Shown here one piece after another: positions 1 through 64,000 of a DNA stretch of 64,000 bases. Numbering within the stretch: the first letter of the stretch is position 1; every line of letters starts with the position of its first letter. The notes under the pieces were generated by a model. That model had not been told where the DNA came from and did no database searches. It saw nothing but the letters and a program-made list of their open reading frames with translations. The DNA is from an uncultured Pseudomonadales bacterium (lineage in GTDB: Bacteria > Pseudomonadota > Gammaproteobacteria > Pseudomonadales > Azotimanducaceae), in contig OY282447.1 in the NCBI GenBank assembly GCA_958296165.1, positions 4,501,154-4,565,153 on the forward strand, written 5' to 3'. Made by a program: the position numbers and the translations under genes.

Positions 1-311
1 GCGAGGCGGTGGCGCGGCTCTGCCTCCACGAGCACGTCGGCGGTCGCGATCAAGGCTCGAAACCGTACACGGCCGGCCTCGTCGTCCAAGTCGATCACCA
101 CGCCGCGCTTGCTGGTGTGGTAGTGCCACCAATAAAGGCTGCGATCCGGGCCGGGCTGATCGTCTAGGAACGGCGGATAGCGACGCGAAGGGTCGCCTCC
201 TGGCGGCTCTACCAGAATCACGTCCGCGCCCATGTCGGCGAGCAGTTTGCCAGCCCAAGCGATGGGTTCGCGCGCGAGCTCCACCACGCGCAAGCCGGCC
301 AGCGCAGTCAA
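1..311 (-). CDS. CaiB/BaiF family CoA-transferase, N-terminal part (runs off the window)
   Basis: About 103 residues are visible before the left edge cuts the gene. The start resembles family III CoA-transferases: a short hydrophobic strand (VVELAREPIAWAGKLLADMG), then GADVILVEPP and TSKRGVVIDLDD, the usual CoA-binding N-terminal half. The only sensible start is TTG at 311, which overlaps the TGA stop of the upstream gene by four bases (TTGA), so the two CoA-transferase genes are probably translationally coupled. Family members move CoA between carboxylic acids such as carnitine, formate or bile acids. Two adjacent paralogues could be two subunits or two substrate specificities. The substrate is not readable from the sequence. 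Confidence 0.85.
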   Translation of the reverse strand, partial: MTALAGLRVVELAREPIAWAGKLLADMGADVILVEPPGGDPSRRYPPFLDDQPGPDRSLYWWHYHTSKRGVVIDLDDEAGRVRFRALIATADVLVEAEPRHRL

Positions 312-1543
312 ATCACGCCCTCGTCGCGCAACGCCGCCACTTCCTCCGTGCTGTAGCCCAACAGGCGCGTCAGCACGTCTTCGGTGTGTTCGCCCAAGCA
401 GGGTCCGCCTCGTTCCAAGCGCCAGTCGGTCTTGGAGAAGTGAACAGGCTGGCCGTCTACTCGCACGGCGCCCATCTTGGCGTGCCGAACCGTGGGCCAT
501 AGGCCGAACTCGCCCGTGCTGGCATCGACGTCGATGCGCTCCTGGGGCTTCATCACCGCCGCTACCGGCACGCCGGCCGTGCGCAACAGATCCTCCACCT
601 CGAACTTGCCCCGCGTCGCCGTCCACGCGCTTATGTGCTGATCGAGTGCGTCTTGCGCGGCGTAGCGGCAATCGACAGTCGCGAACTGCGGATCAAGACA
701 CCAGCCCTCCCCTACTACGCCGGCGAACCGCTGCCAGTCCGCTTGATCGCGGCAGGCGATGGCGATCCAGTCGTCATCGCCAGTACACGGATAGATGCCG
801 TGCGGCGCCATCGGCGGCCATGCGGAGCGGTTCGAGTGCGGCTGGCCGGCGCGGCGCGTGGGCCGTCCGTTCACAGTCCAATCCAGCAAAGCAGGCCCGT
901 GCAGCGTCAGCGCGGCTTCGGTGCAGGCCAAGTCCACCCACTGCCCTTCGCCGGTGCGTTGGCGGTGCAACAGCGCCAGCATGATGGCCATCGCCATGAA
1001 GTAGGCGCCGGTATGATCCATGTAGGAATAGCCCCAGCCAGCCGGCTCGCGCTCGGGCAGGCCATTGGTAAAGGTAAGCCCAGAGACCGCCTGCACGATC
1101 GGGCCCCACGTCTTGAAGTCGCTGTACGGGCCCGTGTGGCCGAAGCCGCAGTTGGAGACGTAGACGATGTCCGGCTTGATCTTCTGCAAGCGCTGGTAGC
1201 CGAAGCCCCAGCGTTCCAGCACGCCCTTGGCGAAGTTCTCGCTTACGACGTCCGATTTCTCGATCAGCCGGACGAGAATCTCCTTGGCTTTCTCGGTACG
1301 CAGATTCAGGGTGATGCCGTACTTGCCGGCGTTGTGGTTGTTGAACGCGCCGCCCATGTCGACGCCGCGGCGATCGTCCACGAACGGCGGCGTGCCGCGC
1401 AAGATGTCCCAACGGCCGGCACGCACCGGGTCTTCGATGCGGATGACCTCGGCGCCAAACGAAGCCAGCCACTTGGTGGCGCCAGCGCCCGCTAGCTGAC
1501 CTGTAAAGTCGCAGATGCGAAACGAGCTTAGGGCACCCGTCAT
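308..1543 (-). CDS. CaiB/BaiF (family III) CoA-transferase
   Basis: This 411-residue protein has the normal family III length. The N-terminal CoA-binding half carries GAEVIRIEDP and NAGKYGITLNL. The segment GWGYSYMDHTGAY around residue 175 contains the conserved aspartate expected to form the aspartyl-CoA thioester in this family. The C-terminal half continues to a normal end. The start ATG at 1543 follows a GAGG-type ribosome site. It lies 8 bases after the CmcJ-like gene and overlaps the second CoA-transferase at its 3' end, so the three genes form a tight operon. The sequence indicates the reaction class (CoA transfer between acids) but not the acid. Cytoplasmic. Confidence 0.9.
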   Translation of the reverse strand: MTGALSSFRICDFTGQLAGAGATKWLASFGAEVIRIEDPVRAGRWDILRGTPPFVDDRRGVDMGGAFNNHNAGKYGITLNLRTEKAKEILVRLIEKSDVVSENFAKGVLERWGFGYQRLQKIKPDIVYVSNCGFGHTGPYSDFKTWGPIVQAVSGLTFTNGLPEREPAGWGYSYMDHTGAYFMAMAIMLALLHRQRTGEGQWVDLACTEAALTLHGPALLDWTVNGRPTRRAGQPHSNRSAWPPMAPHGIYPCTGDDDWIAIACRDQADWQRFAGVVGEGWCLDPQFATVDCRYAAQDALDQHISAWTATRGKFEVEDLLRTAGVPVAAVMKPQERIDVDASTGEFGLWPTVRHAKMGAVRVDGQPVHFSKTDWRLERGGPCLGEHTEDVLTRLLGYSTEEVAALRDEGVI

Positions 1544-1551
1544 CGGTGCCT

Positions 1552-2373
1552 CTACGCCGCCTTGCGGAACACCGCCATCAGCCGCGTTTCGATGCTGCGC
1601 CTAGGCGGCGCGTCCGGCGGCGAAGTGGGATCGTCGAACGAGGTATGCGGACAAGCGCCGCCTCGCCGCCGCGTGTCGAGCTGCTTGAAGAACAGCACCT
1701 CCTCTGGCGACATGCGCGACACGTAGTAGAAGCGGTGCGCCGGATTGCGAGCGGGCATGGAGGACTTGCCTTGCACGGCGTCTTGACTGGCCTGCGAATA
1801 GCCCGTGTACTGGTAGTCCACGATGTCGTTCATGGCCAGCGACGCCGCATCCACCAACGCGAGCGGATTCCTAAGCACCACGTTATCGAACGGCTGCCAG
1901 GCGTTGTACCAAGCGAAATCCATATCGTCGTAGTCGGCGGCGGCTAGGCCCTGTTTATCCAGAATGCGGCTTGCCGCGGCGCGAGCGTCTTCCAAGCTGT
2001 AGTCGCAGTGCAGGAAGCGTGCGTAGGCCTTGTTGAAGTCCGTCTTGTCCTCGGTGCGGATCACATGCTGGTTGACGAACACCTGCACGGCGCCGGTGGC
2101 GCGCTTGGCGAGGGCGACGATCTCCGGGTAGTAGACGGCCTTCACTTCGGCGTCGTCTTGAAAGTCCTGCACCGCGGATGCGTGCCGCAATAGAGCGAAG
2201 CCGTTGGCGTCCAAGTCGATCTCGCCACGCTCCAGCTGCGGGCGAGCGTCGTGAATCGAGACGACATGTTTGGACGTATTGGCCCGGCGACTCTCGCGGT
2301 CGCCGATTTGCGGGATGTCGTGGCGATGACGCCATTCTTCATTGAGATAGCGAACCTGTGCCTGCACCGCCAT
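1552..2373 (-). CDS. CmcJ/AsaB/NvfI-like oxidoreductase
   Basis: 273 residues from the ATG at 2373, chosen because GGAGG stands six bases upstream; an in-frame start at 2427 lacks such a site. The fold family is recognised from the C-terminal half: a WYNAWQPFDNVVLRNPLALVD block, then FYYVSRMSPEEVLFFKQLD, then CPHTSFDDP. This is the pattern of CmcJ-like proteins from cephamycin synthesis and of fungal AsaB/NvfI enzymes. Members act as oxygenases or desaturases on small molecules, though several remain uncharacterised. It heads an operon with two CaiB/BaiF CoA-transferases, suggesting oxidative processing of an acyl-CoA or its acid. Substrate unknown. Confidence 0.75.
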   Translation of the reverse strand: MAVQAQVRYLNEEWRHRHDIPQIGDRESRRANTSKHVVSIHDARPQLERGEIDLDANGFALLRHASAVQDFQDDAEVKAVYYPEIVALAKRATGAVQVFVNQHVIRTEDKTDFNKAYARFLHCDYSLEDARAAASRILDKQGLAAADYDDMDFAWYNAWQPFDNVVLRNPLALVDAASLAMNDIVDYQYTGYSQASQDAVQGKSSMPARNPAHRFYYVSRMSPEEVLFFKQLDTRRRGGACPHTSFDDPTSPPDAPPRRSIETRLMAVFRKAA

Positions 2374-2496
2374 GGTTGCCTCCGCTTTGCCTTTCAGTGC
2401 AAGCGAGTGTAATGCCAACGCGCCCAACCGCCTAGTGCCCCAATGCCCGATGCAAGGGCGTTGGCGACCCCGCCATTCTTCGCGGCCACAAGGCGT

Positions 2497-3753
2497 TCAG
2501 GCCCCCAGCAACATCCCTAGCGGCAAGGCGTATACACGCGCTCCCCCGACGCTGAACGGCAACACCTCCTGCCCGCCGTAGAACATGATGCCCCGCTCGA
2601 AGGCATCGCCAGCGAGCTCCGCCAATGCGGCGAGACCCTTGAAGTCCTCCCGCCGGATGCTCGCGGATGCCTTCACTTCGACCCCGATGATCCGCGCATC
2701 GCCGCGCTCCAGCACGATGTCCACCTCGCGTTTCCTGTTGTCCCTGAAGTGCCACAGGCCAACTTCCTCCTCCGCCCAGGCGGCGTGTTTGCAGCACTCC
2801 ATGTAGATCAGGCTCTCCAGCAGGCCACCGTAGTGCTGGCTTGCCAATAGCTGCCGTTCGTTGCGCAAGCCGAGCAGGTGGCACGCCAGCCCCGTGTCGA
2901 CGTAATGCAGCTTGGGCATGCGCGTCGCCAGACGCTTAGCCCTGCCTCTAGTCCAAGCCGGTACGCGACGAACGATGTACATGAGCTCGAGTATCTCCAC
3001 GTAGCGCTTGCTCAGCCTGTCGTCGAGTTCCAAGTCGTTGGCGATGCTCGCGTACTTCAATAGGTTGCCGCTGACGCCGGCCAGCCAAGGCGCCAGTATG
3101 CGCAGTTTGGAAAAGTAGTCGCCGCGGGCGGCGTGCAGCGTCTCGAAATCTTTGTAGAGCCGGCCTTCCATGTAGGAGCGGAACCATGCCTGCCGGCCGC
3201 GTCGGCTCTTGCTCTGCACCTCCGGGTAGCCGCCAAGCAATACTAGGCCGGCGATGTCTTCCCGCGTAGTCGATGCCACCGGGACATTCCTGAACTCACC
3301 CGCTGCAAGATAATCGACGACGTTCAGCGGCTGGCCGTGCAGTTCGGCGACGGACAGCGGCAATAGCTCCAGCCTCGCCATGTGGCCGGGCAAGGACTCC
3401 TGCGTGCGGGCGGAGCGGAAGATGTCCGCCGAACCGGTCAGCAGGAACTTGCCCTTCTCGTGCGGCTCGAGCCGGTCTGAGATTTCCTTGATGGCCGGGA
3501 TCAGCGCCGGAACGTATTGGAACTCGTCCAGCACCGCTCGCCTGTGCCCCAGCGAGCGCACGAAGCCATGCGGGTCGCTCCGCACCGATGCAAGCGTCGC
3601 CTGGTCGTCCAGCGTGACATACTCCAAGCCCATGTCGCGGGAGACCGAACGCGCCAGCGTTGTTTTCCCGGCCTGCCGCGGGCCGGTCATATAGACGATG
3701 CGGAACTCCGCAAGCAATTCTTGGAGGATGGGTTGCAGGCGTCTGGCGTACAT
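2497..3753 (-). CDS. AAA_14/DUF4143 family ATPase
   Basis: 418 residues from the ATG at 3753, with AGGA upstream; an earlier in-frame start at 3822 is less likely. Order of domains: Walker A MTGPRQAGKTTLA near residue 22, Walker B RRAVLDEFQYVP near residue 70, a sensor-like LLTGSADIF, then the C-terminal DUF4143 domain with REVDIVLERGDARIIGVEVK, which resembles a PD-(D/E)XK nuclease core. This family is widespread and scattered in bacteria, and its job is not established. Its genes are often single and horizontally spread. Upstream lies a three-copy 22-bp repeat (3830-3895) that could be its operator. Confidence 0.9.
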   Translation of the reverse strand: MYARRLQPILQELLAEFRIVYMTGPRQAGKTTLARSVSRDMGLEYVTLDDQATLASVRSDPHGFVRSLGHRRAVLDEFQYVPALIPAIKEISDRLEPHEKGKFLLTGSADIFRSARTQESLPGHMARLELLPLSVAELHGQPLNVVDYLAAGEFRNVPVASTTREDIAGLVLLGGYPEVQSKSRRGRQAWFRSYMEGRLYKDFETLHAARGDYFSKLRILAPWLAGVSGNLLKYASIANDLELDDRLSKRYVEILELMYIVRRVPAWTRGRAKRLATRMPKLHYVDTGLACHLLGLRNERQLLASQHYGGLLESLIYMECCKHAAWAEEEVGLWHFRDNRKREVDIVLERGDARIIGVEVKASASIRREDFKGLAALAELAGDAFERGIMFYGGQEVLPFSVGGARVYALPLGMLLGA

Positions 3754-3829
3754 GGTTTCGTCCTGTCGGCACGCCGCTCCAAGGTGGTGCTTTCGGCAGG
3801 TTGGATGTGCTGCCCAACCCAAGAACCTA

Positions 3830-3895
3830 CCGCTTATGGCGAGAAATGCAAGCTCTTAGTGCGAGAAATCTATGCTCTTAATGCGAGAAATAGAG
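3830..3895. repeat. Three tandem 22-bp repeats upstream of the AAA_14/DUF4143 gene
   Basis: Units run 3830-3851, 3852-3873 and 3874-3895. All share the core CTTAnTGCGAGAAAT on the plus strand, or ATTTCTCGCAnTAAG on the strand of the ATPase gene. The period of 22 bp is two helical turns, so the cores face the same side of DNA. The array ends 76 bp upstream of the ATPase start codon. This spacing suits an operator array, possibly for autoregulation, but no binding protein is known to me. Confidence 0.8.
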
Positions 3896-4203
3896 CACTG
3901 CGGACGCGCATCGCCCGACTTGGAGACGGCGATGATCATCGTCACAAGCGGGCGACATACGCCACTTGACAGATCAAAGCGTTCAAGCGGACCTCGGCCA
4001 CTCTCAATACCGAGACATTTTCTGTCCTGCAGAGCAATTGGGTATTGCTCTCCAGTCACGGCGATTGACACGAGAGGTGGTTCAACAGCCGGTTGTGAAC
4101 GAGTTTTCGCGTAGGTGCCGGCCTGTGCGCCAATACGTACGTGCCCTTGTGCCTCAAGCCGCTCCACTTCGTTGGCCAAAAGTAGGTGGCGTAGTTGGGC
4201 CTA
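3896..4203. other. Spacer with no recognisable gene
   Basis: This stretch separates the ATPase promoter region from the 3' end of the DUF262 gene. A 107-codon open frame on the minus strand (3856-4179) gives a protein I cannot match to any family, and it has no clear ribosome site. I see no terminator or RNA gene. Confidence 0.5.
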
Positions 4204-5859
4204 TTACCGTAGACGCCACTCGCTCGCCAGCTTATCTACAAGCCTAGTCTGCCGAGCTCTCAAGACCTTAGGAGTCCACTTCCTCTCATTTATAACATCC
4301 GTAGTCAACGGGAATGTTGGAATGCCCTCCTGCTGGAAATACTGCTTCTTCTTCTTTGAGAACTCCTGATTAGATGCTTGCATATTCTTCCTCCATGACA
4401 ATAGGACAAGATTTGCGAGACGATGTGTCCACTCAGCGCGTTCATCGTCATCTGGGAACCATTTGATCCACTCAGAATTTTCCTCGGGTTTCTGCGGAAG
4501 TACATGTTCTATCGTGACGGTAGAACGCTCATAAGTGGCCTCACCGCTCGCCAACAAGCCATCCAGACGAAGCAGCAACGGCATCCGCACTCGAGCCAGC
4601 GTATACACCGGCCCGTCCAAGGACTCTATAATCGATCGCTTCTCGTCCTCGTCCAATTCAAGTGACTTCCGTATTTTCTTCATCTTTAGCCCTTGAATCG
4701 CGCTCGTGACACTTGCGTATCGAGTGATCCGACGGTTGACGTTCGCCCGCAGGATGAAAAGGCCATAAGCAAGCCGCTCAAGTCCTCTCACGCACTCTAT
4801 AAGATCCTGTTCTTTTGGCGGTGGCTCGAAGAAGAGCTGCATGACCGGTGGAATCCAATCTACATTGTCTAGGCGTGACAGATGCTTGAGATACGGCCTC
4901 ACTTCGCGGGGCACTTGATCTTCGTTTCTGCCCACCGCCTTCTCATACGCTAGCGCGTAAGGCACTAGCAATTTATCTATAAACTCTTCTCCGGCCATGT
5001 TGCGAAGAACGCCCTCTTGAAATTCGTCGTGGAGATTGCGACGGGGCTTCTCCTTTGTGTGGATCATTCGGATATGAGAAAAGAGCGCAATAAAGCGTTC
5101 TCGTCCGATCTGATTTTCTTCACGCTCCCACTTCTCAGCATACGCCGAGCGTGATCGCTTGTCGATCTTTCCAGTAATGTCTGCCTTTAGTATGTCGGTA
5201 GGCGAGAGGTCTAATCCCCGGTCGTTCATGACGGAAAAGATACGGTGCGCCGAGCTGGGATTGTTCGTCGTAACTACGACTAGGTAACACCGCTCTATGA
5301 CGAAGCTAGCTAGCTTCCTATATTTCTTCTTTCCCAATCTCTTTACCTCCCGGTAGAGGTGTTTCACGTTCTCTGCAATCCGCTCTTGACTGTCAGTGTT
5401 CGTAGACGGAGACTGGTCAATTAGTTGCTTTATCCCTCCTTTCTTTTGCACATATTCGTGGAAGAACTCTTGATCCATATCTCTGAGGCGTAACCCCAAG
5501 ACCTGCGGCCTTTTTGAGACCACATCCTCTCGTTGTCGGATCCTTTGGTCGAGATCGTCGGACCAGCGTCCGGATGCCAACTCTCGGATGGCACATAGCA
5601 GCATGATCAACGTAGTTAGCCGCTGCTGGCCGTCGACCACTTCGCACTCCGGCATGCCGTCCTGCTTAATCAGCACTATGCTTCCTAGGAAATACGGTTC
5701 GTGGTCACCTTGACCCATCGCGTCTAGGAGGTCATCCAACAGCGCCTCCACCTGTTCCAACTCCCACGCATAGGGTCTCTGGTAGACAGGGATTTGAAAC
5801 ACATAGTCCCTGCAAAAGATCAAGTCTAAGCTCTTCTCGCTGGCTCCAATTGCCGCCAC
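4204..5859 (-). CDS. DUF262/DUF1524 protein, GmrSD-like modification-dependent restriction enzyme
   Basis: 551 residues from a GTG at 5859 that sits seven bases after GGAGG; an in-frame start at 5925 is less well supported. The N-terminal DUF262 (GmrS-like, ParB-fold NTPase) domain has FQIPVYQRPYAWE near residue 20 and VVDGQQRLTTLI near residue 75. The C-terminal DUF1524 (GmrD-like HNH nuclease) domain has TIEHVLPQ and, further on, the HRLANLVLLSWRKN helix. Both halves of a GmrSD type IV enzyme are therefore present in one chain. Such enzymes cut phage DNA carrying modified, for example glucosylated, cytosine. The gene is clearly AT-richer than its neighbours, with rare codons such as AGA and ATA, so it was probably acquired by transfer. 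Confidence 0.85.
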   Translation of the reverse strand: MAAIGASEKSLDLIFCRDYVFQIPVYQRPYAWELEQVEALLDDLLDAMGQGDHEPYFLGSIVLIKQDGMPECEVVDGQQRLTTLIMLLCAIRELASGRWSDDLDQRIRQREDVVSKRPQVLGLRLRDMDQEFFHEYVQKKGGIKQLIDQSPSTNTDSQERIAENVKHLYREVKRLGKKKYRKLASFVIERCYLVVVTTNNPSSAHRIFSVMNDRGLDLSPTDILKADITGKIDKRSRSAYAEKWEREENQIGRERFIALFSHIRMIHTKEKPRRNLHDEFQEGVLRNMAGEEFIDKLLVPYALAYEKAVGRNEDQVPREVRPYLKHLSRLDNVDWIPPVMQLFFEPPPKEQDLIECVRGLERLAYGLFILRANVNRRITRYASVTSAIQGLKMKKIRKSLELDEDEKRSIIESLDGPVYTLARVRMPLLLRLDGLLASGEATYERSTVTIEHVLPQKPEENSEWIKWFPDDDERAEWTHRLANLVLLSWRKNMQASNQEFSKKKKQYFQQEGIPTFPLTTDVINERKWTPKVLRARQTRLVDKLASEWRLR

Positions 5860-5961
5860 ACTCACTCCTCCACCATGCACGAGTCCTTCACGGTGCTCAT
5901 AGTTAGTGAGGTAGAAGCATACCACTGAAGTCTGCCTAAAGGTTGCGAACTGCGATTAACA

Positions 5962-6285
5962 CAGGGCAGTCGCATTTGAGAATGCAGGGGATGCGGAGAG
6001 GGAGATGAGGGTCAGAAGACGTTGAGGACCCTCGGGGCGGCGACGCCAGGCGCCACGACCTGCACGAGACGCTGGCATGGCGCTGCCGTCCGTGCTCACG
6101 GCGTTCGCACCTGCGTCGACATGGAGGGCTTCGGGTGCGTCTGGGAGCCGTGGCTGCGCGAGTTCATGGCGCTGGAGGAACGGGGTTCCGAGCCACGACA
6201 CGTTCTCGCGGCTGTCCCGCTGCTGGCCCGTCCGGCCTGCAGAAGGCGCTGCTGCGCCTGGCGCAGAACTGGACGCCCCCGGCGT
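5962..6285 (+). mobile_element. Decayed, truncated ISAs1-family element
   Basis: The segment starts with CAGGGCAGTCGCATTTGAGA, one mismatch from the terminal repeat of the intact ISAs1 copy at 9911-11138. It then tracks the first quarter of that copy (matching GTTGAGGACCCTCGG, then the VDMEGFGCVWEPWLREFM coding part), with internal deletions and frameshifts. Similarity stops near 6285, so the transposase keeps no catalytic core and the right end is missing. An IS110 transposase gene follows, so this is a patch of nested or adjacent insertions. Confidence 0.85.
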
Positions 6286-6538
6286 GGCGCCGAGGGCGGT
6301 AGGAGCGCCTGCCCCCTGTACCTTTCTGAACCAGCTTCATGGAGCTAGTCTTCGAGAAGCTGGGCAGGCAGCCGGGAGCAGCCAAGAGCCCCCTGCGCCT
6401 TGAGCGCCTGGGGGGGACGAGCGCCCCGGCGGCCGGCCGACGATGGAGGCCCCGTGGGGAGTTCGCGCTTCGAGCGCCAGTACAGGGACCGGTCGGCATC
6501 GTTGGCGCGCCCATGCGTTTTTTGGATAACGGAGGGGT

Positions 6539-8014
6539 GTGGAAGTGGACGGAGCGAAGTGGTTCGCCGGAGTGGACTGGGGCACCCGGACGCATCAGGC
6601 GTGCGTTCTGGACTGGTCGGGGAAAGCGGTCGGCGAGCGAGCGTTCGCGCACGGCGGGGAGGGGCTGTCGGCGCTGTCGGACTGGCTGGCGTCGTTCGCG
6701 GACGGAGACGCGGGCGCGGTCGGCGTGGCGATGGAGACGCCTCGCGGCCCGGTGACCGAGAGCCTGATGGAGCGCGGCTTCGCGGTGCATTCGATCAATC
6801 CGAAGCAGTTGGATCGGTTCCGCGACCGGCACTCGCCAGCGGGGGCGAAGGACGACCGTCGGGACGCCTGGGTGCTGGCGTCGGCGCTGCGCACGGACCC
6901 GCACTGCCTGCGGCGGCTGACGGCGACGGCGGCGGAAGTGGTGGAGCTTCGGGAGTGGTCGCGGCTGGCGGGCGAGCTGACGCGGGAGCGGACGCGGCTG
7001 GCGAACCGGATGCGCGAACAGCTGTGGCGGTACTATCCGCAGTTTCTGGACGCGGTGGGCGGCGACGTGGCCTCGGCGTTCGCGCTGGCGCTGTGGAAGC
7101 GGCTGCCGAATCCGGGCGCGGGGCGCAAGGCGCGCGAGAGCACTTTGAACAAGCTGCTGAAGCTGCACGGCATCCGGCGCATCGACGCCGAGACGCTGCG
7201 GATGAGGCTGCGCGCGCCCTCGGCGCCGCTGGCGCCGGGTTCGGCGGTCGCCGCCGAGTCGCACGTCCGCCTCGTGGCGAAGCGCCTGGAACTGGCCAAC
7301 GAGCAGCTGTCGGAGGCGCGCCGGCGTCTCGACGAATTGCTGGCCGGCCTCGCGTCCGCGCCGGGCGCTGCGGACGAGGCGTCGGGAGACGCGCCGGGGC
7401 AGCCCGAGCGCCACCGCGACGCGGCCGTTCTCCTGTCCTTGCCGGGAGTGGGAACGACCGTCGCCGCGGCGCTGCTGTCGGAGGCGCCGGACGCCTTGCG
7501 GAACAGAGACTGCCACGCCCTGCGCTGCATCTGCGGCGTCGCGCCGGTGACGCGGCGTTCGGGGAAGAGCCTGCTCGTGGTTCGGCGCCTGGCGGCGCAC
7601 GATCGGCTGCGCGACGCCGCGTGCCACTGGGCGCGAGTCGCGGCGCAGCGGGATCCGGTCGGCAAGGCGAAGTGCCAGGCACTGCGCCAGCGCGGCCACC
7701 GCCATGCCCGAGCCCTCCGCTCGGTGGCCGACCGACTGCTGAACGTCGCGTGCGCGATGTTGCGCGACGGCGCCGTCTTCGACCCCCAGCGCGTCGGAGC
7801 CCCCGCGCCCGGGATCGAAGGCCTGAAAGCGCCCCCGACGGCAACGCTCTTGGCGCCGCCGATAGGAACTACCAAAAAACGCAAAATCACCCTTGCAAAA
7901 AGGTGGGGAGTCCCCCCCGCGCGTCTAGGGAGGAGCGGAGGGCGGCACCAGCGCCCTATAAGGACAAGGACAGCCGGCGCCCAGGTCACCGATCGCCAGC
8001 GAGCAGCGGACTAG
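6539..8014 (+). CDS. IS110-family transposase
   Basis: 491 residues. The DEDD RuvC-like N-terminal domain is intact: WFAGVDWGTRTHQACVLDW (first Asp), VGVAMETPRG (Glu), and KDDRRDAWVLAS (Asp pair). The C-terminal Transposase_20 domain shows LLSLPGVGTTVAAALLSEAPD. The start is GTG at 6539 or GTG at 6545, the latter better spaced from GGAGG. The family normally ends soon after DRLLNVACAMLRDG; here about 75 further basic, low-complexity residues follow, so the native stop may have been lost or the 3' end truncated. I see no terminal repeats, which is normal for IS110. It is a different subtype from the IS110 copy at 37081-38370. Confidence 0.88.
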   Translation: MEVDGAKWFAGVDWGTRTHQACVLDWSGKAVGERAFAHGGEGLSALSDWLASFADGDAGAVGVAMETPRGPVTESLMERGFAVHSINPKQLDRFRDRHSPAGAKDDRRDAWVLASALRTDPHCLRRLTATAAEVVELREWSRLAGELTRERTRLANRMREQLWRYYPQFLDAVGGDVASAFALALWKRLPNPGAGRKARESTLNKLLKLHGIRRIDAETLRMRLRAPSAPLAPGSAVAAESHVRLVAKRLELANEQLSEARRRLDELLAGLASAPGAADEASGDAPGQPERHRDAAVLLSLPGVGTTVAAALLSEAPDALRNRDCHALRCICGVAPVTRRSGKSLLVVRRLAAHDRLRDAACHWARVAAQRDPVGKAKCQALRQRGHRHARALRSVADRLLNVACAMLRDGAVFDPQRVGAPAPGIEGLKAPPTATLLAPPIGTTKKRKITLAKRWGVPPARLGRSGGRHQRPIRTRTAGAQVTDRQRAAD

Positions 8015-8035
8015 GTGAAGTGCCTCATACGCTAA

Positions 8036-8092
8036 GTGCCGGGAATCGAGACGAGATCTGAGCCTTGAATAGTCCCCGTCTCGGTACGGCAC
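8036..8092. repeat. Imperfect inverted repeat in the spacer before the Ldh2 gene
   Basis: GTGCCG-n5-CGAGACG at 8036-8053 is mirrored by CGTCTCG-n3-CGGCAC at 8077-8092, separated by 23 bases. It could be a remnant of an insertion sequence end or an RNA hairpin. The rest of the spacer 8015-8357 holds no gene I recognise. Open frames there are short and unmatched. Confidence 0.55.
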
Positions 8093-8357
8093 AACGCAGG
8101 CGAGTCGAACGGGCCGGCACAAGCTGGCGTTCCGCGGGCTGGCGGAAGGCGACGCGGGAGTTCTGGTGGACGACGAGAAGGGCATGCGGGATCGGACGGA
8201 CGCGGCGAAAGCAGCGTTCGCTGGCAACGGACCCTACTCTGTGTTGACGGACGACCGGACGACACAACGACTTTCCGCCAACAGGTTTGAGCTATATGCT
8301 GCGCGCTTCGCGCCCAAAGCAGGCAAAACCAACACCATCGTCTCTTGAGGAGAGAGC

Positions 8358-9431
8358 ATGCTCGAACGGTTCAAGGTTCCCGAAGACATCGCGGTGCGCG
8401 TGGCGCCAGCCACCATGCGCCGGGCAGTGGAGGACATCTTCGTCGCGCTCGGCATGTCGAACGCGGACGCCGCAAAATGCGCGGACGTGCTGGTCTATGC
8501 CGACGTGCGCGGCATCGATTCGCATGGCGTCAGCAACATGATGCGCGCGTATGTGGCCGGTCTAAAAGGCGGCTACATCAACCCCAAAGCGACGCTGAAG
8601 CGCGTTCGCGACCTGCCCGCGGCAGTCTCGGTGGATGGCGACAAGGGGCTGGGGCTCGGTCAGGGCAAGGAGCTCATGGAACTCGCCTGCGAGCGTGCCC
8701 GAACGAACGGCGTAGCAGTGGTCACCGCCTTCAACAGCGGCCACTACGGTCCGTCCGCATACTTCGCGCACCTAGCCTTGGAACACGACATGGTCGGCGT
8801 CTCCATGACCGCCGGCGGCGTCCAAGTGGCGCCCACGCAAGGTGCGCAGCCGTTGTTGGGCTTGAACCCAATCGGCATCGCCGCACCCTCGAACAACGAG
8901 GTGCCGTTCATCTTCGATGCTTCCATGAGTTCGGTGGCCGGCAACAAGATTCATCTGCTCAAGCGGATCGGCGGCAAGGTGCTGCCGGGCTGGATCGCGG
9001 ACGCGAAGGGCATGCCGATCATGGCGGAGGCCGAGGTGCCGGATCGGTTCCTCATGCTGCCCTTGGGCGCCACTCGCGAGATCGGTTCGCACAAGGGCTT
9101 CGGCCTCGCCATGCTGGTCGAGGTGCTGTGCAGCGCACTCACCGGCACCGGCGCAGGCCCGCATCGGCGGCAAGGCGTTGCGCACTATTTCATGGCCTAC
9201 AACGTTGCGGCGTTTACCGAGATCGACGTGTTCAAATCGGATATGGACGCCTATTTGCGCACCATTCTGGATAGCAAACCAGCCCCTGGCGAGAGCCGCG
9301 TGGTGTATCCCGGCGTGCCGGAGCACGAGGCCGAGCTCGACCGTCGCGCCCACGGCGTTCCCTATCATCCCGAGGTGATCGAGTGGTTCAACGGCGCCAT
9401 GGGGGAGCTGGGCATCGCCTCGCCGTTCTAG
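8358..9431 (+). CDS. Ldh2-family malate/L-lactate-type dehydrogenase
   Basis: 357 residues, the usual length for the Ldh2/MDH2 family, which reduces 2-oxo acids or imines with NAD(P)H. Family marks are DVRGIDSHGVSNMMRAYV near residue 55, TAFNSGHYGPSAYFA near residue 120, LLGLNPIGIAAP, and IGSHKGFGLAMLVEVLC near residue 240. The ATG at 8358 follows GAGGAGAG at ideal spacing. Possible substrates include malate, lactate, ureidoglycolate, sulfolactate or delta-1-piperideine-2-carboxylate; the sequence alone does not choose. The next gene begins within 20 bases, so the two are probably cotranscribed. Confidence 0.88.
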   Translation: MLERFKVPEDIAVRVAPATMRRAVEDIFVALGMSNADAAKCADVLVYADVRGIDSHGVSNMMRAYVAGLKGGYINPKATLKRVRDLPAAVSVDGDKGLGLGQGKELMELACERARTNGVAVVTAFNSGHYGPSAYFAHLALEHDMVGVSMTAGGVQVAPTQGAQPLLGLNPIGIAAPSNNEVPFIFDASMSSVAGNKIHLLKRIGGKVLPGWIADAKGMPIMAEAEVPDRFLMLPLGATREIGSHKGFGLAMLVEVLCSALTGTGAGPHRRQGVAHYFMAYNVAAFTEIDVFKSDMDAYLRTILDSKPAPGESRVVYPGVPEHEAELDRRAHGVPYHPEVIEWFNGAMGELGIASPF

Positions 9432-9450
9432 GTTGGCAACGCAAGCGCAA

Positions 9451-9888
9451 ATGACCACCGCACTTGAGATCGCCGAGTGCAACAAAGACCGCGTCGGCGG
9501 CGTGCTGCGCGCTCTGCGCGAGATCGTCGCTGCGCACGGCTACGTGAGCCGGGAGCAAGAGCACGCAGTCGCCGAGGTGTTCAACCTAAGTCGCGCCGAA
9601 GTGCGCGGCATCGTCTCGTTCTACCACGACCTCAAGACCACGCCGGCGCCGCCGCTCGTCGTGCGCATCTGCCAGGCGGAGGCTTGCCAAGCCGCCGGCG
9701 GCCGTGCCTTCACGCGGCAAGCGGAAGATGTGTTGGGGGTCAAGCTCGGCGAAGCGAACAAGAACATTGGGCTGGAGGCCGTCTACTGCTTGGGGTTGTG
9801 CGCTCAGGGGCCGTCCATGATGGTGAACGGGCGCCCGGTGGCCTATGCCGATGTCGAAGCGCTGGCGGAGCAGATGAAAGATCGGTAG
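9451..9888 (+). CDS. NuoE/FdsG-like thioredoxin-fold [2Fe-2S] subunit, orphan
   Basis: About 145 residues from the ATG at 9451 (a TTG at 9433 would add six). It has the helical N-terminus of the 24-kDa family (VLRALREIVAAHGYVSREQE, VFNLSRAEVRGIVSFYHDLK). The four cluster cysteines are RICQAEACQAAGG and VYCLGLCAQGPSMMVNG. Similar proteins are the gamma subunit of NAD-dependent formate dehydrogenase (FdsG) and NuoE. The partner NuoF/FdsB and FdsA genes are not in the window: the gene is followed by an ISAs1 insertion and then rpsU. It may serve a complex encoded elsewhere or be left over from a broken operon. Confidence 0.82.
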   Translation: MTTALEIAECNKDRVGGVLRALREIVAAHGYVSREQEHAVAEVFNLSRAEVRGIVSFYHDLKTTPAPPLVVRICQAEACQAAGGRAFTRQAEDVLGVKLGEANKNIGLEAVYCLGLCAQGPSMMVNGRPVAYADVEALAEQMKDR

Positions 9889-9910
9889 TCGCGTAGTCGC
9901 GGTGAGCCGC

Positions 9911-11138
9911 CAGGGCAATCGCATTTGAGAATGCAGGGGCATATCGGGGAAGAGGATAGGGCAGAATCGGCGCTTCGATCCAAGGAAGGAGAGGCGGGAT
10001 GCGCGAGATTCTGTCCATTTTTCAAGACGTTGAGGACCCTCGGAGCGGCAACGCCAGGCGCCACGACCTGCACGAGGTGCTGACGATCGCGCTGCTGTCG
10101 ATGCTGACGGGCGGACGCACGTGCGTCGACATGGAGGACTTCGGGTACGTCTGGGAGCCGTGGCTGCGCGAGTTCATGACGCTGGAGAACGGCATTCCGA
10201 GCCACGACACGTTCTCGCGGCTGTTCCGGATGCTGGACCCGTCCGGCCTGCAGAAGGCGCTGCTGCGCCTGGCGCAGGACTGGGCGGACCGTCTCGGCGA
10301 CGTGGCGGCGGTGGACGGCAAGGTGCTGCGGCGGTCGTTCGAGGACGCCTCGGAACGGTCGCCGACGCACCTGCTGCAGGCGTTCGCGTCGCAGGCGAAG
10401 CTGACCCTGGCGCAGGTGGAGGTGGACGGCAAGTCGAACGAGATCCCGGCGCTGCCGGAGCTGCTGGATCTGGTCGACGTGAAGGGGCGCACGGTGACGG
10501 CGGACGCGATGCACGCGCAGCGCGGCACGGCGGCGGCGATTGTGGCCAAAGGCGGCGACTACGCGCTGGCGCTCAAGCGCAACCAGGGGACGTTGCGCGA
10601 GGACGTGGCGACGTATCTGGACAGTCCGCCCGAATCGGCGGAACTCCTGTCGCATCAACAGGTTGGCAAGGGCCACGGGCGCGTCGAGACGCGCACCGCG
10701 ACGGTCTGCCACGACGTCGACTGGCTCCTGGAGCGGCACGACTGGCCGGGCCTCTCGGCCATCGGCAAGGTGGTTGCGGAGCGGCGTCTCGCGGATGGCA
10801 CGGAGAGCGTCGACGCCCGCTACTACCTGCTCAGCGCAGAGCCGGATGCCGAGCGCTTCGGACGGACCGTCCGATCCCACTGGGCGATCGAGAACAGCCT
10901 GCACTGGGTGCTCGACGTGTCCATGGACGAGGACCGTGCGCGCAACCGCAAGGGCAACGCCGCCGCCTGCCTGGCCGTGGTCCGGCGGCTGGCGCTGAAC
11001 ATCGCCCGGATGCACCCCAACAAGCGATCCATCCGCCGCAAGTTCCTGCACGCGCAGCGAAAGCAGGAGTTCCTCGTCGACATGATCCGCCGCATCCGCA
11101 GGTTGGAGTAGCCACCGATCTCAAATGCGATTGCCCTG
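9911..11138 (+). mobile_element. Complete ISAs1-family insertion sequence
   Basis: The element is 1228 bp. Its ends are perfect 20-bp inverted repeats, CAGGGCAATCGCATTTGAGA at the left and its reverse complement ending at 11138. It is flanked by a perfect 10-bp direct repeat, GGTGAGCCGC, at 9901-9910 and 11139-11148, so the copy arrived by transposition and has not rearranged. It carries one intact transposase. It landed 12 bp after the NuoE-like gene and about 70 bp upstream of rpsU, leaving the rpsU start region intact. Confidence 0.97.
9999..11111 (+). CDS. ISAs1-family DDE transposase
   Basis: 370 residues, full length for the family. The N-terminal DDE_Tnp_1-associated domain has FQDVEDPRSGNARRHDLHEV and GIPSHDTFSRLFRML. 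The catalytic core has VAAVDGKVLRRS (first Asp near residue 106), VTADAMHAQRGTA (second Asp) and SHWAIENSLHWVLDVSMDED (Glu). The start ATG at 9999 follows GAGG. Nothing is missing, so it should be active. The decayed relative at 5962 shows that this family has been in the genome before. Confidence 0.96.
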   Translation: MREILSIFQDVEDPRSGNARRHDLHEVLTIALLSMLTGGRTCVDMEDFGYVWEPWLREFMTLENGIPSHDTFSRLFRMLDPSGLQKALLRLAQDWADRLGDVAAVDGKVLRRSFEDASERSPTHLLQAFASQAKLTLAQVEVDGKSNEIPALPELLDLVDVKGRTVTADAMHAQRGTAAAIVAKGGDYALALKRNQGTLREDVATYLDSPPESAELLSHQQVGKGHGRVETRTATVCHDVDWLLERHDWPGLSAIGKVVAERRLADGTESVDARYYLLSAEPDAERFGRTVRSHWAIENSLHWVLDVSMDEDRARNRKGNAAACLAVVRRLALNIARMHPNKRSIRRKFLHAQRKQEFLVDMIRRIRRLE

Positions 11139-11180
11139 GGTGAGCCGCCCCTTTGCGCAAACTCCCATGCGCGCTTGCGC

Positions 11181-11186
11181 TACAAT
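11181..11186 (+). promoter_or_regulatory. Candidate -10 element for rpsU
   Basis: TACAAT lies 24 bp before the rpsU start. No good -35 hexamer is seen at 17 bp (CAAACT there); a TTGCGC lies further upstream at 11153. The ISAs1 right end is 42 bp upstream, so the insertion spared this element. Confidence 0.45.
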
Positions 11187-11210
11187 GGCACCGAGTTCAT
11201 TGGAGACGCT

Positions 11211-11426
11211 ATGCCTTTCGTCAAAGTTAGAGAGAACGAGCCTTTCGACATCGCTCTGCGGCGCTTCAAGCGCTCCTGCGAGAAGGCCGGCATTCTCTCG
11301 GAGGTGCGCAAACGCGAGTACTACGAAAAGCCGACCACGGTGCGCAAACGCAAAGCCGCGGCGGCTGTGAAGCGCCATCTCAAGAAGTTGCAGCGCGAAG
11401 CACGGCGTTTCGAGCGGCCGCACTAG
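11211..11426 (+). CDS. rpsU: 30S ribosomal protein S21
   Basis: 71 residues matching bS21: [20 protein letters not shown], then [20 protein letters not shown], with a basic C-terminal tail. It acts in 30S subunit translation initiation. The start ATG at 11211 has GGAG five bases upstream. It heads the classical macromolecular-synthesis block rpsU-(yqeY)-dnaG-rpoD, which links translation, replication priming and transcription initiation in many gammaproteobacteria. Confidence 0.97.
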
Positions 11427-11456
11427 CCAAGCGCCTCAACCCAGCCAAGCAGTTCC

Positions 11457-11906
11457 ATGTCCGACCTCAAAGCCAGGATCGCCGCGGCGTCCAGCGCCGC
11501 CGTGCGGGCCCGCGAACGCGAGCGCGTAAAGGCGCTGCGCCTCGTCAACGCAGAGGTCAAGCAAGCCGAGATCGACAAGCGCGAGCCGCTCGCCGACGCC
11601 GACGTGCTCACGGTGCTCACGAAGATGCGCAAGCAGCGGCGCGACTCACTGCGGCAGTTCAACGATGCCGGTCGCGACGATTTGGCAGCCATCGAGCAGT
11701 TCGAGATCGACGTGATCGAGGAGTTCATGCCAGCCGCTCTATCCGAGCGCGAATTAGACGATGCCGTTGCCGAGGTCATTGCGCGTACCGGCGCAGCCAG
11801 CATGAAGGACATGGGCAAAGTGATGGGCACCCTCAAAGGCCAGCTGGCCGGCCGCGCAGACATGGGTGCCGTAAGCCGCCGAGTGAGAGCGGCGCTCATG
11901 AGCTGA
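11457..11906 (+). CDS. GatB/YqeY domain protein
   Basis: 149 residues, typical of stand-alone YqeY. The N-terminal helix bundle has ERVKALRLVNAEVKQAEIDK and VLTKMRKQRRDSLRQF, and the C-terminal part has EEFMPAALSERELDDAV and GKVMGTLKGQLAGRADM, the tRNA-binding tail related to GatB of the amidotransferase. It lies 30 bp after rpsU and 52 bp before dnaG on the same strand, its usual place in this operon. The cellular role of free YqeY is not settled. Confidence 0.93.
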   Translation: MSDLKARIAAASSAAVRARERERVKALRLVNAEVKQAEIDKREPLADADVLTVLTKMRKQRRDSLRQFNDAGRDDLAAIEQFEIDVIEEFMPAALSERELDDAVAEVIARTGAASMKDMGKVMGTLKGQLAGRADMGAVSRRVRAALMS

Positions 11907-11958
11907 GTGGCCGAGCGCCTACCTTATCGGGGGTATATGCTAGTCACTGTTGGGCAGC

Positions 11959-13701
11959 ATGATCCCGCAATCGTTCATCAACGGCCTTCTAGAGCGCATC
12001 GACCCTGTCGATGTGGTCGGAAAGCGCGTGCAGCTGCGCAAGGTCGGCAATCGCCACACCGGTCTGTGCCCCTTCCACGACGAGAAGACGCCCTCCTTCC
12101 ACGTTTATTCAGACGGCTATCACTGCTTCGGCTGCGGCGCTCACGGCACCGTGCTTGGCTTCTTGATGGAGCAGGAGGGCTTGAGCTTTCCCGAAGCGAT
12201 CGAGGCGCTGGCCGCATCCGTCGGCCTAGAGGTGCCGCGCGAACGCAGCGCCGCCCGGCAAGCCGATCCAGGCATCTACGACTCGCTGGCGGCCGCCGAT
12301 CGATGTTTCCGTCGCTGGCTTCGACAGCACGCCGAGGGGCCGGGCGCCATCGCCTATCTGAAAGGCCGCGGCTTGAGCGGCGCCGTGGTGCGCGATTTCG
12401 GCATAGGTCTTGCCCCGTCCGGTTGGAACAGCCTGAAAACGGCACTCCAATCGTTTGACGAAGACACGCTGCTCGCAGCCGGGCTCGTCGCCAAGAGCGA
12501 CGGCGACAGAACCTACGACCGCTTCCGGCAACGCATCGTCTTCCCCATCCGCGACGTGCGCGGCCGCGTGATCGGTTTCGGCGGTCGCGTCTACGACGGC
12601 AGCGGTGCTAAGGGCGAAGGGCCGCGCGAGGGGGAACCGAAGTACCTCAATTCGCCGGAGACCGCCGTGTTCAAGAAGGGCCAGGAGCTCTATGGCCTGT
12701 TCGAGGCGCGGCGCTCGCACCGGCGCCTCGAAGCCGCTGTGCTCGTGGAAGGCTATATGGACGTCGTGGCGCTCGCCGAGGGCGGCATCGCCAACGCCGT
12801 CGCCGCGCTCGGCACCGCAGTCGGCGAAACCCATTTCAACCGTCTGTTCCGGCATGTCGAGCGCGTGGTGTGCTGTTTCGATGGCGACGAAGCAGGCGTT
12901 CGTGCGGCCAGCAGAGCCATCGATGCCGCATTCCCAACCCTGTCGGAACAGCGCGAACTGCGCTTCGTGCTCCTGCCCGAGGGCGAAGATCCCGATACGG
13001 TCGTGCGCCGCCACGGGCGGGCGCACTTCGAGGCGTTGATCGACGCCGCCAAACCGGTCGGCGAGTATTTCCTCGAGAGCCTGCAGGCGGGCTTGGACCT
13101 CGCCGTCTCGGACAACCGCGCCCTCCTCGTCGACCTAGCGCTGCCGCACATGGGGCGGTTGCCGGCCGGGACGCTGCGCACGGTGCTGGTCGGCGATTTG
13201 GCTCGGCTCAGTCAGACGCCAGCGGGAATGCTTGAAGAACGTCTGAATGGTGGCGAGGCGCGCGCCGCCGAGACGCCCGCTCGAACGTCCACTCCGACGA
13301 CCAATCCGCCGCGGTCCAAGCTCGACCACCGGCTGCTCGAGTGCCTCGTCAAGCATCCACGGCTAGTCCACGAGCTCGCCAGCGAGGAACGCCGCCGGCT
13401 GATCGAGGCCGAACCAGGCGGCCTGCTCGCGCATGTGATCGGCTACCTGAACGGCGAGCCGGACGCCGACACGGCCACGCTGCTAGGGCGTTTCGTCGGC
13501 GACCAGGCGTACCCGGAGTTGGCTGGCCTCGCGGAGCGCCCAACCCTGCTCTCAGAAGCACGCTTGCGCACGGAGTTCATCGACGGCGCGCGCCGCTACC
13601 TCGAAGAGTGCGAGAGGAACGCGCGCTTGGCGTTGCTTAACAACGTGCGCGAAAGCGGTTCCATGGACGACCTGCGAAAGCTGCGGCGGCGCAGGGCTTG
13701 A
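11959..13701 (+). CDS. dnaG: DNA primase
   Basis: 580 residues. The N-terminal CHC2 zinc ribbon is intact (CPFHDEKTPSFHVYSDGYHC near residue 40, then FGCGAHG). The central TOPRIM domain has VLVEGYMDVVALAEGG (catalytic Glu) and CCFDGDEAGVRAASRA (metal-binding DxD). The C-terminal DnaB-binding helical domain is present and ends in a basic tail. It makes RNA primers for lagging-strand synthesis. The ATG at 11959 gives the standard MIPQSFINGLLERIDPVDVV start; a TTG three codons earlier is not needed. It follows yqeY and precedes rpoD with a 184-bp gap. Confidence 0.97.
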   Translation: MIPQSFINGLLERIDPVDVVGKRVQLRKVGNRHTGLCPFHDEKTPSFHVYSDGYHCFGCGAHGTVLGFLMEQEGLSFPEAIEALAASVGLEVPRERSAARQADPGIYDSLAAADRCFRRWLRQHAEGPGAIAYLKGRGLSGAVVRDFGIGLAPSGWNSLKTALQSFDEDTLLAAGLVAKSDGDRTYDRFRQRIVFPIRDVRGRVIGFGGRVYDGSGAKGEGPREGEPKYLNSPETAVFKKGQELYGLFEARRSHRRLEAAVLVEGYMDVVALAEGGIANAVAALGTAVGETHFNRLFRHVERVVCCFDGDEAGVRAASRAIDAAFPTLSEQRELRFVLLPEGEDPDTVVRRHGRAHFEALIDAAKPVGEYFLESLQAGLDLAVSDNRALLVDLALPHMGRLPAGTLRTVLVGDLARLSQTPAGMLEERLNGGEARAAETPARTSTPTTNPPRSKLDHRLLECLVKHPRLVHELASEERRRLIEAEPGGLLAHVIGYLNGEPDADTATLLGRFVGDQAYPELAGLAERPTLLSEARLRTEFIDGARRYLEECERNARLALLNNVRESGSMDDLRKLRRRRA

Positions 13702-13776
13702 ATCCACTCGGCAATCTGCAAGTTTCTAACAGCCCAAGGGCTTGATTCACGCCCGAACCGGCCGCACATAGAGCGG

Positions 13777-13805
13777 TTAGGCCGAAGGCGACGAAGTGCT
13801 ATGAT
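13777..13805 (+). promoter_or_regulatory. Candidate rpoD promoter
   Basis: TTAGGC at 13777-13782 and TATGAT at 13800-13805 are spaced by 17 bp, and the -10 lies 80 bp before the rpoD start. It would give rpoD its own transcription besides read-through from dnaG. The -35 match is weak. Confidence 0.5.
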
Positions 13806-13885
13806 CCGTTGTTAGGCCCACAGCAGCCGACGGTGCGTTCAACGCGCCTGCCGGCAACGGTCCCGACAACGCACGAAGAGGTCAT

Positions 13886-15709
<1,824 letters not shown>

Positions 15710-15720
15710 AGGTCAGCCAG

Positions 15721-16872
15721 ATGGCCAACAAGATCCTCGTCGTCGACGACGAACCCGATCTCGAACACCTCATGCGGCAGCGCCTGCGGCGCGACATGCG
15801 CGCCGGGCGCTTCGAGCTGGTCTTCGCCCACAACGGCGTGCAGGCGCTGGCCAAGCTCGAAGCGGATCGCGAAATCGACATGGTGCTTTCGGACATCAAC
15901 ATGCCGGAGATGGACGGCCTGACGCTGCTCGATCAGATCCCCAACGTCGACCCGAACATCCGCGCGGTCATCGTCTCCGCCTACGGCGACATGCAGAACA
16001 TCCGCACGGCGATGAATCGCGGCGCTTTCGACTTCGTCACCAAGCCCATCGACTTCAACGACTTGCGCATCACCATCGACAAGACGATGCGGCACTTGGC
16101 AGTGATGCGAGAAGCGCTGGCGAGCCGCGACAAGCTCGTCGCTCTGCAAAACGAGCTGGACGTCGCCAGCAAGATGCAGCAGTCCATCCTGCCCACCACA
16201 TTCCCGCAGTTGCCGACCTGCGAGGTCTTCGGCAACATGGTGGCTGCACGAGAAGTCGGCGGCGACTTCTTCGACGTGATCCCGCTTGAGAACGGGCGTC
16301 TCGGCATCGCCATCGCCGACGTATCCGGCAAGGGCGTGCCAGCGGCGATGTTCATGATGTCCAGCCGCACCTTGCTCAAGGGCGCCGCGATCGGCACGCC
16401 GCAGCCTAGCGACGTGTTGCGCGAAGTGAACGACCTGCTCGAACGGGACAACGAGTCGTTGATGTTCGTGACGCTGTTCTACGGCGTGTACGACCCGGCT
16501 ACGGGCAAGTTCACCTATGCCAACGGCGGCCACAATCCGCCGCTGATCGTGCGGCCGGACGGTACCTCCGCGGAACTGCCGCAGACGAACGGCATCGCCC
16601 TCGGCGTGATGGGCGGCATGGATTTCGAGCAAAGCACCACCACGCTCGAACCAGGCGACACGGCAGTGCTCTACACGGACGGAGTCTCCGAAGCAATGAA
16701 CGGCGTCAACGAGGAGTTCGGGATGGAGCGATTCGCCCAAATCTTCTCCGCTGCGCCGCCGAGCGGCGCCACGGCCGCCAACCGCGCGGTCTTCGATGCG
16801 GTAGCGGAGTTCGCCGACAACACGCCGCAGTCCGACGACATCACCTGCCTCACGCTACGACGCTTGGAGTAG
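15721..16872 (+). CDS. Response regulator with SpoIIE/PP2C-type serine phosphatase output
   Basis: 383 residues. The N-terminal receiver (1-125) has VVDDEPD, the phosphoacceptor Asp58 in VLSDINMPEMDG, VIVSAYGDM and the lysine in VTKPID. A linker helix leads to a SpoIIE-like PP2C domain with metal ligands in REVGGDFFDVI, ADVSGKGVPAAMFM, ALYTDG-type VLYTDGVSEAMN and QSDDITCLTL. Such proteins dephosphorylate a STAS anti-anti-sigma protein when their receiver is phosphorylated. It starts 12 bases after rpoD with GAGGT upstream, and is followed six bases later by the RsbW-like gene. The histidine kinase two genes on is the obvious phosphodonor. Confidence 0.94.
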   Translation: MANKILVVDDEPDLEHLMRQRLRRDMRAGRFELVFAHNGVQALAKLEADREIDMVLSDINMPEMDGLTLLDQIPNVDPNIRAVIVSAYGDMQNIRTAMNRGAFDFVTKPIDFNDLRITIDKTMRHLAVMREALASRDKLVALQNELDVASKMQQSILPTTFPQLPTCEVFGNMVAAREVGGDFFDVIPLENGRLGIAIADVSGKGVPAAMFMMSSRTLLKGAAIGTPQPSDVLREVNDLLERDNESLMFVTLFYGVYDPATGKFTYANGGHNPPLIVRPDGTSAELPQTNGIALGVMGGMDFEQSTTTLEPGDTAVLYTDGVSEAMNGVNEEFGMERFAQIFSAAPPSGATAANRAVFDAVAEFADNTPQSDDITCLTLRRLE

Positions 16873-16877
16873 ACCAC

Positions 16878-17294
16878 ATGACCGCCAAACTCTCGGTGCG
16901 CATCAACGCAACCCTCGATCAACTGCAAGCGCTGCAAGCCCAAGTGGCAGAGTTCGGCACTGCCGAGGATTGGTCCCCCGCACTCGTCTACCAAGTGGAA
17001 TTGGTGATCGAGGAGCTGTGCGTCAACATCGTCAGCTACGGCGGCGACGGCACTCACAGCATCAACGTGTCCATCGAGTCCGCGGCTACCGAGATGACCA
17101 TCAGCATCGTCGACGACGGGCGCGCTTTCGATCCGTTCAGCGAAGCGCCGCCGCCGGATCTGCGCTCCGAGGTGCAGGATCGTCCCATCGGCGGCTTGGG
17201 CGTTCACTTCGTGAAGACCATGATGGACGAAGCGCACTACAAGCGAGAGTCCGACCGGAACCACGTCACGCTGGTCAAGCGGCACGAGGCGTGA
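16878..17294 (+). CDS. RsbW/SpoIIAB-like HATPase serine kinase (anti-sigma type)
   Basis: 138 residues of the HATPase_c_2 family. The N-box is VELVIEELCVNIVSYG, the G1 box is SIVDDGRAFDPF, and the G2 box is PIGGLGVHFVKTMMD. Members phosphorylate a STAS protein and may bind a sigma factor or another output partner. Here the matching STAS protein lies convergently at 20586-20921 and the phosphatase is the preceding gene, completing a partner-switching set. Its stop overlaps the next gene's GTG by four bases (GTGA), so the products are coupled. No alternative sigma factor is present; the real output target is unknown. Confidence 0.9.
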   Translation: MTAKLSVRINATLDQLQALQAQVAEFGTAEDWSPALVYQVELVIEELCVNIVSYGGDGTHSINVSIESAATEMTISIVDDGRAFDPFSEAPPPDLRSEVQDRPIGGLGVHFVKTMMDEAHYKRESDRNHVTLVKRHEA

Positions 17295-18454
17295 ACCGTT
17301 TTCTGCTTGGCGCTTGCGCGTTCGGCTTCGCTGCCGGCGCGTTGGCCAGCGAAGACGACCGCCCGCCAACGCCCATCCTGTTCGGCCAGTCCGCCGCCCT
17401 GTCTGGCCCTGCCCAGGACTTGGGCATCAACATGCGCCTCGGCATCAAGGCCGCCTTTCAGGAGGCCAACGCCCGAGGCGGCGTGCATGGCCGGCAACTC
17501 GCCCTAGTTTCCTTAGACGACGCCTACGAACCGGAACGCGCCATCGCCAACACCCGCCTGCTGGCCCAGGACCACGATGTCTTCGCGCTTATCGGCGCCG
17601 TCGGCACCCCCACCTCGAACGCCGCCGTGCCGGTGGCGGCGGATGCCGGTTTGCCATACGTCGCGCCTTTCACGGGTGCGGCATTCCTGCGCGAAACGCC
17701 CGGCCGCGGCGACAACGTCATCAACCTGCGGGCGTCCTACAACGACGAAACCGAGGCTATGGTGGCACACCTGCTCGGCGATCTCGGCATCGAGCGCATC
17801 GCCGTCATGTACCAAGACGATTCTTTCGGCCGTGCCGGCCACAACGGCGTCATCAAGGCGCTTCGCAAGCGCGACATGGCGCCCGTGGCGGTTGGCGTGT
17901 ACGAACGCAACACCACAGCCGTGAAGACCGGCTTGCTGGACGTGCGCGGCGGCGATCCAGGCGCCGTCATCGTCGTCGGCGCCTACGAGCCGGTGGCGGC
18001 CTTCATCTCCTGGGCGCGGCGCATCGGCTTCGATCCGGTCTTCATCACCATCTCGTTCGTCGGCAGCAATGCGCTCGCGCGTGAACTCGGCGGCGCCGGC
18101 GAGGGCGTTTTCGTCACCCAAGTAGTGCCCTTCCCCAGCAGCGACGAGCCAGTGGTTGCCGCCTACGCTCGCGCGCTCAAAGCGGCTGCGCCCGAGGCCA
18201 AGCCCAGCTTCGTCTCATTGGAGGGCTATCTGGCCGGTCGCCTCGGCGTCGCCGCACTCGAACGCTGCGCCGAGGTGAAGCGCAGCTGCCTGCTCAGCGG
18301 ACTGCGTGAAGCCCAGCGCATCGACCTAGACGGCTTCCAACTCAGCTTTGGCGACGGCGACAACCAAGGCTCCGATCAAGTGTTCCTGACGGTGATCGAC
18401 GCCGCCGGCCGCTATCGGCCCATCTCGACTCTGCGCGGCGGCATGCGCCGATGA
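17291..18454 (+). CDS. Periplasmic substrate-binding protein, Leu/Ile/Val-binding type (Peripla_BP_6)
   Basis: 387 residues from the GTG at 17291. A signal peptide is clear (RFLLGACAFGFAAGALA, cut before SEDD). The type I periplasmic-binding fold follows: PILFGQSAALSGPAQDLGI, LALVSLDDAYEPERAIANT, VFALIGAVGTPTSNAAVPVA and VMYQDDSFGRAGHNGV. This class normally feeds branched-chain amino acid or urea ABC transporters, but no permease or ATPase gene is near. Instead it overlaps the next gene, a transmembrane histidine kinase (ATGA overlap at 18451), so it probably serves as the ligand-sensing partner of the kinase. The ligand cannot be read from the sequence. Confidence 0.9.
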   Translation: MNRFLLGACAFGFAAGALASEDDRPPTPILFGQSAALSGPAQDLGINMRLGIKAAFQEANARGGVHGRQLALVSLDDAYEPERAIANTRLLAQDHDVFALIGAVGTPTSNAAVPVAADAGLPYVAPFTGAAFLRETPGRGDNVINLRASYNDETEAMVAHLLGDLGIERIAVMYQDDSFGRAGHNGVIKALRKRDMAPVAVGVYERNTTAVKTGLLDVRGGDPGAVIVVGAYEPVAAFISWARRIGFDPVFITISFVGSNALARELGGAGEGVFVTQVVPFPSSDEPVVAAYARALKAAAPEAKPSFVSLEGYLAGRLGVAALERCAEVKRSCLLSGLREAQRIDLDGFQLSFGDGDNQGSDQVFLTVIDAAGRYRPISTLRGGMRR

Positions 18455-20589
18455 ATCCGCTGCGCCGCATCGCCGACAGTCGCTTCCGCATCGCGACGCA
18501 GCTCTACGCCGGCATCGGCGCGGCGGTGGCCATCACCATGGTGGCCAGCTTGGTGGCATGGTTCTCGTTCGATCAAGTGGGCGACGCCCAAGGCCAAGTC
18601 AACGAGCAGAGCGTACCGGAGATGTCCGCCGCGTTCGGCGTCGCACAACGTGCCGGCCGACTCGTCGCCGCAGCGCCGCGTCTGGTGGCCGCGGCCTCGC
18701 CCGCCGAACTCGCGGTGACCACTGCCAGCGTCGAAAACCAGCGCCGCACGTTCGAGGATCAGCTCGCCGCCTTGGTCGGCGAAGAAGAACGCCACGAGCG
18801 CATCCGCGAACTCGGCGCCGCGTTGACGGCCAACATCGACGCCATCGAGGGTTCGATGGCAGAAAGGTTCGAACTGGCGGATCTCATCGAGGCCGTGCGC
18901 ACTGAACTCGCCGCGCTGCAACGGGAACTGGCACGCCATCTGGTGGCAGCAATCGACGATCAACTGTTCTACGCCATGACCGGCTACCGCACGTTGACGG
19001 CGCCGCCGGCGTCGCGCGGCGAACACCTGTCGGAAGCGGAGCTGACTCGATACAGGTTGCTGGCCGGCCTTGCCGAGAACGCCACCATCAGTACGCAGAT
19101 CCTCGCCAGCGCCTTCAACCTCTCCAGCGTCGACTACCTGGTGCCACTGCGCGACAGCTTCCTCGCCGCCGTGGAAGAAATCGAGCGCAGCCTGCCAGCC
19201 CTCGGCAACGCACCGATGCACGCAACGGTGCGGCCAGCTTTCGCCCGACTGCGCGAACTGGGGCTCAGCGATCAAAGCGGATTTGCGCTCCGCGCCCAGG
19301 AGTTGCGCCTGAGCGATCAACAGCAGGCGCTCCTGGCGGCCAACCACGAACTGGCGGAGGAGCTAGTGGCCGAAGTAGAGCTTCTAGTCGAAGATGCAGA
19401 GGCCAGCGCCCGCTTGGCGACACAGGCATCCGAAGACGCCATCGGCACCGGTCGCGGCCTGCTGCTGGCGCTCAACGTGTTGAGCATCGCCGGCGCCGCA
19501 CTCATCGCCTGGCTGTTCGTCGGGCGCGTGTTGCTGCGCCGCATCGGCCGCCTCTCGGATCGCATGCGCGCTATGGCGGATGGCGACCTAGAGGCGGAAG
19601 TGGACATCAGCGGGCGCGACGAAGTAGCCGACATGGCGAAAGCGCTGGAGGTGTTTCGTCGCCACGCCCTGGAAGTGCAGCGGCTCAATCTGGTGGAAAA
19701 GCTGGCGGAAGAACTGCGCGGCAAGAACGACCAGCTAGAGTCCGCACTCGCCGACCTGCGGCGCGCGCAGGATCAGATGGTGGCGCAAGAGAAGCTGGCA
19801 GCCCTTGGCGAGCTCACCGCCGGCGTAGCGCACGAGATCAAGAATCCGCTCAACTTCGTGAAGAACTTCTCGGAAGCATCCGAGGAGCTGCTCGAAGAGC
19901 TGGGCGAGACATTGGAGGAAGTGGACGAGGCGTTGAACGAGGAACAGCGCGGGCTAGTCGACGAGATCAAGCAGGATCTGGTGGAAAACCTAGGCCGCAT
20001 CCGCCATCACGGCGACCGTGCCGACCGCATCGTGCGCGACATGCTGACGATGGGGCGCGACGGCGGCGACCGCCAGGAGACCGACCTCAACGCCCTGCTC
20101 GATGAACACGTGAAGCTGGCCTTCCATGCCGCGCGCGCCACCGATTCGGATTTCCAGCTCAGCATCGAGCAGAACTTGGACCCGAACCTCGGCAAGATCG
20201 AGGTGGTGCCGCAAGACGTCGGGCGCGTGTTCCTGAACATGGTCACCAATGCCTGCTACGCCACCAACGAGCGGCGCGAAGCCGAGAAGGCGCAAGGCAA
20301 CAGCTACCAGCCCACCCTGAACGTGACCACGCGCAATTTGGAGGATCGCGTAGAGATCGCCATCCGCGACAACGGCAGCGGCATCCCGCAACATGTGATC
20401 GACAAGATATTCAACCCGTTCTTCACCACCAAGCCCACGGACAAAGGCACTGGGCTTGGTCTCGCCCTATCCAACGACATCGTCCGCCAGCACGGCGGAT
20501 CGATTCGCGTGGAATCAGAAGCCGGCGCCTTTACCGAGATGACCGTAACGTTGCCGCACGGCCGCACGGCTGTTGAGGCGAGCGCCTAG
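18451..20589 (+). CDS. Membrane sensor histidine kinase
   Basis: 712 residues. TM1 is about residues 18-40 and TM2 about 336-360, enclosing a roughly 295-residue helical periplasmic domain. A HAMP segment (about 361-415) leads to a coiled coil. The DHp H-box is ELTAGVAHEIKNPLNFVKNF with His461, and an acidic insertion follows. The HATPase has FLNMVTNACYATNE (N-box), IRDNGSGIPQHV (G1), NPFFTTKPTDKGTGLGLALS (F/G2 boxes). It starts in a 4-base overlap with the periplasmic binding protein gene, which fits a TorS/TorT-like or LuxQ/LuxP-like sensing pair. Its likely target is the receiver-phosphatase at 15721. The stop overlaps the convergent STAS gene by four bases. Confidence 0.93.
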   Translation: MNPLRRIADSRFRIATQLYAGIGAAVAITMVASLVAWFSFDQVGDAQGQVNEQSVPEMSAAFGVAQRAGRLVAAAPRLVAAASPAELAVTTASVENQRRTFEDQLAALVGEEERHERIRELGAALTANIDAIEGSMAERFELADLIEAVRTELAALQRELARHLVAAIDDQLFYAMTGYRTLTAPPASRGEHLSEAELTRYRLLAGLAENATISTQILASAFNLSSVDYLVPLRDSFLAAVEEIERSLPALGNAPMHATVRPAFARLRELGLSDQSGFALRAQELRLSDQQQALLAANHELAEELVAEVELLVEDAEASARLATQASEDAIGTGRGLLLALNVLSIAGAALIAWLFVGRVLLRRIGRLSDRMRAMADGDLEAEVDISGRDEVADMAKALEVFRRHALEVQRLNLVEKLAEELRGKNDQLESALADLRRAQDQMVAQEKLAALGELTAGVAHEIKNPLNFVKNFSEASEELLEELGETLEEVDEALNEEQRGLVDEIKQDLVENLGRIRHHGDRADRIVRDMLTMGRDGGDRQETDLNALLDEHVKLAFHAARATDSDFQLSIEQNLDPNLGKIEVVPQDVGRVFLNMVTNACYATNERREAEKAQGNSYQPTLNVTTRNLEDRVEIAIRDNGSGIPQHVIDKIFNPFFTTKPTDKGTGLGLALSNDIVRQHGGSIRVESEAGAFTEMTVTLPHGRTAVEASA

Positions 20590-20921
20590 CCAACCGCTCC
20601 AAGCGCGGCATCGCGGTCGCCGTAGATGGTGACGATCTTGTCGAAGCCGCTGATCTCGAACACCTCGCGAATAGGGTCGGTCAGCGAGCAGATGCCGAAC
20701 TTCGCGTCGCGCTGCGAGAGCAGCTTCGCGATCAATAGGACCGCACGCAGACCAGCACTGCTGATGTAGGACAAGCCGGCCAGATCCACGATCACGGCCT
20801 TGTCGCCGTCCTCAATGGCGTTCCGGAGAGCCTGTTCGAAATCGCCGGCGTTGATGCCGTCGATGCGCCCTTCGGCTGTCGCTATCAGCGCACCGCCCTG
20901 GCGTTCAACACCAATCTCCAT
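20586..20921 (-). CDS. STAS-domain anti-sigma factor antagonist (RsbV/SpoIIAA-like)
   Basis: 111 residues from the ATG at 20921, with AGGAG upstream; an in-frame start at 21017 has none. The STAS fold is visible as LIATAEGRIDGINAGDFEQA, then VIVDLAGLSYISSAGLRAVL near residue 52, whose SSAGLR serine pair is the phosphorylation site of this family. It is the expected substrate of the RsbW-like kinase (16878) and the PP2C phosphatase (15721). It is convergent to the kinase gene, overlapping by four bases, so its transcription is separate from the rest of the module. Confidence 0.92.
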   Translation of the reverse strand: MEIGVERQGGALIATAEGRIDGINAGDFEQALRNAIEDGDKAVIVDLAGLSYISSAGLRAVLLIAKLLSQRDAKFGICSLTDPIREVFEISGFDKIVTIYGDRDAALGAVG

Positions 20922-21013
20922 CCCTTTCTCCTCATCGGGCTGTTGACGGTGCGAATCATAGCGCCGAACACTTGGGTTGTGTGCGCGGATTCTCGTCAAC
21001 GCAGCCAGTGGGC

Positions 21014-21904
21014 TCAACGGACAGCCACCGATAGCCTGCCAAGGGAAAACAGCGCGAAGGCGAAGTTCGACGCCGGCGCGTCGACGTCTTCCCGATCAGC
21101 CAGATAGCGCCGAGCCTGCTCTGCCGGCGACACCGAATCCAACGGCGAACCGCCGACTCGGCGCAGTTCGTCCTCTAGAGCGCTCTCGGTGAATGTAGAC
21201 ACCATCGGCTCGCCTAGGCGCTGCACGAACCGATCGAGCTTGTCCGCCGCCGATCGGGCCGCCGCGCCAAGACCGCACGTTGGCAGCTTGTAGTCCAGCA
21301 GCAGAGCGCTGCCAGGCGCCGCGCAGGCGGCGATTCGATCCAGCGTCTCGCCAATGGCCTCTTTGCTGAGGTAGTACGTGACGCCCAACCACGAAAAGAA
21401 CGCCGGCCGCTTGGCGTCGAAGCCAGCTTCCACCAATAGCGCGTCCAAGGCATCCGCTTCGAAATCGACCGGCACGAAGACCAGGTGCGGCGGCAAGGCC
21501 ATGCCGAGTTGGCGGAGCCGACGACGCTTGGCGCGTTGCGTGGCCGGGTGATCGAGCTCGAAAACGCGCACTCGATCGGCTGCGTCCGCCCGCCGCAACG
21601 CGAAAGTGTCGAAGCCGGCGCCAAGAATCACATACTGGCCAACGCCCTCGGCGATGGCTGCATCGAGCCGATCTTCGGCATAGCGCAGGCGCAGGACGTT
21701 CTCGGTGTGGATGGGCTTGAAGACGCCGAGCAACTCATCCACCACCAGCCGGTTCAGCAACCGATTGCCGATCGCCGCCCGCCAGAACAACGGCAGCATC
21801 CGCATGGCGTAGCGGTCGGCGAAGATCGGCGACACGCACCAACGCAAGTGGTTGGCGCGCATTGCTGCGGCGAAGATCGCGGTCGTACTCGAGTGCCCTC
21901 TCAA
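21014..21904 (-). CDS. Class I SAM-dependent methyltransferase (LCMT/PPM family)
   Basis: 296 residues. A TTG start at 21904 overlaps the upstream stop as TTGA, and using it keeps the family's N-terminal motif (STTAIFAAAMRANH, compare S-TA-x-x-A-x-RA-x-H). The SAM-binding core follows: YVILGAGFDTFALRR, then VFELDHPATQRAKRRRL, and later FFSWLGVTYYLSKEA. These are the marks of the leucine carboxyl methyltransferase / Mycobacterium MT0146-type family. The protein or small-molecule substrate is unknown. It is coupled to the LLM oxidoreductase gene. Confidence 0.85.
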   Translation of the reverse strand: MRGHSSTTAIFAAAMRANHLRWCVSPIFADRYAMRMLPLFWRAAIGNRLLNRLVVDELLGVFKPIHTENVLRLRYAEDRLDAAIAEGVGQYVILGAGFDTFALRRADAADRVRVFELDHPATQRAKRRRLRQLGMALPPHLVFVPVDFEADALDALLVEAGFDAKRPAFFSWLGVTYYLSKEAIGETLDRIAACAAPGSALLLDYKLPTCGLGAAARSAADKLDRFVQRLGEPMVSTFTESALEDELRRVGGSPLDSVSPAEQARRYLADREDVDAPASNFAFALFSLGRLSVAVR

Positions 21905-22881
21905 GGCGTACCCAGGGCATCTATGGTGCGCAGGCAGTCGAGCCGATAATCGTGTGCTGGCACCGGCACCACCATCGTCGAATGCACGCCGGCCGCCTCG
22001 TAGCGAGCGAGCCGGTCGCGGATCTGCTTGGCCGTGCCGATCAACGTGCGCTCCCGAATGAGCGCCGGCGGTACATGCGCCAACGCCTGCTCGCGCTCGC
22101 GGGAGCGCCACAACCTCTGCACGGTGAGGCATGCCTCGCCGAAGCCTTCGCGCGCGAACATGGTTTGGTAGACCGGTGCCATAACGTAGGTGAGCAGCTC
22201 GCGCTGATAGCGTCCGCGCACCTGCTCGTAGTCGTCCGTGACCGTGGCGCGGAAAAACACCATCAGCTCGAAATCGCTCAAATCCCTGCCCGCCCTCGCG
22301 GCCCCTGCCGCCAAGCGTTCCTTGGCGTGCTCGACATCCTTGACGGTGACGAAGTTGAGGATCACGCCGTCGGCGATCTCGCCAGCCAGTTCCAGCATCC
22401 GATCATTGAGCGCCGCCAGATAGATCGGCACCTTGTCGCTCGGCGCTGCCAGCTGTGCTCGTCGATAGCGCCAACGTCCATTCTCGGTGGTCACCCGCTC
22501 GCCAGCCAGGAAGCGGCGCACCAGCCCAACGCATTCGCGGGTGAGGTCTAGCGGCGATGCGCCCCAAGGCGTGGCGTGCCAATCCTCGATGATGAGCTGC
22601 GTGCTGGTGCCGAGGCCAAGCACGAAGCCGCCGGGCGCAATCTGCGCAATGGACGCAGCGCCCATCGCCAAGAGCAGCGGATCGCGTGTTTGCATGGGCA
22701 CGATTGCCGTGCCCACCCTGCCCTTCTCAAGTCGCGCGGCTACCGCCGCGGCAGTGGCGACTGCCTCCGCGCCTGTGGCCTCAGCCACCCAAAAGCCGCG
22801 CCAGCCGCGCCGTTCGGCCGCGACCGCCAATTCGATGTTCTCCGCCGCGGTGCGGCCCGGCGATGCAAGGTCGATGCGCAT
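21901..22881 (-). CDS. LLM-class flavin-dependent oxidoreductase
   Basis: 326 residues with the luciferase-like TIM barrel: FWVAEATGAEAVATAAAVAA, VGTAIVPMQTRDPLLLAMGA, GGFVLGLGTSTQLIIEDW, and VPIYLAALNDRMLELAGE. Members use FMN or F420. The pattern resembles F420-dependent, MSMEG-type enzymes, but cofactor choice cannot be settled here. The start ATG at 22881 is the first residue of the conserved MRIDLASPGR strand. It sits 20 bases after the Gfo/Idh gene and overlaps the methyltransferase gene, so three genes form an operon. Substrate unknown. Confidence 0.87.
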   Translation of the reverse strand: MRIDLASPGRTAAENIELAVAAERRGWRGFWVAEATGAEAVATAAAVAARLEKGRVGTAIVPMQTRDPLLLAMGAASIAQIAPGGFVLGLGTSTQLIIEDWHATPWGASPLDLTRECVGLVRRFLAGERVTTENGRWRYRRAQLAAPSDKVPIYLAALNDRMLELAGEIADGVILNFVTVKDVEHAKERLAAGAARAGRDLSDFELMVFFRATVTDDYEQVRGRYQRELLTYVMAPVYQTMFAREGFGEACLTVQRLWRSREREQALAHVPPALIRERTLIGTAKQIRDRLARYEAAGVHSTMVVPVPAHDYRLDCLRTIDALGTP

Positions 22882-22901
22882 GTGCCCTAAACCCTTACGT
22901 G

Positions 22902-23885
22902 TTACTGGAAGTCCACGCTACGTCTCTCGGCATCGGCGACGTAGGCGGCTTCCATCAACTCGGTGAGTTCGATGGCAGGCGCTAAGCCGAACTCTATGGG
23001 CGCACCTTCCACGCAGCCAGCAATCCACTGATCGATGGGCTTGGCAAGGCGCGCCGGCAAGGCGTCCGGCGTGTGCCATTTGGCGTCGCCAAAACGCTTC
23101 GAGCGCAGCTGCGCTCCGTCGTTCGGCGACAGCATCCGGTAGCCGCCCTCGGTGCCGTCGATCTCCAGCGAATATGAGCCGCCGAAGCCGGTGAAGGACG
23201 TTTCGTTCACCGCAATCGCGCCGCTCTCGAACTCGATCACCGACACGGTGTTGTCGTCCACGGCCCGCCCGGTGACGGTGTTGAACACAGAGACGATGCG
23301 TTTCGGCGGCCCCAACAGCCAACGCGCCAGATACATGCCGTGGGCGCCTAGGTCCATCATCGCGCCGCCGCCGCAGGCTTCGGGGTCGTAGAAATGGGCC
23401 GGCAGCCAGTCGCGCACCGCGCCATCGTGGGCGATGCGCACCCGCAGCGCCGTAACGCGGCCCAGCAGGCCCTCGTCCAGCGCTTGTTTGGCATACAGAA
23501 TCGCCGGCATCGTGCGGCGCGGGAAGGAGATGCAGAAACGCACATCGTTACGCACGACGGCGTCCGCGATGGCGCGGCAATCCGCCACCGTGGTCGCCAG
23601 CACTTTCTCGGTGAAGATGTGCTTGCCTGCTTCCGCCGCCTTTACCATCACTTGCCGGTGCAGATTGGTCGGCGTCGCTACGCACACCGCGTCCACGTCG
23701 TCTCTTGCCAAGAGCGCATCCAAACCCGCCTCGAACGGCACATTGAGTTCCGCCGCCCAAGCGGCCCCGCGCACGGCGTCTTCGTCCCACACCGCGCACA
23801 CGTCGGCGGATGCGTTGGCGCGAATCTCGCCAGCGTACTGGTTCGCGTGGACATGCCAGCGGCTCAATAGGGCAACACGCAGCAT
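22902..23885 (-). CDS. Gfo/Idh/MocA-family NAD(P)-dependent oxidoreductase
   Basis: 327 residues. The N-terminal Rossmann domain has MLRVALLSRWHVHANQYAGE and DVDAVCVATPTNLH, then the family's catalytic stretch EAGKHIFTEKVLATTVADCR. The C-terminal alpha/beta domain has GGGAMMDLGAHGMYLARWLL, where Asp and His are the usual active-site residues. Members oxidise sugars, inositols or related compounds. It is the first gene of a three-gene minus-strand operon and is divergent from the GST gene, sharing about 100 bp of promoter region with it. Confidence 0.9.
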   Translation of the reverse strand: MLRVALLSRWHVHANQYAGEIRANASADVCAVWDEDAVRGAAWAAELNVPFEAGLDALLARDDVDAVCVATPTNLHRQVMVKAAEAGKHIFTEKVLATTVADCRAIADAVVRNDVRFCISFPRRTMPAILYAKQALDEGLLGRVTALRVRIAHDGAVRDWLPAHFYDPEACGGGAMMDLGAHGMYLARWLLGPPKRIVSVFNTVTGRAVDDNTVSVIEFESGAIAVNETSFTGFGGSYSLEIDGTEGGYRMLSPNDGAQLRSKRFGDAKWHTPDALPARLAKPIDQWIAGCVEGAPIEFGLAPAIELTELMEAAYVADAERRSVDFQ

Positions 23886-23986
23886 GGATGCGCTCCGGCT
23901 GTAAGGAGAGCGCAGTGTATCGCCAACAGGCGCAGCGGGGCGCTAGACTGCGCGGCCATCGACGACAAGGTACAGCGAGGCCCTAC

Positions 23987-24595
23987 ATGAAGATCTATCA
24001 CGTCAAAGGCACCCGGAGCGTGCGGGTGATCTGGCTCTGCGAGGAATTGGGATTGCCCTACGAGGTCGAGACCATCGATTTTTCGCCAGCCTTCCGCAGC
24101 ACCGCTGCCTGGCGCGCCAAGAGCCCCACCGGCAAGGTCCCGGTCATGGAGGACGACGGCTTTGTAATGTTCGAATCTGGCGCGATGGTGCAGTACGTCC
24201 TCGACCGCTACGGCAACGCCGGTTTGCGGCCAGAGCCGGGAACGCCGAGCAGCGCCCGCTTCCTGCAATGGTGCTGGTTCGCGGAAGCAACCTTTGCGCG
24301 TCCACTCGGCGACATCATCCACCACACGGTGTTCAAGCCGGAAGCGGAGCGCATCCCTGCCGTGGTGGTTGATGCGCGCGGACGGGCGCTGACTTGCCTC
24401 GATGCGGTGAACGAGACGGTGACGACGAACAGTTACCTGCTCGGCGACGACTTCAGCGCAGCCGACATCATGATGGGCTACACGCTGATGCTCGCCAAGC
24501 GCGTTGGCGTCTTGGCAGACGATCACGCGCCGGCCAACGCCTACTACGAGCGTCTGCAGGTCCGTGCGGGCTTTCGCATCGCTATGGATGCGTGA
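23987..24595 (+). CDS. Glutathione S-transferase family protein
   Basis: 202 residues from the ATG at 23987, with GAGG upstream; the frame is open further upstream but lacks signal. The thioredoxin-like N-terminal domain has KGTRSVRVIWLCEELGLPYE (the likely catalytic Ser in RS), SPTGKVPVMEDDGFVMFES with the cis-Pro VPV and the ES pair that binds the glutamyl group. The helical C-terminal domain ends with DDFSAADIMMGYTLMLAKRV. Cytoplasmic detoxification or isomerisation by glutathione is the family role. It is divergent from the Gfo/Idh/MocA gene. Confidence 0.9.
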   Translation: MKIYHVKGTRSVRVIWLCEELGLPYEVETIDFSPAFRSTAAWRAKSPTGKVPVMEDDGFVMFESGAMVQYVLDRYGNAGLRPEPGTPSSARFLQWCWFAEATFARPLGDIIHHTVFKPEAERIPAVVVDARGRALTCLDAVNETVTTNSYLLGDDFSAADIMMGYTLMLAKRVGVLADDHAPANAYYERLQVRAGFRIAMDA

Positions 24596-24659
24596 CGGGA
24601 AGTAGGCTAAGTAAGAGCTTGGGCGAAGCGGCGATGGTAGACCGTGGTAACTCTTGCCA

Positions 24660-24839
24660 CTAGCGCACAGGGCGCACTCCACCACGCCGCCCAGGCCGTA
24701 GCCGACCCGGGAGTGGCGGCTGCTGCTCGGCGGCGAGCACGGCCGAGCGTAGACCCGGGGACTCCAAGTCCAAATCCGCCACGAGGACGTCCTCACCGGA
24801 ACTGGCCAAGTGCCAAGCGAGCACCGCCGCCGTGGTGCT
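24660..24839 (-). pseudogene. Fragment of a ParA/MinD-like P-loop ATPase
   Basis: Reading the minus strand from 24839 gives STTAAVLAWHLASSG, then EDVLVADLDLESPGLRSAVL, ending at a TAG at 24660. This is the part after the deviant Walker A and the Walker A' aspartate region of ParA/MinD-type ATPases (compare KGGVGRST and VVDLDLESPGL). The Gly-Lys of the P-loop is out of frame upstream, and the rest of the protein is missing. It is therefore a decayed remnant in the 333-bp gap between the GST and the DMGDH-like gene. Nothing else is recognisable in that gap. Confidence 0.6.
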
Positions 24840-24928
24840 GCTTGCCGGTCAGCAGGCGATCCACCGAAAAAAGGCGGGGCGCTATTTCTCGGCCATTAGC
24901 CCAAGCGCATAGCTCGCGGCACGCGCAC

Positions 24929-27370
24929 TTAAGCCCGCAGCCGCTCGTTGCGCGGGTCCCAAGGGCTTTCTGCCACTACGCGCGCGGGATAGCGCTCGTC
25001 GAGCACTTCAATGTCGAGGCTGGTGCCTTCGGCCGCCAACTCCGGCCGCACCATTGCCAGCGCTAGAGATTTCTCTACTCGAAAGCCGTAGTTGCCGCCT
25101 GTGGAACGGCCTACCGTCTCGTTGTCCAAGTAGAGCGGGTTGTTGCCCAGGGGGTCGGCGTCTTGGGAACCCTCCACTTCCAAGGTCACGAACACGTTGC
25201 CGAAGCCGCGCTGCTGCCACGCCAAGAGGCCGTTGCGGCCGATGAAGTCGCCCTTGTCGAAGCGCACGAACCGATCCAAGCCGGATTCCAACGCGGCATA
25301 TTCGATGGAAAGCTCCGTGCCCACCATGCGGTAGGACTTCTCGATGCGCAGCGAGTCCATGGCGCGGATGCCGAAGGGGGCGAGGCCCAAGTCCTCGCCG
25401 GCTTCCATCAGCGCGTCGAAGATCGCGTTCTGGTACTCGATGCCGTGGTGGATCTCCCAGCCCAGCTCGCCAACGAAGTTCAAGCGCATGAGCTTTGCCG
25501 GGGCCAAGCCCACCGTGGCGTCGCGGCCCGTCAGCCAGGGGAAAGAGGCGTTGTCGAGCGGCGCATCGCACACGCGGGCGAGCAGCGTACGGGATTGCGG
25601 CCCGGCCAGCACCAGAACGCCCATCGCGGCGGTGAGGTTCTCGAATTGGACGGCGCCGTCGGCGGGCATTCGCCGCAACAACCAATCGTGGTCCAAGCGC
25701 TGGAAAGCGCCTGCGGAAACGAGATAGAAGCGGTCTGCGGCCTCGCGGTGGATCGTGAACTCGGAGTGAACGCCGCCGCGCGTGTTGAGCGCGTGGCAGA
25801 GGCCAATCCGCCCTACCCTCGGCAGCCGATTCGCTACCAGCCGGTTCAGGAAAGCCGCGGCGCCAGGGCCGCTGAGCCGCGCCTTGGCGAATGCCGTCAT
25901 GTCGAGCAGCCCTACGTTATCGCGCACGTTTCGGCACTCATCGCCAACTGGCCCGAACCAGCGCGAGCGGCGGAAAGACCAGTGGTCTTCCCGGTGTACG
26001 CCCGCTGGCGCAAACCAGTTAGGGCGCTCCCATCCGAACTTCTGGCCGAACACCGCGCCTAGGGACTTCATGCGCTCGTAGCAGGGCGCCGTGCGCGAGG
26101 GCCGCCCGGCCGGGCGTTCTTCATCCGGGTAGTGGATGGTGAACACATTGGCGTAGGCCTCCTCGTTCTTGGCCTTGAGATATGCGCCCGTGGCGTAGGG
26201 GCCGAAGCGGCGCGGGTCCACCCCCAGCATGTCGATGGTGGGTTCGCCTTCCACGATCCATTCGGCCAGCTGCCAGCCGGCGCCGCCCGCGGCCGTGACG
26301 CCGAAGCTGTGGCCTTCGTTCAGCCAGAAGTTCGGCAAATCCCAAGCCGGGCCAACGATGGGACTGCCATCCGGCGTGTAGGCGATGGCGCCGTTGAAGA
26401 CGCGCTTGACGCCGAGCTCCGCGAATGCCGGCACGCGCCGCATGGCGGATTCGATGTGAGGCGCCAAGCGGTCGAGGGCCGCATCGAACAGCTCGTATTC
26501 GCTGTCCGGGTGCGGGCCGTCGACGTAGCAGGCTGGCGCTCCTTGCTCGTAAGGGCCGAGCAGCAGTCCGCCAGCCTCTTCGCGCATGTACCACGAGCCG
26601 TCCGACTCGCGCAGCACGCCCATCTCCGGCAGCCCCTTGGCGTGGCGCGCTTGGATGTCAGGATGCGGCTCGGTAACGATGTATTGGTGCTGCACCGGCA
26701 GGACCGGGATGTCGAGGCCCACCATCGCACCGGTCGCGCGGGCGAAATTGCCGGTCGCCGAAACAACGTGCTCGCACAATATGTCGCCTTTGTCCGTGCG
26801 TATCCGCCACTCTCCGGCCGCACCGCCGGAGGTGCGTTCGATGGCGGTGACGCACGTCTGGCGTTCGATCACCGCGCCACGATTGCGAGCGCCCCGTGCC
26901 AGCGCCTGGGTGAGGTCGGCCGGCTGGATGTAGCCGTCGTCGGGATGGCGAATCGCGCCGATCAGGCCGTCGGCGACGGCCAGCGGCCACAGCTCGCACA
27001 CTTGCTCTGGCGTTAGGAACTCGACGTCGACGCCGATGGTGCGCGCTACGCCGGCGTACTGTCGATATTCGTCCATGCGATCGGCGGTGGTGGCGAGGCG
27101 GATGTTGCCGACGGTGCGCAAACCCACATCCTGTTCCGTCTCCGCCTGCAACGTGCCGTATAGCTGCACCGAGTACTTGTGCAACTGCCCCACCGAGTAG
27201 CTCATGTTGAAGAGCGGCAGCAGCCCTGCGGCGTGCCAAGTGGAGCCGGAAGTGAGCTCCTTGCGTTCGAGCAGCAGCGCATCGGTCCAACCTTTCCTGG
27301 CCAAGTGGTAGAGGGTCGAGACGCCGACCACGCCGCCGCCGATCACCACCACTCGCGCTGTCTGTCTCAT
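24929..27370 (-). CDS. FAD-dependent dimethylglycine/sarcosine dehydrogenase-like protein with GcvT domain
   Basis: 813 residues from the ATG at 27370. The N-terminal DAO domain opens with VVVIGGGVVGVSTLYHLARK, followed by ELTSGSTWHAAGLLPLF, where the histidine is the covalent FAD site in this family. FAO_M and GCV_T/GCV_T_C domains fill the second half (MTAFAKARLSGPGAAAFLNR, then GELGWEIHHGIEYQNAIFDA), which bind tetrahydrofolate. Such enzymes oxidatively demethylate N-methyl amines and pass the carbon to tetrahydrofolate as methylene-THF. It lies four bases after the MTHFR-FTHFS fusion gene, so its product would feed directly into that enzyme's folate pool. The precise amine is not determined. 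Confidence 0.9.
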   Translation of the reverse strand: MRQTARVVVIGGGVVGVSTLYHLARKGWTDALLLERKELTSGSTWHAAGLLPLFNMSYSVGQLHKYSVQLYGTLQAETEQDVGLRTVGNIRLATTADRMDEYRQYAGVARTIGVDVEFLTPEQVCELWPLAVADGLIGAIRHPDDGYIQPADLTQALARGARNRGAVIERQTCVTAIERTSGGAAGEWRIRTDKGDILCEHVVSATGNFARATGAMVGLDIPVLPVQHQYIVTEPHPDIQARHAKGLPEMGVLRESDGSWYMREEAGGLLLGPYEQGAPACYVDGPHPDSEYELFDAALDRLAPHIESAMRRVPAFAELGVKRVFNGAIAYTPDGSPIVGPAWDLPNFWLNEGHSFGVTAAGGAGWQLAEWIVEGEPTIDMLGVDPRRFGPYATGAYLKAKNEEAYANVFTIHYPDEERPAGRPSRTAPCYERMKSLGAVFGQKFGWERPNWFAPAGVHREDHWSFRRSRWFGPVGDECRNVRDNVGLLDMTAFAKARLSGPGAAAFLNRLVANRLPRVGRIGLCHALNTRGGVHSEFTIHREAADRFYLVSAGAFQRLDHDWLLRRMPADGAVQFENLTAAMGVLVLAGPQSRTLLARVCDAPLDNASFPWLTGRDATVGLAPAKLMRLNFVGELGWEIHHGIEYQNAIFDALMEAGEDLGLAPFGIRAMDSLRIEKSYRMVGTELSIEYAALESGLDRFVRFDKGDFIGRNGLLAWQQRGFGNVFVTLEVEGSQDADPLGNNPLYLDNETVGRSTGGNYGFRVEKSLALAMVRPELAAEGTSLDIEVLDERYPARVVAESPWDPRNERLRA

Positions 27371-27374
27371 ACGG

Positions 27375-30017
27375 TCATAAGCCGGCGACTCGTCCGTCCT
27401 CATCCAGTCCGATGTCGAGCGCCGCCGGGCGGCGTGGCAGGCCCGGCATGGTCATGATGTTGCCGCAGATGGCCACAACGAAGCCAGCGCCAGCGCAGAG
27501 ACGGGCTTCGCGCACCGGCAGAACGTGGCCGCTTGGGGCGCCGAGCGCTCGTTGGTCCGCCGAGAAGCTGTATTGCGTCTTGGCGACGCAGACGGGCAGA
27601 TGGCCATAGCCTAGACGCTCGAAATCGTCCAGCTGGCGCGCGGCGGCAGCGTCAAGAGCGACTGCGCTGGCGCCGTAGATGCGGGTGGCCACCGTGTGCA
27701 GCTTTTCCCGCAACGGCAAGTCGTCGGGATAGAGAAGCTGCACATCGCTCCGTTGGCCGTTCAGCGTATCGAGCACGGCGCGAGCCAACGCTTCTGCACC
27801 GGCGCCGCCGTTCTCCCAATGCGTCGCAACGACGCTCGCTGCGCCGCCGGCGGCAGCTACATCTTCAACAGCCGCCAGTTCGGCGTCCGTGTCGGAGGCG
27901 AAGCGATTGATCGCTACCACCGGTGCGAGCGCGAACCGGCGCAAGTTGTCGATGTGGCGAGTCAGATTCGCAGCACCCGCCCGCACAGCCGCGACATTCG
28001 GCTCGGCTAGATCGCTCGCGACGATGCCGCCGTGCATCTTGAGCGCTCGCACGGTACACACCAGCACGGCCGCTGCCGGGCGCAGGCCGGATTGGCGGCA
28101 TTTGATGTTGAGGAACTTCTCCGCACCCAGATCCGCACCGAAGCCGGCCTCGGTAACCACGACGTCCGAAAGCGCCAGCGCGGTCCGAGTGGCGACTACG
28201 GAGTTGCAGCCGTGCGCGATGTTGGCGAACGGGCCGCCGTGAACGAAGGCCGGATTGCCTTCCAGACTCTGCACCAAGTTAGGCTGCAAGGCGTCGGTGA
28301 GCAAAGCTGCCGCGGCGCCGGCAGCACCGAGTTCGCCGGCGCTCACGGGCTCGCCGTCGTAGCGGCGGGCCAACACAATGCGAGCCAGGCGCTCCTGCAA
28401 ATCTGCCTGATCCTGGGCCAAGCACAGCACCGCCATCACCTCGGAAGCGGCGGTGATGTCGAAGCCGCCCGTGCGGCGCTTGCCGCGACCGACGTTCATG
28501 TCAATGTCGCGCAACGCTCGGTCGTTGAGGTCGATGGCGCGACGCCAAACGACCGTCGCCGGGTCGATGCCGAGCTTGTTGCCCCAGTAAAGGTGGTTGT
28601 CGAGCATCGCCGCGAGCAGGTTGTTGGCGGCCGTGACGGCGTGCAGGTCGCCGTTGAAGTGCAGGTTGATGTCTGCCATCGGCGCGATTTGCGACCAGCC
28701 GCCGCCGGTGGCGCCGCCCTTCGCGCCGAAGCACGGGCCCAACGAAGGTTCTCGCAAACAAACCGTCGCGGACGTACCCAGCCGATTCAGCGCATCCGCA
28801 AGACCGATGCTGGTAGTGGTCTTGCCTTCGCCAGCCGCGGTAGGCGAGATGGCGGTCACCAGCACCAGCTTGCCCTGCGGTCGGGCCGTCAGTCCCGGCA
28901 GCGCCGCCAACGACAGCTTGGCCTTGTAGTGACCGAACGGAATCAGGTGTTCGGCACCGATGCGCAGGCGCTCCTGCGCCAACGGCAGGATTGGTCGCAG
29001 CGGCACGGACGCGGCAATCTCTTGGTCCGTCGCCTCTGGCGGCCTCGGCCGGTGCGCGGGCGCCGGTCGATGCAGCAGCGGCGGTCGATGCGCCAGCGCC
29101 GCGAAGCGTTGCGGGAGCGCGGCCGGCCGTGGGCCGGTCTCACGGCGCTGGCTGCGCAGCCAACGCGCCGCGGTCGGCAAGCCGCCGAAGGCGAACAGGT
29201 GGATGCCGGCCAAGGGGGACTCGGGTTGCGAAGCCCGATGGGTGGCCAGATCGCGCAGCAGCGCATCCGGCGACCAGTTGCCGAACAGCCGCACCACGCC
29301 CGGTCGGCGGGTCAACGCCTGCACGGACGCGCCGACGCCGCAGCGGGCGGCGAAGGTAATCAAGGTGCGCAACCGAGCCGGCCCAGGCAGCCCGATGCGC
29401 ACCGACAGGCCGGTGTCGTGCAACTCCCTCAACCATGCGATGGCCGGCGCCGCAGCGAATACGAACTGCGTGACGAACCACATTTCGGTATCGGTAGCGG
29501 CGGCATATTCACGCTTGCGCCACATGGCCGCCTTCAAGTCGGCCGCGCTCGCCTTTGGATGGCCTTCGGGATGCGCCGCTACGGCGAGGCGGCGGAAGCC
29601 GTGCTCGAGCAGCTTGCCGGAGTCTAGTACCGCCAGCGCATCGCGATAGGCGCCGGCCGGCCGTGCCGCATCGCCGGCGACGAGCAGCAACGAATCGACC
29701 CCGGCTGCGGCAAGTTGGGCAAGGCGCGCGTCAAGCATCTTTGCGTCGCGAATCGTACGCGCCGCGAGATGCGGCACCGGCACCATGCCCGCGTCCAGCA
29801 GCCGTCCGCAGGCCGCCACGGTTTCCTGCCAACGCGCCTTGGGCGGAAACGGCACGTAGACCTCCGTGCCTGGGAGCAAGTGATCCGTCAGGCGGTCGTA
29901 ACCGGCCAGTTGGCGCGGCGCCAGTTCCAGCGAAGCGCTGCGCGCCAACTCGCGCTGCTGCGCACTGGCCGCCGCGTGGTCGGGCCACGGCGCAGCCGCC
30001 TGAGCTTGGGCATGCAC
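27375..30017 (-). CDS. Fusion of methylenetetrahydrofolate reductase-like and formate-tetrahydrofolate ligase domains
   Basis: 880 residues from the GTG at 30017 with GGAG six bases upstream. Residues about 25-292 are MTHFR-like: ARSASLELAPRQL (the catalytic S-x-E), LLLVAGDAARP, AAHPEGHPKASAADLKA and EMWFVTQFVFAA (flavin/folate-binding). A Pro/Arg-rich linker (293-328) joins residues 329-880, a complete FTHFS: HYKAKLSLAALPGL, LVTAISPTAAGEGKTTTSIG (ATP loop), EPSLGPCFGAKGGATGGGW, EVMAVLCLAQD, GFGADLGAEKFLNIKC and ICGNIMTMPGLPRRPAA. The chain holds the first and last steps of 5-methyl-THF oxidation to formate. The middle step (FolD) is not seen. Neighbours are a methyltransferase (3 bases away) and the DMGDH-like enzyme. 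Confidence 0.93.
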   Translation of the reverse strand: MHAQAQAAAPWPDHAAASAQQRELARSASLELAPRQLAGYDRLTDHLLPGTEVYVPFPPKARWQETVAACGRLLDAGMVPVPHLAARTIRDAKMLDARLAQLAAAGVDSLLLVAGDAARPAGAYRDALAVLDSGKLLEHGFRRLAVAAHPEGHPKASAADLKAAMWRKREYAAATDTEMWFVTQFVFAAAPAIAWLRELHDTGLSVRIGLPGPARLRTLITFAARCGVGASVQALTRRPGVVRLFGNWSPDALLRDLATHRASQPESPLAGIHLFAFGGLPTAARWLRSQRRETGPRPAALPQRFAALAHRPPLLHRPAPAHRPRPPEATDQEIAASVPLRPILPLAQERLRIGAEHLIPFGHYKAKLSLAALPGLTARPQGKLVLVTAISPTAAGEGKTTTSIGLADALNRLGTSATVCLREPSLGPCFGAKGGATGGGWSQIAPMADINLHFNGDLHAVTAANNLLAAMLDNHLYWGNKLGIDPATVVWRRAIDLNDRALRDIDMNVGRGKRRTGGFDITAASEVMAVLCLAQDQADLQERLARIVLARRYDGEPVSAGELGAAGAAAALLTDALQPNLVQSLEGNPAFVHGGPFANIAHGCNSVVATRTALALSDVVVTEAGFGADLGAEKFLNIKCRQSGLRPAAAVLVCTVRALKMHGGIVASDLAEPNVAAVRAGAANLTRHIDNLRRFALAPVVAINRFASDTDAELAAVEDVAAAGGAASVVATHWENGGAGAEALARAVLDTLNGQRSDVQLLYPDDLPLREKLHTVATRIYGASAVALDAAAARQLDDFERLGYGHLPVCVAKTQYSFSADQRALGAPSGHVLPVREARLCAGAGFVVAICGNIMTMPGLPRRPAALDIGLDEDGRVAGL

Positions 30018-30020
30018 AAC

Positions 30021-31355
30021 CTACTCCACGCTGTCCCGGCCTTTGGCACGGGCCACTTCCCGCGAGTTCGGATTGACCGACGGCCGGAACGGCACATCGA
30101 CCACCTCGGCGGATGCGCTGCCGTCTTGCCCCGACTCGTGGTAGGCGCCCGGCAGCTGCACCCGCAGCCTAGTGCCAACCGCGCGCATTTCCCACGGCAC
30201 ATAGGCCAGAGCGATATTGGTCTCCAGTTCCGGCGAGAACCACGGCGACGTGACGTAGCCCACCGGTTCGCCGCCATCGGCCGGGCCTACCAGCCAGAAA
30301 TCGTTGGCGTAGTCGGTCACCGGCCGGCCGCCGAAGACGAGACCCACCAGCACGTTCCGAAACGGCGGCTTGCCGGCTTCCATGGCGGTACGCGCAGCTT
30401 CCAAAGCCTCCTTGCCGATGTAGTCGGTGCGCTTGCGGCGCGGCACCTGATAGCCGAGGTTGCATTGGAAGGGGAGCGTCTCCTGATCCAGGTCCTGTCC
30501 CCAAGAGAGGATGCCGGCGGCGATCCGGCGATGGTGCGCCGGCGCCGTCACCATCAGGTTGTGGCGCTCGCCAGCTTCGAGCACGGCGTACCAGAGCTCC
30601 TCGGCGTAGAGCGTGGCGTCCTTGAGGTATATCTCGTAGCCCTTTTCGCCCGTAAAGCCGGTTTGCGAGACGATCACGTCTCGGCCTCGCACTTGGCCCT
30701 CCATCAGTCCGTAGAAGGGGATGTCGCGCACCCGCTCGCCGAGCAGGTCCACCAGCAGGGCCTCCGATTTCGGGCCTTGGATCTGCACCGGCGCGACGTC
30801 GATCTCGGCGATGCTCACGTTGCACTTCAAGCCGATGTTGACGCCGCGCAGCCACAACTCGATGTCGCTGTCGGCCAGCGAGAACCAGAACTCGTCTTCC
30901 GCTACGCGCAACAACACCGGATCGTTCAGCACGCCGCCGGCCTCGTTGCAGAGAATGACGTACTTGGCCTGCATGGCCGGGATGCGCTTGGCGCTGCGCG
31001 TGATCACATGGTCGACGAACCGTTCGGCGTCTGGCCCTTTCACTTGGATCTGCCGTTCCACGGCGACGTTCCAGAGCGTCACGTGGTTCACCAGCGCGTT
31101 GTACTCGACCATCGCGCCACCGTCTTCGGGGCGCACGTAGCCGCGCGGATGGTAGACGCGGTTGTAGACCGTGGCGCGCCAACAGCCGGCCTCCATCGAC
31201 AGGTGCCAGTACGGCGACTTGCGCACGCGGGTGGAGATCAGCATTCCTACCGGCGTCGGGCCGGATTGGCGCAGATTGATGGGTACGCTGCGGTCGGATT
31301 GATCGACGCTCAAGCACTGGCGCAAATCGGCGTACCGCACGGAGGATCCTGTCAT
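30021..31355 (-). CDS. GcvT-family methyltransferase, DmdA-like demethylase
   Basis: 444 residues from the ATG at 31355 (the frame is open to 31406). The GcvT fold resembles dimethylsulfoniopropionate demethylase DmdA: TVYNRVYHPRGYV, ALVNHVTLWNVAVERQIQVK, EAGGVLNDPVLLRVAEDEFW, VQIQGPKSEALLVDLLG and SQTGFTGEKGYEIYLKD. A GcvT_C domain ends the chain. DmdA and LigM-type relatives move a methyl group from a substrate to THF, giving 5-methyl-THF. Three bases later the MTHFR-FTHFS fusion begins, the enzyme that would oxidise this product. The substrate may be DMSP, a betaine or a methoxy compound; the BCCT transporter upstream favours an onium compound. Confidence 0.85.
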   Translation of the reverse strand: MTGSSVRYADLRQCLSVDQSDRSVPINLRQSGPTPVGMLISTRVRKSPYWHLSMEAGCWRATVYNRVYHPRGYVRPEDGGAMVEYNALVNHVTLWNVAVERQIQVKGPDAERFVDHVITRSAKRIPAMQAKYVILCNEAGGVLNDPVLLRVAEDEFWFSLADSDIELWLRGVNIGLKCNVSIAEIDVAPVQIQGPKSEALLVDLLGERVRDIPFYGLMEGQVRGRDVIVSQTGFTGEKGYEIYLKDATLYAEELWYAVLEAGERHNLMVTAPAHHRRIAAGILSWGQDLDQETLPFQCNLGYQVPRRKRTDYIGKEALEAARTAMEAGKPPFRNVLVGLVFGGRPVTDYANDFWLVGPADGGEPVGYVTSPWFSPELETNIALAYVPWEMRAVGTRLRVQLPGAYHESGQDGSASAEVVDVPFRPSVNPNSREVARAKGRDSVE

Positions 31356-31511
31356 GGCGCCACTCGCCTCTAAGCCGCATGGACAGGCGCACATTACTCG
31401 CAACATCCAAGCGAGCGAATGTCCATAACGCGACGCGGATTCGTCCGATTACGACACCCGGCCAAGCAGCGCAGCCAAGCCGTTGCAAGCCGCTGAAAGG
31501 AAGCGCCGTGT

Positions 31512-32480
31512 CTAGTCCACCGCGCGGCGCTCGTCGCTGGGCCGCTTGCCGTACTTCTCCACGTACCGTTTGCCGAACCACGTCGAGTTGGAAAAGCCGC
31601 AACGCATGGCGATCGTGGCGATAGACAGCGTGGTTTGCAGCAGCAACAAGCGGCCGCGGTTCAAGCGCAAGTCCAAGTAGTAGCGCAACGGCGTACAGTG
31701 CAGATGGTCTTGGAACAGCCTCTCCAGCTGGCGCCGTGAAACGCCCGCGTAGCCGGCCAGTTCGGCGAGGCTGAGCGGCTCTTCGATGTTGGCCTCCATC
31801 ATCGCCACCGCATCGACCAGCTTCGGCTGATTGCCGGCGCCGATCAAATAGTGCAACGGCAGGCGCTGGGCATCGCCTTCGGTGCGTATGCGCTCCAGCA
31901 CGAAGTGCTCCGAGATCTCCCGCGCCAGCTCTGCGCCGTGCGCTGCCGCAACGATGTGCAGCATCAGGTCCATCGAGCTGACGCCGCCCGAGCAGGTGTA
32001 GCGATCGCGATCGACGGCGAACAGGCTGGACGACACCTGCACTTGCGGGAATTGCTCGCGCAGACTGTCCGCATGCTCCCAGTGGATGGCACAGCGATAG
32101 CCGTCTAGCAGGCCGGCCGCGGCCAGTATGTGAGAGCCGGTACACAGTGCGCCCAACTGCACGCCGTGCCGCTCGAAGCGCCGCAGTGCTTCCAGCAAGG
32201 CGGCTTCGCAATACCGCTGCGGGTTTAAGCCGCCGCACACGAACAGCAGGTCTGCATCGTCGAGCGAAGCCAAGGCGCCATCCGGCAGTAGGCGTAGACC
32301 GGCGCTTGACGACACCGGCTCGCCATCCATGGTCACGCACGACCAGCGATACAGCTGCTGCCCCCTCTGCCGGTTCGCCAGCCGCATGACGGCGATGGCA
32401 TTGGTGAACGTGACCATCGTGTATTCGGGCACGGTCAGGAAAGCGATGTGGGCACGGACTGCGCCGTCGCTACGATCCAT
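31512..32480 (-). CDS. GlxA-family AraC-type transcriptional regulator (GbdR-like)
   Basis: 322 residues from the ATG at 32480. The N-terminal DJ-1/PfpI-like domain (about 10-175) has DADLLFVCGGLNPQRY and LGALCTGSHILAAAGLLDGY. The C-terminal AraC domain (about 220-320) has PLSLAELAGYAGVSRRQLER and IATIAMRCGFSNSTWFGKRY. GbdR, SouR and CdhR, which control glycine betaine, sarcosine and carnitine breakdown, have this architecture. It starts eight bases after the BCCT transporter gene and lies 156 bp upstream of the demethylase gene, so it probably activates the catabolic genes in response to the transported compound. The ligand is inferred from neighbours only. Confidence 0.88.
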   Translation of the reverse strand: MDRSDGAVRAHIAFLTVPEYTMVTFTNAIAVMRLANRQRGQQLYRWSCVTMDGEPVSSSAGLRLLPDGALASLDDADLLFVCGGLNPQRYCEAALLEALRRFERHGVQLGALCTGSHILAAAGLLDGYRCAIHWEHADSLREQFPQVQVSSSLFAVDRDRYTCSGGVSSMDLMLHIVAAAHGAELAREISEHFVLERIRTEGDAQRLPLHYLIGAGNQPKLVDAVAMMEANIEEPLSLAELAGYAGVSRRQLERLFQDHLHCTPLRYYLDLRLNRGRLLLLQTTLSIATIAMRCGFSNSTWFGKRYVEKYGKRPSDERRAVD

Positions 32481-32488
32481 GCGGCAGG

Positions 32489-34033
32489 TCACTCTTCCTT
32501 CAAGGAACGCAGCAGCGCGACCACCATCAGCGCCAATATGCCCAGCAACGGCAACGACACCACCAGCGTTGTCGATTTCGCCGCGTCCAAGGTCTCGACG
32601 ACCACCAGCCCAATCGGCAAAGGCGCAAGTGCTATCGCCCAAAACACGCGGTGCGCGCGCGTAGGGTGGCTGCCTGGCGAAAGGCCGCTGGTGGCGGACG
32701 CCGCAATGGCGTAGGAAGCCGAGTCGTAGGTCGTGGCAACGAACACCAAGCCGAGGATCAGGAATACGATCAACGGCAGGGGTTGCAGCGCCAAGGCGCC
32801 GATGGCCGCAGCGATGGCGGAGGCCGTTCGACCGTCGCGTACCAGATCCAGGAATCCGATGCCGGCGTACATGTCCATCCACATCACGCTGTTGCCCCAG
32901 ATAACGTAGAACGCGGCGCAGCCCAGCGTGCCGAAGCCGACCATGCCGAAGATCAACGTCCGCAACGTGCGCCCGCGCGAGATCCTGGTAACGAACAGGC
33001 CCATGAACGGGCCGTAGGCGATCCACCAAGCCCAATAGAAGACCGTCCAGTCCTCAACGAAGCTGCCGCTCCCCACCGCATCGGTCCAAGTATTCATGCG
33101 CACGAACTCGGTCAGCATCAAGCCGATCGACGAGGTACCCAACTCCAAAGCGAAGACGGCCGGGCCGGTGGCCAGCACCCACGCCAGGAATACGCCAGCG
33201 AGCGCCAAGTTGAGGTTGGAAAGACGCCTGATGCCGCGTTCCATACCCAGAAAGACGCTCGCCGCGAACAGCAGCACGCATGTCGCGCAAATGGCGAGCG
33301 TGAGCGTAAACGACTCCTCGATGCCAAGCAGCCGCGCCGCGGTCGCGCCCAGCATCGGCGTTGCCAACCCCAGCGATGTGCCGGTGCCGCCGATCAACGC
33401 CAGAATGAACAGCAGATCGACCGCTCGTCCCGCCGGTCGATAGGCGAAATCGCGCCCGTACAGCCCCACCAGTGCGCCGGACAAGCGCAGGTACGGCAGC
33501 CGATAGCGATAGTACGGCCACGCGATGGCGACCGTGGGCAGACAATACAGACACCACGCCGAAATGCCCCAGTGGAAGATGCCGTAGGTGGCTGCCCACT
33601 CGCGCGCCTCCAAGCTGCCCGGTGCAACGCCGAACGGCGGTTGATCCACATACGATGCCCACTCGGCGGTGGACCAATACAGCAATCCCGAGCCGATCCC
33701 CGCGCAGAACAGCATCCCCATCCAGCTCAAGGCGCCGTACTCGGGCTTCGCTTCGTCGCCAAGCACGCGCCGCCCGTGTCGACTGCACGCGAGCCAAGCT
33801 AGGAAGATGGTCGCGAACACGCACGCCCACAGGTAGAGCAGCCCGAGCGTGCCAGCAATCCAGGCGTAGGCGGTGGCGACCAGATCGGCCGCTTGCTGAG
33901 GAAAGAGAATCATCGGCACCGCGGCACCGACCACGCAAAGCACGCTGATGGCGAATACGGGCCGGTCGATCTCCACCCGACGTGGCGTCTGTGCCGAGCG
34001 AAGTTCAGTTGCGGTTCCAGTTGCGGCGGTCAC
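32489..34033 (-). CDS. BCCT-family (betaine/carnitine/choline) transporter
   Basis: 514 residues with about 12 membrane segments. Family marks are MLFCAGIGSGLLYWSTAEWA in TM3, FHWGISAWCLYCLPTVAIAW in TM4, and the TM8 signature FYWAWWIAYGPFMGLFVTRI followed by SRGRT. These carriers take up quaternary ammonium or sulfonium solutes (betaine, carnitine, choline, DMSP), mostly with Na+. It is the first gene of the minus-strand locus that continues with the GbdR-like regulator, the DmdA-like demethylase and the folate enzymes, so it most likely imports their substrate. A short tandem repeat (34088-34142) sits in its upstream region. Confidence 0.92.
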   Translation of the reverse strand: MTAATGTATELRSAQTPRRVEIDRPVFAISVLCVVGAAVPMILFPQQAADLVATAYAWIAGTLGLLYLWACVFATIFLAWLACSRHGRRVLGDEAKPEYGALSWMGMLFCAGIGSGLLYWSTAEWASYVDQPPFGVAPGSLEAREWAATYGIFHWGISAWCLYCLPTVAIAWPYYRYRLPYLRLSGALVGLYGRDFAYRPAGRAVDLLFILALIGGTGTSLGLATPMLGATAARLLGIEESFTLTLAICATCVLLFAASVFLGMERGIRRLSNLNLALAGVFLAWVLATGPAVFALELGTSSIGLMLTEFVRMNTWTDAVGSGSFVEDWTVFYWAWWIAYGPFMGLFVTRISRGRTLRTLIFGMVGFGTLGCAAFYVIWGNSVMWMDMYAGIGFLDLVRDGRTASAIAAAIGALALQPLPLIVFLILGLVFVATTYDSASYAIAASATSGLSPGSHPTRAHRVFWAIALAPLPIGLVVVETLDAAKSTTLVVSLPLLGILALMVVALLRSLKEE

Positions 34034-34087
34034 GCTGCCTCCTCCCCCAAGAGACAGTCGAGATTAGCAGACGCGACCGCCCCATGC

Positions 34088-34142
34088 CGATGTTGCCCCG
34101 ATGTTGCCCCGATGTTGCGCCGATGTCGCGCCGATGTCGCGC
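34088..34142. repeat. Five tandem 11-bp repeats upstream of the BCCT gene
   Basis: Five units of CGATGTTGCCC/CGATGTCGCGC follow each other exactly: 34088-34098, 34099-34109, 34110-34120, 34121-34131 and 34132-34142. The first two copies are identical and the last two are identical, with a graded change between. The period is one helical turn. It lies 55-110 bp upstream of the BCCT start codon. It could be a slippage repeat or a set of regulator sites. Confidence 0.85.
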
Positions 34143-34217
34143 CTCATCGCTGGCGCAGGATGTGCGAAGCGTCAGTGCCGAGCAGGCCAGGCACGGTATC
34201 AACGGCCATGTTCACCA

Positions 34218-34266
34218 AAACATACCCCTAGAAACATAAACAACGATTGATTTTAGGGGTATGTTT
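34218..34266. promoter_or_regulatory. 13-bp perfect palindrome at the start of the second AAA_14 gene
   Basis: AAACATACCCCTA at 34218-34230 is the exact reverse complement of TAGGGGTATGTTT at 34254-34266, with a 23-bp AT-rich spacer. The right arm contains the first ATG (34261) of the ATPase frame. It could be an operator or an RNA hairpin limiting translation. Confidence 0.75.
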
Positions 34267-35670
34267 CGCTACGTTATGGTTGCCATGCACCGTCATCAGC
34301 TCAACGCTCTGCACACTTGGCTGGCCACGCCGCGACGCAAGCCATTGGTTGTCCGCGGCGCACGGCAAGTGGGCAAGTCCACGTTGGTGCGGCTGTTCTG
34401 CGAGGCGGTTGGGCGTCCGCTAGTTACCGTCAACCTAGAGCGGCATGCTGATTTGGCGGAAGCGTTTGAACGGCTGCGGGCGCCGCGCACCTTGCTCAAC
34501 CTGATCGAGGCGACCGCGGATGCTCCGATTTCTGAGCACACGGTGCTCTTCATCGACGAGATTCAAGCGGCCCCTGCGGCGCTCGCGACGCTGCGCTACT
34601 TCTTCGAGGAACTTCCGAACCAGCCGGTGATTGCCGCCGGCTCGTTGATGGAGTTCACGCTTGCCGAGCGGCCCAATCCGATGCCGGTGGGCCGTGTGTC
34701 ATACCTGCACATGGGGCCGATGACGTTCACAGAGTTCCTGCACGGCCACGGCATGGAGGGCCTCGCCAAGTGGGTTGACGGGTTCGAGTGGTCGTCGAGG
34801 GGTGCGGCTGTCAATCCCGTGCTGCACGGCAGGCTCCTAGAAGCGCTCCGGCTCTATCAGTTCGTCGGCGGCATGCCAGAGGCCGTCAGCGTTTCGCACG
34901 AATCGTCGAGCCTGCGCGCCGTTCGCGACATCCAAGCCGGCATCATCGAGACCTACCGCGACGATTTCCAAAAGTACGCGGCACGGCGGGACCTCGTGCG
35001 GATGCTGCGCGTGTTCAACTTCGCCGCGCGCCAAGCGGGGCACAAGGTCAAGTACAGCAACATCTCGGCCGGCGACCAGAGCGCCACGGTGCGGCGCGAC
35101 ATCGAGCTGTTGGCGATGGCACGAGTGATCTCGAAAGTGACGCACAGCCACTGCTCCGGCCTGCCGCTGCAGGCCGAGGCGCAAGAGCGCGTGTTCAAGC
35201 TGATCTTCTTAGACGTCGGCCTGATGAATGCCCTCTGCGGGCTAAGCTGGAGCGTCCTCGCCTCCCGCTCCGCAACGGACTTGATCAACGCCGGCACCAC
35301 TGCCGAGCAGTTCATCGGTCAGCATCTGCAACATTTGCTCGCCGACAGGCCAAACCGCGAACTCACATATTGGCTGCGCGAAGGCCGCTCGAACAACGCG
35401 GAATTGGACTACGTCGCCGAGTTCGGCGGCAGGATCGTGCCTATCGAAGTGAAGGCTGGCCGAAGCGGCACGATGAAGTCGTTGCATCAGTTTGCGATGG
35501 AGAGGCAGTCGTCGCTAGCAGTACGCTTCGACGCTCAGCCACCGTCGCTGCAAGCCGTGGCGGCGGATGTGCGCAGCGGCTCGAGTTCCAAACGGGTGCG
35601 CTATCGCCTGCTCTCGTTGCCGCTATATCTGGTCGAGCGCCTGCCGAGCATTCTCAACGCGGTCGGGTAA
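34261..35670 (+). CDS. AAA_14/DUF4143 family ATPase, second copy
   Basis: 469 residues from 34261; ATG codons at 34276 and 34285 are also possible, since AGGGG sits only one base before the first ATG. Walker A is VVRGARQVGKSTLVRLF, Walker B is TVLFIDEIQAAP, and a sensor-like VIAAGSLMEFTLAE follows. The C-terminal DUF4143 domain has AELDYVAEFGGRIVPIEVKA, a PD-(D/E)XK-like core. It is a divergent paralogue of the ATPase at 2497-3753. Like that gene it stands alone and is preceded by a repeat structure. The function of this family is not established. Confidence 0.9.
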   Translation: MFRYVMVAMHRHQLNALHTWLATPRRKPLVVRGARQVGKSTLVRLFCEAVGRPLVTVNLERHADLAEAFERLRAPRTLLNLIEATADAPISEHTVLFIDEIQAAPAALATLRYFFEELPNQPVIAAGSLMEFTLAERPNPMPVGRVSYLHMGPMTFTEFLHGHGMEGLAKWVDGFEWSSRGAAVNPVLHGRLLEALRLYQFVGGMPEAVSVSHESSSLRAVRDIQAGIIETYRDDFQKYAARRDLVRMLRVFNFAARQAGHKVKYSNISAGDQSATVRRDIELLAMARVISKVTHSHCSGLPLQAEAQERVFKLIFLDVGLMNALCGLSWSVLASRSATDLINAGTTAEQFIGQHLQHLLADRPNRELTYWLREGRSNNAELDYVAEFGGRIVPIEVKAGRSGTMKSLHQFAMERQSSLAVRFDAQPPSLQAVAADVRSGSSSKRVRYRLLSLPLYLVERLPSILNAVG

Positions 35671-35792
35671 CTTGCACGTTCGCGATGTCGTCGACCGCCT
35701 GCGCCAGCGCCGAAAAGTGCCGCAACGCGAGGTCTCAAAGCGAAGGGTGTGCGACGTTTTAGTGCGCGGGGCTGCGAGCAGGGTTTGGGGAG

Positions 35793-35853
35793 TCATCGCG
35801 ATTCCCGGTTACGCTGAAGGTGTCCACCACCGAAGCGAAGGGAATCGCGATGA
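35793..35853 (+). promoter_or_regulatory. Inverted repeat enclosing the ISKra4 transposase start codon
   Basis: TCATCGCGATTCCC (35793-35806) is a perfect 14-bp reverse complement of GGGAATCGCGATGA (35840-35853). The right arm contains the ribosome site AGGGA and the ATG at 35850. In a transcript that starts outside the element, this stem would hide the start; a transcript starting inside would not contain the left arm. IS10 and IS50 use this kind of control against impinging transcription. Confidence 0.75.
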
Positions 35854-37080
35854 CGGAAGGCATGTTGGCGCGGGACGCGCTGGAGCGCAAGAAGGCGTGG
35901 GCTTTTCTGGAGGAGAAGGTTCTCCGCATGCTGTCGTCGTCGCCGGAGTTCCGGGAGCTTTGCCGGGAGGTTCCGACCGGCGCGCGGGGGTTCCGGGAGT
36001 TCGAGCTGGACCTGCGGGGCGCGCTGCCTGGCGGCGCGGCGGCGGCGGTTTCGGAGGGTCTGTCGGCGCTGGACGCGGAATCCGGGGCGCCGGCGTGCGG
36101 GCGTTGCGGCTCGGCGATGGTCCGGCGCGGCACGCGCTCGACGGCGCCGCTGTCGCTGCTCGGCCTTCCGACGCTGCGGCGCGGCTGCTGGACGTGCGGG
36201 TGCTCGAAGGGCGGGCGGCACGTTCTGGACGAGGAGCTGGGCATTGCGGGGCGGGACGGCGTGCGGGGAACGCCGGCGGCGCTGTGGGCGCTGGCGGAGC
36301 TGGCGTCGGACGCGAGCTTCGAGAAGGCGACGGCGAAGCGGGCGGAGCGGGCCGCGAAGCAGGTGGGGCGGGAGATCGCGGCGTGGGACGAGGCGGAGCC
36401 GGCGCTGGGCGAGGCGCCGGCGGAGACGATGTACTGCAGCCCGGACGGCACGGGCGTGCCGGTGGTGCGGCGGGACGCGGGGACGGCGGAGGACGGCCGG
36501 CCGTCGAAGACGCGGGAGGCGAAGGCGGCGGTGTTCCACACGGCGGAGCGGCGGAACCCGCGGACCGGCCTGCCGGAGCGGGACGCGGGTTCGGCGCGGC
36601 ACACGGCGGCGATCGACAGCGCGGCGTCGAGGGACGTGGACGCGGAGCCGTCGGCGTTCGCGCGGCGGCTCCGGCGGGCCGCCGAGCGGTTCGGGTTCGC
36701 GGCGGCGAAGCGGCAGGTGGTGGTCGCCGACGGCGCGAAGTGGATCTGGAACGCCGCCGCGGAACTGTTCCCGAACGCCGTTTGCATTGTCGACATCTGG
36801 CACGCCAGGGAGCGGCTCTGGGAGGTGGGGCGCTCGGTTGCGGCGCCGGCACGGAGCTGTGCCGGGCGTGGTCGGAGAAGGTCTGCGCGGCGCTCTCCGA
36901 GGGGCGCGTGGACGACGTTCTGCGGGAACTGCGCCGGCACGCCGGCGACAGGACCGCCGACCAGTGCGTCGGATACGTGGAGAACAACCGGAGCCGGATG
37001 CGCTACCCCGCGTACCGGGAGATGGGGCTGCCGATCGGTTCGGGCATGGTCGAAAGCTCCTGCCGGACGCTGGTCGGCGA

Positions 37081-38370
37081 GTATCCGTGTTGCAAGTGTC
37101 GATTTTGGCGCTGTATGTAGACACACCTCTGGAGGTTGGCCGTCGTTTCGGTCTTCGGAGTGTCAGGCAGGGGCTGGAAGCAGGTCGGAGGTGCCGTGTG
37201 ACGGTTGGGCGCCCGCGGGCGGTGCGGTCGGCTCGTCGCCGGCTCGCGGGGTCCAGGGCCGGTTCTGCCGCAGCAGCGCGTTGGCCAGCAGCAGGAGCTT
37301 GCGCATGACGGCGACCAGCGCCACCTTCGGCGGCTTGCCGCGGCCGATCAGGTCGCGGCACTTGCGGCCGAGATCGGGGTTGTGCCGGACGGCGGCGACG
37401 GCCGCCATGCAGGGCAGGCGGCGCACGCGCGCGCGACCGCCCTGAATGAAGCGCTTGCCTTGCCACTGCCCGGACTCGCGCGCCACCGGCGCAAGGCCGG
37501 CCAGACTGGCGGCCGCCTTGGCGTCGAGGCCGCGCAGTTCCGGCATCGCGGCCAGCAGCCCGGCCGCGGTGGCCTTCCCGACGCCCGGAATGGAGGCCAG
37601 CGTCTCGGCGCGGCGCGACAGCCCCTCGTCGCCAGCCAGCACGCGCGCGATCGCCGCTTCGACGGCCCGGAGCTGCCGGTCGATCTGCTCCAGCCGCCGC
37701 CGGCACTGCTGCCCGAGCAGCGCCACGCGCAGGCCCTTCCGGCGGTTCAGCGCCGCCACCCGGTCCCGCGCCAGCGCCTCGCGCGCGACCGTCAGGTCGC
37801 CCAGGTCGCGCAGCGCCCTGCCCGGCGGCTCCGTCGGCCGCAGATCCAGCGCCGCGCCCATCCGCGCCAGAACCGCGGCGTCCACCGCGTCCGTCTTCGC
37901 GTTGCGCCCCATCGACTGCGCGAAGCGCCGCGCCCGCAACGGGTTCGCCCGCGCCAGCGGCAGACCCGCCCCGGCGAGCGCCTCCTCGAAGTCCCTGTGG
38001 CAGCGCCCGGTGGCCTCGTGGACCACGCAGTCCGCCGCGCCGATCCAGACCGCCAGCTCCTCGAACCCGGCCGCGTCGTTGCCGAACTGCGCCGCCTCGC
38101 CGGTGCGCGTCCAGATGCGACTTCGAGATGTCCACGCCGACCATGTTCGCTGCATCCTGCTTCATCTTCCTTCCTCCCGTGCCTGTCTTGCGAGCCACGA
38201 TGCTCATGTATCCGTTCAGGACATGGAGGGAAGACGGCGGCCGACCAAACTCGCCTGCGGCCCTTTGCGGCCAACGCCTGAAACGGCCCGACCACCGCCT
38301 GCCCTGCGGCGCCTCGAAGGGCTCCGCAGGGTGGGACCCTCCCGAAGGCCCACGGGGGAATCTAAACAGA
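37081..38370 (-). mobile_element. IS110-family element inserted in the ISKra4 transposase
   Basis: The boundaries are set by the host gene: GTCGGCGA ends at 37080 and CAAGCGCCTGAAG resumes at 38371, and joining them restores the reading frame. The element is therefore about 1290 bp. A GA dinucleotide occurs at both junctions, so the edges may move by two bases or reflect a 2-bp duplication. No terminal inverted repeats are seen, as expected for IS110. Confidence 0.88.
37163..38165 (-). pseudogene. IS110-family transposase with N-terminal frameshift
   Basis: Translation should begin at the ATG at 38165 (GGAGG upstream): MKQDAANMVGVDISKSHLDA contains the first catalytic Asp. Near 38105 the frame shifts, and the remainder is read in another frame (TGEAAQFGNDAAGFEELAVW, HEATGRCHRDFEEAL, AKTDAVDAAVLARMGA, ETLASIPGVGKATAAGLLAA). 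Glu and the Asp pair of the DEDD set are kept but separated from the first Asp, so the protein is probably inactive. It runs opposite to the ISKra4 gene it interrupts. Confidence 0.88.
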
Positions 38371-38554
38371 CAAGCGCCTGAAGTGTTCCGGCATGCGATG
38401 GAGCCGGGCCGGCGCGAACGACGTGATGGCGTTGCGTTCGTGCGTCCGCGACGGACGGTACGACGACTTCTGGCGCCGTCGGCGCAAACCGCCGCCAATG
38501 GCAGCCTGACGGCTCGCGCACAAAAACGTCGCACACCCCAAAGCGAAGTTGGGT

Positions 38555-38583
38555 TTGCATCAACCCGAACGAAGTGCTATACG
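38555..38583 (+). promoter_or_regulatory. Candidate promoter of the TonB receptor gene
   Basis: TTGCAT (38555-38560) and TATACG (38578-38583) are spaced by 17 bp, 33 bp before the receptor start codon. The ISKra4 target duplication ends 7 bp upstream of the -35, so the insertion removed any natural upstream control sites while leaving the core promoter. Confidence 0.55.
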
Positions 38584-38616
38584 ACCATCCATTCCGATCG
38601 CAAGGGAGAGGGACGA

Positions 38617-41490
38617 ATGATCGATCAGCGCGGAAAGAGCCATCAGCGGGCGAGCAAGCAGGCGCACGTCGGCAGTTGGCGCCGGAAACGGCTCAGCGTT
38701 GCGGTTTCGGCCATCGTCGGTACCGCCGCCAGCGTGCCGGCTGCCGAGCTCGAAACCCTTATCGTCACTGCCACCAAGCGCGCCGAGAGCGCCCAAGAGG
38801 TGTCCATCGCGCTGCAGGCCGTCACCGGCGACACGCTGCGCGAGCTCGGCGTCGAGACCTTCGATGAGTACGTCGAGTACCTGCCGAACGTCGTGAGCGC
38901 CGGCAACGGCCCCGGCAAGAAGGAGCTCTACATTCGCGGCAGCGCCACGGAACAGACCAGCGTGACGATCAGTTCCGCGCAGGGAAGCTCGCCGGGAGTG
39001 GCCCTGTACGTCGACGAACAGCCCGTGTCGTTTGGCGGCCGCAATCTGGACGTCTACGCCGTCGACCTCGAGCGCATCGAGGTGCTGTCCGGCCCGCAAG
39101 GCACGTTGTTCGGGGCCAGCTCGCAATCCGGCAACTTAAGGCTTATTACCCAAAAGCCGAATCCTGCCTACTTCGACACCGGCTTCAATACGCGCGTCAG
39201 CACGACGTCCGGCGGCTCCGAAAGCGCCGCAGCGGACGCCTTCCTCAACCTGCCGCTGTCCGACAAGCTGGCGGCGCGGGTAGTGGTCTACAGCGACAAC
39301 CAAGGCGGCTGGGTGGACAACATTCCGGCCACCTTCACGCCGAGCGGCGTAGTCGTGGATCGCAATAACGTGGCCGGCTATGGGCCGCCGGTCACCGGTG
39401 CGGATTCGGTGATGACCGCCCGCAACGACGGCCTCGTGCAGGATGATTGGAACGAGGCTTCCTACCGGGGCGCCCGGCTGGGCCTGTCGTACTCCATCAC
39501 CGACAATTGGGACGTTCTCTTGCAGCACACCGCCCAGACCTTGGAAGCGGAGGGCTCGTTCGTGGTGGACACCAGCCTCGATCGCGAGCATGCCTCCGCT
39601 CGGTTTGCGCCCGAGTACAACCGCGACGACTTCGGCCTCACTACTTGGACGCTAACCGGCCGCGTCGCGAACCTGGACCTCGTCTACACCGGCGGCCACT
39701 TGGCGCGCGACGTAGACAGCGTCATCGATTACACCCACTACAACAACGGCGGCGGCTACATCACCTACTACCTGTGCAGCGGCAACGTCTACGACTCCAC
39801 AGACCCCAACAACTGCTACGACCCCACCAAGCAGTACACCGAAGACAGCCGCAATGTCCGCACCACGCACGAGATGCGCGTGACCACGGACCAAACCAAA
39901 CGTTGGCGCGTGCTCGGCGGCGCCTATGTGAACACCGTCGAATCCAACCACATCGGCGACTTCCAGTATGCCTCCACCAACGACGCATTCAGCGAACACA
40001 TCAGCAACTACTACAACAACAACAGCGGCGCCGGCTTTTTGCTGGGCAACGCCACGTTGCCGACTACCGGCGTCAACGCAGTAGGGCCACGCAGCCCGTA
40101 CACGGTGTTCTTCAACGACTTCACACGGAACGTGGACGAAGTGGCTTTCTTCGGCGAGATCGCCTACGACCTTACCGATCGATGGGGTGTCGCCCTAAGC
40201 GCGCGCCGCTACGACTTAACGTCGCAGCTAACCGGCGCCGCGAACTTTTCGTTTGGCTGCCGCTACGGGATCGGCTCCAACGCCCAACGAACCGCGGACG
40301 GTCGTTGCAACGGCACCGACTTCAGCAACGACGTATCACTGCGCCTGCGCACGCTCGGCATGTATGGCAGCAGCGGCGACGACAGCGTCATTCTTAACGC
40401 CCGCAGCCCCAACGGCGAGGACGGATCACCGCGCGATTTGTTCCGCGGCGGCGGCAGCAATCAGGCAACGCTCGACGCCATCAAGGCCGGCCACCTGAAC
40501 ATCTCCGGCCTGCAGCCGGATGGCTCCTTGGAGGAGGTGGACACAATCATCAAAGCCTCGCTGAACTGGCAGGCAACCGATGACGCGCTGTTGTTCTTCA
40601 CCTACTCGGAGGGCTATCGCCCGGCCACGCAGAACCGCAATGCCGGCCAGCTGTCCACGAACCAGACAGGCGTATTCCAGAACTACGTCGTGCCAGCCAT
40701 GGCGGTCACGGACGATCTGCGCAGCTGGGAGTTCGGCGTGAAGACCGACTTTCCAGCCAACTATCTGCGCCTCAACGCTACTGCATACCGTACACAGATC
40801 AACGAGTTGCAGATGTCTCGCTTCGACCCGTCGAACGTAGCCTTCCTGTTCTTCATCGAGAACGTCGGCGACGCCGAGGCGATGGGGCTGGATGTGGACA
40901 TGCAGTGGTCACCGACCTTCAAGTTCACCATCACAAGCGCGTTCAGCCTCCTATCCACCGAGCTGACGCGCGTCAATCCGCAGTTGGAGGGCATCGCAGT
41001 ACCCGTTGGTTCGGAACTGCCCTTGGCGCCGAAGTTTTCAGGCAACATCCGCATGCGCTACGAGTTCATGCTCGAAGGGCTCGAGACAGACGCCTACTTC
41101 TCCGCTGGCCTCAACTACCGGGGCCAATCCGTGTCTGGCTTGGTCGGCGGTGCGGAGTTCATGGACGACACGCTGCTTCGCCAATCCGGCCAGTCATCAG
41201 GCCTCACGATTCAACGCGAAGGCGGCACCTACGGGACCGTGGAGATTCCGGAAGGCGCAATCGGCTCCGCAACTCGCTTGCCCGCCAACTCGCGCTTCGT
41301 GAATCCGGCCGCATTAACGTTGAACGCAGCGTTTGGAATCTCTCGCGAGAGCTGGTCGGCGGAGTTGTTCTTCGACAACATCAACAACGAAGATGCGCAG
41401 ATCATGCAGGTCGCCGGCCACTACACTCCGGTGGTCACCGTGCAGCGTCCACGCACCGTAGGATTGCGCTTCTCGTACGACTACCAGTGA
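38617..41490 (+). CDS. TonB-dependent outer-membrane receptor
   Basis: 957 residues from the ATG at 38617 with GGGAGAGGG upstream; the open frame continues further back into insertion-sequence DNA, which is not part of the gene. A long signal peptide (RRKRLSVAVSAIVGTAASVP, ending at AAELE) is followed by a TonB box ETLIVTATKR. The plug domain has VSIALQAVTGDTLRELGVET, and the LERIEVLSGPQGTLFGASSQ signature closes it. The beta-barrel follows, ending ..RFSYDYQ. The uptake substrate is unknown. It is followed 46 bp later by a TPR-sulfotransferase gene, an arrangement I associate with several gammaproteobacterial receptors. Confidence 0.95.
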   Translation: MIDQRGKSHQRASKQAHVGSWRRKRLSVAVSAIVGTAASVPAAELETLIVTATKRAESAQEVSIALQAVTGDTLRELGVETFDEYVEYLPNVVSAGNGPGKKELYIRGSATEQTSVTISSAQGSSPGVALYVDEQPVSFGGRNLDVYAVDLERIEVLSGPQGTLFGASSQSGNLRLITQKPNPAYFDTGFNTRVSTTSGGSESAAADAFLNLPLSDKLAARVVVYSDNQGGWVDNIPATFTPSGVVVDRNNVAGYGPPVTGADSVMTARNDGLVQDDWNEASYRGARLGLSYSITDNWDVLLQHTAQTLEAEGSFVVDTSLDREHASARFAPEYNRDDFGLTTWTLTGRVANLDLVYTGGHLARDVDSVIDYTHYNNGGGYITYYLCSGNVYDSTDPNNCYDPTKQYTEDSRNVRTTHEMRVTTDQTKRWRVLGGAYVNTVESNHIGDFQYASTNDAFSEHISNYYNNNSGAGFLLGNATLPTTGVNAVGPRSPYTVFFNDFTRNVDEVAFFGEIAYDLTDRWGVALSARRYDLTSQLTGAANFSFGCRYGIGSNAQRTADGRCNGTDFSNDVSLRLRTLGMYGSSGDDSVILNARSPNGEDGSPRDLFRGGGSNQATLDAIKAGHLNISGLQPDGSLEEVDTIIKASLNWQATDDALLFFTYSEGYRPATQNRNAGQLSTNQTGVFQNYVVPAMAVTDDLRSWEFGVKTDFPANYLRLNATAYRTQINELQMSRFDPSNVAFLFFIENVGDAEAMGLDVDMQWSPTFKFTITSAFSLLSTELTRVNPQLEGIAVPVGSELPLAPKFSGNIRMRYEFMLEGLETDAYFSAGLNYRGQSVSGLVGGAEFMDDTLLRQSGQSSGLTIQREGGTYGTVEIPEGAIGSATRLPANSRFVNPAALTLNAAFGISRESWSAELFFDNINNEDAQIMQVAGHYTPVVTVQRPRTVGLRFSYDYQ

Positions 41491-41536
41491 CCTAAGCGGC
41501 AAGCAGCCCGACCCGTCTAGCGCGCCAGCAGCGACG

Positions 41537-43540
41537 GTGACCGCAGCGCAAGCGACGGTTCAAGAGGCGCAAGCGCTACTCGCCCGTGGCGACCCTGGGC
41601 GCGCTGAGGCCGCTTTGCGGGCGCTGCTGCGAGACGAGCCCGCCAACGTCGAGGCGCACTACGCCTTGGCGGTGGCGCAGCGCCATCAACACCGCTGGAA
41701 GGCGGCCTTGGCCACACTAGGCGGCGTTATAGGCGAACGCCCGCGTTTCGGCAGAGCCTTCCAGGAAGTCGGCTACAACCACATCGCCATGCGGCAGTTC
41801 GCCACCGCCAGCGAGGCATTCGAGCAAGCCGTGGCGCTGGACCCGTCGCTCGTCAATAGCTGGAAATGCCTGGCCAGGCTGTACCAAGACGAGCGCCCAA
41901 GCAACGCGAAGACAGCAAAGAAGCTGGCCGACGCCCGTACGCAGATCACTTTTCTGAGTTCCCTGCCGGCCGAGCTGCTCGCGGTGATCAGCTACCTCTC
42001 CGAGGATCGTCTTGCCGACGCCGAGCGACTCTGCAAGCACTTCCTGCGCAGCAACAAAACCCATGTGGAAGGCATGCGCCTGCTGGCCGAGATCTGCACC
42101 CGCAACAAGGTATTCGACGAAGCCGAGTTCCTGCTGGAGAGCTGCGTGGAGTTCGAGCCTGGCCACCGCAACGCCCGCATCCAATACGTCAACATCTTGC
42201 TGCGCACACAAAAGTTCGCCAAGGCGTCGGAACACGCCGAGCGCCTGCTGGCCGACGACCCCGACGACGCCAACATCGTTCGTTCCCTGCACGCTGCAGC
42301 CTGCGCTGGCGTCGGCCGCAGTCAGGACGCTGTCGACAGCTACCGGCAACTCATGCAGGCGCAGCCAACCAACGTAGTGTTCCCGATCGCGTTGGCGCAC
42401 ATCCACAAGTCGGATGGCGACATCGAAGAAGCGGTACGCCTCTACCGCCATGCATACGACATCAAGGGCGACCACGGCGACGCCTACTGGAGCTTGGCCA
42501 ACACCAAGTCCTACCAATTCACGGCCGACGAAATAGCCCAGATGACGGCGATGGAAGCAGCCTCGACCACCAGCGAAAACGACCGCATCCAGCTCTGCTT
42601 TGCCCTCGGCAACGCCTTCGAGAACCAAGGCGACTACCAGCGCGCCTTCGCACACTACGAGCGGGGCAATACCTTGAAACACGCCACCGCCTACCACAGC
42701 CCCGAACACCTGCAAGTGCGCGTCGACAGCCAGATCGAGGTTTGCACCGAGGCGCTGTTCGAGCGCCGCCGTGGCCTAGGTTTTGATGCCGCGGACCCCA
42801 TCTTCATCGTCGGCCTGCCACGCGCAGGCTCCACATTGCTGGAGCAGATTCTCGCCTCGCATGCGCTGGTGGACGGCACCATGGAACTGCACAACGTCCT
42901 CAACCTCGCCAAGCGGCTGCGCGGCAGAGACGCAGAAGGCGGCCCGCCACGCTATCCGAGAATCCTCGCCGAACTCGACGACGGCTATTTCCGTCGCTTC
43001 GGCGAGCAGTTCATCCACGACACGCGCGCCTACCGTGGCAACGCGCCGTTCTTCATCGACAAGATGCCAAACAACTTCTTCCATATCGGGCTGATCCGCT
43101 TGATCCTTCCCAACGCCAGGATCATCGACGCCAGGCGCCACCCGATGGCCTGCTGCTTCAGCGGCTTCAAGCAGTTGTTCGGCGAAGGTCAGGAGTTCTC
43201 CTACAGCCTTGCCACCATCGGCAACTACTATCGCCAGTACGTCAAGCTGATGGATCACTGGGATCGGGTGTTGCCAGGCTTCGTTCTGCGCGTGCAGCAC
43301 GAAGACGTAGTGGCTGATCTAGAGGCCCAAGTGCGCCGCATCCTCGACTTCTGCGCCCTGCCCTTCGAGCAAGCCTGCGTGGACTATCACCGCACCGAAC
43401 GTAGCGTGCGCACGCCGAGCGCCGAGCAGGTTCGCCGACCGATCTATCGCGACGGCCTGGATCAGTGGCGCCACTTCGAGCCTTGGCTGGCGCCGTTGCG
43501 AGAGGCGTTAGGAGCGGACGTACTCGCGCCGTATAACTAA
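41537..43540 (+). CDS. Tetratricopeptide-repeat sulfotransferase
   Basis: 667 residues from a GTG at 41537. The first 390 residues are TPR helices (AEAALRALLRDEPANVEAHY, ASEAFEQAVALDPSLVNSWK, AVRLYRHAYDIKGDHGDAYW, FALGNAFENQGDYQRAFAHY). The C-terminal Sulfotransfer_3-type domain has the PAPS 5'-phosphosulfate loop PIFIVGLPRAGSTLLEQILA and the later 3'-phosphate region RIIDARRHPMACCFSGF. Such enzymes transfer sulfate from PAPS to a peptide or saccharide. It is probably cotranscribed with the TonB receptor. The acceptor is unknown. Confidence 0.92.
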   Translation: MTAAQATVQEAQALLARGDPGRAEAALRALLRDEPANVEAHYALAVAQRHQHRWKAALATLGGVIGERPRFGRAFQEVGYNHIAMRQFATASEAFEQAVALDPSLVNSWKCLARLYQDERPSNAKTAKKLADARTQITFLSSLPAELLAVISYLSEDRLADAERLCKHFLRSNKTHVEGMRLLAEICTRNKVFDEAEFLLESCVEFEPGHRNARIQYVNILLRTQKFAKASEHAERLLADDPDDANIVRSLHAAACAGVGRSQDAVDSYRQLMQAQPTNVVFPIALAHIHKSDGDIEEAVRLYRHAYDIKGDHGDAYWSLANTKSYQFTADEIAQMTAMEAASTTSENDRIQLCFALGNAFENQGDYQRAFAHYERGNTLKHATAYHSPEHLQVRVDSQIEVCTEALFERRRGLGFDAADPIFIVGLPRAGSTLLEQILASHALVDGTMELHNVLNLAKRLRGRDAEGGPPRYPRILAELDDGYFRRFGEQFIHDTRAYRGNAPFFIDKMPNNFFHIGLIRLILPNARIIDARRHPMACCFSGFKQLFGEGQEFSYSLATIGNYYRQYVKLMDHWDRVLPGFVLRVQHEDVVADLEAQVRRILDFCALPFEQACVDYHRTERSVRTPSAEQVRRPIYRDGLDQWRHFEPWLAPLREALGADVLAPYN

Positions 43541-43589
43541 CGCGGCAAGCGTGGCCTCGACGACCTAGCATCCTGCGCCGCCCCTCCCA

Positions 43590-44111
43590 TCACTCCTGCG
43601 GGTAGCGCCAAGGCCGCTCCGGTTGCTTGGCCGCTTCGTCTACTGTCCATTGCGGAAGGGCCATGCCGCCGCCGATGTCGTGCAACACCACTCGCACGCG
43701 GGTGCCGATGCCAACAGAGCGCACCAACGGTTCCGGCGCCAGCTCGCCGGCTGGCGTGACCAAGTTGCTGGTGACGCGCAAGCCATCGTGCTGGTTGGGA
43801 GCGCCAACTTGCTCGTCCAGCTCGACCAGCAGGATCAGATAGGGCAGATGGGGGCGAAAGAGCGGCTGGATGGCGTGGTGGACTTCGCAGTACGAATACA
43901 CGGTGCCTTTGCCAGACACGGGCCGCCAGCGGTACGCCGCCGCCGAGCACCACGGGCAGGCCGTGGTGGTGGGATAGCGCAGCAGGTCGCAGGCGGCGCA
44001 GGCCTGCAAGTGCAGCGCACCGCTGCCGCAGTGGGTGTAGAACTCCTGGTTCGGCTGGTCGAGGTCGTCAATGGCGACCGGCATGCCGAGATACTCTCCT
44101 TGCGTAGGCAC
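43590..44111 (-). CDS. DUF35/OB-fold zinc-ribbon protein, thiolase partner
   Basis: 173 residues from a GTG at 44111 (GGGAG upstream) or 164 from an ATG at 44084. The rubredoxin-like zinc ribbon has LQACAACDLLRYPTTTACPW with the next Cys at CPWC, and an OB-fold follows (GKGTVYSYCEVHHAIQPLF, IGTRVRVVLHDI). DUF35 proteins form complexes with thiolase-like proteins, and the next gene upstream encodes one. Together they could act in CoA-thioester or side-chain degradation. The pair is convergent to the sulfotransferase gene. Confidence 0.88.
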   Translation of the reverse strand: MPTQGEYLGMPVAIDDLDQPNQEFYTHCGSGALHLQACAACDLLRYPTTTACPWCSAAAYRWRPVSGKGTVYSYCEVHHAIQPLFRPHLPYLILLVELDEQVGAPNQHDGLRVTSNLVTPAGELAPEPLVRSVGIGTRVRVVLHDIGGGMALPQWTVDEAAKQPERPWRYPQE

Positions 44112-44163
44112 TTGCTTCTCCCGTTTCGATATGTGGCGGCGGCGCTAGGCGTTCGAGCAGCCG

Positions 44164-45420
44164 CTAGGCTCCCCTGGCCATCACCAGAGCGCTGCCTGTG
44201 ACAGGGGTTGCCCAGCCAAGGTTCGCCGTCAACTCGGCGTCCTGCACTTGCCGGCAGCCGCCTTCGGAATAGTCGTAGGTGTGCTGGCGACGGCCGTCGG
44301 CGCCCAGCGGGCAGCTGTCGTCGATGTCGTGGCGCAGTTGGCGGACGTTTTCGATCACCATGGCAATGCCGTGCGTATAGCCCTCGCACAGGTGCCCGCC
44401 GGACGTGTTGTTGGGGCGTTGGTTGCCGAGCCGCATGATGCCGCTGCTCACATAGTCGCCGCCCTCGCCCTTCTTGCAGAAGCCGTAATCTTCCAATTGC
44501 AGCATGGTGGTGAACGTGAAGGCGTCGTATGCGCCGGTGACTTGGATGTCGTCCGGGCCGACGCCGGCGTTCGGCCACAGGATGTTCTTCGCATAGACGC
44601 CGGCAACAGAGCTGATCGGCCCGGATTGAAAGTAGTTGTCTACGCGAGGTTTCGAGCAGCGCCCCACGACGCCAAGAATGGCGGCCGGCGGATGGCGACA
44701 ATCCCTGGCTCGATCCATCGCCGTGACGATGATGCAGTTGCCGTTGTCGGTCTCCACACAGCAATCGAGCAGGTGCAACGGCTTGCAGATCATGCGGCTG
44801 GCAAGCACATCCTCTACCGTCACGCGCTGCTTGTAGTACGCCTTGGGGTTGTTGGAGGCGTGTTCGGAGTGAATCGCCTTCACGTGCGCCACTTGCTCCG
44901 GCGTGGTGCCGTATTCGTACATGTGCCGCATGAACGTGGGCGCAAAGTTCTGCGCGGCGCTGGCTTGGCCGAAAGCCCGCCCGAACAGCGCATCGCCGGA
45001 GAGCGCCGAACGTCCAGTGCTGCGGCCCGTGCCGCCGATGCGCACCTGCGAGTAGCCGTTCATGGAGCGAAAGATGGCGACCGTCTTGCACAGCCCGGCT
45101 TCGATGACGCCGATGGCGATGCCCACCAGCGCCTCAGTGGAAGAACCGCCCCCTTGGCAATCCATGTAGAAGTTGAGGCGGATGCCAAGATCGCCAGCGA
45201 TGGCAGTGGACGGCACGGAATCGTTGCCGTTGTAGGAGAGCATGCCGTCCACATCGGCGGTCGTGAGGCCAGCGTCTTCAATGGCGTTGCGCACCGCAGT
45301 GGTGCCAAGCGCTCGAGTGGATGTGCCGGAACCGCGCGTATAGCCGGTCTCGCCGACGCCGACGATGGCGTACTTGCCTCGCAAGTGCTTCGATGCAGTG
45401 GCGTCGATGTCTGCGTTCAT
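44164..45420 (-). CDS. Thiolase-like (SCP-x/acetyl-CoA acetyltransferase) protein
   Basis: 418 residues of the non-decarboxylating thiolase/SCP-x family. Seen are YAIVGVGETGYTRGSGTSTR, AIEDAGLTTADVDGMLSYNG, MDCQGGGSSTEALVGIAIGV near residue 87 (Cys at the nucleophile position), DDIQVTGAYDAFTFTTMLQL and NNTSGGHLCEGYTHGIAMVI (active-site His region). Members of this subgroup work with a DUF35 protein, here the next gene 52 bp downstream, in steroid side-chain aldolase or thiolase reactions. The exact substrate is unknown. Confidence 0.87.
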   Translation of the reverse strand: MNADIDATASKHLRGKYAIVGVGETGYTRGSGTSTRALGTTAVRNAIEDAGLTTADVDGMLSYNGNDSVPSTAIAGDLGIRLNFYMDCQGGGSSTEALVGIAIGVIEAGLCKTVAIFRSMNGYSQVRIGGTGRSTGRSALSGDALFGRAFGQASAAQNFAPTFMRHMYEYGTTPEQVAHVKAIHSEHASNNPKAYYKQRVTVEDVLASRMICKPLHLLDCCVETDNGNCIIVTAMDRARDCRHPPAAILGVVGRCSKPRVDNYFQSGPISSVAGVYAKNILWPNAGVGPDDIQVTGAYDAFTFTTMLQLEDYGFCKKGEGGDYVSSGIMRLGNQRPNNTSGGHLCEGYTHGIAMVIENVRQLRHDIDDSCPLGADGRRQHTYDYSEGGCRQVQDAELTANLGWATPVTGSALVMARGA

Positions 45421-45510
45421 GTTGTCACCTCTACGGGCCTGGCCACGAGCGCCACAAGACTGCCATTGCGTGCGGCGCTATGGCAAGCTGATGAACTGGT
45501 TCAGTAGTTA

Positions 45511-46639
45511 TGGCACAGGGGCTAGGCAGCCTCCTGAGCGACAAGGTACTCGTTGGGGGCGAGGTAGTCGAGGGCCGAGTGCGGGCGTTCGTAGTTGTAG
45601 AAGAACTCGTGTTTGAGGAGCTTCCTGGAGACGGCCTTGACGGTGAGGTCGCAGTCGAGGAAGTTCCAGAACTCGATGCGCGCTGTGCGGTTGGCGCGTT
45701 CGACGTGTCCGTTCCACTGCGGTCGCCGCGGCGGCAGGACGCGGAGGTCGATGCCGAGTTCCCTGCAGGCGTCCTCGAACTCGGCCATGAACTCGCTGCC
45801 GCCGTCGACCTGGATGGAGAGCACGGGCACGGGGAAGCACTCGACGAGGGCGTCGAGGAAGCGCCTGGCGTTGAAGGCGGTGGCGCGGGAGAAGACGCGC
45901 GCGACCATGAACCGGCTGACCGGGCAGATGGCGCGGAACTCCTTGATGGTCTGGCCGTCGCGGGAGAAGGTCATGTGGTCGATCTGGACGAGCTGGCCGG
46001 GGCGTTCGGCCTTGTCGCCGTACTTCCAGCGCCGCGCCCAGCCGTCGAACCTGCGGCGGCGCCTGGGCTTGACCCGGCCTTCGCAGATGCTGGCGAGGGG
46101 CACGGCGCCGGCGGCGATGGCGCGCGAGAGGATGCGCCCGACGGTGGACACGCTCAGGCGCAGGCCCTTGCGTTCGAGCATGCGCTGGATCGGCGCCTTG
46201 CCCATGAACGGATGCCTGCGGCGCAGATCCAGGACGGCCTTCACGTCGCTCGGCTTGTACGACCAGCGCCGGACGCGGCGCGGGCGGGTGGACTTCGGCG
46301 CCAGGCCGCGCTGGCCGCTCGCGGCCAGCGCGGCCTTCCACCGACACATCGTGCGGCGGCTGACGCCGATCTCCCTCAGGGCGGCCGGCGCGGCGCAGCC
46401 GGCTCCGCGCAGTTCGTCGTACCGGCGGATCGCCGACAGGCGCTCGCGGGCCTCGGCCGGCAGCTCGGCGTCGTCGACCTTGAAACTGCGGTACGATCGC
46501 GTCCGCATCGATTCGATCTTCATGGTTCGGGTCTCCTTTCAGTGGGTTTTGCGTTCACTGAAGGCTACCCGATCCGGCGTCGGCGGCGGGTCTTCCGTCG
46601 CCGACGCCGCCTCAGCCAATCACGGCCCGGGCTGTGCCA
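45511..46639 (-). mobile_element. IS481-family insertion sequence
   Basis: The outer ends TGGCACAGGGGC (45511) and GCCCGGGCTGTGCCA (ending 46639) form short imperfect inverted repeats, giving 1129 bp around one transposase. I see no clear target duplication beside these ends, so the true edges may lie a few bases out, or the copy is old. It separates the thiolase gene from the ankyrin lipoprotein gene. Confidence 0.8.
45522..46523 (-). CDS. IS481-family transposase
   Basis: 333 residues. An N-terminal helix-turn-helix (AALREIGVSRRTMCRWKAAL) and a second HTH (APIQRMLERKGLRLSVSTVG) precede the rve integrase core. DDE residues are in VQIDHMTFSRDGQTIKEF, LSIQVDGGSEFMAEFEDAC and WNGHVERANRTARIEFW. 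The C-terminal FFYNYERPHSALDYLAPNEY is typical. The gene is intact, so the transposase could be functional. Confidence 0.95.
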   Translation of the reverse strand: MKIESMRTRSYRSFKVDDAELPAEARERLSAIRRYDELRGAGCAAPAALREIGVSRRTMCRWKAALAASGQRGLAPKSTRPRRVRRWSYKPSDVKAVLDLRRRHPFMGKAPIQRMLERKGLRLSVSTVGRILSRAIAAGAVPLASICEGRVKPRRRRRFDGWARRWKYGDKAERPGQLVQIDHMTFSRDGQTIKEFRAICPVSRFMVARVFSRATAFNARRFLDALVECFPVPVLSIQVDGGSEFMAEFEDACRELGIDLRVLPPRRPQWNGHVERANRTARIEFWNFLDCDLTVKAVSRKLLKHEFFYNYERPHSALDYLAPNEYLVAQEAA

Positions 46640-46715
46640 AATCTATCTGAGCCGGCACAGCTGACGGCAACGTGCAGCGTACCGATTCCACCCACCACAC
46701 AAGGAGAAGGCTGTT

Positions 46716-47771
46716 TTGAAAGGTACAAAGGTTGACGACCGACTACATACGGATCATTCGTTGCGGCGCGGCGGCGTTTTGCTGTGGGCAGTGCTCTTGG
46801 CCGTTTCGATGCAGGCATGCGGGCCCAGCGCGGAGCGTATCGCGGCGGCAACGCGCGCCTTGACCCAAGCGGTTGAACAGGGCGACGTCGCCAATGCGCA
46901 GCAAGCCCTTGATGACGGTGCCAGAGTGACCGCAGACGTGATTGTGTTGGCCGCGAAGGGAGGCGACGTCGGCTTGTTCGAGATGCTCGCGGACGCCGGC
47001 GCAGCGGCTGAAGTGGGCGTCGATTCCCGTGCTGCCAACGGCGAGACGGCATTGATGGCCGCGTCCGCCGCCGGCCACGCCGCCATCGTGTCGGCGCTGC
47101 TCGCCAAAGGCGCTGACGTGAGTGTCGGCCACCCGTTGTCCAGCGCCGCATCGGGAGGCCACGCAGACATCGTCGAAGTATTGCTGGCCGCGGGCGCCGA
47201 GGCCGGCGGCAGGGCCCTCGACGCCGCTGCGGCAGGTACTCATGCGAGCTTGGTCAAACGCCTGCTGGATGCCGGCGCCAATCCGAACGCCGCCGACGGA
47301 GGAGGAACGCCTACCGGCATCTTTCTACGCGCCGTTGTGGAGGGCGAGACTGAGATCGTGGCCGCCCTGCTGGCGGCAGGCGCCGATGTACACGCCGAGG
47401 ACGCGCAAGGAAACATCGTCACTCTGCATCGCATACGGTCGGGAATGGGGCCGCGCATAGACCCGAAAAATGGTGCGTCCGCACTCGTGCTGGCCGTGTG
47501 GGAAGGCCATGCCGACACTGTAGATGCCTTGCTTACCGCCGGCGTGGATGTGAACGCCGTAGCCGAAGGCGGCGAGCCGGCGCTGATGTGGGCCGCTCGG
47601 CAAGGCCACGCGAACATCGCGAGCGCACTGCTGGACTTCGGTGCGAACCCGAACGCCGCCAACTCCGCGGGTCAAACGGCGTTGGCCTTGGCCACAGCGA
47701 GAGGCCACTCGGATGTCGTCGCAGTGCTGCGCGCTGCCGGCGCAACGCAAGGCGAACGGCCCGAAAATTAA
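46716..47771 (+). CDS. Ankyrin-repeat lipoprotein
   Basis: 351 residues from a TTG at 46716, nine bases after AAGGAG. A lipoprotein signal is visible, VLLWAVLLAVSMQACGPS, with the lipobox cysteine at about residue 35. About eight ankyrin repeats follow, for example NGETALMAASAAGHAAIVSA, SAASGGHADIVEVLLAAGAE, LVKRLLDAGANPNAADGGG, GHADTVDALLTAGVDVNAVA and ALATARGHSDVVAVLRAAGA. Attachment to a membrane and protein-protein binding are expected. The partner is unknown. Confidence 0.9.
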   Translation: MKGTKVDDRLHTDHSLRRGGVLLWAVLLAVSMQACGPSAERIAAATRALTQAVEQGDVANAQQALDDGARVTADVIVLAAKGGDVGLFEMLADAGAAAEVGVDSRAANGETALMAASAAGHAAIVSALLAKGADVSVGHPLSSAASGGHADIVEVLLAAGAEAGGRALDAAAAGTHASLVKRLLDAGANPNAADGGGTPTGIFLRAVVEGETEIVAALLAAGADVHAEDAQGNIVTLHRIRSGMGPRIDPKNGASALVLAVWEGHADTVDALLTAGVDVNAVAEGGEPALMWAARQGHANIASALLDFGANPNAANSAGQTALALATARGHSDVVAVLRAAGATQGERPEN

Positions 47772-47799
47772 GGACCCTGCGGATAGACCAATGGAACGC

Positions 47800-48050
47800 G
47801 ATGGAGCTGATGCGCCGGACGGGCGCACTGGCGGATCGAGAACGAAACGTCCAACACCCTGAAGAACCAAGGCTGCGAGTTCGAGGAGCTTCGGCCACGG
47901 CGCGAAGAATCTAGCGACCGTGTTCGCCTGTTTGATGATGCTGGCGTTCGGCATGGACCAGCTGCAGGCGACATGCTGCGGCTGTTCCGGGCGGCGCTGG
48001 AACGCAAGCGGCGTCCGACGTACTTCTGGGAGGCATATCACGCACATCGT
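47800..48050 (+). pseudogene. C-terminal remnant of a DDE transposase
   Basis: Read across two frameshifts, the strand gives GRAHWRIENETSNTLKNQGC, then FGHGAKNLATVFACLMMLAF and GMDQLQATCC, then LFRAALERKRRPTYFWEAYH. This is the C-terminal part of an IS4-like transposase (the HWRIENE glutamate motif and the NLATVFA helix). The catalytic aspartates and both ends are gone. The following 210 bp (48051-48262) hold nothing I recognise. Confidence 0.7.
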
Positions 48051-48262
48051 CGCATTCGTCCCCGCCCACATCGATAGCTTCGTCGTCGTTCGATGAGGCC
48101 ATCGCAGAGGCGCATTCTTGGCTATGCCATGCGATATGCCACGCCAGCGCCTCGTGGCCGGACGCGCCGGACACGGGATTTTCCGCTGAGCGGACGCCCG
48201 CAAGACCATGACGCCCAGAGCCCAGCAGCCACGACTGCGGCCACTTCGCCGCTCGTTGGCGG

Positions 48263-48660
48263 CTACGGCCTCGTGGCGGTGGAGAGGTTGGTCAGATGCC
48301 CGCCGGGGCTTGACAGCAAGCTCATCACGCTCACCGGCGCATCGGACTCGATATGGACCGCCATTTGCCGGCGCCATCGCCCAGCGCGCCCTTGAACGCG
48401 GCGTGTGCGCTGCGGACGCCGCATCGCTGCCCGAACGCCTCGGCCGACAGCGCTGCCTCGCTGGCGGCGTGGCGCACCGAGTAGCCGGCGATCGCATCGT
48501 CCGAAGGATCAGTCCAGGAGAGCGTCACTTCGGCGTCGCCGGGCGCTGCGGCGAGGCCGCTCGGCGCCGACGGCTGGGCGGCCGCGCCGAACGAAAGGGC
48601 TGCGCCCAGAGCCGCCGCCATCGCCAGTGCCGGCCCGCCCTCGACCCCTTTCCGGCGCAC
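48263..48660 (-). pseudogene. Remnant of a secreted fibronectin type III protein
   Basis: From the GTG at 48660 the minus strand encodes a signal-like leader (AMAAALGAALSFGAAAQ) and the first half of an FN3 domain (PSAPSGLAAAPGDAEVTLSW, DPSDDAIAGYSVRHA). After a degenerate stretch, another frame encodes VHIESDAPVSVMSLLSSPGG, HLTNLSTATRP and a stop at 48263, which resembles the C-terminal end of large secreted FN3 or leucine-rich proteins. The middle is missing and the frames differ, so this is the collapsed residue of a much longer gene. Confidence 0.6.
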
Positions 48661-48768
48661 GCCCGCAAACCCCTCAACCTGCACATCTTGTAGCCCCCCT
48701 CGTCCTCGCCTTTGCTGCAAATGCAAATATGTTGTTGGTGTATTGGTGAAGCAAGCTACATTGCTAGA

Positions 48769-48795
48769 CTCGAGGTACTCGAGGTACTCGAGGTT
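48769..48795. repeat. Three 9-bp direct repeats
   Basis: CTCGAGGTA is repeated at 48769 and 48778, followed by CTCGAGGTT at 48787. The array lies 86 bp upstream of the serine hydrolase start, next to an AT-rich stretch. It may be simple slippage. Confidence 0.75.
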
Positions 48796-48880
48796 GAAAT
48801 CCCCTCTCAAGCGTGTACGGTTACGGTCGTTGGCGGGTGTGGCGCCTCCAACGATGTGGCCCCACTCACGGACAGATATA

Positions 48881-50254
48881 ATGCTCACTCGCCTGCGAAC
48901 CACTGCCGTTCCAACTCCATCCCCAATCCTCCGCGGGCCGAGCCGAAGGCATCGACCGCGGGCCGCTTGGATGGCGGTTCTCATGCTTGCCGTCGCGGTC
49001 TTCGCCAGCAACGCGAGTGCAGCCGAGGAGCGCGACCTAGCGGCGGTCGCTCCGGCGGCCGTGGGCTTGAGCGCGGACAGCCTGCAGCGCCTCAGCGCAA
49101 CCATGCAGCGCTTCGTGGACGACGGCGACTTGGCCGGGGCCGTCACCGCGGTGGCAAGGCACGGCAAGATTGCCCACTTCGAGACGTTCGGCAAGCAGGA
49201 TCTCGGCACCGGCGCGGCGATGCCGAAGGATGCGATCTTTCGCATTCACTCGATGACCAAGCCCATCGCCGGCGTCGCGCTGATGACCTTCTACGACGAA
49301 GGTCGTTTCCGGCTCGAAGATCCGGTGAGCAAGTATATTCCGGCCTTCAAGAACCTCAAAGTGGCGGTCGGCGAAGGAGAAGACGGCGAGCCGACGCTGG
49401 CGGATGCCGACCACGCCATGACCATCCGCGAACTGGTCAGCCATACCGCCGGCCTCACCTACGGCTTCTTCTCGCAATCGCTGGTGGATACGCTCTATCG
49501 GCGCGCCAACATCCTAGACCGCAACAGCAGCTTGGGCGAGATGGTCGGCAAGCTGGCGGACATCCCCCTGCACCAGCAGCCCGGCAAGCAATGGCACTAC
49601 AGCGTCGCCGTGGACGTGCAAGGCTATTTGGTCGAAGTGCTGGCCGGCAAGCCATTCGACCAAGTGCTGCGCGAGCGCGTGTTCGAGCCGCTCCGCATGC
49701 AAGACACCGGCTTTTGGGTGCGCGAGGCGGATCGGCCGCGTTTGGCCACGCTCTACCGGCAAGGCCGGGGCGGCGAGCTGCACGCCGTGCCGTCTGGCGA
49801 ATACCTCACGCCGCCGCAGCTCTTCTCCGGCGGCGGGGGCTTGGTGTCCACGGCGATGGACTACATCCGCTTCTGCCAAATGCTGCTCAATGGCGGCGAA
49901 CTCGACGGCGTCCGCGTGCTCAAGGCGGAAACGGTGCGGCTGATGCACAGCAACCAACTGCCCGCGGCCATCGAGTCCATCGATGCCAGAATCGCCACGC
50001 CCGGCAACACATTCGGCATCGGCTTCGCCATCGTCGAGCAGCCGGACGGCAGCACCGATCACGTCCTCGCCGAGGGCGAATACTGGTGGTATGGAATCGG
50101 CGGCACTTGGTTCGGGGTGAATCCGGTGCAGGATCTCGCCATCGTCGGCATGATCCAGAACATGGGCGGGCGCGGCGCTCGCCGGGCGCGCATCCAGAGC
50201 AAGAAGCTCGTCTACGAGGCGATCGTCGACGCGCCTAGCGCCGCCGGTTCCTAG
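48881..50254 (+). CDS. Secreted class C beta-lactamase-like serine hydrolase
   Basis: 457 residues from the ATG at 48881; an ATG at 48971 that begins at the signal peptide (MAVLMLAVAVFASNASAAEE) is an equally good start. The beta-lactamase/transpeptidase-like fold has the nucleophile motif FRIHSMTKPIAGVALMTFYD (SxxK), ELVSHTAGLTYGFF, and the second motif WHYSVAVDVQGYLVEVLAGK (tyrosine of YxN type). The C-terminus includes GIGGTWFGVNP. Members are esterases, carboxypeptidases or beta-lactamase relatives. It acts in the periplasm. Its stop overlaps the convergent quinone oxidoreductase gene by four bases. Confidence 0.9.
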   Translation: MLTRLRTTAVPTPSPILRGPSRRHRPRAAWMAVLMLAVAVFASNASAAEERDLAAVAPAAVGLSADSLQRLSATMQRFVDDGDLAGAVTAVARHGKIAHFETFGKQDLGTGAAMPKDAIFRIHSMTKPIAGVALMTFYDEGRFRLEDPVSKYIPAFKNLKVAVGEGEDGEPTLADADHAMTIRELVSHTAGLTYGFFSQSLVDTLYRRANILDRNSSLGEMVGKLADIPLHQQPGKQWHYSVAVDVQGYLVEVLAGKPFDQVLRERVFEPLRMQDTGFWVREADRPRLATLYRQGRGGELHAVPSGEYLTPPQLFSGGGGLVSTAMDYIRFCQMLLNGGELDGVRVLKAETVRLMHSNQLPAAIESIDARIATPGNTFGIGFAIVEQPDGSTDHVLAEGEYWWYGIGGTWFGVNPVQDLAIVGMIQNMGGRGARRARIQSKKLVYEAIVDAPSAAGS

Positions 50255-51279
50255 CCCGGCGCGGCCACTTCGTAGCCGTTCATCGTCACCACGCACTTGC
50301 CCACCACGTTGCGGTGCTGGAGCATCCGCATCGCGTCCACTGCCCGTTCCAGCGGGAAGCCGGCGCAAACGTGCGGATCGATGGCGCCGCTTTGGGCTAG
50401 CTCCCACAACGCTTGCTGGTTGCGACGGCCGAGTTCCGGGGCGCGGCGGCCTATTTCGCCGGCCCGCACGCCGATCACGGAAATGCTCTTGATGAGAATG
50501 AGATTCACCGGCGCCTGCGGCCACCGGCCGCTGGTAAAGCCGATGGTGAGCAGGCGTCCGCGCCAGTTGATGCAGCGCATGGATTCGTCGAACACGCTGC
50601 CGCCTACCGGATCGAAGATCACGTCCGCGCCACCGCTGCCGGTGATGGCCTTCACCCCATCGCGAAAGCCGCCCAGCGAGCCGTCCGGCTGCGTGTAGTT
50701 GATGACGGCGTCCGCGCCACGGGATTTCACCACGGCGAGCTTGTCGTCCCTGCCGCCGGTGCCGATCACCTTGGCGCCGTAGTGCTTGCCGAGATCCACC
50801 GCCGCCATGCCGACGCCGCCGGTGGCGCCATGCACCAGCAGCCACTCGCCAGCGCGTAGCTCGCCGCGTACCTTGAGGGCCACATAGGCGGTCATATAGG
50901 CGGTGGCGTAAGAGGCGGCCTTCTCGTAGTTCATGCGGCCCGGAATGGGTTTGACGGCTGCGGCGGCGACGTTCACGGCTTCGGCGAAACCGCCGGCCCG
51001 GCTGCCGAAGCAAACGGCGTCACCCTCTCGCACGTTGCGGACGCCAGCGCCCACCGCCGCCACATCGCCCGCCGCCTCGCCGCCCGGCGCGAACGGCAGC
51101 GGCGGCTTGTGCTGGTACTTGCCCTGGATCATGAGCAGATCCGGGAAGTTGACGGCGCACGCCTTCACGCGCACTTGCACTTCGCCGGCACCGGGGTCCG
51201 GCAGATCCAATTCATCGAGCGTGACGGTGCCGATGTCTTGGCTGATCGCGTGGCAACGCACGGCGCGAATGCGGGTCAT
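50251..51279 (-). CDS. NADPH:quinone oxidoreductase (zinc-free MDR family)
   Basis: 342 residues from the ATG at 51279 (GGGGAGG upstream); the frame is open to 51324. The GroES-like N-terminal domain has VRVKACAVNFPDLLMIQGKY and FAPGGEAAGDVAAVGAGVRN. The Rossmann domain has WLLVHGATGGVGMAAVDLGK and DVIFDPVGGSVFDESMRCIN, and the end has LERAVDAMRMLQHRNVVGKC. No zinc-binding cysteines are present, as in QOR/zeta-crystallin enzymes. It would reduce quinones or enones with NADPH. Confidence 0.9.
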   Translation of the reverse strand: MTRIRAVRCHAISQDIGTVTLDELDLPDPGAGEVQVRVKACAVNFPDLLMIQGKYQHKPPLPFAPGGEAAGDVAAVGAGVRNVREGDAVCFGSRAGGFAEAVNVAAAAVKPIPGRMNYEKAASYATAYMTAYVALKVRGELRAGEWLLVHGATGGVGMAAVDLGKHYGAKVIGTGGRDDKLAVVKSRGADAVINYTQPDGSLGGFRDGVKAITGSGGADVIFDPVGGSVFDESMRCINWRGRLLTIGFTSGRWPQAPVNLILIKSISVIGVRAGEIGRRAPELGRRNQQALWELAQSGAIDPHVCAGFPLERAVDAMRMLQHRNVVGKCVVTMNGYEVAAPG

Positions 51280-51375
51280 GGATTGGCGGCCTCCCCTCTG
51301 GCTATGTTCCGCGCATGTTCCCACCGAGAGCCGGTCTGCCGCCAGCTTCTCGGTGAAGTGGCGCGATTCATCGCG

Positions 51376-51936
51376 CTAATCGGCACGATCGTCCGCCGCA
51401 CATGTGCCAAGCACGAATCGCTGCCCGGCGCTCCATATGCTCACCTCGCCGTCCGACTCGAGATCGGCCAAGGCCACCAAACGGTAGTAGACCGATCGAG
51501 AGATCAACGCCCGCAAGCCGCGGCGCACTTCCACATAAGGGCGCGGCCCGCTGGAGCTCTTCGTCACCGTGATCGGATGTTCAGAGTCGGCCAGTACCAC
51601 ATCGCCGACATTGGTACGAAACAACAGCCGTCGTTCGCTGCCCTCCCCGTCCGATTCCATATCGACCGCCACAAACGGCGCATCGTCCACTCGAATGCGC
51701 AGCTTCTCGACCGGCGTAACCAAGTAGTAGTCGCCATCGTCAAGACGCAGAATCGTCGCGAACAGCTTGGCGATGGCGAAGCGCTTGACGAGCGCACCCT
51801 CGTGAAACCAATCGCCGTTGGCGGCGATGCGGATGTCGATTGCGCCGACGCGGTGCGGATTCCAGCGCTCCACCGGCGGCAGCGAACGATCCTTGGCGGC
51901 AACGAGCAGATCGTTGAAGGAGCTCGTCGCGGCCAC
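51376..51936 (-). CDS. DUF1285 family protein
   Basis: 186 residues from the GTG at 51936, three bases from the moaA stop. The DUF1285 pattern is clear: PPVERWNPHRVGAIDIRIAA, GDWFHEGALVKRFAIAKLFA, YYLVTPVEKLRIRVDDAPFV, and the second half FRTNVGDVVLADSEHPITV. Members are small cytoplasmic proteins of unknown function in proteobacteria. The tight spacing with moaA suggests cotranscription, but no functional link is known to me. Confidence 0.85.
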   Translation of the reverse strand: MAATSSFNDLLVAAKDRSLPPVERWNPHRVGAIDIRIAANGDWFHEGALVKRFAIAKLFATILRLDDGDYYLVTPVEKLRIRVDDAPFVAVDMESDGEGSERRLLFRTNVGDVVLADSEHPITVTKSSSGPRPYVEVRRGLRALISRSVYYRLVALADLESDGEVSIWSAGQRFVLGTCAADDRAD

Positions 51937-51938
51937 GG

Positions 51939-52904
51939 CTAGCCGCCGATGAACTTCATCACGGTTACTTCGCCCTTGAATTGCAGTGTTTGCTTGTCTG
52001 CCAAGGCACCCATCAGGCGGTTCTGCAACACCGTGCGGGCCTGGTCGTCCGGCAATTGCAGCGCGTCGACGATGGCGTGGCGCTTGCTGCTCGACAGGCA
52101 GCCGTACAGATAGCCGTTGGAGGAAAGGCGCAACCGGGTGCAGGAGGCGCAGAACGGCTCGGACTCGTTGGCGATGATGCCGAACACGCCGCGGTTCGGA
52201 ATCTCGTAGCGCACCGAGGTGGAGTCGTAGGCGGCATCGGTGCGGGCGAACTCGTAGCGTCGCCCGATCAGCGCGAGGATGTCGTCCATGCCGAAGAAAT
52301 CCCGGCCATAGGCGCTGCCGTGCTTCAAATGGCCCATGTTCATCAGCTCGATGAAGCGCAGTTCGATATTGCGCTCTAGGCAATACTCCAGCATGGGCAG
52401 GATCTGATCGACGTTGGCCGATTTCAGGGGCACCATGTTCACCTTCACCTTGAGGCCCGCATCGCGCATCAGCTCGATGCCCTCGAGCACCGTGGCGAGG
52501 TCGCCGCTGCGGGCAATCGCGCGGAAGCGCAGGGGGTTCAAGGTGTCCAAACTGACGTTGATGCGCTTGAGGCCGGCGGCGGCAATCAGCTCGGCCTTGC
52601 GCGGCAGCAGCTGGCCGTTGGTGGTGACCGAAACGTCGTTCAGCGGCAGCTGCATGACTGCCGGCAGAAAGGCATCGAACTTGGCCGATAGGAGCGGCTC
52701 GCCGCCGGTGATGCGCAGCTTCTCGATGCCGGCTGATTCGATCAAGAGCCGCACCGCGCGCAGCAACTCCTCCGCGCTCAGTTCCGCCACCGCCGGCTGC
52801 AGGCGCCTACCGTTCGGCACGCAATAGGTGCAGGCGTAGTTACAGGCCGCGGTAAGGCTTACGCGAAGGTTGCGAAAGCGCCTTCCGTGCGCGTCAACGA
52901 TCAT
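51939..52904 (-). CDS. moaA: GTP 3',8-cyclase (molybdenum cofactor biosynthesis)
   Basis: 321 residues from the ATG at 52904, giving the standard start MIVDAHGRRFRNLRVSLTAA; a TTG at 52940 would add twelve. The radical-SAM cluster motif is CNYACTYC, followed by KLRITGGEPLLSAKFDAFL. The second [4Fe-4S] site that binds GTP is CASCTRLRLSSNGYLYGC. The chain ends in the required double glycine (MKFIGG). With MoaC it makes cPMP. MoaC and other moa genes are not in the window. Confidence 0.95.
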   Translation of the reverse strand: MIVDAHGRRFRNLRVSLTAACNYACTYCVPNGRRLQPAVAELSAEELLRAVRLLIESAGIEKLRITGGEPLLSAKFDAFLPAVMQLPLNDVSVTTNGQLLPRKAELIAAAGLKRINVSLDTLNPLRFRAIARSGDLATVLEGIELMRDAGLKVKVNMVPLKSANVDQILPMLEYCLERNIELRFIELMNMGHLKHGSAYGRDFFGMDDILALIGRRYEFARTDAAYDSTSVRYEIPNRGVFGIIANESEPFCASCTRLRLSSNGYLYGCLSSSKRHAIVDALQLPDDQARTVLQNRLMGALADKQTLQFKGEVTVMKFIGG

Positions 52905-53041
52905 CGTGGTGTGGGTCGGAACCGCAACATCGGGTCGCAATCATACCCGATGTGCCGTGTACGCTCGGTGCGGTGGGTGTAGTCTGTGTAGTCTTCGGGC
53001 AACGCTCTCAACGCGAGAACGGCAACGAAGGAGGATCGGCA

Positions 53042-53755
53042 ATGTTCAACTCGCAGAACATCTCTGCTGTTTTGCTATTCGGCCTGTTTGGCGTCCTGCT
53101 GTTCGCGGCGCTGGACGCGACCGCAGCGGAGGAACGCTACATACCGCCGCTAACGGCTAATCCGCTCCCGGAAGTCACGCAGAAATCAATGTGGGAGGGA
53201 TTCGCCCAGGATGTGGGCTTGACGAGCGAAGAGCTCGCCGACTACAGGGCAAACCTGACGGAAGCAGGCATCGACGATCTCATGTGGACCGAGTTCTCCC
53301 GGGGCTTCAACGAGCTCCTGCTCGACCTGCATCGGCCGCTCACCGCCGACGATCTACTGCTCGCAAAACCGGACGTCCAAGTCCTCATCAAGGTGATGGC
53401 AGACATACAGTATGGCTCCGTGACCGTGCCTCATCCGGCAACCGCTTTCGACGACGCGCTTTGGGATCACTTCGCCGCAGAGCTGGCGAACTTCGTCCCT
53501 TTGCGTGACACCGACCAGGAGTTCACGGCGGCCGATGCGCTCTGGGTACACGTTGCCCAGAAACACGACGCGGCCACGCTGCAGCAGCGCCCCGTTACGG
53601 CGTACGAGCTGTTGGAAATGCCGGACTACCAGCTGCGCCGCAAGCTCATCGTGGACGACATCGTGACGTCCATGTTGGACTGCGCCGCTTGCGCGATCGA
53701 CACGGTCAGCCCCACCACCGCGGCGTGCAAGGATGAGTGTGAGAAGGGCTTCTAG
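53042..53755 (+). CDS. Secreted protein of unknown function
   Basis: 237 residues. AAGGAGG stands eight bases before the ATG at 53042, an excellent ribosome site. A signal peptide (SAVLLFGLFGVLLFAALDA, cut after ATAAEE) leads to a mainly helical, acidic domain with FAQDVGLTSEELADYRANLT and WDHFAAELANFVPLRDTDQE. The last 35 residues hold four cysteines (DCAACAIDTVSPTTAACKDE, then CEKGF), fit for two disulfides or metal binding. I do not recognise the family. It is monocistronic, between moaA (divergent) and murF (convergent). Confidence 0.8.
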   Translation: MFNSQNISAVLLFGLFGVLLFAALDATAAEERYIPPLTANPLPEVTQKSMWEGFAQDVGLTSEELADYRANLTEAGIDDLMWTEFSRGFNELLLDLHRPLTADDLLLAKPDVQVLIKVMADIQYGSVTVPHPATAFDDALWDHFAAELANFVPLRDTDQEFTAADALWVHVAQKHDAATLQQRPVTAYELLEMPDYQLRRKLIVDDIVTSMLDCAACAIDTVSPTTAACKDECEKGF

Positions 53756-53794
53756 CCTCGCGTTGATCCAAGCCCAAGGGCTCGGTTCACCTCG

Positions 53795-55144
53795 CTAAGA
53801 GCCGAGCTGCCGTGCCAGCGCGGCGACGAAGCCGTTGGCCCAGAACATGCCGTTCGACGCTTTCACCAACACGGCGTCGCCGGGCTGCAGCAGCCCCGTG
53901 CAACGGCGCGCCAAGTCACCGTCCACCCGTGCGGCAAGCCCAAGCCGCTGGCGCTGCGGGAGGGCTTCGTAGAGCGCCACGATCCGCTCGCCAACGCAGA
54001 ATACGCCGTCCAGGTTCATGCAGTGCGCCGCAAGCTCGGCATGGTAGCGCGGCGCATCCGCGCCGAGCTCCAGCATGTCTCCCAAGATGGCGATGCGACG
54101 CTCGGCGGGTACTTGGCCGAAGGCAGCGAGCGTCGCCGCCATGCTGGCCGGATTGGCGTTGTAGCTCTCATCGATAATCGACACGGTGCCGATTCGCAGC
54201 ACATTGCCACGTCCTTGCGGCACCTCCAGCTGCGCCAAGCGCTGCAACTGATCGAGCGGCTTATCGAGCGCTACGAGCACGGCGGCAACCGCACACACCG
54301 ACATGGCGCGGTGCTCGCCGCCGCCGGGCACCGGGCAGCGGGCGCGGTCTTGGCCGATGCGCAGTTCCACGCCCTCGGCGCCAACGTCCAGCAAACGCAC
54401 ATCGGCGCCGGCCTCGTTGCCGAAAGTGATCGTCCTGCCTTGAAAGTCCGCCGCCAAACCTGCCGGCCGCACCAACACGCCGTCGGCAGACAGCCCGGCC
54501 GCAATGGAGGTCTTCTCCCGTCGGATGGCCTCCAAGCCGCCGAAGTGCTCGATGTGCGCGGGCCCCACATTCAGCACCACGGCAACATCCGGCGCGGCGA
54601 GCTGCGCCAACGGCGCGATCTCGCCGGGGTGATTGGTGCCGATCTCGCAAACCGTCGCCGCGGCCCCGCCCGGCGTGAGCGCCAAGGACAACGGCACGCC
54701 GATGTGGTTGTTAAGGCTGCCAGGCGCCGAAGACGCGCCCAGCGCTGCGGCGACGAAGGACTTGAACGTGGTTTTGCCGCTGCTGCCGGTCACGGCCACC
54801 ACAGGCGTTTGCAAGCGGCGGCGCGCGGCCCGGCCTAGCGCCCACAAGCCATCGAGAGTGTCGTCCACAAGCAAGGCCGGAACGCCGTAATCCGCACGGC
54901 GATGGACGAGCACGGCAGCCGCGCCTTTGCGCACGGCGTCGGCGACGAAGTCATGGCCATCCCGGTTCGAGCGAGCGCTGGGCCGAAAGCGCGGGCCCGG
55001 ATCGCCGCTCAGCGCCACGAACAGCTCGCCCGGTTTGAGGCGGCGCGAGTCGATGCCGACGCCGGTGACCGCCGGCCCGTCCACGGCCGGCAGGCCGAGG
55101 GCGGCTGCGAGCTCCGGATAGGTCCACAAGGGCCGTGTACTCAA
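53795..55144 (-). CDS. murF: UDP-N-acetylmuramoyl-tripeptide--D-alanyl-D-alanine ligase
   Basis: 449 residues from a TTG at 55144, with GGAG seven bases upstream and no ATG in frame. The Mur_ligase N domain has GVGIDSRRLKPGELFVALSG. The central ATPase domain has VVAVTGSSGKTTFKSFVAAA (P-loop) and GSLNNHIGVPLSLALTPGG, EIGTNHPGEI and NVGPAHIEHFGG. The C-terminal domain has IIDESYNANPASMAATLAAF and AILGDMLELG. It adds D-Ala-D-Ala to the peptidoglycan precursor. It stands alone, away from any division/cell-wall cluster. Confidence 0.94.
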   Translation of the reverse strand: MSTRPLWTYPELAAALGLPAVDGPAVTGVGIDSRRLKPGELFVALSGDPGPRFRPSARSNRDGHDFVADAVRKGAAAVLVHRRADYGVPALLVDDTLDGLWALGRAARRRLQTPVVAVTGSSGKTTFKSFVAAALGASSAPGSLNNHIGVPLSLALTPGGAAATVCEIGTNHPGEIAPLAQLAAPDVAVVLNVGPAHIEHFGGLEAIRREKTSIAAGLSADGVLVRPAGLAADFQGRTITFGNEAGADVRLLDVGAEGVELRIGQDRARCPVPGGGEHRAMSVCAVAAVLVALDKPLDQLQRLAQLEVPQGRGNVLRIGTVSIIDESYNANPASMAATLAAFGQVPAERRIAILGDMLELGADAPRYHAELAAHCMNLDGVFCVGERIVALYEALPQRQRLGLAARVDGDLARRCTGLLQPGDAVLVKASNGMFWANGFVAALARQLGS

Positions 55145-55363
55145 TCGCGTACTCCGTAGCGGATGGATGTTGATGGGTAGCTGCTAGAAGGCAGCGTTGT
55201 TGGTCTTCGAGGAGCGAAATCATACTCGGCAAAGATGGCGACCGTGCGGCGCGGCTTGCGACCCAGCAAGGGGAGAGGCAGAGGCTGTGGGCGTTGCCTT
55301 ACTAACGGGCGCCGCGCCCACTGCACCGTCCTGTTGATTTGACAAGCTGCGTAAGATGGCCGC

Positions 55364-56185
55364 GTGGATGCCACTGCCTACGTTCTCGCAGCCTACTGCC
55401 TTGCCATCGCGGCCGCCTCGATGCTGGGCGGCTGGATACCGTCGGCAGTGCGCATGACCCACACGCGCACGCAAGTCGCCATGAGCCTCGCCGCTGGCTT
55501 GGTGGCCGGCGTCGCGCTGTACCACTTGCTGCCGCACGGCTTCGTGCTGCTCGAAGAGCCGGAGGCGATCAACGTCGCTACCTGGTGGACCATGGCGGGC
55601 TTGATCGGCATGGTGCTGCTGCTGAGGGTGTTCAGCTTCCATCAGCACGACTTCAGCGCAAGCAGCCACGATCGTCGCGACGCGGGCAACGGCTCGCTCA
55701 GCTGGCTTGGCATCGCCGTCGGCATGGGTCTGCATTCGATCATCGAAGGCTTGGCGCTTGGCGCCAGCGTTCAAGCGGCGCGCGTGCATGGCCTGGAGGC
55801 CGGCTTGCTCGGCGGCGGTGTGTTCCTCGCCATCTTCCTGCACAAGCCGCTGGACGCGCTGTCGATCACCGGCACCATGCGGGCCGCTCGGTTCTCGGCC
55901 CGCGCCCGACTCAAGGTGAACCTGTGTTTCGCCTTGCTGTGCCCCGTGGGCGCTGTGTTGGCCTACTGGAGCGTCGGATCCCTCGGCGCTGCGCAAGACG
56001 CGGTGCTCGGCCGCGCCTTGGCCTTCTCGGCCGGCGCGTTCCTGTGCATTTCGCTGAGCGACCTATTGCCAGAGATCCACTTCCACAGCCACGACCGCGG
56101 CAAACTCGCCGTTGCTTTTCTGGTTGGCATCGCACTGGCGTATGCGTTGGTCCTGGTCGAGTCGAGCGCCATGCATCATCGCTAG
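55364..56185 (+). CDS. ZIP-family metal transporter
   Basis: 273 residues from a GTG at 55364, with about eight membrane segments. TM2-TM3 has MSLAAGLVAGVALYHLLPHG, and the signature TM4-TM5 has GIAVGMGLHSIIEGLALGAS and GVFLAIFLHKPLDALSITGT, whose His and Glu residues line the metal path. A cytoplasmic loop with HQHDFSASSHD is His-containing, as usual. Expected to import Zn2+ or a similar divalent metal. It is divergent from murF. Confidence 0.88.
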   Translation: MDATAYVLAAYCLAIAAASMLGGWIPSAVRMTHTRTQVAMSLAAGLVAGVALYHLLPHGFVLLEEPEAINVATWWTMAGLIGMVLLLRVFSFHQHDFSASSHDRRDAGNGSLSWLGIAVGMGLHSIIEGLALGASVQAARVHGLEAGLLGGGVFLAIFLHKPLDALSITGTMRAARFSARARLKVNLCFALLCPVGAVLAYWSVGSLGAAQDAVLGRALAFSAGAFLCISLSDLLPEIHFHSHDRGKLAVAFLVGIALAYALVLVESSAMHHR

Positions 56186-56219
56186 CACTATCGCGCAACC
56201 GCGCGGCTCGATGGCGGCG

Positions 56220-57005
56220 CTATTCCTCCGCCGCGCCTCCGATGCGGGCCAGTTCGATCAGCATGTTGCCGGCCCCCACCTCCGGCATGTAGACGGACTC
56301 GCGGCGCACGATGCGATAGGGCGCGTCCTTGGAGACCCACACGGTGGCCGAGAATGCGTCGTTGTCCAAACACGACAGCGCCACCTTGTAGCTGTCGAAC
56401 ACGCCAGCCGGCGTCTCTACGGCTTCAACGGCCACGACGGCCGCCTTTGAATGCACCGTCTCCTGCGTGAACTCGAAGGTGTGCGCCGAGGTCGCGAAGC
56501 CTTCGGCAAGCGGCAGCGCCAAGACGGCAACATCCCAGTTGGCGAGGACGGGCGTAGGCAACGGCAGTTCTTCCGGTTGGTCCGTTTCGCCGATGGCTAG
56601 GCCGACGGTTTCGGCACCGAAACGCAAGCGAAAGCCTCCTATCGGCATGGTGATGTGCCGCTCCAACAGCCCTAGATCCGAGCCGCGAAGGACGAACGCG
56701 TTGCTGCGCGGCAGCGGCCCCAACTCGCGGAACTCGAGGCGCCACACCTCCTGCCGCTCGGCACCGTTCCCAAGCCAGTCTTTGGAGAGGCTGAGTTCTG
56801 CCTCGCCGCTCTGCACGCCGCCGGCCATGGAGACCGAGACCTTGTAGCCGAGGGTTTCTTCGCGCAGTCGGCTTGGCAAGAGAGTCGGCAATGGCGCGGC
56901 GGGTGCCGCCTGCGCGGTATCTTCGCCGAGTGCGGCTTCGCTGCCTGTGAACGCGATGGCAAGCGCGGCCAGTGCGAATTGGCTGTAGCGTTGTGCTTGG
57001 AACAT
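56220..57005 (-). CDS. Exported DUF3108-like protein
   Basis: 261 residues from the ATG at 57005, with AGGA upstream. A signal peptide (SQFALAALAIAFTGSEAALG) precedes a beta-rich domain: LGYKVSVSMAGGVQSGEAEL, WRLEFRELGPLPRSNAFVLR, AVETPAGVFDSYKVALSCLD and ATVWVSKDAPYRIVRRE. The last two resemble DUF3108 proteins, thought to be periplasmic beta-barrel-like lipid carriers. It is divergent from the large membrane gene at 57208, with an inverted repeat between them. Confidence 0.65.
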   Translation of the reverse strand: MFQAQRYSQFALAALAIAFTGSEAALGEDTAQAAPAAPLPTLLPSRLREETLGYKVSVSMAGGVQSGEAELSLSKDWLGNGAERQEVWRLEFRELGPLPRSNAFVLRGSDLGLLERHITMPIGGFRLRFGAETVGLAIGETDQPEELPLPTPVLANWDVAVLALPLAEGFATSAHTFEFTQETVHSKAAVVAVEAVETPAGVFDSYKVALSCLDNDAFSATVWVSKDAPYRIVRRESVYMPEVGAGNMLIELARIGGAAEE

Positions 57006-57128
57006 CGTGGGTGGTCCTAGCCGACATGCATGTCTCAACGTTGCTAGAGGCCAGCCTGAATTGCAACGGCGCTGTTCAGCGCGATGCGGCTTGCATTGAC
57101 CTTCCCTACGTTCGGCCGGCCAGCCATC

Positions 57129-57169
57129 GTGTTGGCAGGGGACAATCCGGCATAATCCCTTGCCAACAC
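57129..57169. promoter_or_regulatory. 14-bp inverted repeat between two divergent genes
   Basis: GTGTTGGCAGGGGA (57129-57142) faces TCCCTTGCCAACAC (57156-57169), 13 of 14 positions complementary, with a 13-base loop that contains CATAAT. It lies 39 bp before the gene at 57208 and 124 bp before the DUF3108-like gene, so it may be an operator for one or both. Confidence 0.65.
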
Positions 57170-57207
57170 CGCCCGGTTTCACGTTGCTCCGTAGATAAGA
57201 CACGCCC

Positions 57208-60200
57208 GTGATCGATCGTTACTCCGTGCAAGGCAGCACGGCCATCGCTCGGCTGGAACTTCGCTGCCTTCGCCGGTCGGCAAGAACGTGGTTGTTGGCG
57301 CTCTTGGCTTTGGCCGCCGGCTGGGCCGCTTTCGTGTTCTACCATCACGCGGCTCTTCAGCATTATTCGGTGGGCCACTTTTCCGGCAACATCGTGCCGG
57401 GCCGCTTTCTCATGGCGGGATACGCCGCGTGCTTCTTGATGCCGCTCTTGGCTGGCGTCGTGTTCTTGGCGTTCGACCACCGCCACCGCGACCAGGCAGA
57501 CGGCATCGTCGAGACCTTGGACGCGCACCCGGTCTCCAACCTCGCATTCTTTGTTGGGCGTCTGATGGCTCTGACGGCGGCGATGTGGCTGGTGTGCGCC
57601 GCGTTCGTGGCGTCGATGCAGGCTGCTGGATTGGCGGCCGACCGATGGCTGCGCAACGGCACGCTAGACGGCTGGCTAGGCCCGTTGGAGCCGTGGTCGA
57701 TGGCGGCGTTTCTGTTCGTGGATGCGCCGCCCGTGCTGGTGCTCTGGAGTGCGCTTGTGCTGTTGCTGGCGGCAACCCTGCGCAACCGCCTGGCGGTGGC
57801 CGTGATTGGCCTCGCGCTCCTGATCGGCTACGGCTGGCTGCTGTTGCGTGTACCGTTGCGGCTGTTGCCGGCGGTGTCCGTCTTCTCCGGCTTCGAGGGC
57901 TTCGCCTCAGACATGCTGCCGCGCTTCCTCACCTTCGAGAACGCGGTGCAGCGAGGCGCACTGCTGCTGCTGGCGCTCGGATTCATCGCGCTCGGCGCAG
58001 CCAGCTATGCTCGCGCCGACCACCGCCGGTCGAGAAAACTGCAGGTCGGCGGCGGGCTGGCGTTCGTCGCGGCGGGCGCGTGCGGCATCGCGCTCCTAGC
58101 GCAAGCCGCCCTTGCCGCCGAGCAACAGCGCCCGGCGTGGCTGGAGGCACACCTCGCACACCGGAACACGCCGATGGCGGACCTCGTGCGTGTTCAGGCG
58201 GAAGTCGTCATCGAACCGGCCACGGAGCTGCGCCTGGACGCATCCCTCAGCCTCGTGTTGCCGGCCGATCCAGCGCCGGAATTGGTGTTTTCGCTCAATC
58301 CCGGCATGCGCGTGAAACACTTGCGGTTGAACGGCCAAGCCGCCCCCCACCGTCATGAGGACGGCTTGCTCCACGTTGCGGCACCGGCTGCGCTGGCCGC
58401 CACGCACGCCACCTTGCAGGTGGTGGCAAGCGGCTTGCCGGATGCTCGTTTCGCCTATTTGGATGGCGTCGTCGATCCGCTCGCTCTCGGCGTCGCAGAC
58501 GGCCATTACCGCATCCTCGGCACCGAACCGATGGTGTTCTCGGACGACTACGCGGTGTTGCTTGCAGGCCTCAAGTGGCTGCCCGCACCAGGAGCGAATC
58601 TCCACCGCGTTGCGCCAGACTTTCACGATCTGGATTTGCAGCTGGACATGCCAGCCGACTGGCATGCGGTGGCGCCTGGGCAGCGAGAGAGCGTCGATGC
58701 GCACGCAGAACGGCTGCGCGTGCGATTTCGCACCGCGTCCGCAGTGCCAACCGTGGGCGTTGTCGCCGGGCGCTTCGAGCGCTATACGGCGGCAACCGGC
58801 GGCGTGCAGATGGAGCTGCTGCTGCATCCCGGCCACCGGCGCAACGCTGAGTTCTTTGCAGAAGACGCTCAACTGCTGTTGGAGCTGTCGTTGGGCATGC
58901 GCTTGACGCAGGCGAAGACGCGCGGCGTGGCGTATCCCCACGACCTGTTCAGCGTCGTGGAAGTGCCAGGCCGGCTGCGCGGCTTCGGCGGTGGCTGGCA
59001 GCTAGACACCACATTGGCGCTGCCGGGCGTCGCGCTGTTGCGCGAATACGGGCTGCCGTCGATGCGTATGACCATGCCTCCCGTTCACATGGTGATGTTC
59101 TTCATGCCCGCGGACTTCAGTGGCGGCGACCCAACCATCGCCCTGTGGCGCAGCATGATGCGCTTTCAGACCGCCCCCTCCGGCGAACACGCGACGATGC
59201 TCAGTTTCGTGATGGACCATATCGCGAAGAGCGTGTTTACCGGCTATTGGCCCAGCTTCTTCTCCGCCCATCACTTCGACGCGGTGGGCAGCGGCGGCAG
59301 CGCCGCCGAGGTGCTGGACAGGATGATGGGGCACGGCAGCGCGGTGGACTTCGAGCTGCGGCACGCAGCCGGTCGCATTGCCGTCTCGTCGGAGTTCTTG
59401 ACCAATACGCTTGGCGAGCTGCGCTTCGCGGATGACGCAAAGCGGGCACTGGACATGTTGAACTTCAAGGGCAGGATGCTGGCCCAGGCTCTCGTCCACG
59501 GCTGGCCGCGCGACGGCGCCGCCAACATGCTCCGCGAGACGTTCCGGCGTCACCGCGCAAGCGCCTACACCCTAGACGACCTTCGCGCCGCAGCCGAGGC
59601 GGCCGGCGCACGGCTTGATGCGGTGTTGGGCAAGTGGTGGGAGAACGCGAAACTGCCCGGATTCAAGGCTTCGCCTGTTCGCGCCTACCGCCTCAAGGAC
59701 GACGCGGACGGCCCGCGCTACCAACTGCGCCTGCATGTCTGCAACGCGGAGCCCGTGCCCGGCCTAGTGAGGCTGTTATGCAATGGAAGAGAGCAGATGC
59801 AATCCTGCTCCTACACCGCCGTTGCAGTGCAACCGCAGGCTTGCGTCGAACTCGGCAAAGTCACTCGCTTCCCGCCAGTGCAAGCGCGACTAGACACCTA
59901 CCTCTCCAGGAACGGCAACGGCATCGCACTGCCAGTGCCGACCATCGATGCGGAACAGGCGATCGACGCAGAACCTCTGCAAGGCGCACGCGACAGCGCG
60001 TGGCGCCCACCGGCCAGCGCAGATATCGTCGTGGACGACCTTGCGCCGGAGTTCGTTCTAGACGACGAAGCGGCGCCGCGCGGATTGCGCGCCTCGGCCA
60101 GCGCCAGCCCACATGGACGCGGCAGGAGACGAACGGCAGCTGGGGCAGGTACGCCCGCACCGCCACCTTGTCCGAACCCGGCGCTGGCGACCGCTCTGCA

Positions 60201-60599
60201 ACCTTCGCCGCCCGCTTGCCAGCGGCCGGACGCTGGCGTCTGCACTACCACCTGCCTGGCGCAGAGGTTGCCGAGCTGGAGGGCAGCGTCGGCATGTCGG
60301 TCCGGTATGTGCGCGCGACTCGCAAACTGGGCGAATACGAGATGACGCTGGTGGAACGCCTCGACGCCAGTGCGAACGGCGGCGACGACCAAGCCGGATA
60401 CAAGCACACGCCAATCGAGTTCGACGGCAGCATCGCCGCCGAGGGTTGGAATCATCTCGGCGATTTCGACCTGCAATCGCCGCATGTGGCGCTGGTGGTG
60501 ACGGACCAAACGGACGGCGAAGTGGTGGTTGCGGACGCCATCCGATGGCGTCCGCTCGCCGGGCAAGGGGTGGCTGGGCGACAAGCGCAGGGCGGTTGA
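57208..60599 (+). CDS. Large membrane protein with M1-aminopeptidase-like domain, frameshifted near its 3' end
   Basis: From the GTG at 57208 the first frame gives about six membrane segments in residues 27-310, like an ABC-2 permease (NIVPGRFLMAGYAACFLMPL, VFLAFDHRHRDQADGIVETL). An extracellular M1-peptidase-like region follows (LDLQLDMPADWHAVAPGQRE, PHDLFSVVEVPGRLRGFGGG). No HExxH zinc motif is visible, so it may be non-catalytic. Near 60105 the frame shifts by one lost base. The original C-terminus continues in the next frame to 60599 (GRWRLHYHLPGAEVAELEGS, VGMSVRYVRATRKLGEYEMT), resembling a golvesin-like beta domain. No ABC ATPase gene is adjacent. This is either a true mutation or a sequence error. 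Confidence 0.75.
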
Positions 60600-60634
60600 G
60601 CGGACGGGACAAGCGCGTTTGCTAGTATGGCGTG

Positions 60635-62425
60635 ATGTCCCAGTCGCTCGACACCACGTTTCCCGAAATCCCCTACGGCCGGGCCGACTTCAAAGGCATC
60701 CGTCTGGATGGCGATCTCTATGTGGACAAGACGCAGTTCATCCGGCCGTTGGAGCGCCAACGCTATGTGCTGTTCATCCGGCCGCGGCGGTTCGGCAAGA
60801 CCTGTTGGCTGTCGATGCTGGAGTGCTACTACGACCGCAACGGCGCAGAGGATTTCGAGACAGTATTCGACGGCACGAAGATCGGCGCTTCGCCCACCGC
60901 CAGCCGCAGCCGTTACGTTGTGCTGCGCTTCAATTTTTCGGGCATGGACGCGCCGCTCAACGTCATGCAGGATCGCTTCGAGGAATGCTGCGACATCGAC
61001 CTGCGCCACGCACTGAACGTGAACGACGACCTCTTCGACGCCGATGCAACGCACGACATTCTGTCGTACTCGTCGATCAACACCAAACTGCGCAAGCTGT
61101 TCGCCGTCGCCGGCCAGCAGCGCATTCCGCTCTATGTTTTGATCGACGAGTACGACAACCTGGCGAACGCGGTGCTGGCCCGCCACGGCGAGGCCGCCTA
61201 CCAATCGCTGACCCACGACGAAGGCTTCTATCGCAGCTTCTTCGCCACGTTGAAGGCGGGCACGGACTCGGGCGCGTTGGAACGCTTGTTCGCCACAGGC
61301 GTTTCGCCAGTGGCCATGGACGACGTGACCAGCGGCTTCAACATCGGGCGCAACCTGAGCCTCGACCGGCGGTTCAACGCGATGCTGGGCTTCACGGAAG
61401 ACGGGGTGCGTGGAGCGCTGAACACGTACCACGCAGCCGGCGCGATGGCGGAGCATCCCGACGACGCGCTGGCCACCATGCGCGAGTGGTACAACGGCTA
61501 CCGCTTCGCCGCCAAGGCGCCGAAGGACGTGTACAACACCGACATGGTGCTCTACTACCTGGCGGAGTCGATCGGCCCCGGCGGCCCGCCGGAGGAACTG
61601 ATCGACGACAACGTGCGCGTGGACTACGGCAAGCTGCGCCACCTGCTGAACGCCGGCGGGCGCCTCAACGGCAACTTCGATCTGTTGCGCTCGGCGATGG
61701 CGGAGGGCCGGGTCGAGTGTCGCGTGCGGCGCAGCTTCCCGCTTCGGGAACTGGACAACCGCGACAACTTCCTCTCCCTGCTGCACTATTTCGGACTGCT
61801 GAGCATGCGCGATGCCGCGCCGGGCGAGCCGGAACTCGCGGTGCCGAACCAAACGGCGCACCACTTGCTGCACGGCTTCCTGCGCGACGCCTATCGGGAC
61901 GTCGGCGCGTTCGCGGTGGACCTGAACGAGTTGGAGCGATTGATGCGAAGAATGGCGCACTTCGGCGAGTGGCGGCCGGCGCTGGACTTCCTGGCCGACG
62001 CCATCGGGGCGCAGACCAGCGTGCGCGACTACTTGGCCGGGGAGAAGATGACGCAGGGCTTCCTGGCGGCGTACCTAGGGGTTACCGACCACTTCCTGTT
62101 CAGCACCGAGCGCGAGGTCGGCAAAGGCTTTGTGGACTTCTGCCTCGAGCCGTTCACGGCTCGGCACCCGAGGGCGCGGCACGGCTACCTGATCGAGCTC
62201 AAGTACGTCAAGCGGCAGGAAGACGATGCGCAGCTGGACACGGCGATGATCGAAGCCAAATCGCAGCTTGAACGGCATCTGTCCGACGACCGCCTGCGTC
62301 GGCAGCGCCCCGAAGCCGCGTACACCGGCTTGGCGGTAGCGTTCCACGGCTGGCAACTGGCGCGTTGCGAAGCCGTGCAGCCGAACGCTTCGCATTCGAT
62401 CACGACGCTGCCGCAGGAGGGCTAA
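60635..62425 (+). CDS. AAA-ATPase-like/PD-(D/E)XK nuclease family protein (DUF1703)
   Basis: 596 residues from the ATG at 60635. The AAA-ATPase-like N-terminal domain has YVDKTQFIRPLERQRYVLFI, the P-loop RPRRFGKTCWLSMLECYY, and Walker B-like PLYVLIDEYDNLANAVLAR. The C-terminal nuclease-like domain has FCLEPFTARHPRARHGYLIE followed by LKYVK (E-x-K core). The family is spread through bacteria, often in many copies, with no proven function; a toxin or defence role has been guessed. Its stop overlaps the convergent permease gene by four bases. Confidence 0.9.
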   Translation: MSQSLDTTFPEIPYGRADFKGIRLDGDLYVDKTQFIRPLERQRYVLFIRPRRFGKTCWLSMLECYYDRNGAEDFETVFDGTKIGASPTASRSRYVVLRFNFSGMDAPLNVMQDRFEECCDIDLRHALNVNDDLFDADATHDILSYSSINTKLRKLFAVAGQQRIPLYVLIDEYDNLANAVLARHGEAAYQSLTHDEGFYRSFFATLKAGTDSGALERLFATGVSPVAMDDVTSGFNIGRNLSLDRRFNAMLGFTEDGVRGALNTYHAAGAMAEHPDDALATMREWYNGYRFAAKAPKDVYNTDMVLYYLAESIGPGGPPEELIDDNVRVDYGKLRHLLNAGGRLNGNFDLLRSAMAEGRVECRVRRSFPLRELDNRDNFLSLLHYFGLLSMRDAAPGEPELAVPNQTAHHLLHGFLRDAYRDVGAFAVDLNELERLMRRMAHFGEWRPALDFLADAIGAQTSVRDYLAGEKMTQGFLAAYLGVTDHFLFSTEREVGKGFVDFCLEPFTARHPRARHGYLIELKYVKRQEDDAQLDTAMIEAKSQLERHLSDDRLRRQRPEAAYTGLAVAFHGWQLARCEAVQPNASHSITTLPQEG

Positions 62426-63708
62426 CGCCGTGCCCGGCCCCAGGCGCGCTTGAGCGGCGCTGCCATCGGGCGCAGATTGGCGAGCAGTTCGGCATAGCCG
62501 CTCTTGCCGGCACCGGCGCGGAACCGCCAGACGATCAAGGCTAACAGGGCCACTGCGCCGCCCCACTGGAACAGCGCGATGGCGGCGGAATCCGATGCCT
62601 CCAGATTGACCGCGAGCGAAACGCCGCCTAGCAGCAGCAGCGAATCGATCAAGATGCCCAACGCCACCGTCACGGCGATTACGCAGCCGATGTATACGGA
62701 TGCGAAGCGAGCGCCGAACTGGCTCACGATGACGGCGATGGTGCCGGTATTGGTGGCCGGCCCTGTCATCAAGAAGATCAGCGCCGCGCCGGGGCTGAAT
62801 CCCTTGGCCACCAAAGCAGCCGCAATCGGCGTGCTCGCGGAAGCGCAGATGTAGAGCGGGATGCCGACGATCACCATCACCGGATAGGCCATCCAGCGGG
62901 CGTATTCGTTTGCCATCAGATCGCTCGGGATGGCGAGGTAAAGCAGGCCGCCCAAGGCCACGCCGACCAAGAGCGCGAACAGGATGTCGTCTGCCACTTC
63001 GACGAAGCCGTAGCGGAAGACATGCTTGCAGATCCTGTTGAAATCCAACGCCGTACCGATTGCCTGCGACGGCACCGTGCGACCGGCGAGCGGCGCCTGG
63101 CGGCCGAAATCGGGCTTCGCCCAAGCCAGCGCCCCAAGCCGCAAAGACCTCGCCCACGCGAAGAGCGCGTCTTTCAGTTGCGCCGGGCTTACATAGCAAT
63201 CGTCCTTGTCGTGCAGCAGCGGCTCGTGGCCGCCGTGGTCGCAGCAGTCGTCGTGGCCGCCGCAACGATCGGGCGCGTCGGTCTTCCCGGCATCTTGGCG
63301 CACCAGGCCAATGCAGAAGACGCCCGCCACTACCGCCGTGACGAAGCTGATCAACGGCCGCACCACCGCGGCAATCGGCCCGAAGAACGCATGCGTCACC
63401 AAGATGGAATCCGCACCTGTTTCCGGCGCGGTGATGAGGAACGACATGCACGACGACCGCGAAGCGCCCTTGCGGCGCATCTCGGCGACGACCGGCACTA
63501 CGGAACAGCTGCACAGCGGGATGGGTACGCCGATCGCCGCCGCGCTGGCGACGGATTGCAGGTTTTCTTTCCGCAGCCACTTGAAGATCAGCTGCGGGGA
63601 GACGAGCACATGAATGACGCCGGCCAGGAACAAGCCGAGCAGGAGCATGGGCCCAAGCAACAGAAAGGATGTCTGGAGGAAATCCAGGAAGTCCGTCAAT
63701 GGAGCCAT
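62422..63708 (-). CDS. SO_0444-type Cu/Zn efflux permease (DUF318/ArsP-like)
   Basis: 428 residues, about ten membrane segments. The hallmark is GVPIPLCSCSVVPVVAEMRR near residue 62, with the paired cysteines in the membrane, and the mirror motif GIPLYICASASTPIAAALVA in the second half. Between them a soluble loop is rich in Cys and His (DRCGGHDDCCDHGGHEP), a likely metal-binding segment. The two halves are an internal repeat of the permease fold. Export of copper, zinc or an organo-metal is the family assignment. It starts at the ATG at 63708. Confidence 0.9.
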   Translation of the reverse strand: MAPLTDFLDFLQTSFLLLGPMLLLGLFLAGVIHVLVSPQLIFKWLRKENLQSVASAAAIGVPIPLCSCSVVPVVAEMRRKGASRSSCMSFLITAPETGADSILVTHAFFGPIAAVVRPLISFVTAVVAGVFCIGLVRQDAGKTDAPDRCGGHDDCCDHGGHEPLLHDKDDCYVSPAQLKDALFAWARSLRLGALAWAKPDFGRQAPLAGRTVPSQAIGTALDFNRICKHVFRYGFVEVADDILFALLVGVALGGLLYLAIPSDLMANEYARWMAYPVMVIVGIPLYICASASTPIAAALVAKGFSPGAALIFLMTGPATNTGTIAVIVSQFGARFASVYIGCVIAVTVALGILIDSLLLLGGVSLAVNLEASDSAAIALFQWGGAVALLALIVWRFRAGAGKSGYAELLANLRPMAAPLKRAWGRARR

Positions 63709-64000
63709 GTTCCGGTCGCGCGCTCGATGCTCCTTGTTTCGAGCCGATGGTCGCGCTCGCCTTCACGCCACGCACCGCCCACCCACAGCACACTACGAGG
63801 CCGCGCAATCGCCGTCAACCGTCACGACGGGCCGTTCGGCGCACCGCTCTGGGTGTGCTTAGCTACATCTCCTTCTCGCGCAACGACGTGGTTGCTCGTC
63901 CCGCCAATCGGGATCTCTTCGAGCCGAACGCTGACGACGTTGGTGAGTGTTGGCGTACCTGGCGAGGCGAACCTGGCGAGAAGCGTCGGATGGCGATGAG
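63709..64000. other. Right-edge stretch without a recognised gene
   Basis: A minus-strand frame is open from the right edge to a TGA at 63822, which would be the last 58 codons of a gene lying mostly outside the window. It includes LEEIPIGGTSNHVVARE but I cannot assign it. The remainder is probably the promoter region of the permease gene. Confidence 0.3.

What the first reader, a model, noticed from the sequence alone, without database searches (positions are those of the whole stretch)
27375..30017. MTHFR and formate-THF ligase fused in one chain
Residues 25-292 keep MetF-type catalytic motifs and residues 329-880 a full FTHFS, joined by a Pro/Arg-rich linker. These enzymes are normally separate. 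A fusion of the entry and exit steps of methyl-THF oxidation, without the FolD step, suggests channelling of folate one-carbon units. I do not recall this fusion being described.
Basis: partly seen in the sequence, partly recalled or inferred. Interest (0 to 1): 0.7.

Follow-up and report, generated by a model that had tools for sequence, protein, structure and literature searches.

The report
Fused methyl-folate oxidase and formate-releasing enzyme
Two enzymes that bacteria usually make separately to burn methyl groups carried on folate are made here as one protein, inside an operon that looks built for stripping methyl groups from a betaine-type compound; the pathway is known, the one-piece enzyme appears undescribed.

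Summary
Window 27375-30017 (-) is one 880-residue frame: an MTHFR half (residues ~23-292), a disordered linker and a complete FTHFS half (330-880). The MTHFR half is not canonical MetF; it is closest to the Sphingobium SYK-6 (LigM-linked) MTHFR, whose subfamily a 2026 review describes as preferring methyl-THF oxidation. Both halves keep the key residues checked. The same one-frame fusion is in the eight genomes of a second genus that had a match (9 fused of 206 family genomes searched). In ten same-genus relatives the two genes are adjacent and separate. Neighbours: a DmdA-like GcvT-fold protein, a dimethylglycine-dehydrogenase homologue, a GbdR-like regulator and a BCCT transporter. Best reading: a bifunctional enzyme for the THF-linked oxidation arm of betaine-type demethylation: methyl-THF to methylene-THF, then (after FolD, encoded elsewhere) formyl-THF to formate plus ATP. 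Channelling is not shown: the two reactions are not consecutive and the linker varies. My searches listed no paper on this fusion. New variant of a known kind; moderate interest.

The parts
27375..30017 (-). Fused ORF, 880 aa: MTHFR (SYK-6 type) + linker + FTHFS
29142..29951 (-). MTHFR half, residues 23-292; E31, D116 and Q184 align with the Glu, Asp and Gln of canonical MetF
   Evidence: 7xg9 E 4.2e-47; alignments; structure match
29031..29141 (-). Linker, residues 293-329; Pro/Arg-rich here, variable among the fused genomes
   Evidence: pLDDT under 50 at 294-322; linker comparison
27378..29030 (-). FTHFS half, residues 330-880; GEGKTTT loop at 396
   Evidence: PF01268, NF010030; 4ioj E 6.5e-204
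30021..31406 (-). DmdA-like GcvT-fold protein (probable THF-dependent demethylase, substrate not shown); start probably the Met at residue 55 (about 31244)
   Evidence: PF01571/PF08669; NF009133 257.6 bits, below cut-off 410; PDB 3tfh 151 bits
24929..27403 (-). Dimethylglycine-dehydrogenase-like protein (DAO + FAO_M + GCV_T + GCV_T_C); overlaps the fused ORF by 29 nt
   Evidence: DMGDH 5l46, 616.7 bits over residues 11-813
31512..33035 (-). GbdR-like AraC-family regulator (matches begin at residue ~193, so the true start probably lies inside this frame)
   Evidence: NF052371 382.4 bits, below cut-off 480; PF12833, PF01965
32489..34033 (-). BCCT betaine/choline/carnitine-type transporter
   Evidence: PF02028 442.7 bits

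Best explanation
The ORF encodes one bifunctional enzyme of THF-linked methyl oxidation. The DmdA-like neighbour moves a methyl group from a betaine-type substrate (most likely glycine betaine) to THF. The MTHFR half, of the SYK-6 type, oxidises 5-methyl-THF to 5,10-methylene-THF, and the DMGDH-like neighbour adds further methylene-THF. FolD, encoded elsewhere, makes 10-formyl-THF. The FTHFS half releases formate, recovers ATP and returns THF to the demethylase. The fusion arose by joining two commonly adjacent genes (metF-type and fhs); it fixes 1:1 production and co-location of two folate-recycling steps. Shown: single frame, domain identity, residues, gene context, recurrence. Inferred: substrate, direction, both activities, benefit of fusion.
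For: FTHFS and SYK-6-type MTHFR identities. E31, D116, Q184 and the GEGKTTT loop present in 9 of 9 fused proteins. Purifying selection on both halves in a close pair (G225/G226: MTHFR dN 0.03, dS 0.11; FTHFS dN 0.01, dS 0.13). Order DmdA-like, MTHFR, FTHFS, DMGDH in 9 of 9 fused and 9 of 10 separate same-genus loci, the tenth (L035, G002) being cut by its contig's end. The DmdA-like, MTHFR, FTHFS trio as separate neighbours in Grimontia, Photobacterium, Oceanospirillaceae, Halomonas and an alphaproteobacterium. The own genome also has canonical MetF, one FolD and a formate dehydrogenase alpha over cut-off; the fused protein's FTHFS is the only one found there. Precedents: SYK-6 ligM-metF-ligH, the methyl-THF-oxidising MTHFR subfamily, R. 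pomeroyi MetF2 (role suggested from proteomics) and Fhs (deletion phenotype on choline and glycine betaine).
Against: No activity has been measured. The DmdA-like protein misses the curated DmdA cut-off and its substrate is unknown; the GbdR-like regulator misses its cut-off too. In ten same-genus relatives the genes are separate, and in genus g8 (4 of 4 genomes examined) the FTHFS lies elsewhere, so the fusion is not needed for the pathway. In G225/G226 an in-frame ATG in the linker could also give free FTHFS.
Confidence: 0.74

Rival explanations
1. The fusion is a channelling device: folate stays on the chain or passes between sites, perhaps with FolD docked on the linker.
For: Two steps of one pathway in one chain; found in two genera.
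Against: The two steps are not consecutive; FolD is encoded elsewhere; the linker is variable in length and sequence and of low model confidence; ten same-genus relatives do without.
Confidence: 0.12
2. The enzyme runs the other way: formate is charged to formyl-THF and on to methyl-THF for methionine.
For: FTHFS is reversible (recalled) and this is the only FTHFS found in the genome.
Against: A canonical MetF exists for the reductive direction; this MTHFR is of the SYK-6 type and lies between demethylase-type and DMGDH-type genes.
Confidence: 0.1
3. The single frame is real but the working products are two proteins, by an internal start or by cleavage in the linker.
For: Disordered linker; candidate in-frame starts at or near the linker in 7 of 9 fused genomes.
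Against: G021 and G222 have no in-frame start there; the window's only one, GTG338, lies inside the FTHFS N-terminal stretch without an obvious ribosome-binding site.
Confidence: 0.1
4. The frame is an assembly or sequencing artefact.
For: Single genomes can carry errors.
Against: Nine genomes, four of them single-contig; the other eight proteins are 65-69% identical to the window's.
Confidence: 0.01

Closest known systems
LigM-MetF-LigH cluster of Sphingobium SYK-6 (PMC12997858, PMC13001107, passages)
   Same: Demethylase, MTHFR and FTHFS with consecutive locus tags in the same order (SLG_12740-12760); the MTHFR half is of the SYK-6 structural type (7xg9, 7xlf)
   Different: Three separate genes and aromatic methyl substrates; here MTHFR and FTHFS are one chain and the demethylase is DmdA-like
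MetF2 and Fhs in Ruegeria pomeroyi glycine betaine and choline catabolism (PMC12478193, PMC4744692, passages)
   Same: A MetF paralogue and an FTHFS tied to methyl oxidation from N-osmolytes
   Different: Separate proteins; the first demethylation there is cobalamin-dependent (MtgBCD); no MTTB-family (PF06253) gene found in the window's genome
SAR11 metF next to a DmdA-related aminomethyltransferase, with folD and fhs elsewhere (PMC3160333, passages)
   Same: MTHFR beside a DmdA-like gene; proposed folD-fhs route to formate
   Different: No fusion reported in the passages read
Eukaryotic C1-THF synthase (FolD-FTHFS fusion, recalled)
   Same: A fusion carrying an FTHFS domain with another THF enzyme
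   Different: There the partner is the neighbouring FolD step; here it is MTHFR, with FolD's steps in between

Membership tests
SYK-6-type (methyl-THF-oxidising) MTHFR | Sequence and fold closer to 7xg9/7xlf than to E. coli MetF | tested here: met
SYK-6-type (methyl-THF-oxidising) MTHFR | MTHFR catalytic Glu, Asp and Gln kept | tested here: met
   E31, D116, Q184; 9 of 9 fused proteins
SYK-6-type (methyl-THF-oxidising) MTHFR | Gene beside a GcvT-fold (THF-dependent demethylase type) gene | tested here: met
   DmdA-like gene directly upstream; its activity is not shown
SYK-6-type (methyl-THF-oxidising) MTHFR | Kinetic preference for methyl-THF oxidation | not testable with these tools
   Needs enzyme assay
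Canonical bacterial MetF (TIGR00676) | Score over the curated cut-off | tested here: not met
   23.9 bits against 293.7
Formate-THF ligase (NF010030/PF01268) | Full-length match over the curated cut-off | tested here: met
   801.5 against 652 bits; PF01268 positions 2-555 of 556
Formate-THF ligase (NF010030/PF01268) | ATP-binding loop GEGKTTT | tested here: met
   9 of 9 fused proteins; that this loop binds ATP is recalled
DmdA (NF009133), for the upstream neighbour | Score over the curated cut-off | tested here: not met
   257.6 against 410 bits
Dimethylglycine dehydrogenase, for the downstream neighbour | DAO + FAO_M + GCV_T + GCV_T_C over the whole chain | tested here: met
Dimethylglycine dehydrogenase, for the downstream neighbour | Activity on dimethylglycine | not testable with these tools
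   Needs enzyme assay

The most novel reading that the evidence does not exclude
The operon is a complete cobalamin-independent, THF-only route for glycine betaine demethylation (DmdA-like enzyme to methyl-THF, DMGDH to methylene-THF), in which the fused chain acts as a scaffold that gathers FolD and the demethylases into one folate-recycling assembly.
Probability: 0.17. Interest if true: 0.68.

Novelty: new variant of a known kind. Interest (0 to 1): 0.43.

Why it matters
A natural single-chain methyl-THF oxidase plus formate-releasing ligase would be a ready-made part for engineering THF recycling: when LigM replaced VanAB in Pseudomonas putida KT2440, growth on vanillate required co-expressed MetF and LigH, together with a host mutation (PMC12997858, passage). 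Fused and split versions occur in close relatives, so the effect of fusion can be compared directly. The operon also points to a candidate THF-dependent betaine demethylase, a step whose molecular mechanisms in marine bacteria PMC12478193 calls elusive (abstract start).

Tried and rejected
Triple fusion: four fused relatives (G219, G220, G221, G224) show frames of 1148-1345 aa, which suggested that the DmdA-like gene was fused too. Rejected: in each of the four the DmdA-like gene is read in another frame, and the long frame is stop-free DNA overlapping it. The same holds for a 787-aa MTHFR frame in G001.

Other MTHFR fusions: of 13 long MTHFR frames listed, 9 were scanned; 8 showed MTHFR alone and one (L054) no Pfam family at E 1e-4. 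FTHFS frames of 916, 1052 and 1526 aa in G255, G696 and G1228 were not followed up.

One or several origins: on the concatenated MTHFR+FTHFS tree the nine fused proteins need two changes; one clade is not rejected (AU p 0.117), nor is one clade of the ten split same-genus proteins (p 0.192) (five long-branched rows, of g57, Pseudonocardia, Halomonas, and those lacking one half were left out). Undecided.

Wider fusions: none besides the window's genome and genus g7 in the order (390 genomes), class (369) and phylum (398) samples. Those scored at most two candidates per genome at E limits of 1e-60 or 1e-40, so a distant fusion could be missed. On plasmids, 0 of 142 matching records had one place covering 80% of the query. 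Phage and E. coli collections were not searched.

Papers: 10 of 10 searches used; the PDB code 7XG9 found none.

Full report
What is there. The minus-strand frame 27375-30017 runs from a GTG to a TGA without a stop, 880 codons. Residues 330-880 are a complete formate-THF ligase (PF01268 798.8 bits; NF010030 801.5 bits, cut-off 652; 4ioj E 6.5e-204). Residues 23-289 match the solved SYK-6 MTHFR 7xg9 at E 4.2e-47, while E. coli MetF 1b5t reaches only E 0.78. Pfam's MTHFR model gives 17.3 bits, below its cut-off of 24, so automatic annotation would tend to miss this half.

Is it one chain? In the family search (206 genomes, 98 with a match of any kind) a single open frame covers both halves in 9: the window's genome and 8 of one second genus (g7: G021, G219-G222, G224-G226; frames checked). 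These 8 are all the g7 genomes listed with a match; genomes without a match are not all listed, and handle G223 falls in the same run. The window's genome, G224, G225 and G226 are single contigs. In the window's genus, 12 of 16 genomes have a match: 1 fused (own), 10 with separate adjacent genes (in G002 the FTHFS is cut by the contig's end), and G014 with the MTHFR gene but no FTHFS found. In the 10 separate pairs the FTHFS frame relative to MTHFR is 0, +1 or +2 in 2, 6 and 2 cases. In the 9 fused it is in frame in 9, with linkers of different length. G021 and G222 have no in-frame start codon there; the window has only GTG338, inside the FTHFS N-terminal stretch; G225 and G226 have an ATG that might also start a free FTHFS. 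In close pairs MTHFR and FTHFS evolve under constraint. The linker, on few changes, is looser in G225/G226 (dN 0.06, dS 0.05) and G220/G221 (dN 0.09, dS 0.03), but not in G021/G222 (dN 0.02, dS 0.14).

History. In the MTHFR, FTHFS and concatenated trees the window protein groups with G225/G226 on a starred branch, although its genome is assigned to the other genus. The DMGDH tree agrees (SH-aLRT 98); the DmdA-like tree does not, and puts it apart from G225/G226 with SH-aLRT 90, not starred (quick trees). One origin of the fusion is not rejected (AU p 0.117) but the best tree has two changes. In G009 a single in-frame TGA stands between the two frames, which shows how short the step to fusion is; no direction is implied.

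Wider survey. In genus g41 the genes are adjacent and separate in 5 of 6 genomes with a match; the sixth, G055, has a broken remnant. G460 has them adjacent too. A DmdA-like, MTHFR, FTHFS trio occurs in Grimontia, Photobacterium, Oceanospirillaceae, Halomonas and an alphaproteobacterium (6 loci of 80 outside the family). In genus g8 (4 of 4 genomes examined) DmdA-like, MTHFR and DMGDH genes are together and the FTHFS lies elsewhere.

Surroundings. Upstream by 3 nt is a DmdA-like GcvT-fold gene (below the curated DmdA cut-off). Downstream, overlapping by 29 nt, is a full-length dimethylglycine-dehydrogenase homologue (5l46, 616.7 bits). Further upstream are a GbdR-like regulator (below its cut-off) and a BCCT transporter. 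The genome has a canonical MetF, one FolD, a formate dehydrogenase alpha over cut-off and no MTTB-family gene found, so every step from methyl-THF to CO2 has a candidate.

Mechanism. Methyl-THF made by the DmdA-like enzyme is oxidised by the MTHFR half; DMGDH feeds methylene-THF; FolD makes formyl-THF; the FTHFS half yields formate, ATP and free THF. This follows SYK-6, where ligM, metF and ligH have consecutive locus tags, and where MetF and LigH, with a host mutation, were required for LigM-based growth in P. putida (PMC12997858, passages). A review describes SYK-6 MTHFR as of a subfamily preferring methyl-THF oxidation (PMC13001107, passages). In R. pomeroyi, MetF2 was the most differentially synthesised protein on N-osmolytes and is suggested to oxidise methyl-THF, and an fhs null mutant degrades glycine betaine incompletely (PMC12478193 and PMC4744692, passages). 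SAR11 has a metF beside a DmdA-related gene (PMC3160333, passages). Because the two fused steps are separated by FolD, direct hand-over between them has no chemical meaning without FolD; shared dosage and co-location are the simpler gain.

Novelty. (full-text searches of an open-licence library, listing 2, 11 and 11 papers) listed no paper that names an MTHFR-FTHFS fusion, judging by titles and abstract starts. I read passages of one of the 11 papers (PMC1971073) and of one of the two (PMC12997858); neither reports it there. Subscription papers and protein databases were not searched. I file it as a new variant of a known kind.

Noticed in passing
L032 (G055) oriented 7784-8231: Upstream of an intact FTHFS lies a broken MTHFR remnant (pieces in two frames, the middle missing); another MTHFR-like gene lies on another contig of the same genome.
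   Followed up: partly
window 30021-31406: DmdA-like protein conserved at about 67-87% in the loci seen (Gammaproteobacteria, some Alphaproteobacteria, Pseudonocardia, a Gemmatimonadetes-titled contig) yet below the DmdA cut-off: candidate demethylase of unknown substrate, perhaps glycine betaine.
   Followed up: partly
L050: A contig titled Gemmatimonadetes carries an MTHFR 52% identical to the window's and a DmdA-like gene on the other strand: transfer or binning error.
   Followed up: no
window 53795-55144: Mur-ligase-type protein (PF08245 + PF02875), possibly FolC; neighbours not examined further.
   Followed up: no
window 4204-5925: GmrSD-type restriction endonuclease (PF03235 + PF07510) in a stretch of lower GC (0.515 against about 0.65): perhaps a mobile defence gene.
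   Followed up: no
window 34261-35670: AAA_14 + DUF4143 ATPase next to the operon.
   Followed up: no
G255:C15, G696:C68, G1228:C23: FTHFS in unusually long open frames (916, 1052, 1526 aa); could be chance openness or other fusions.
   Followed up: no
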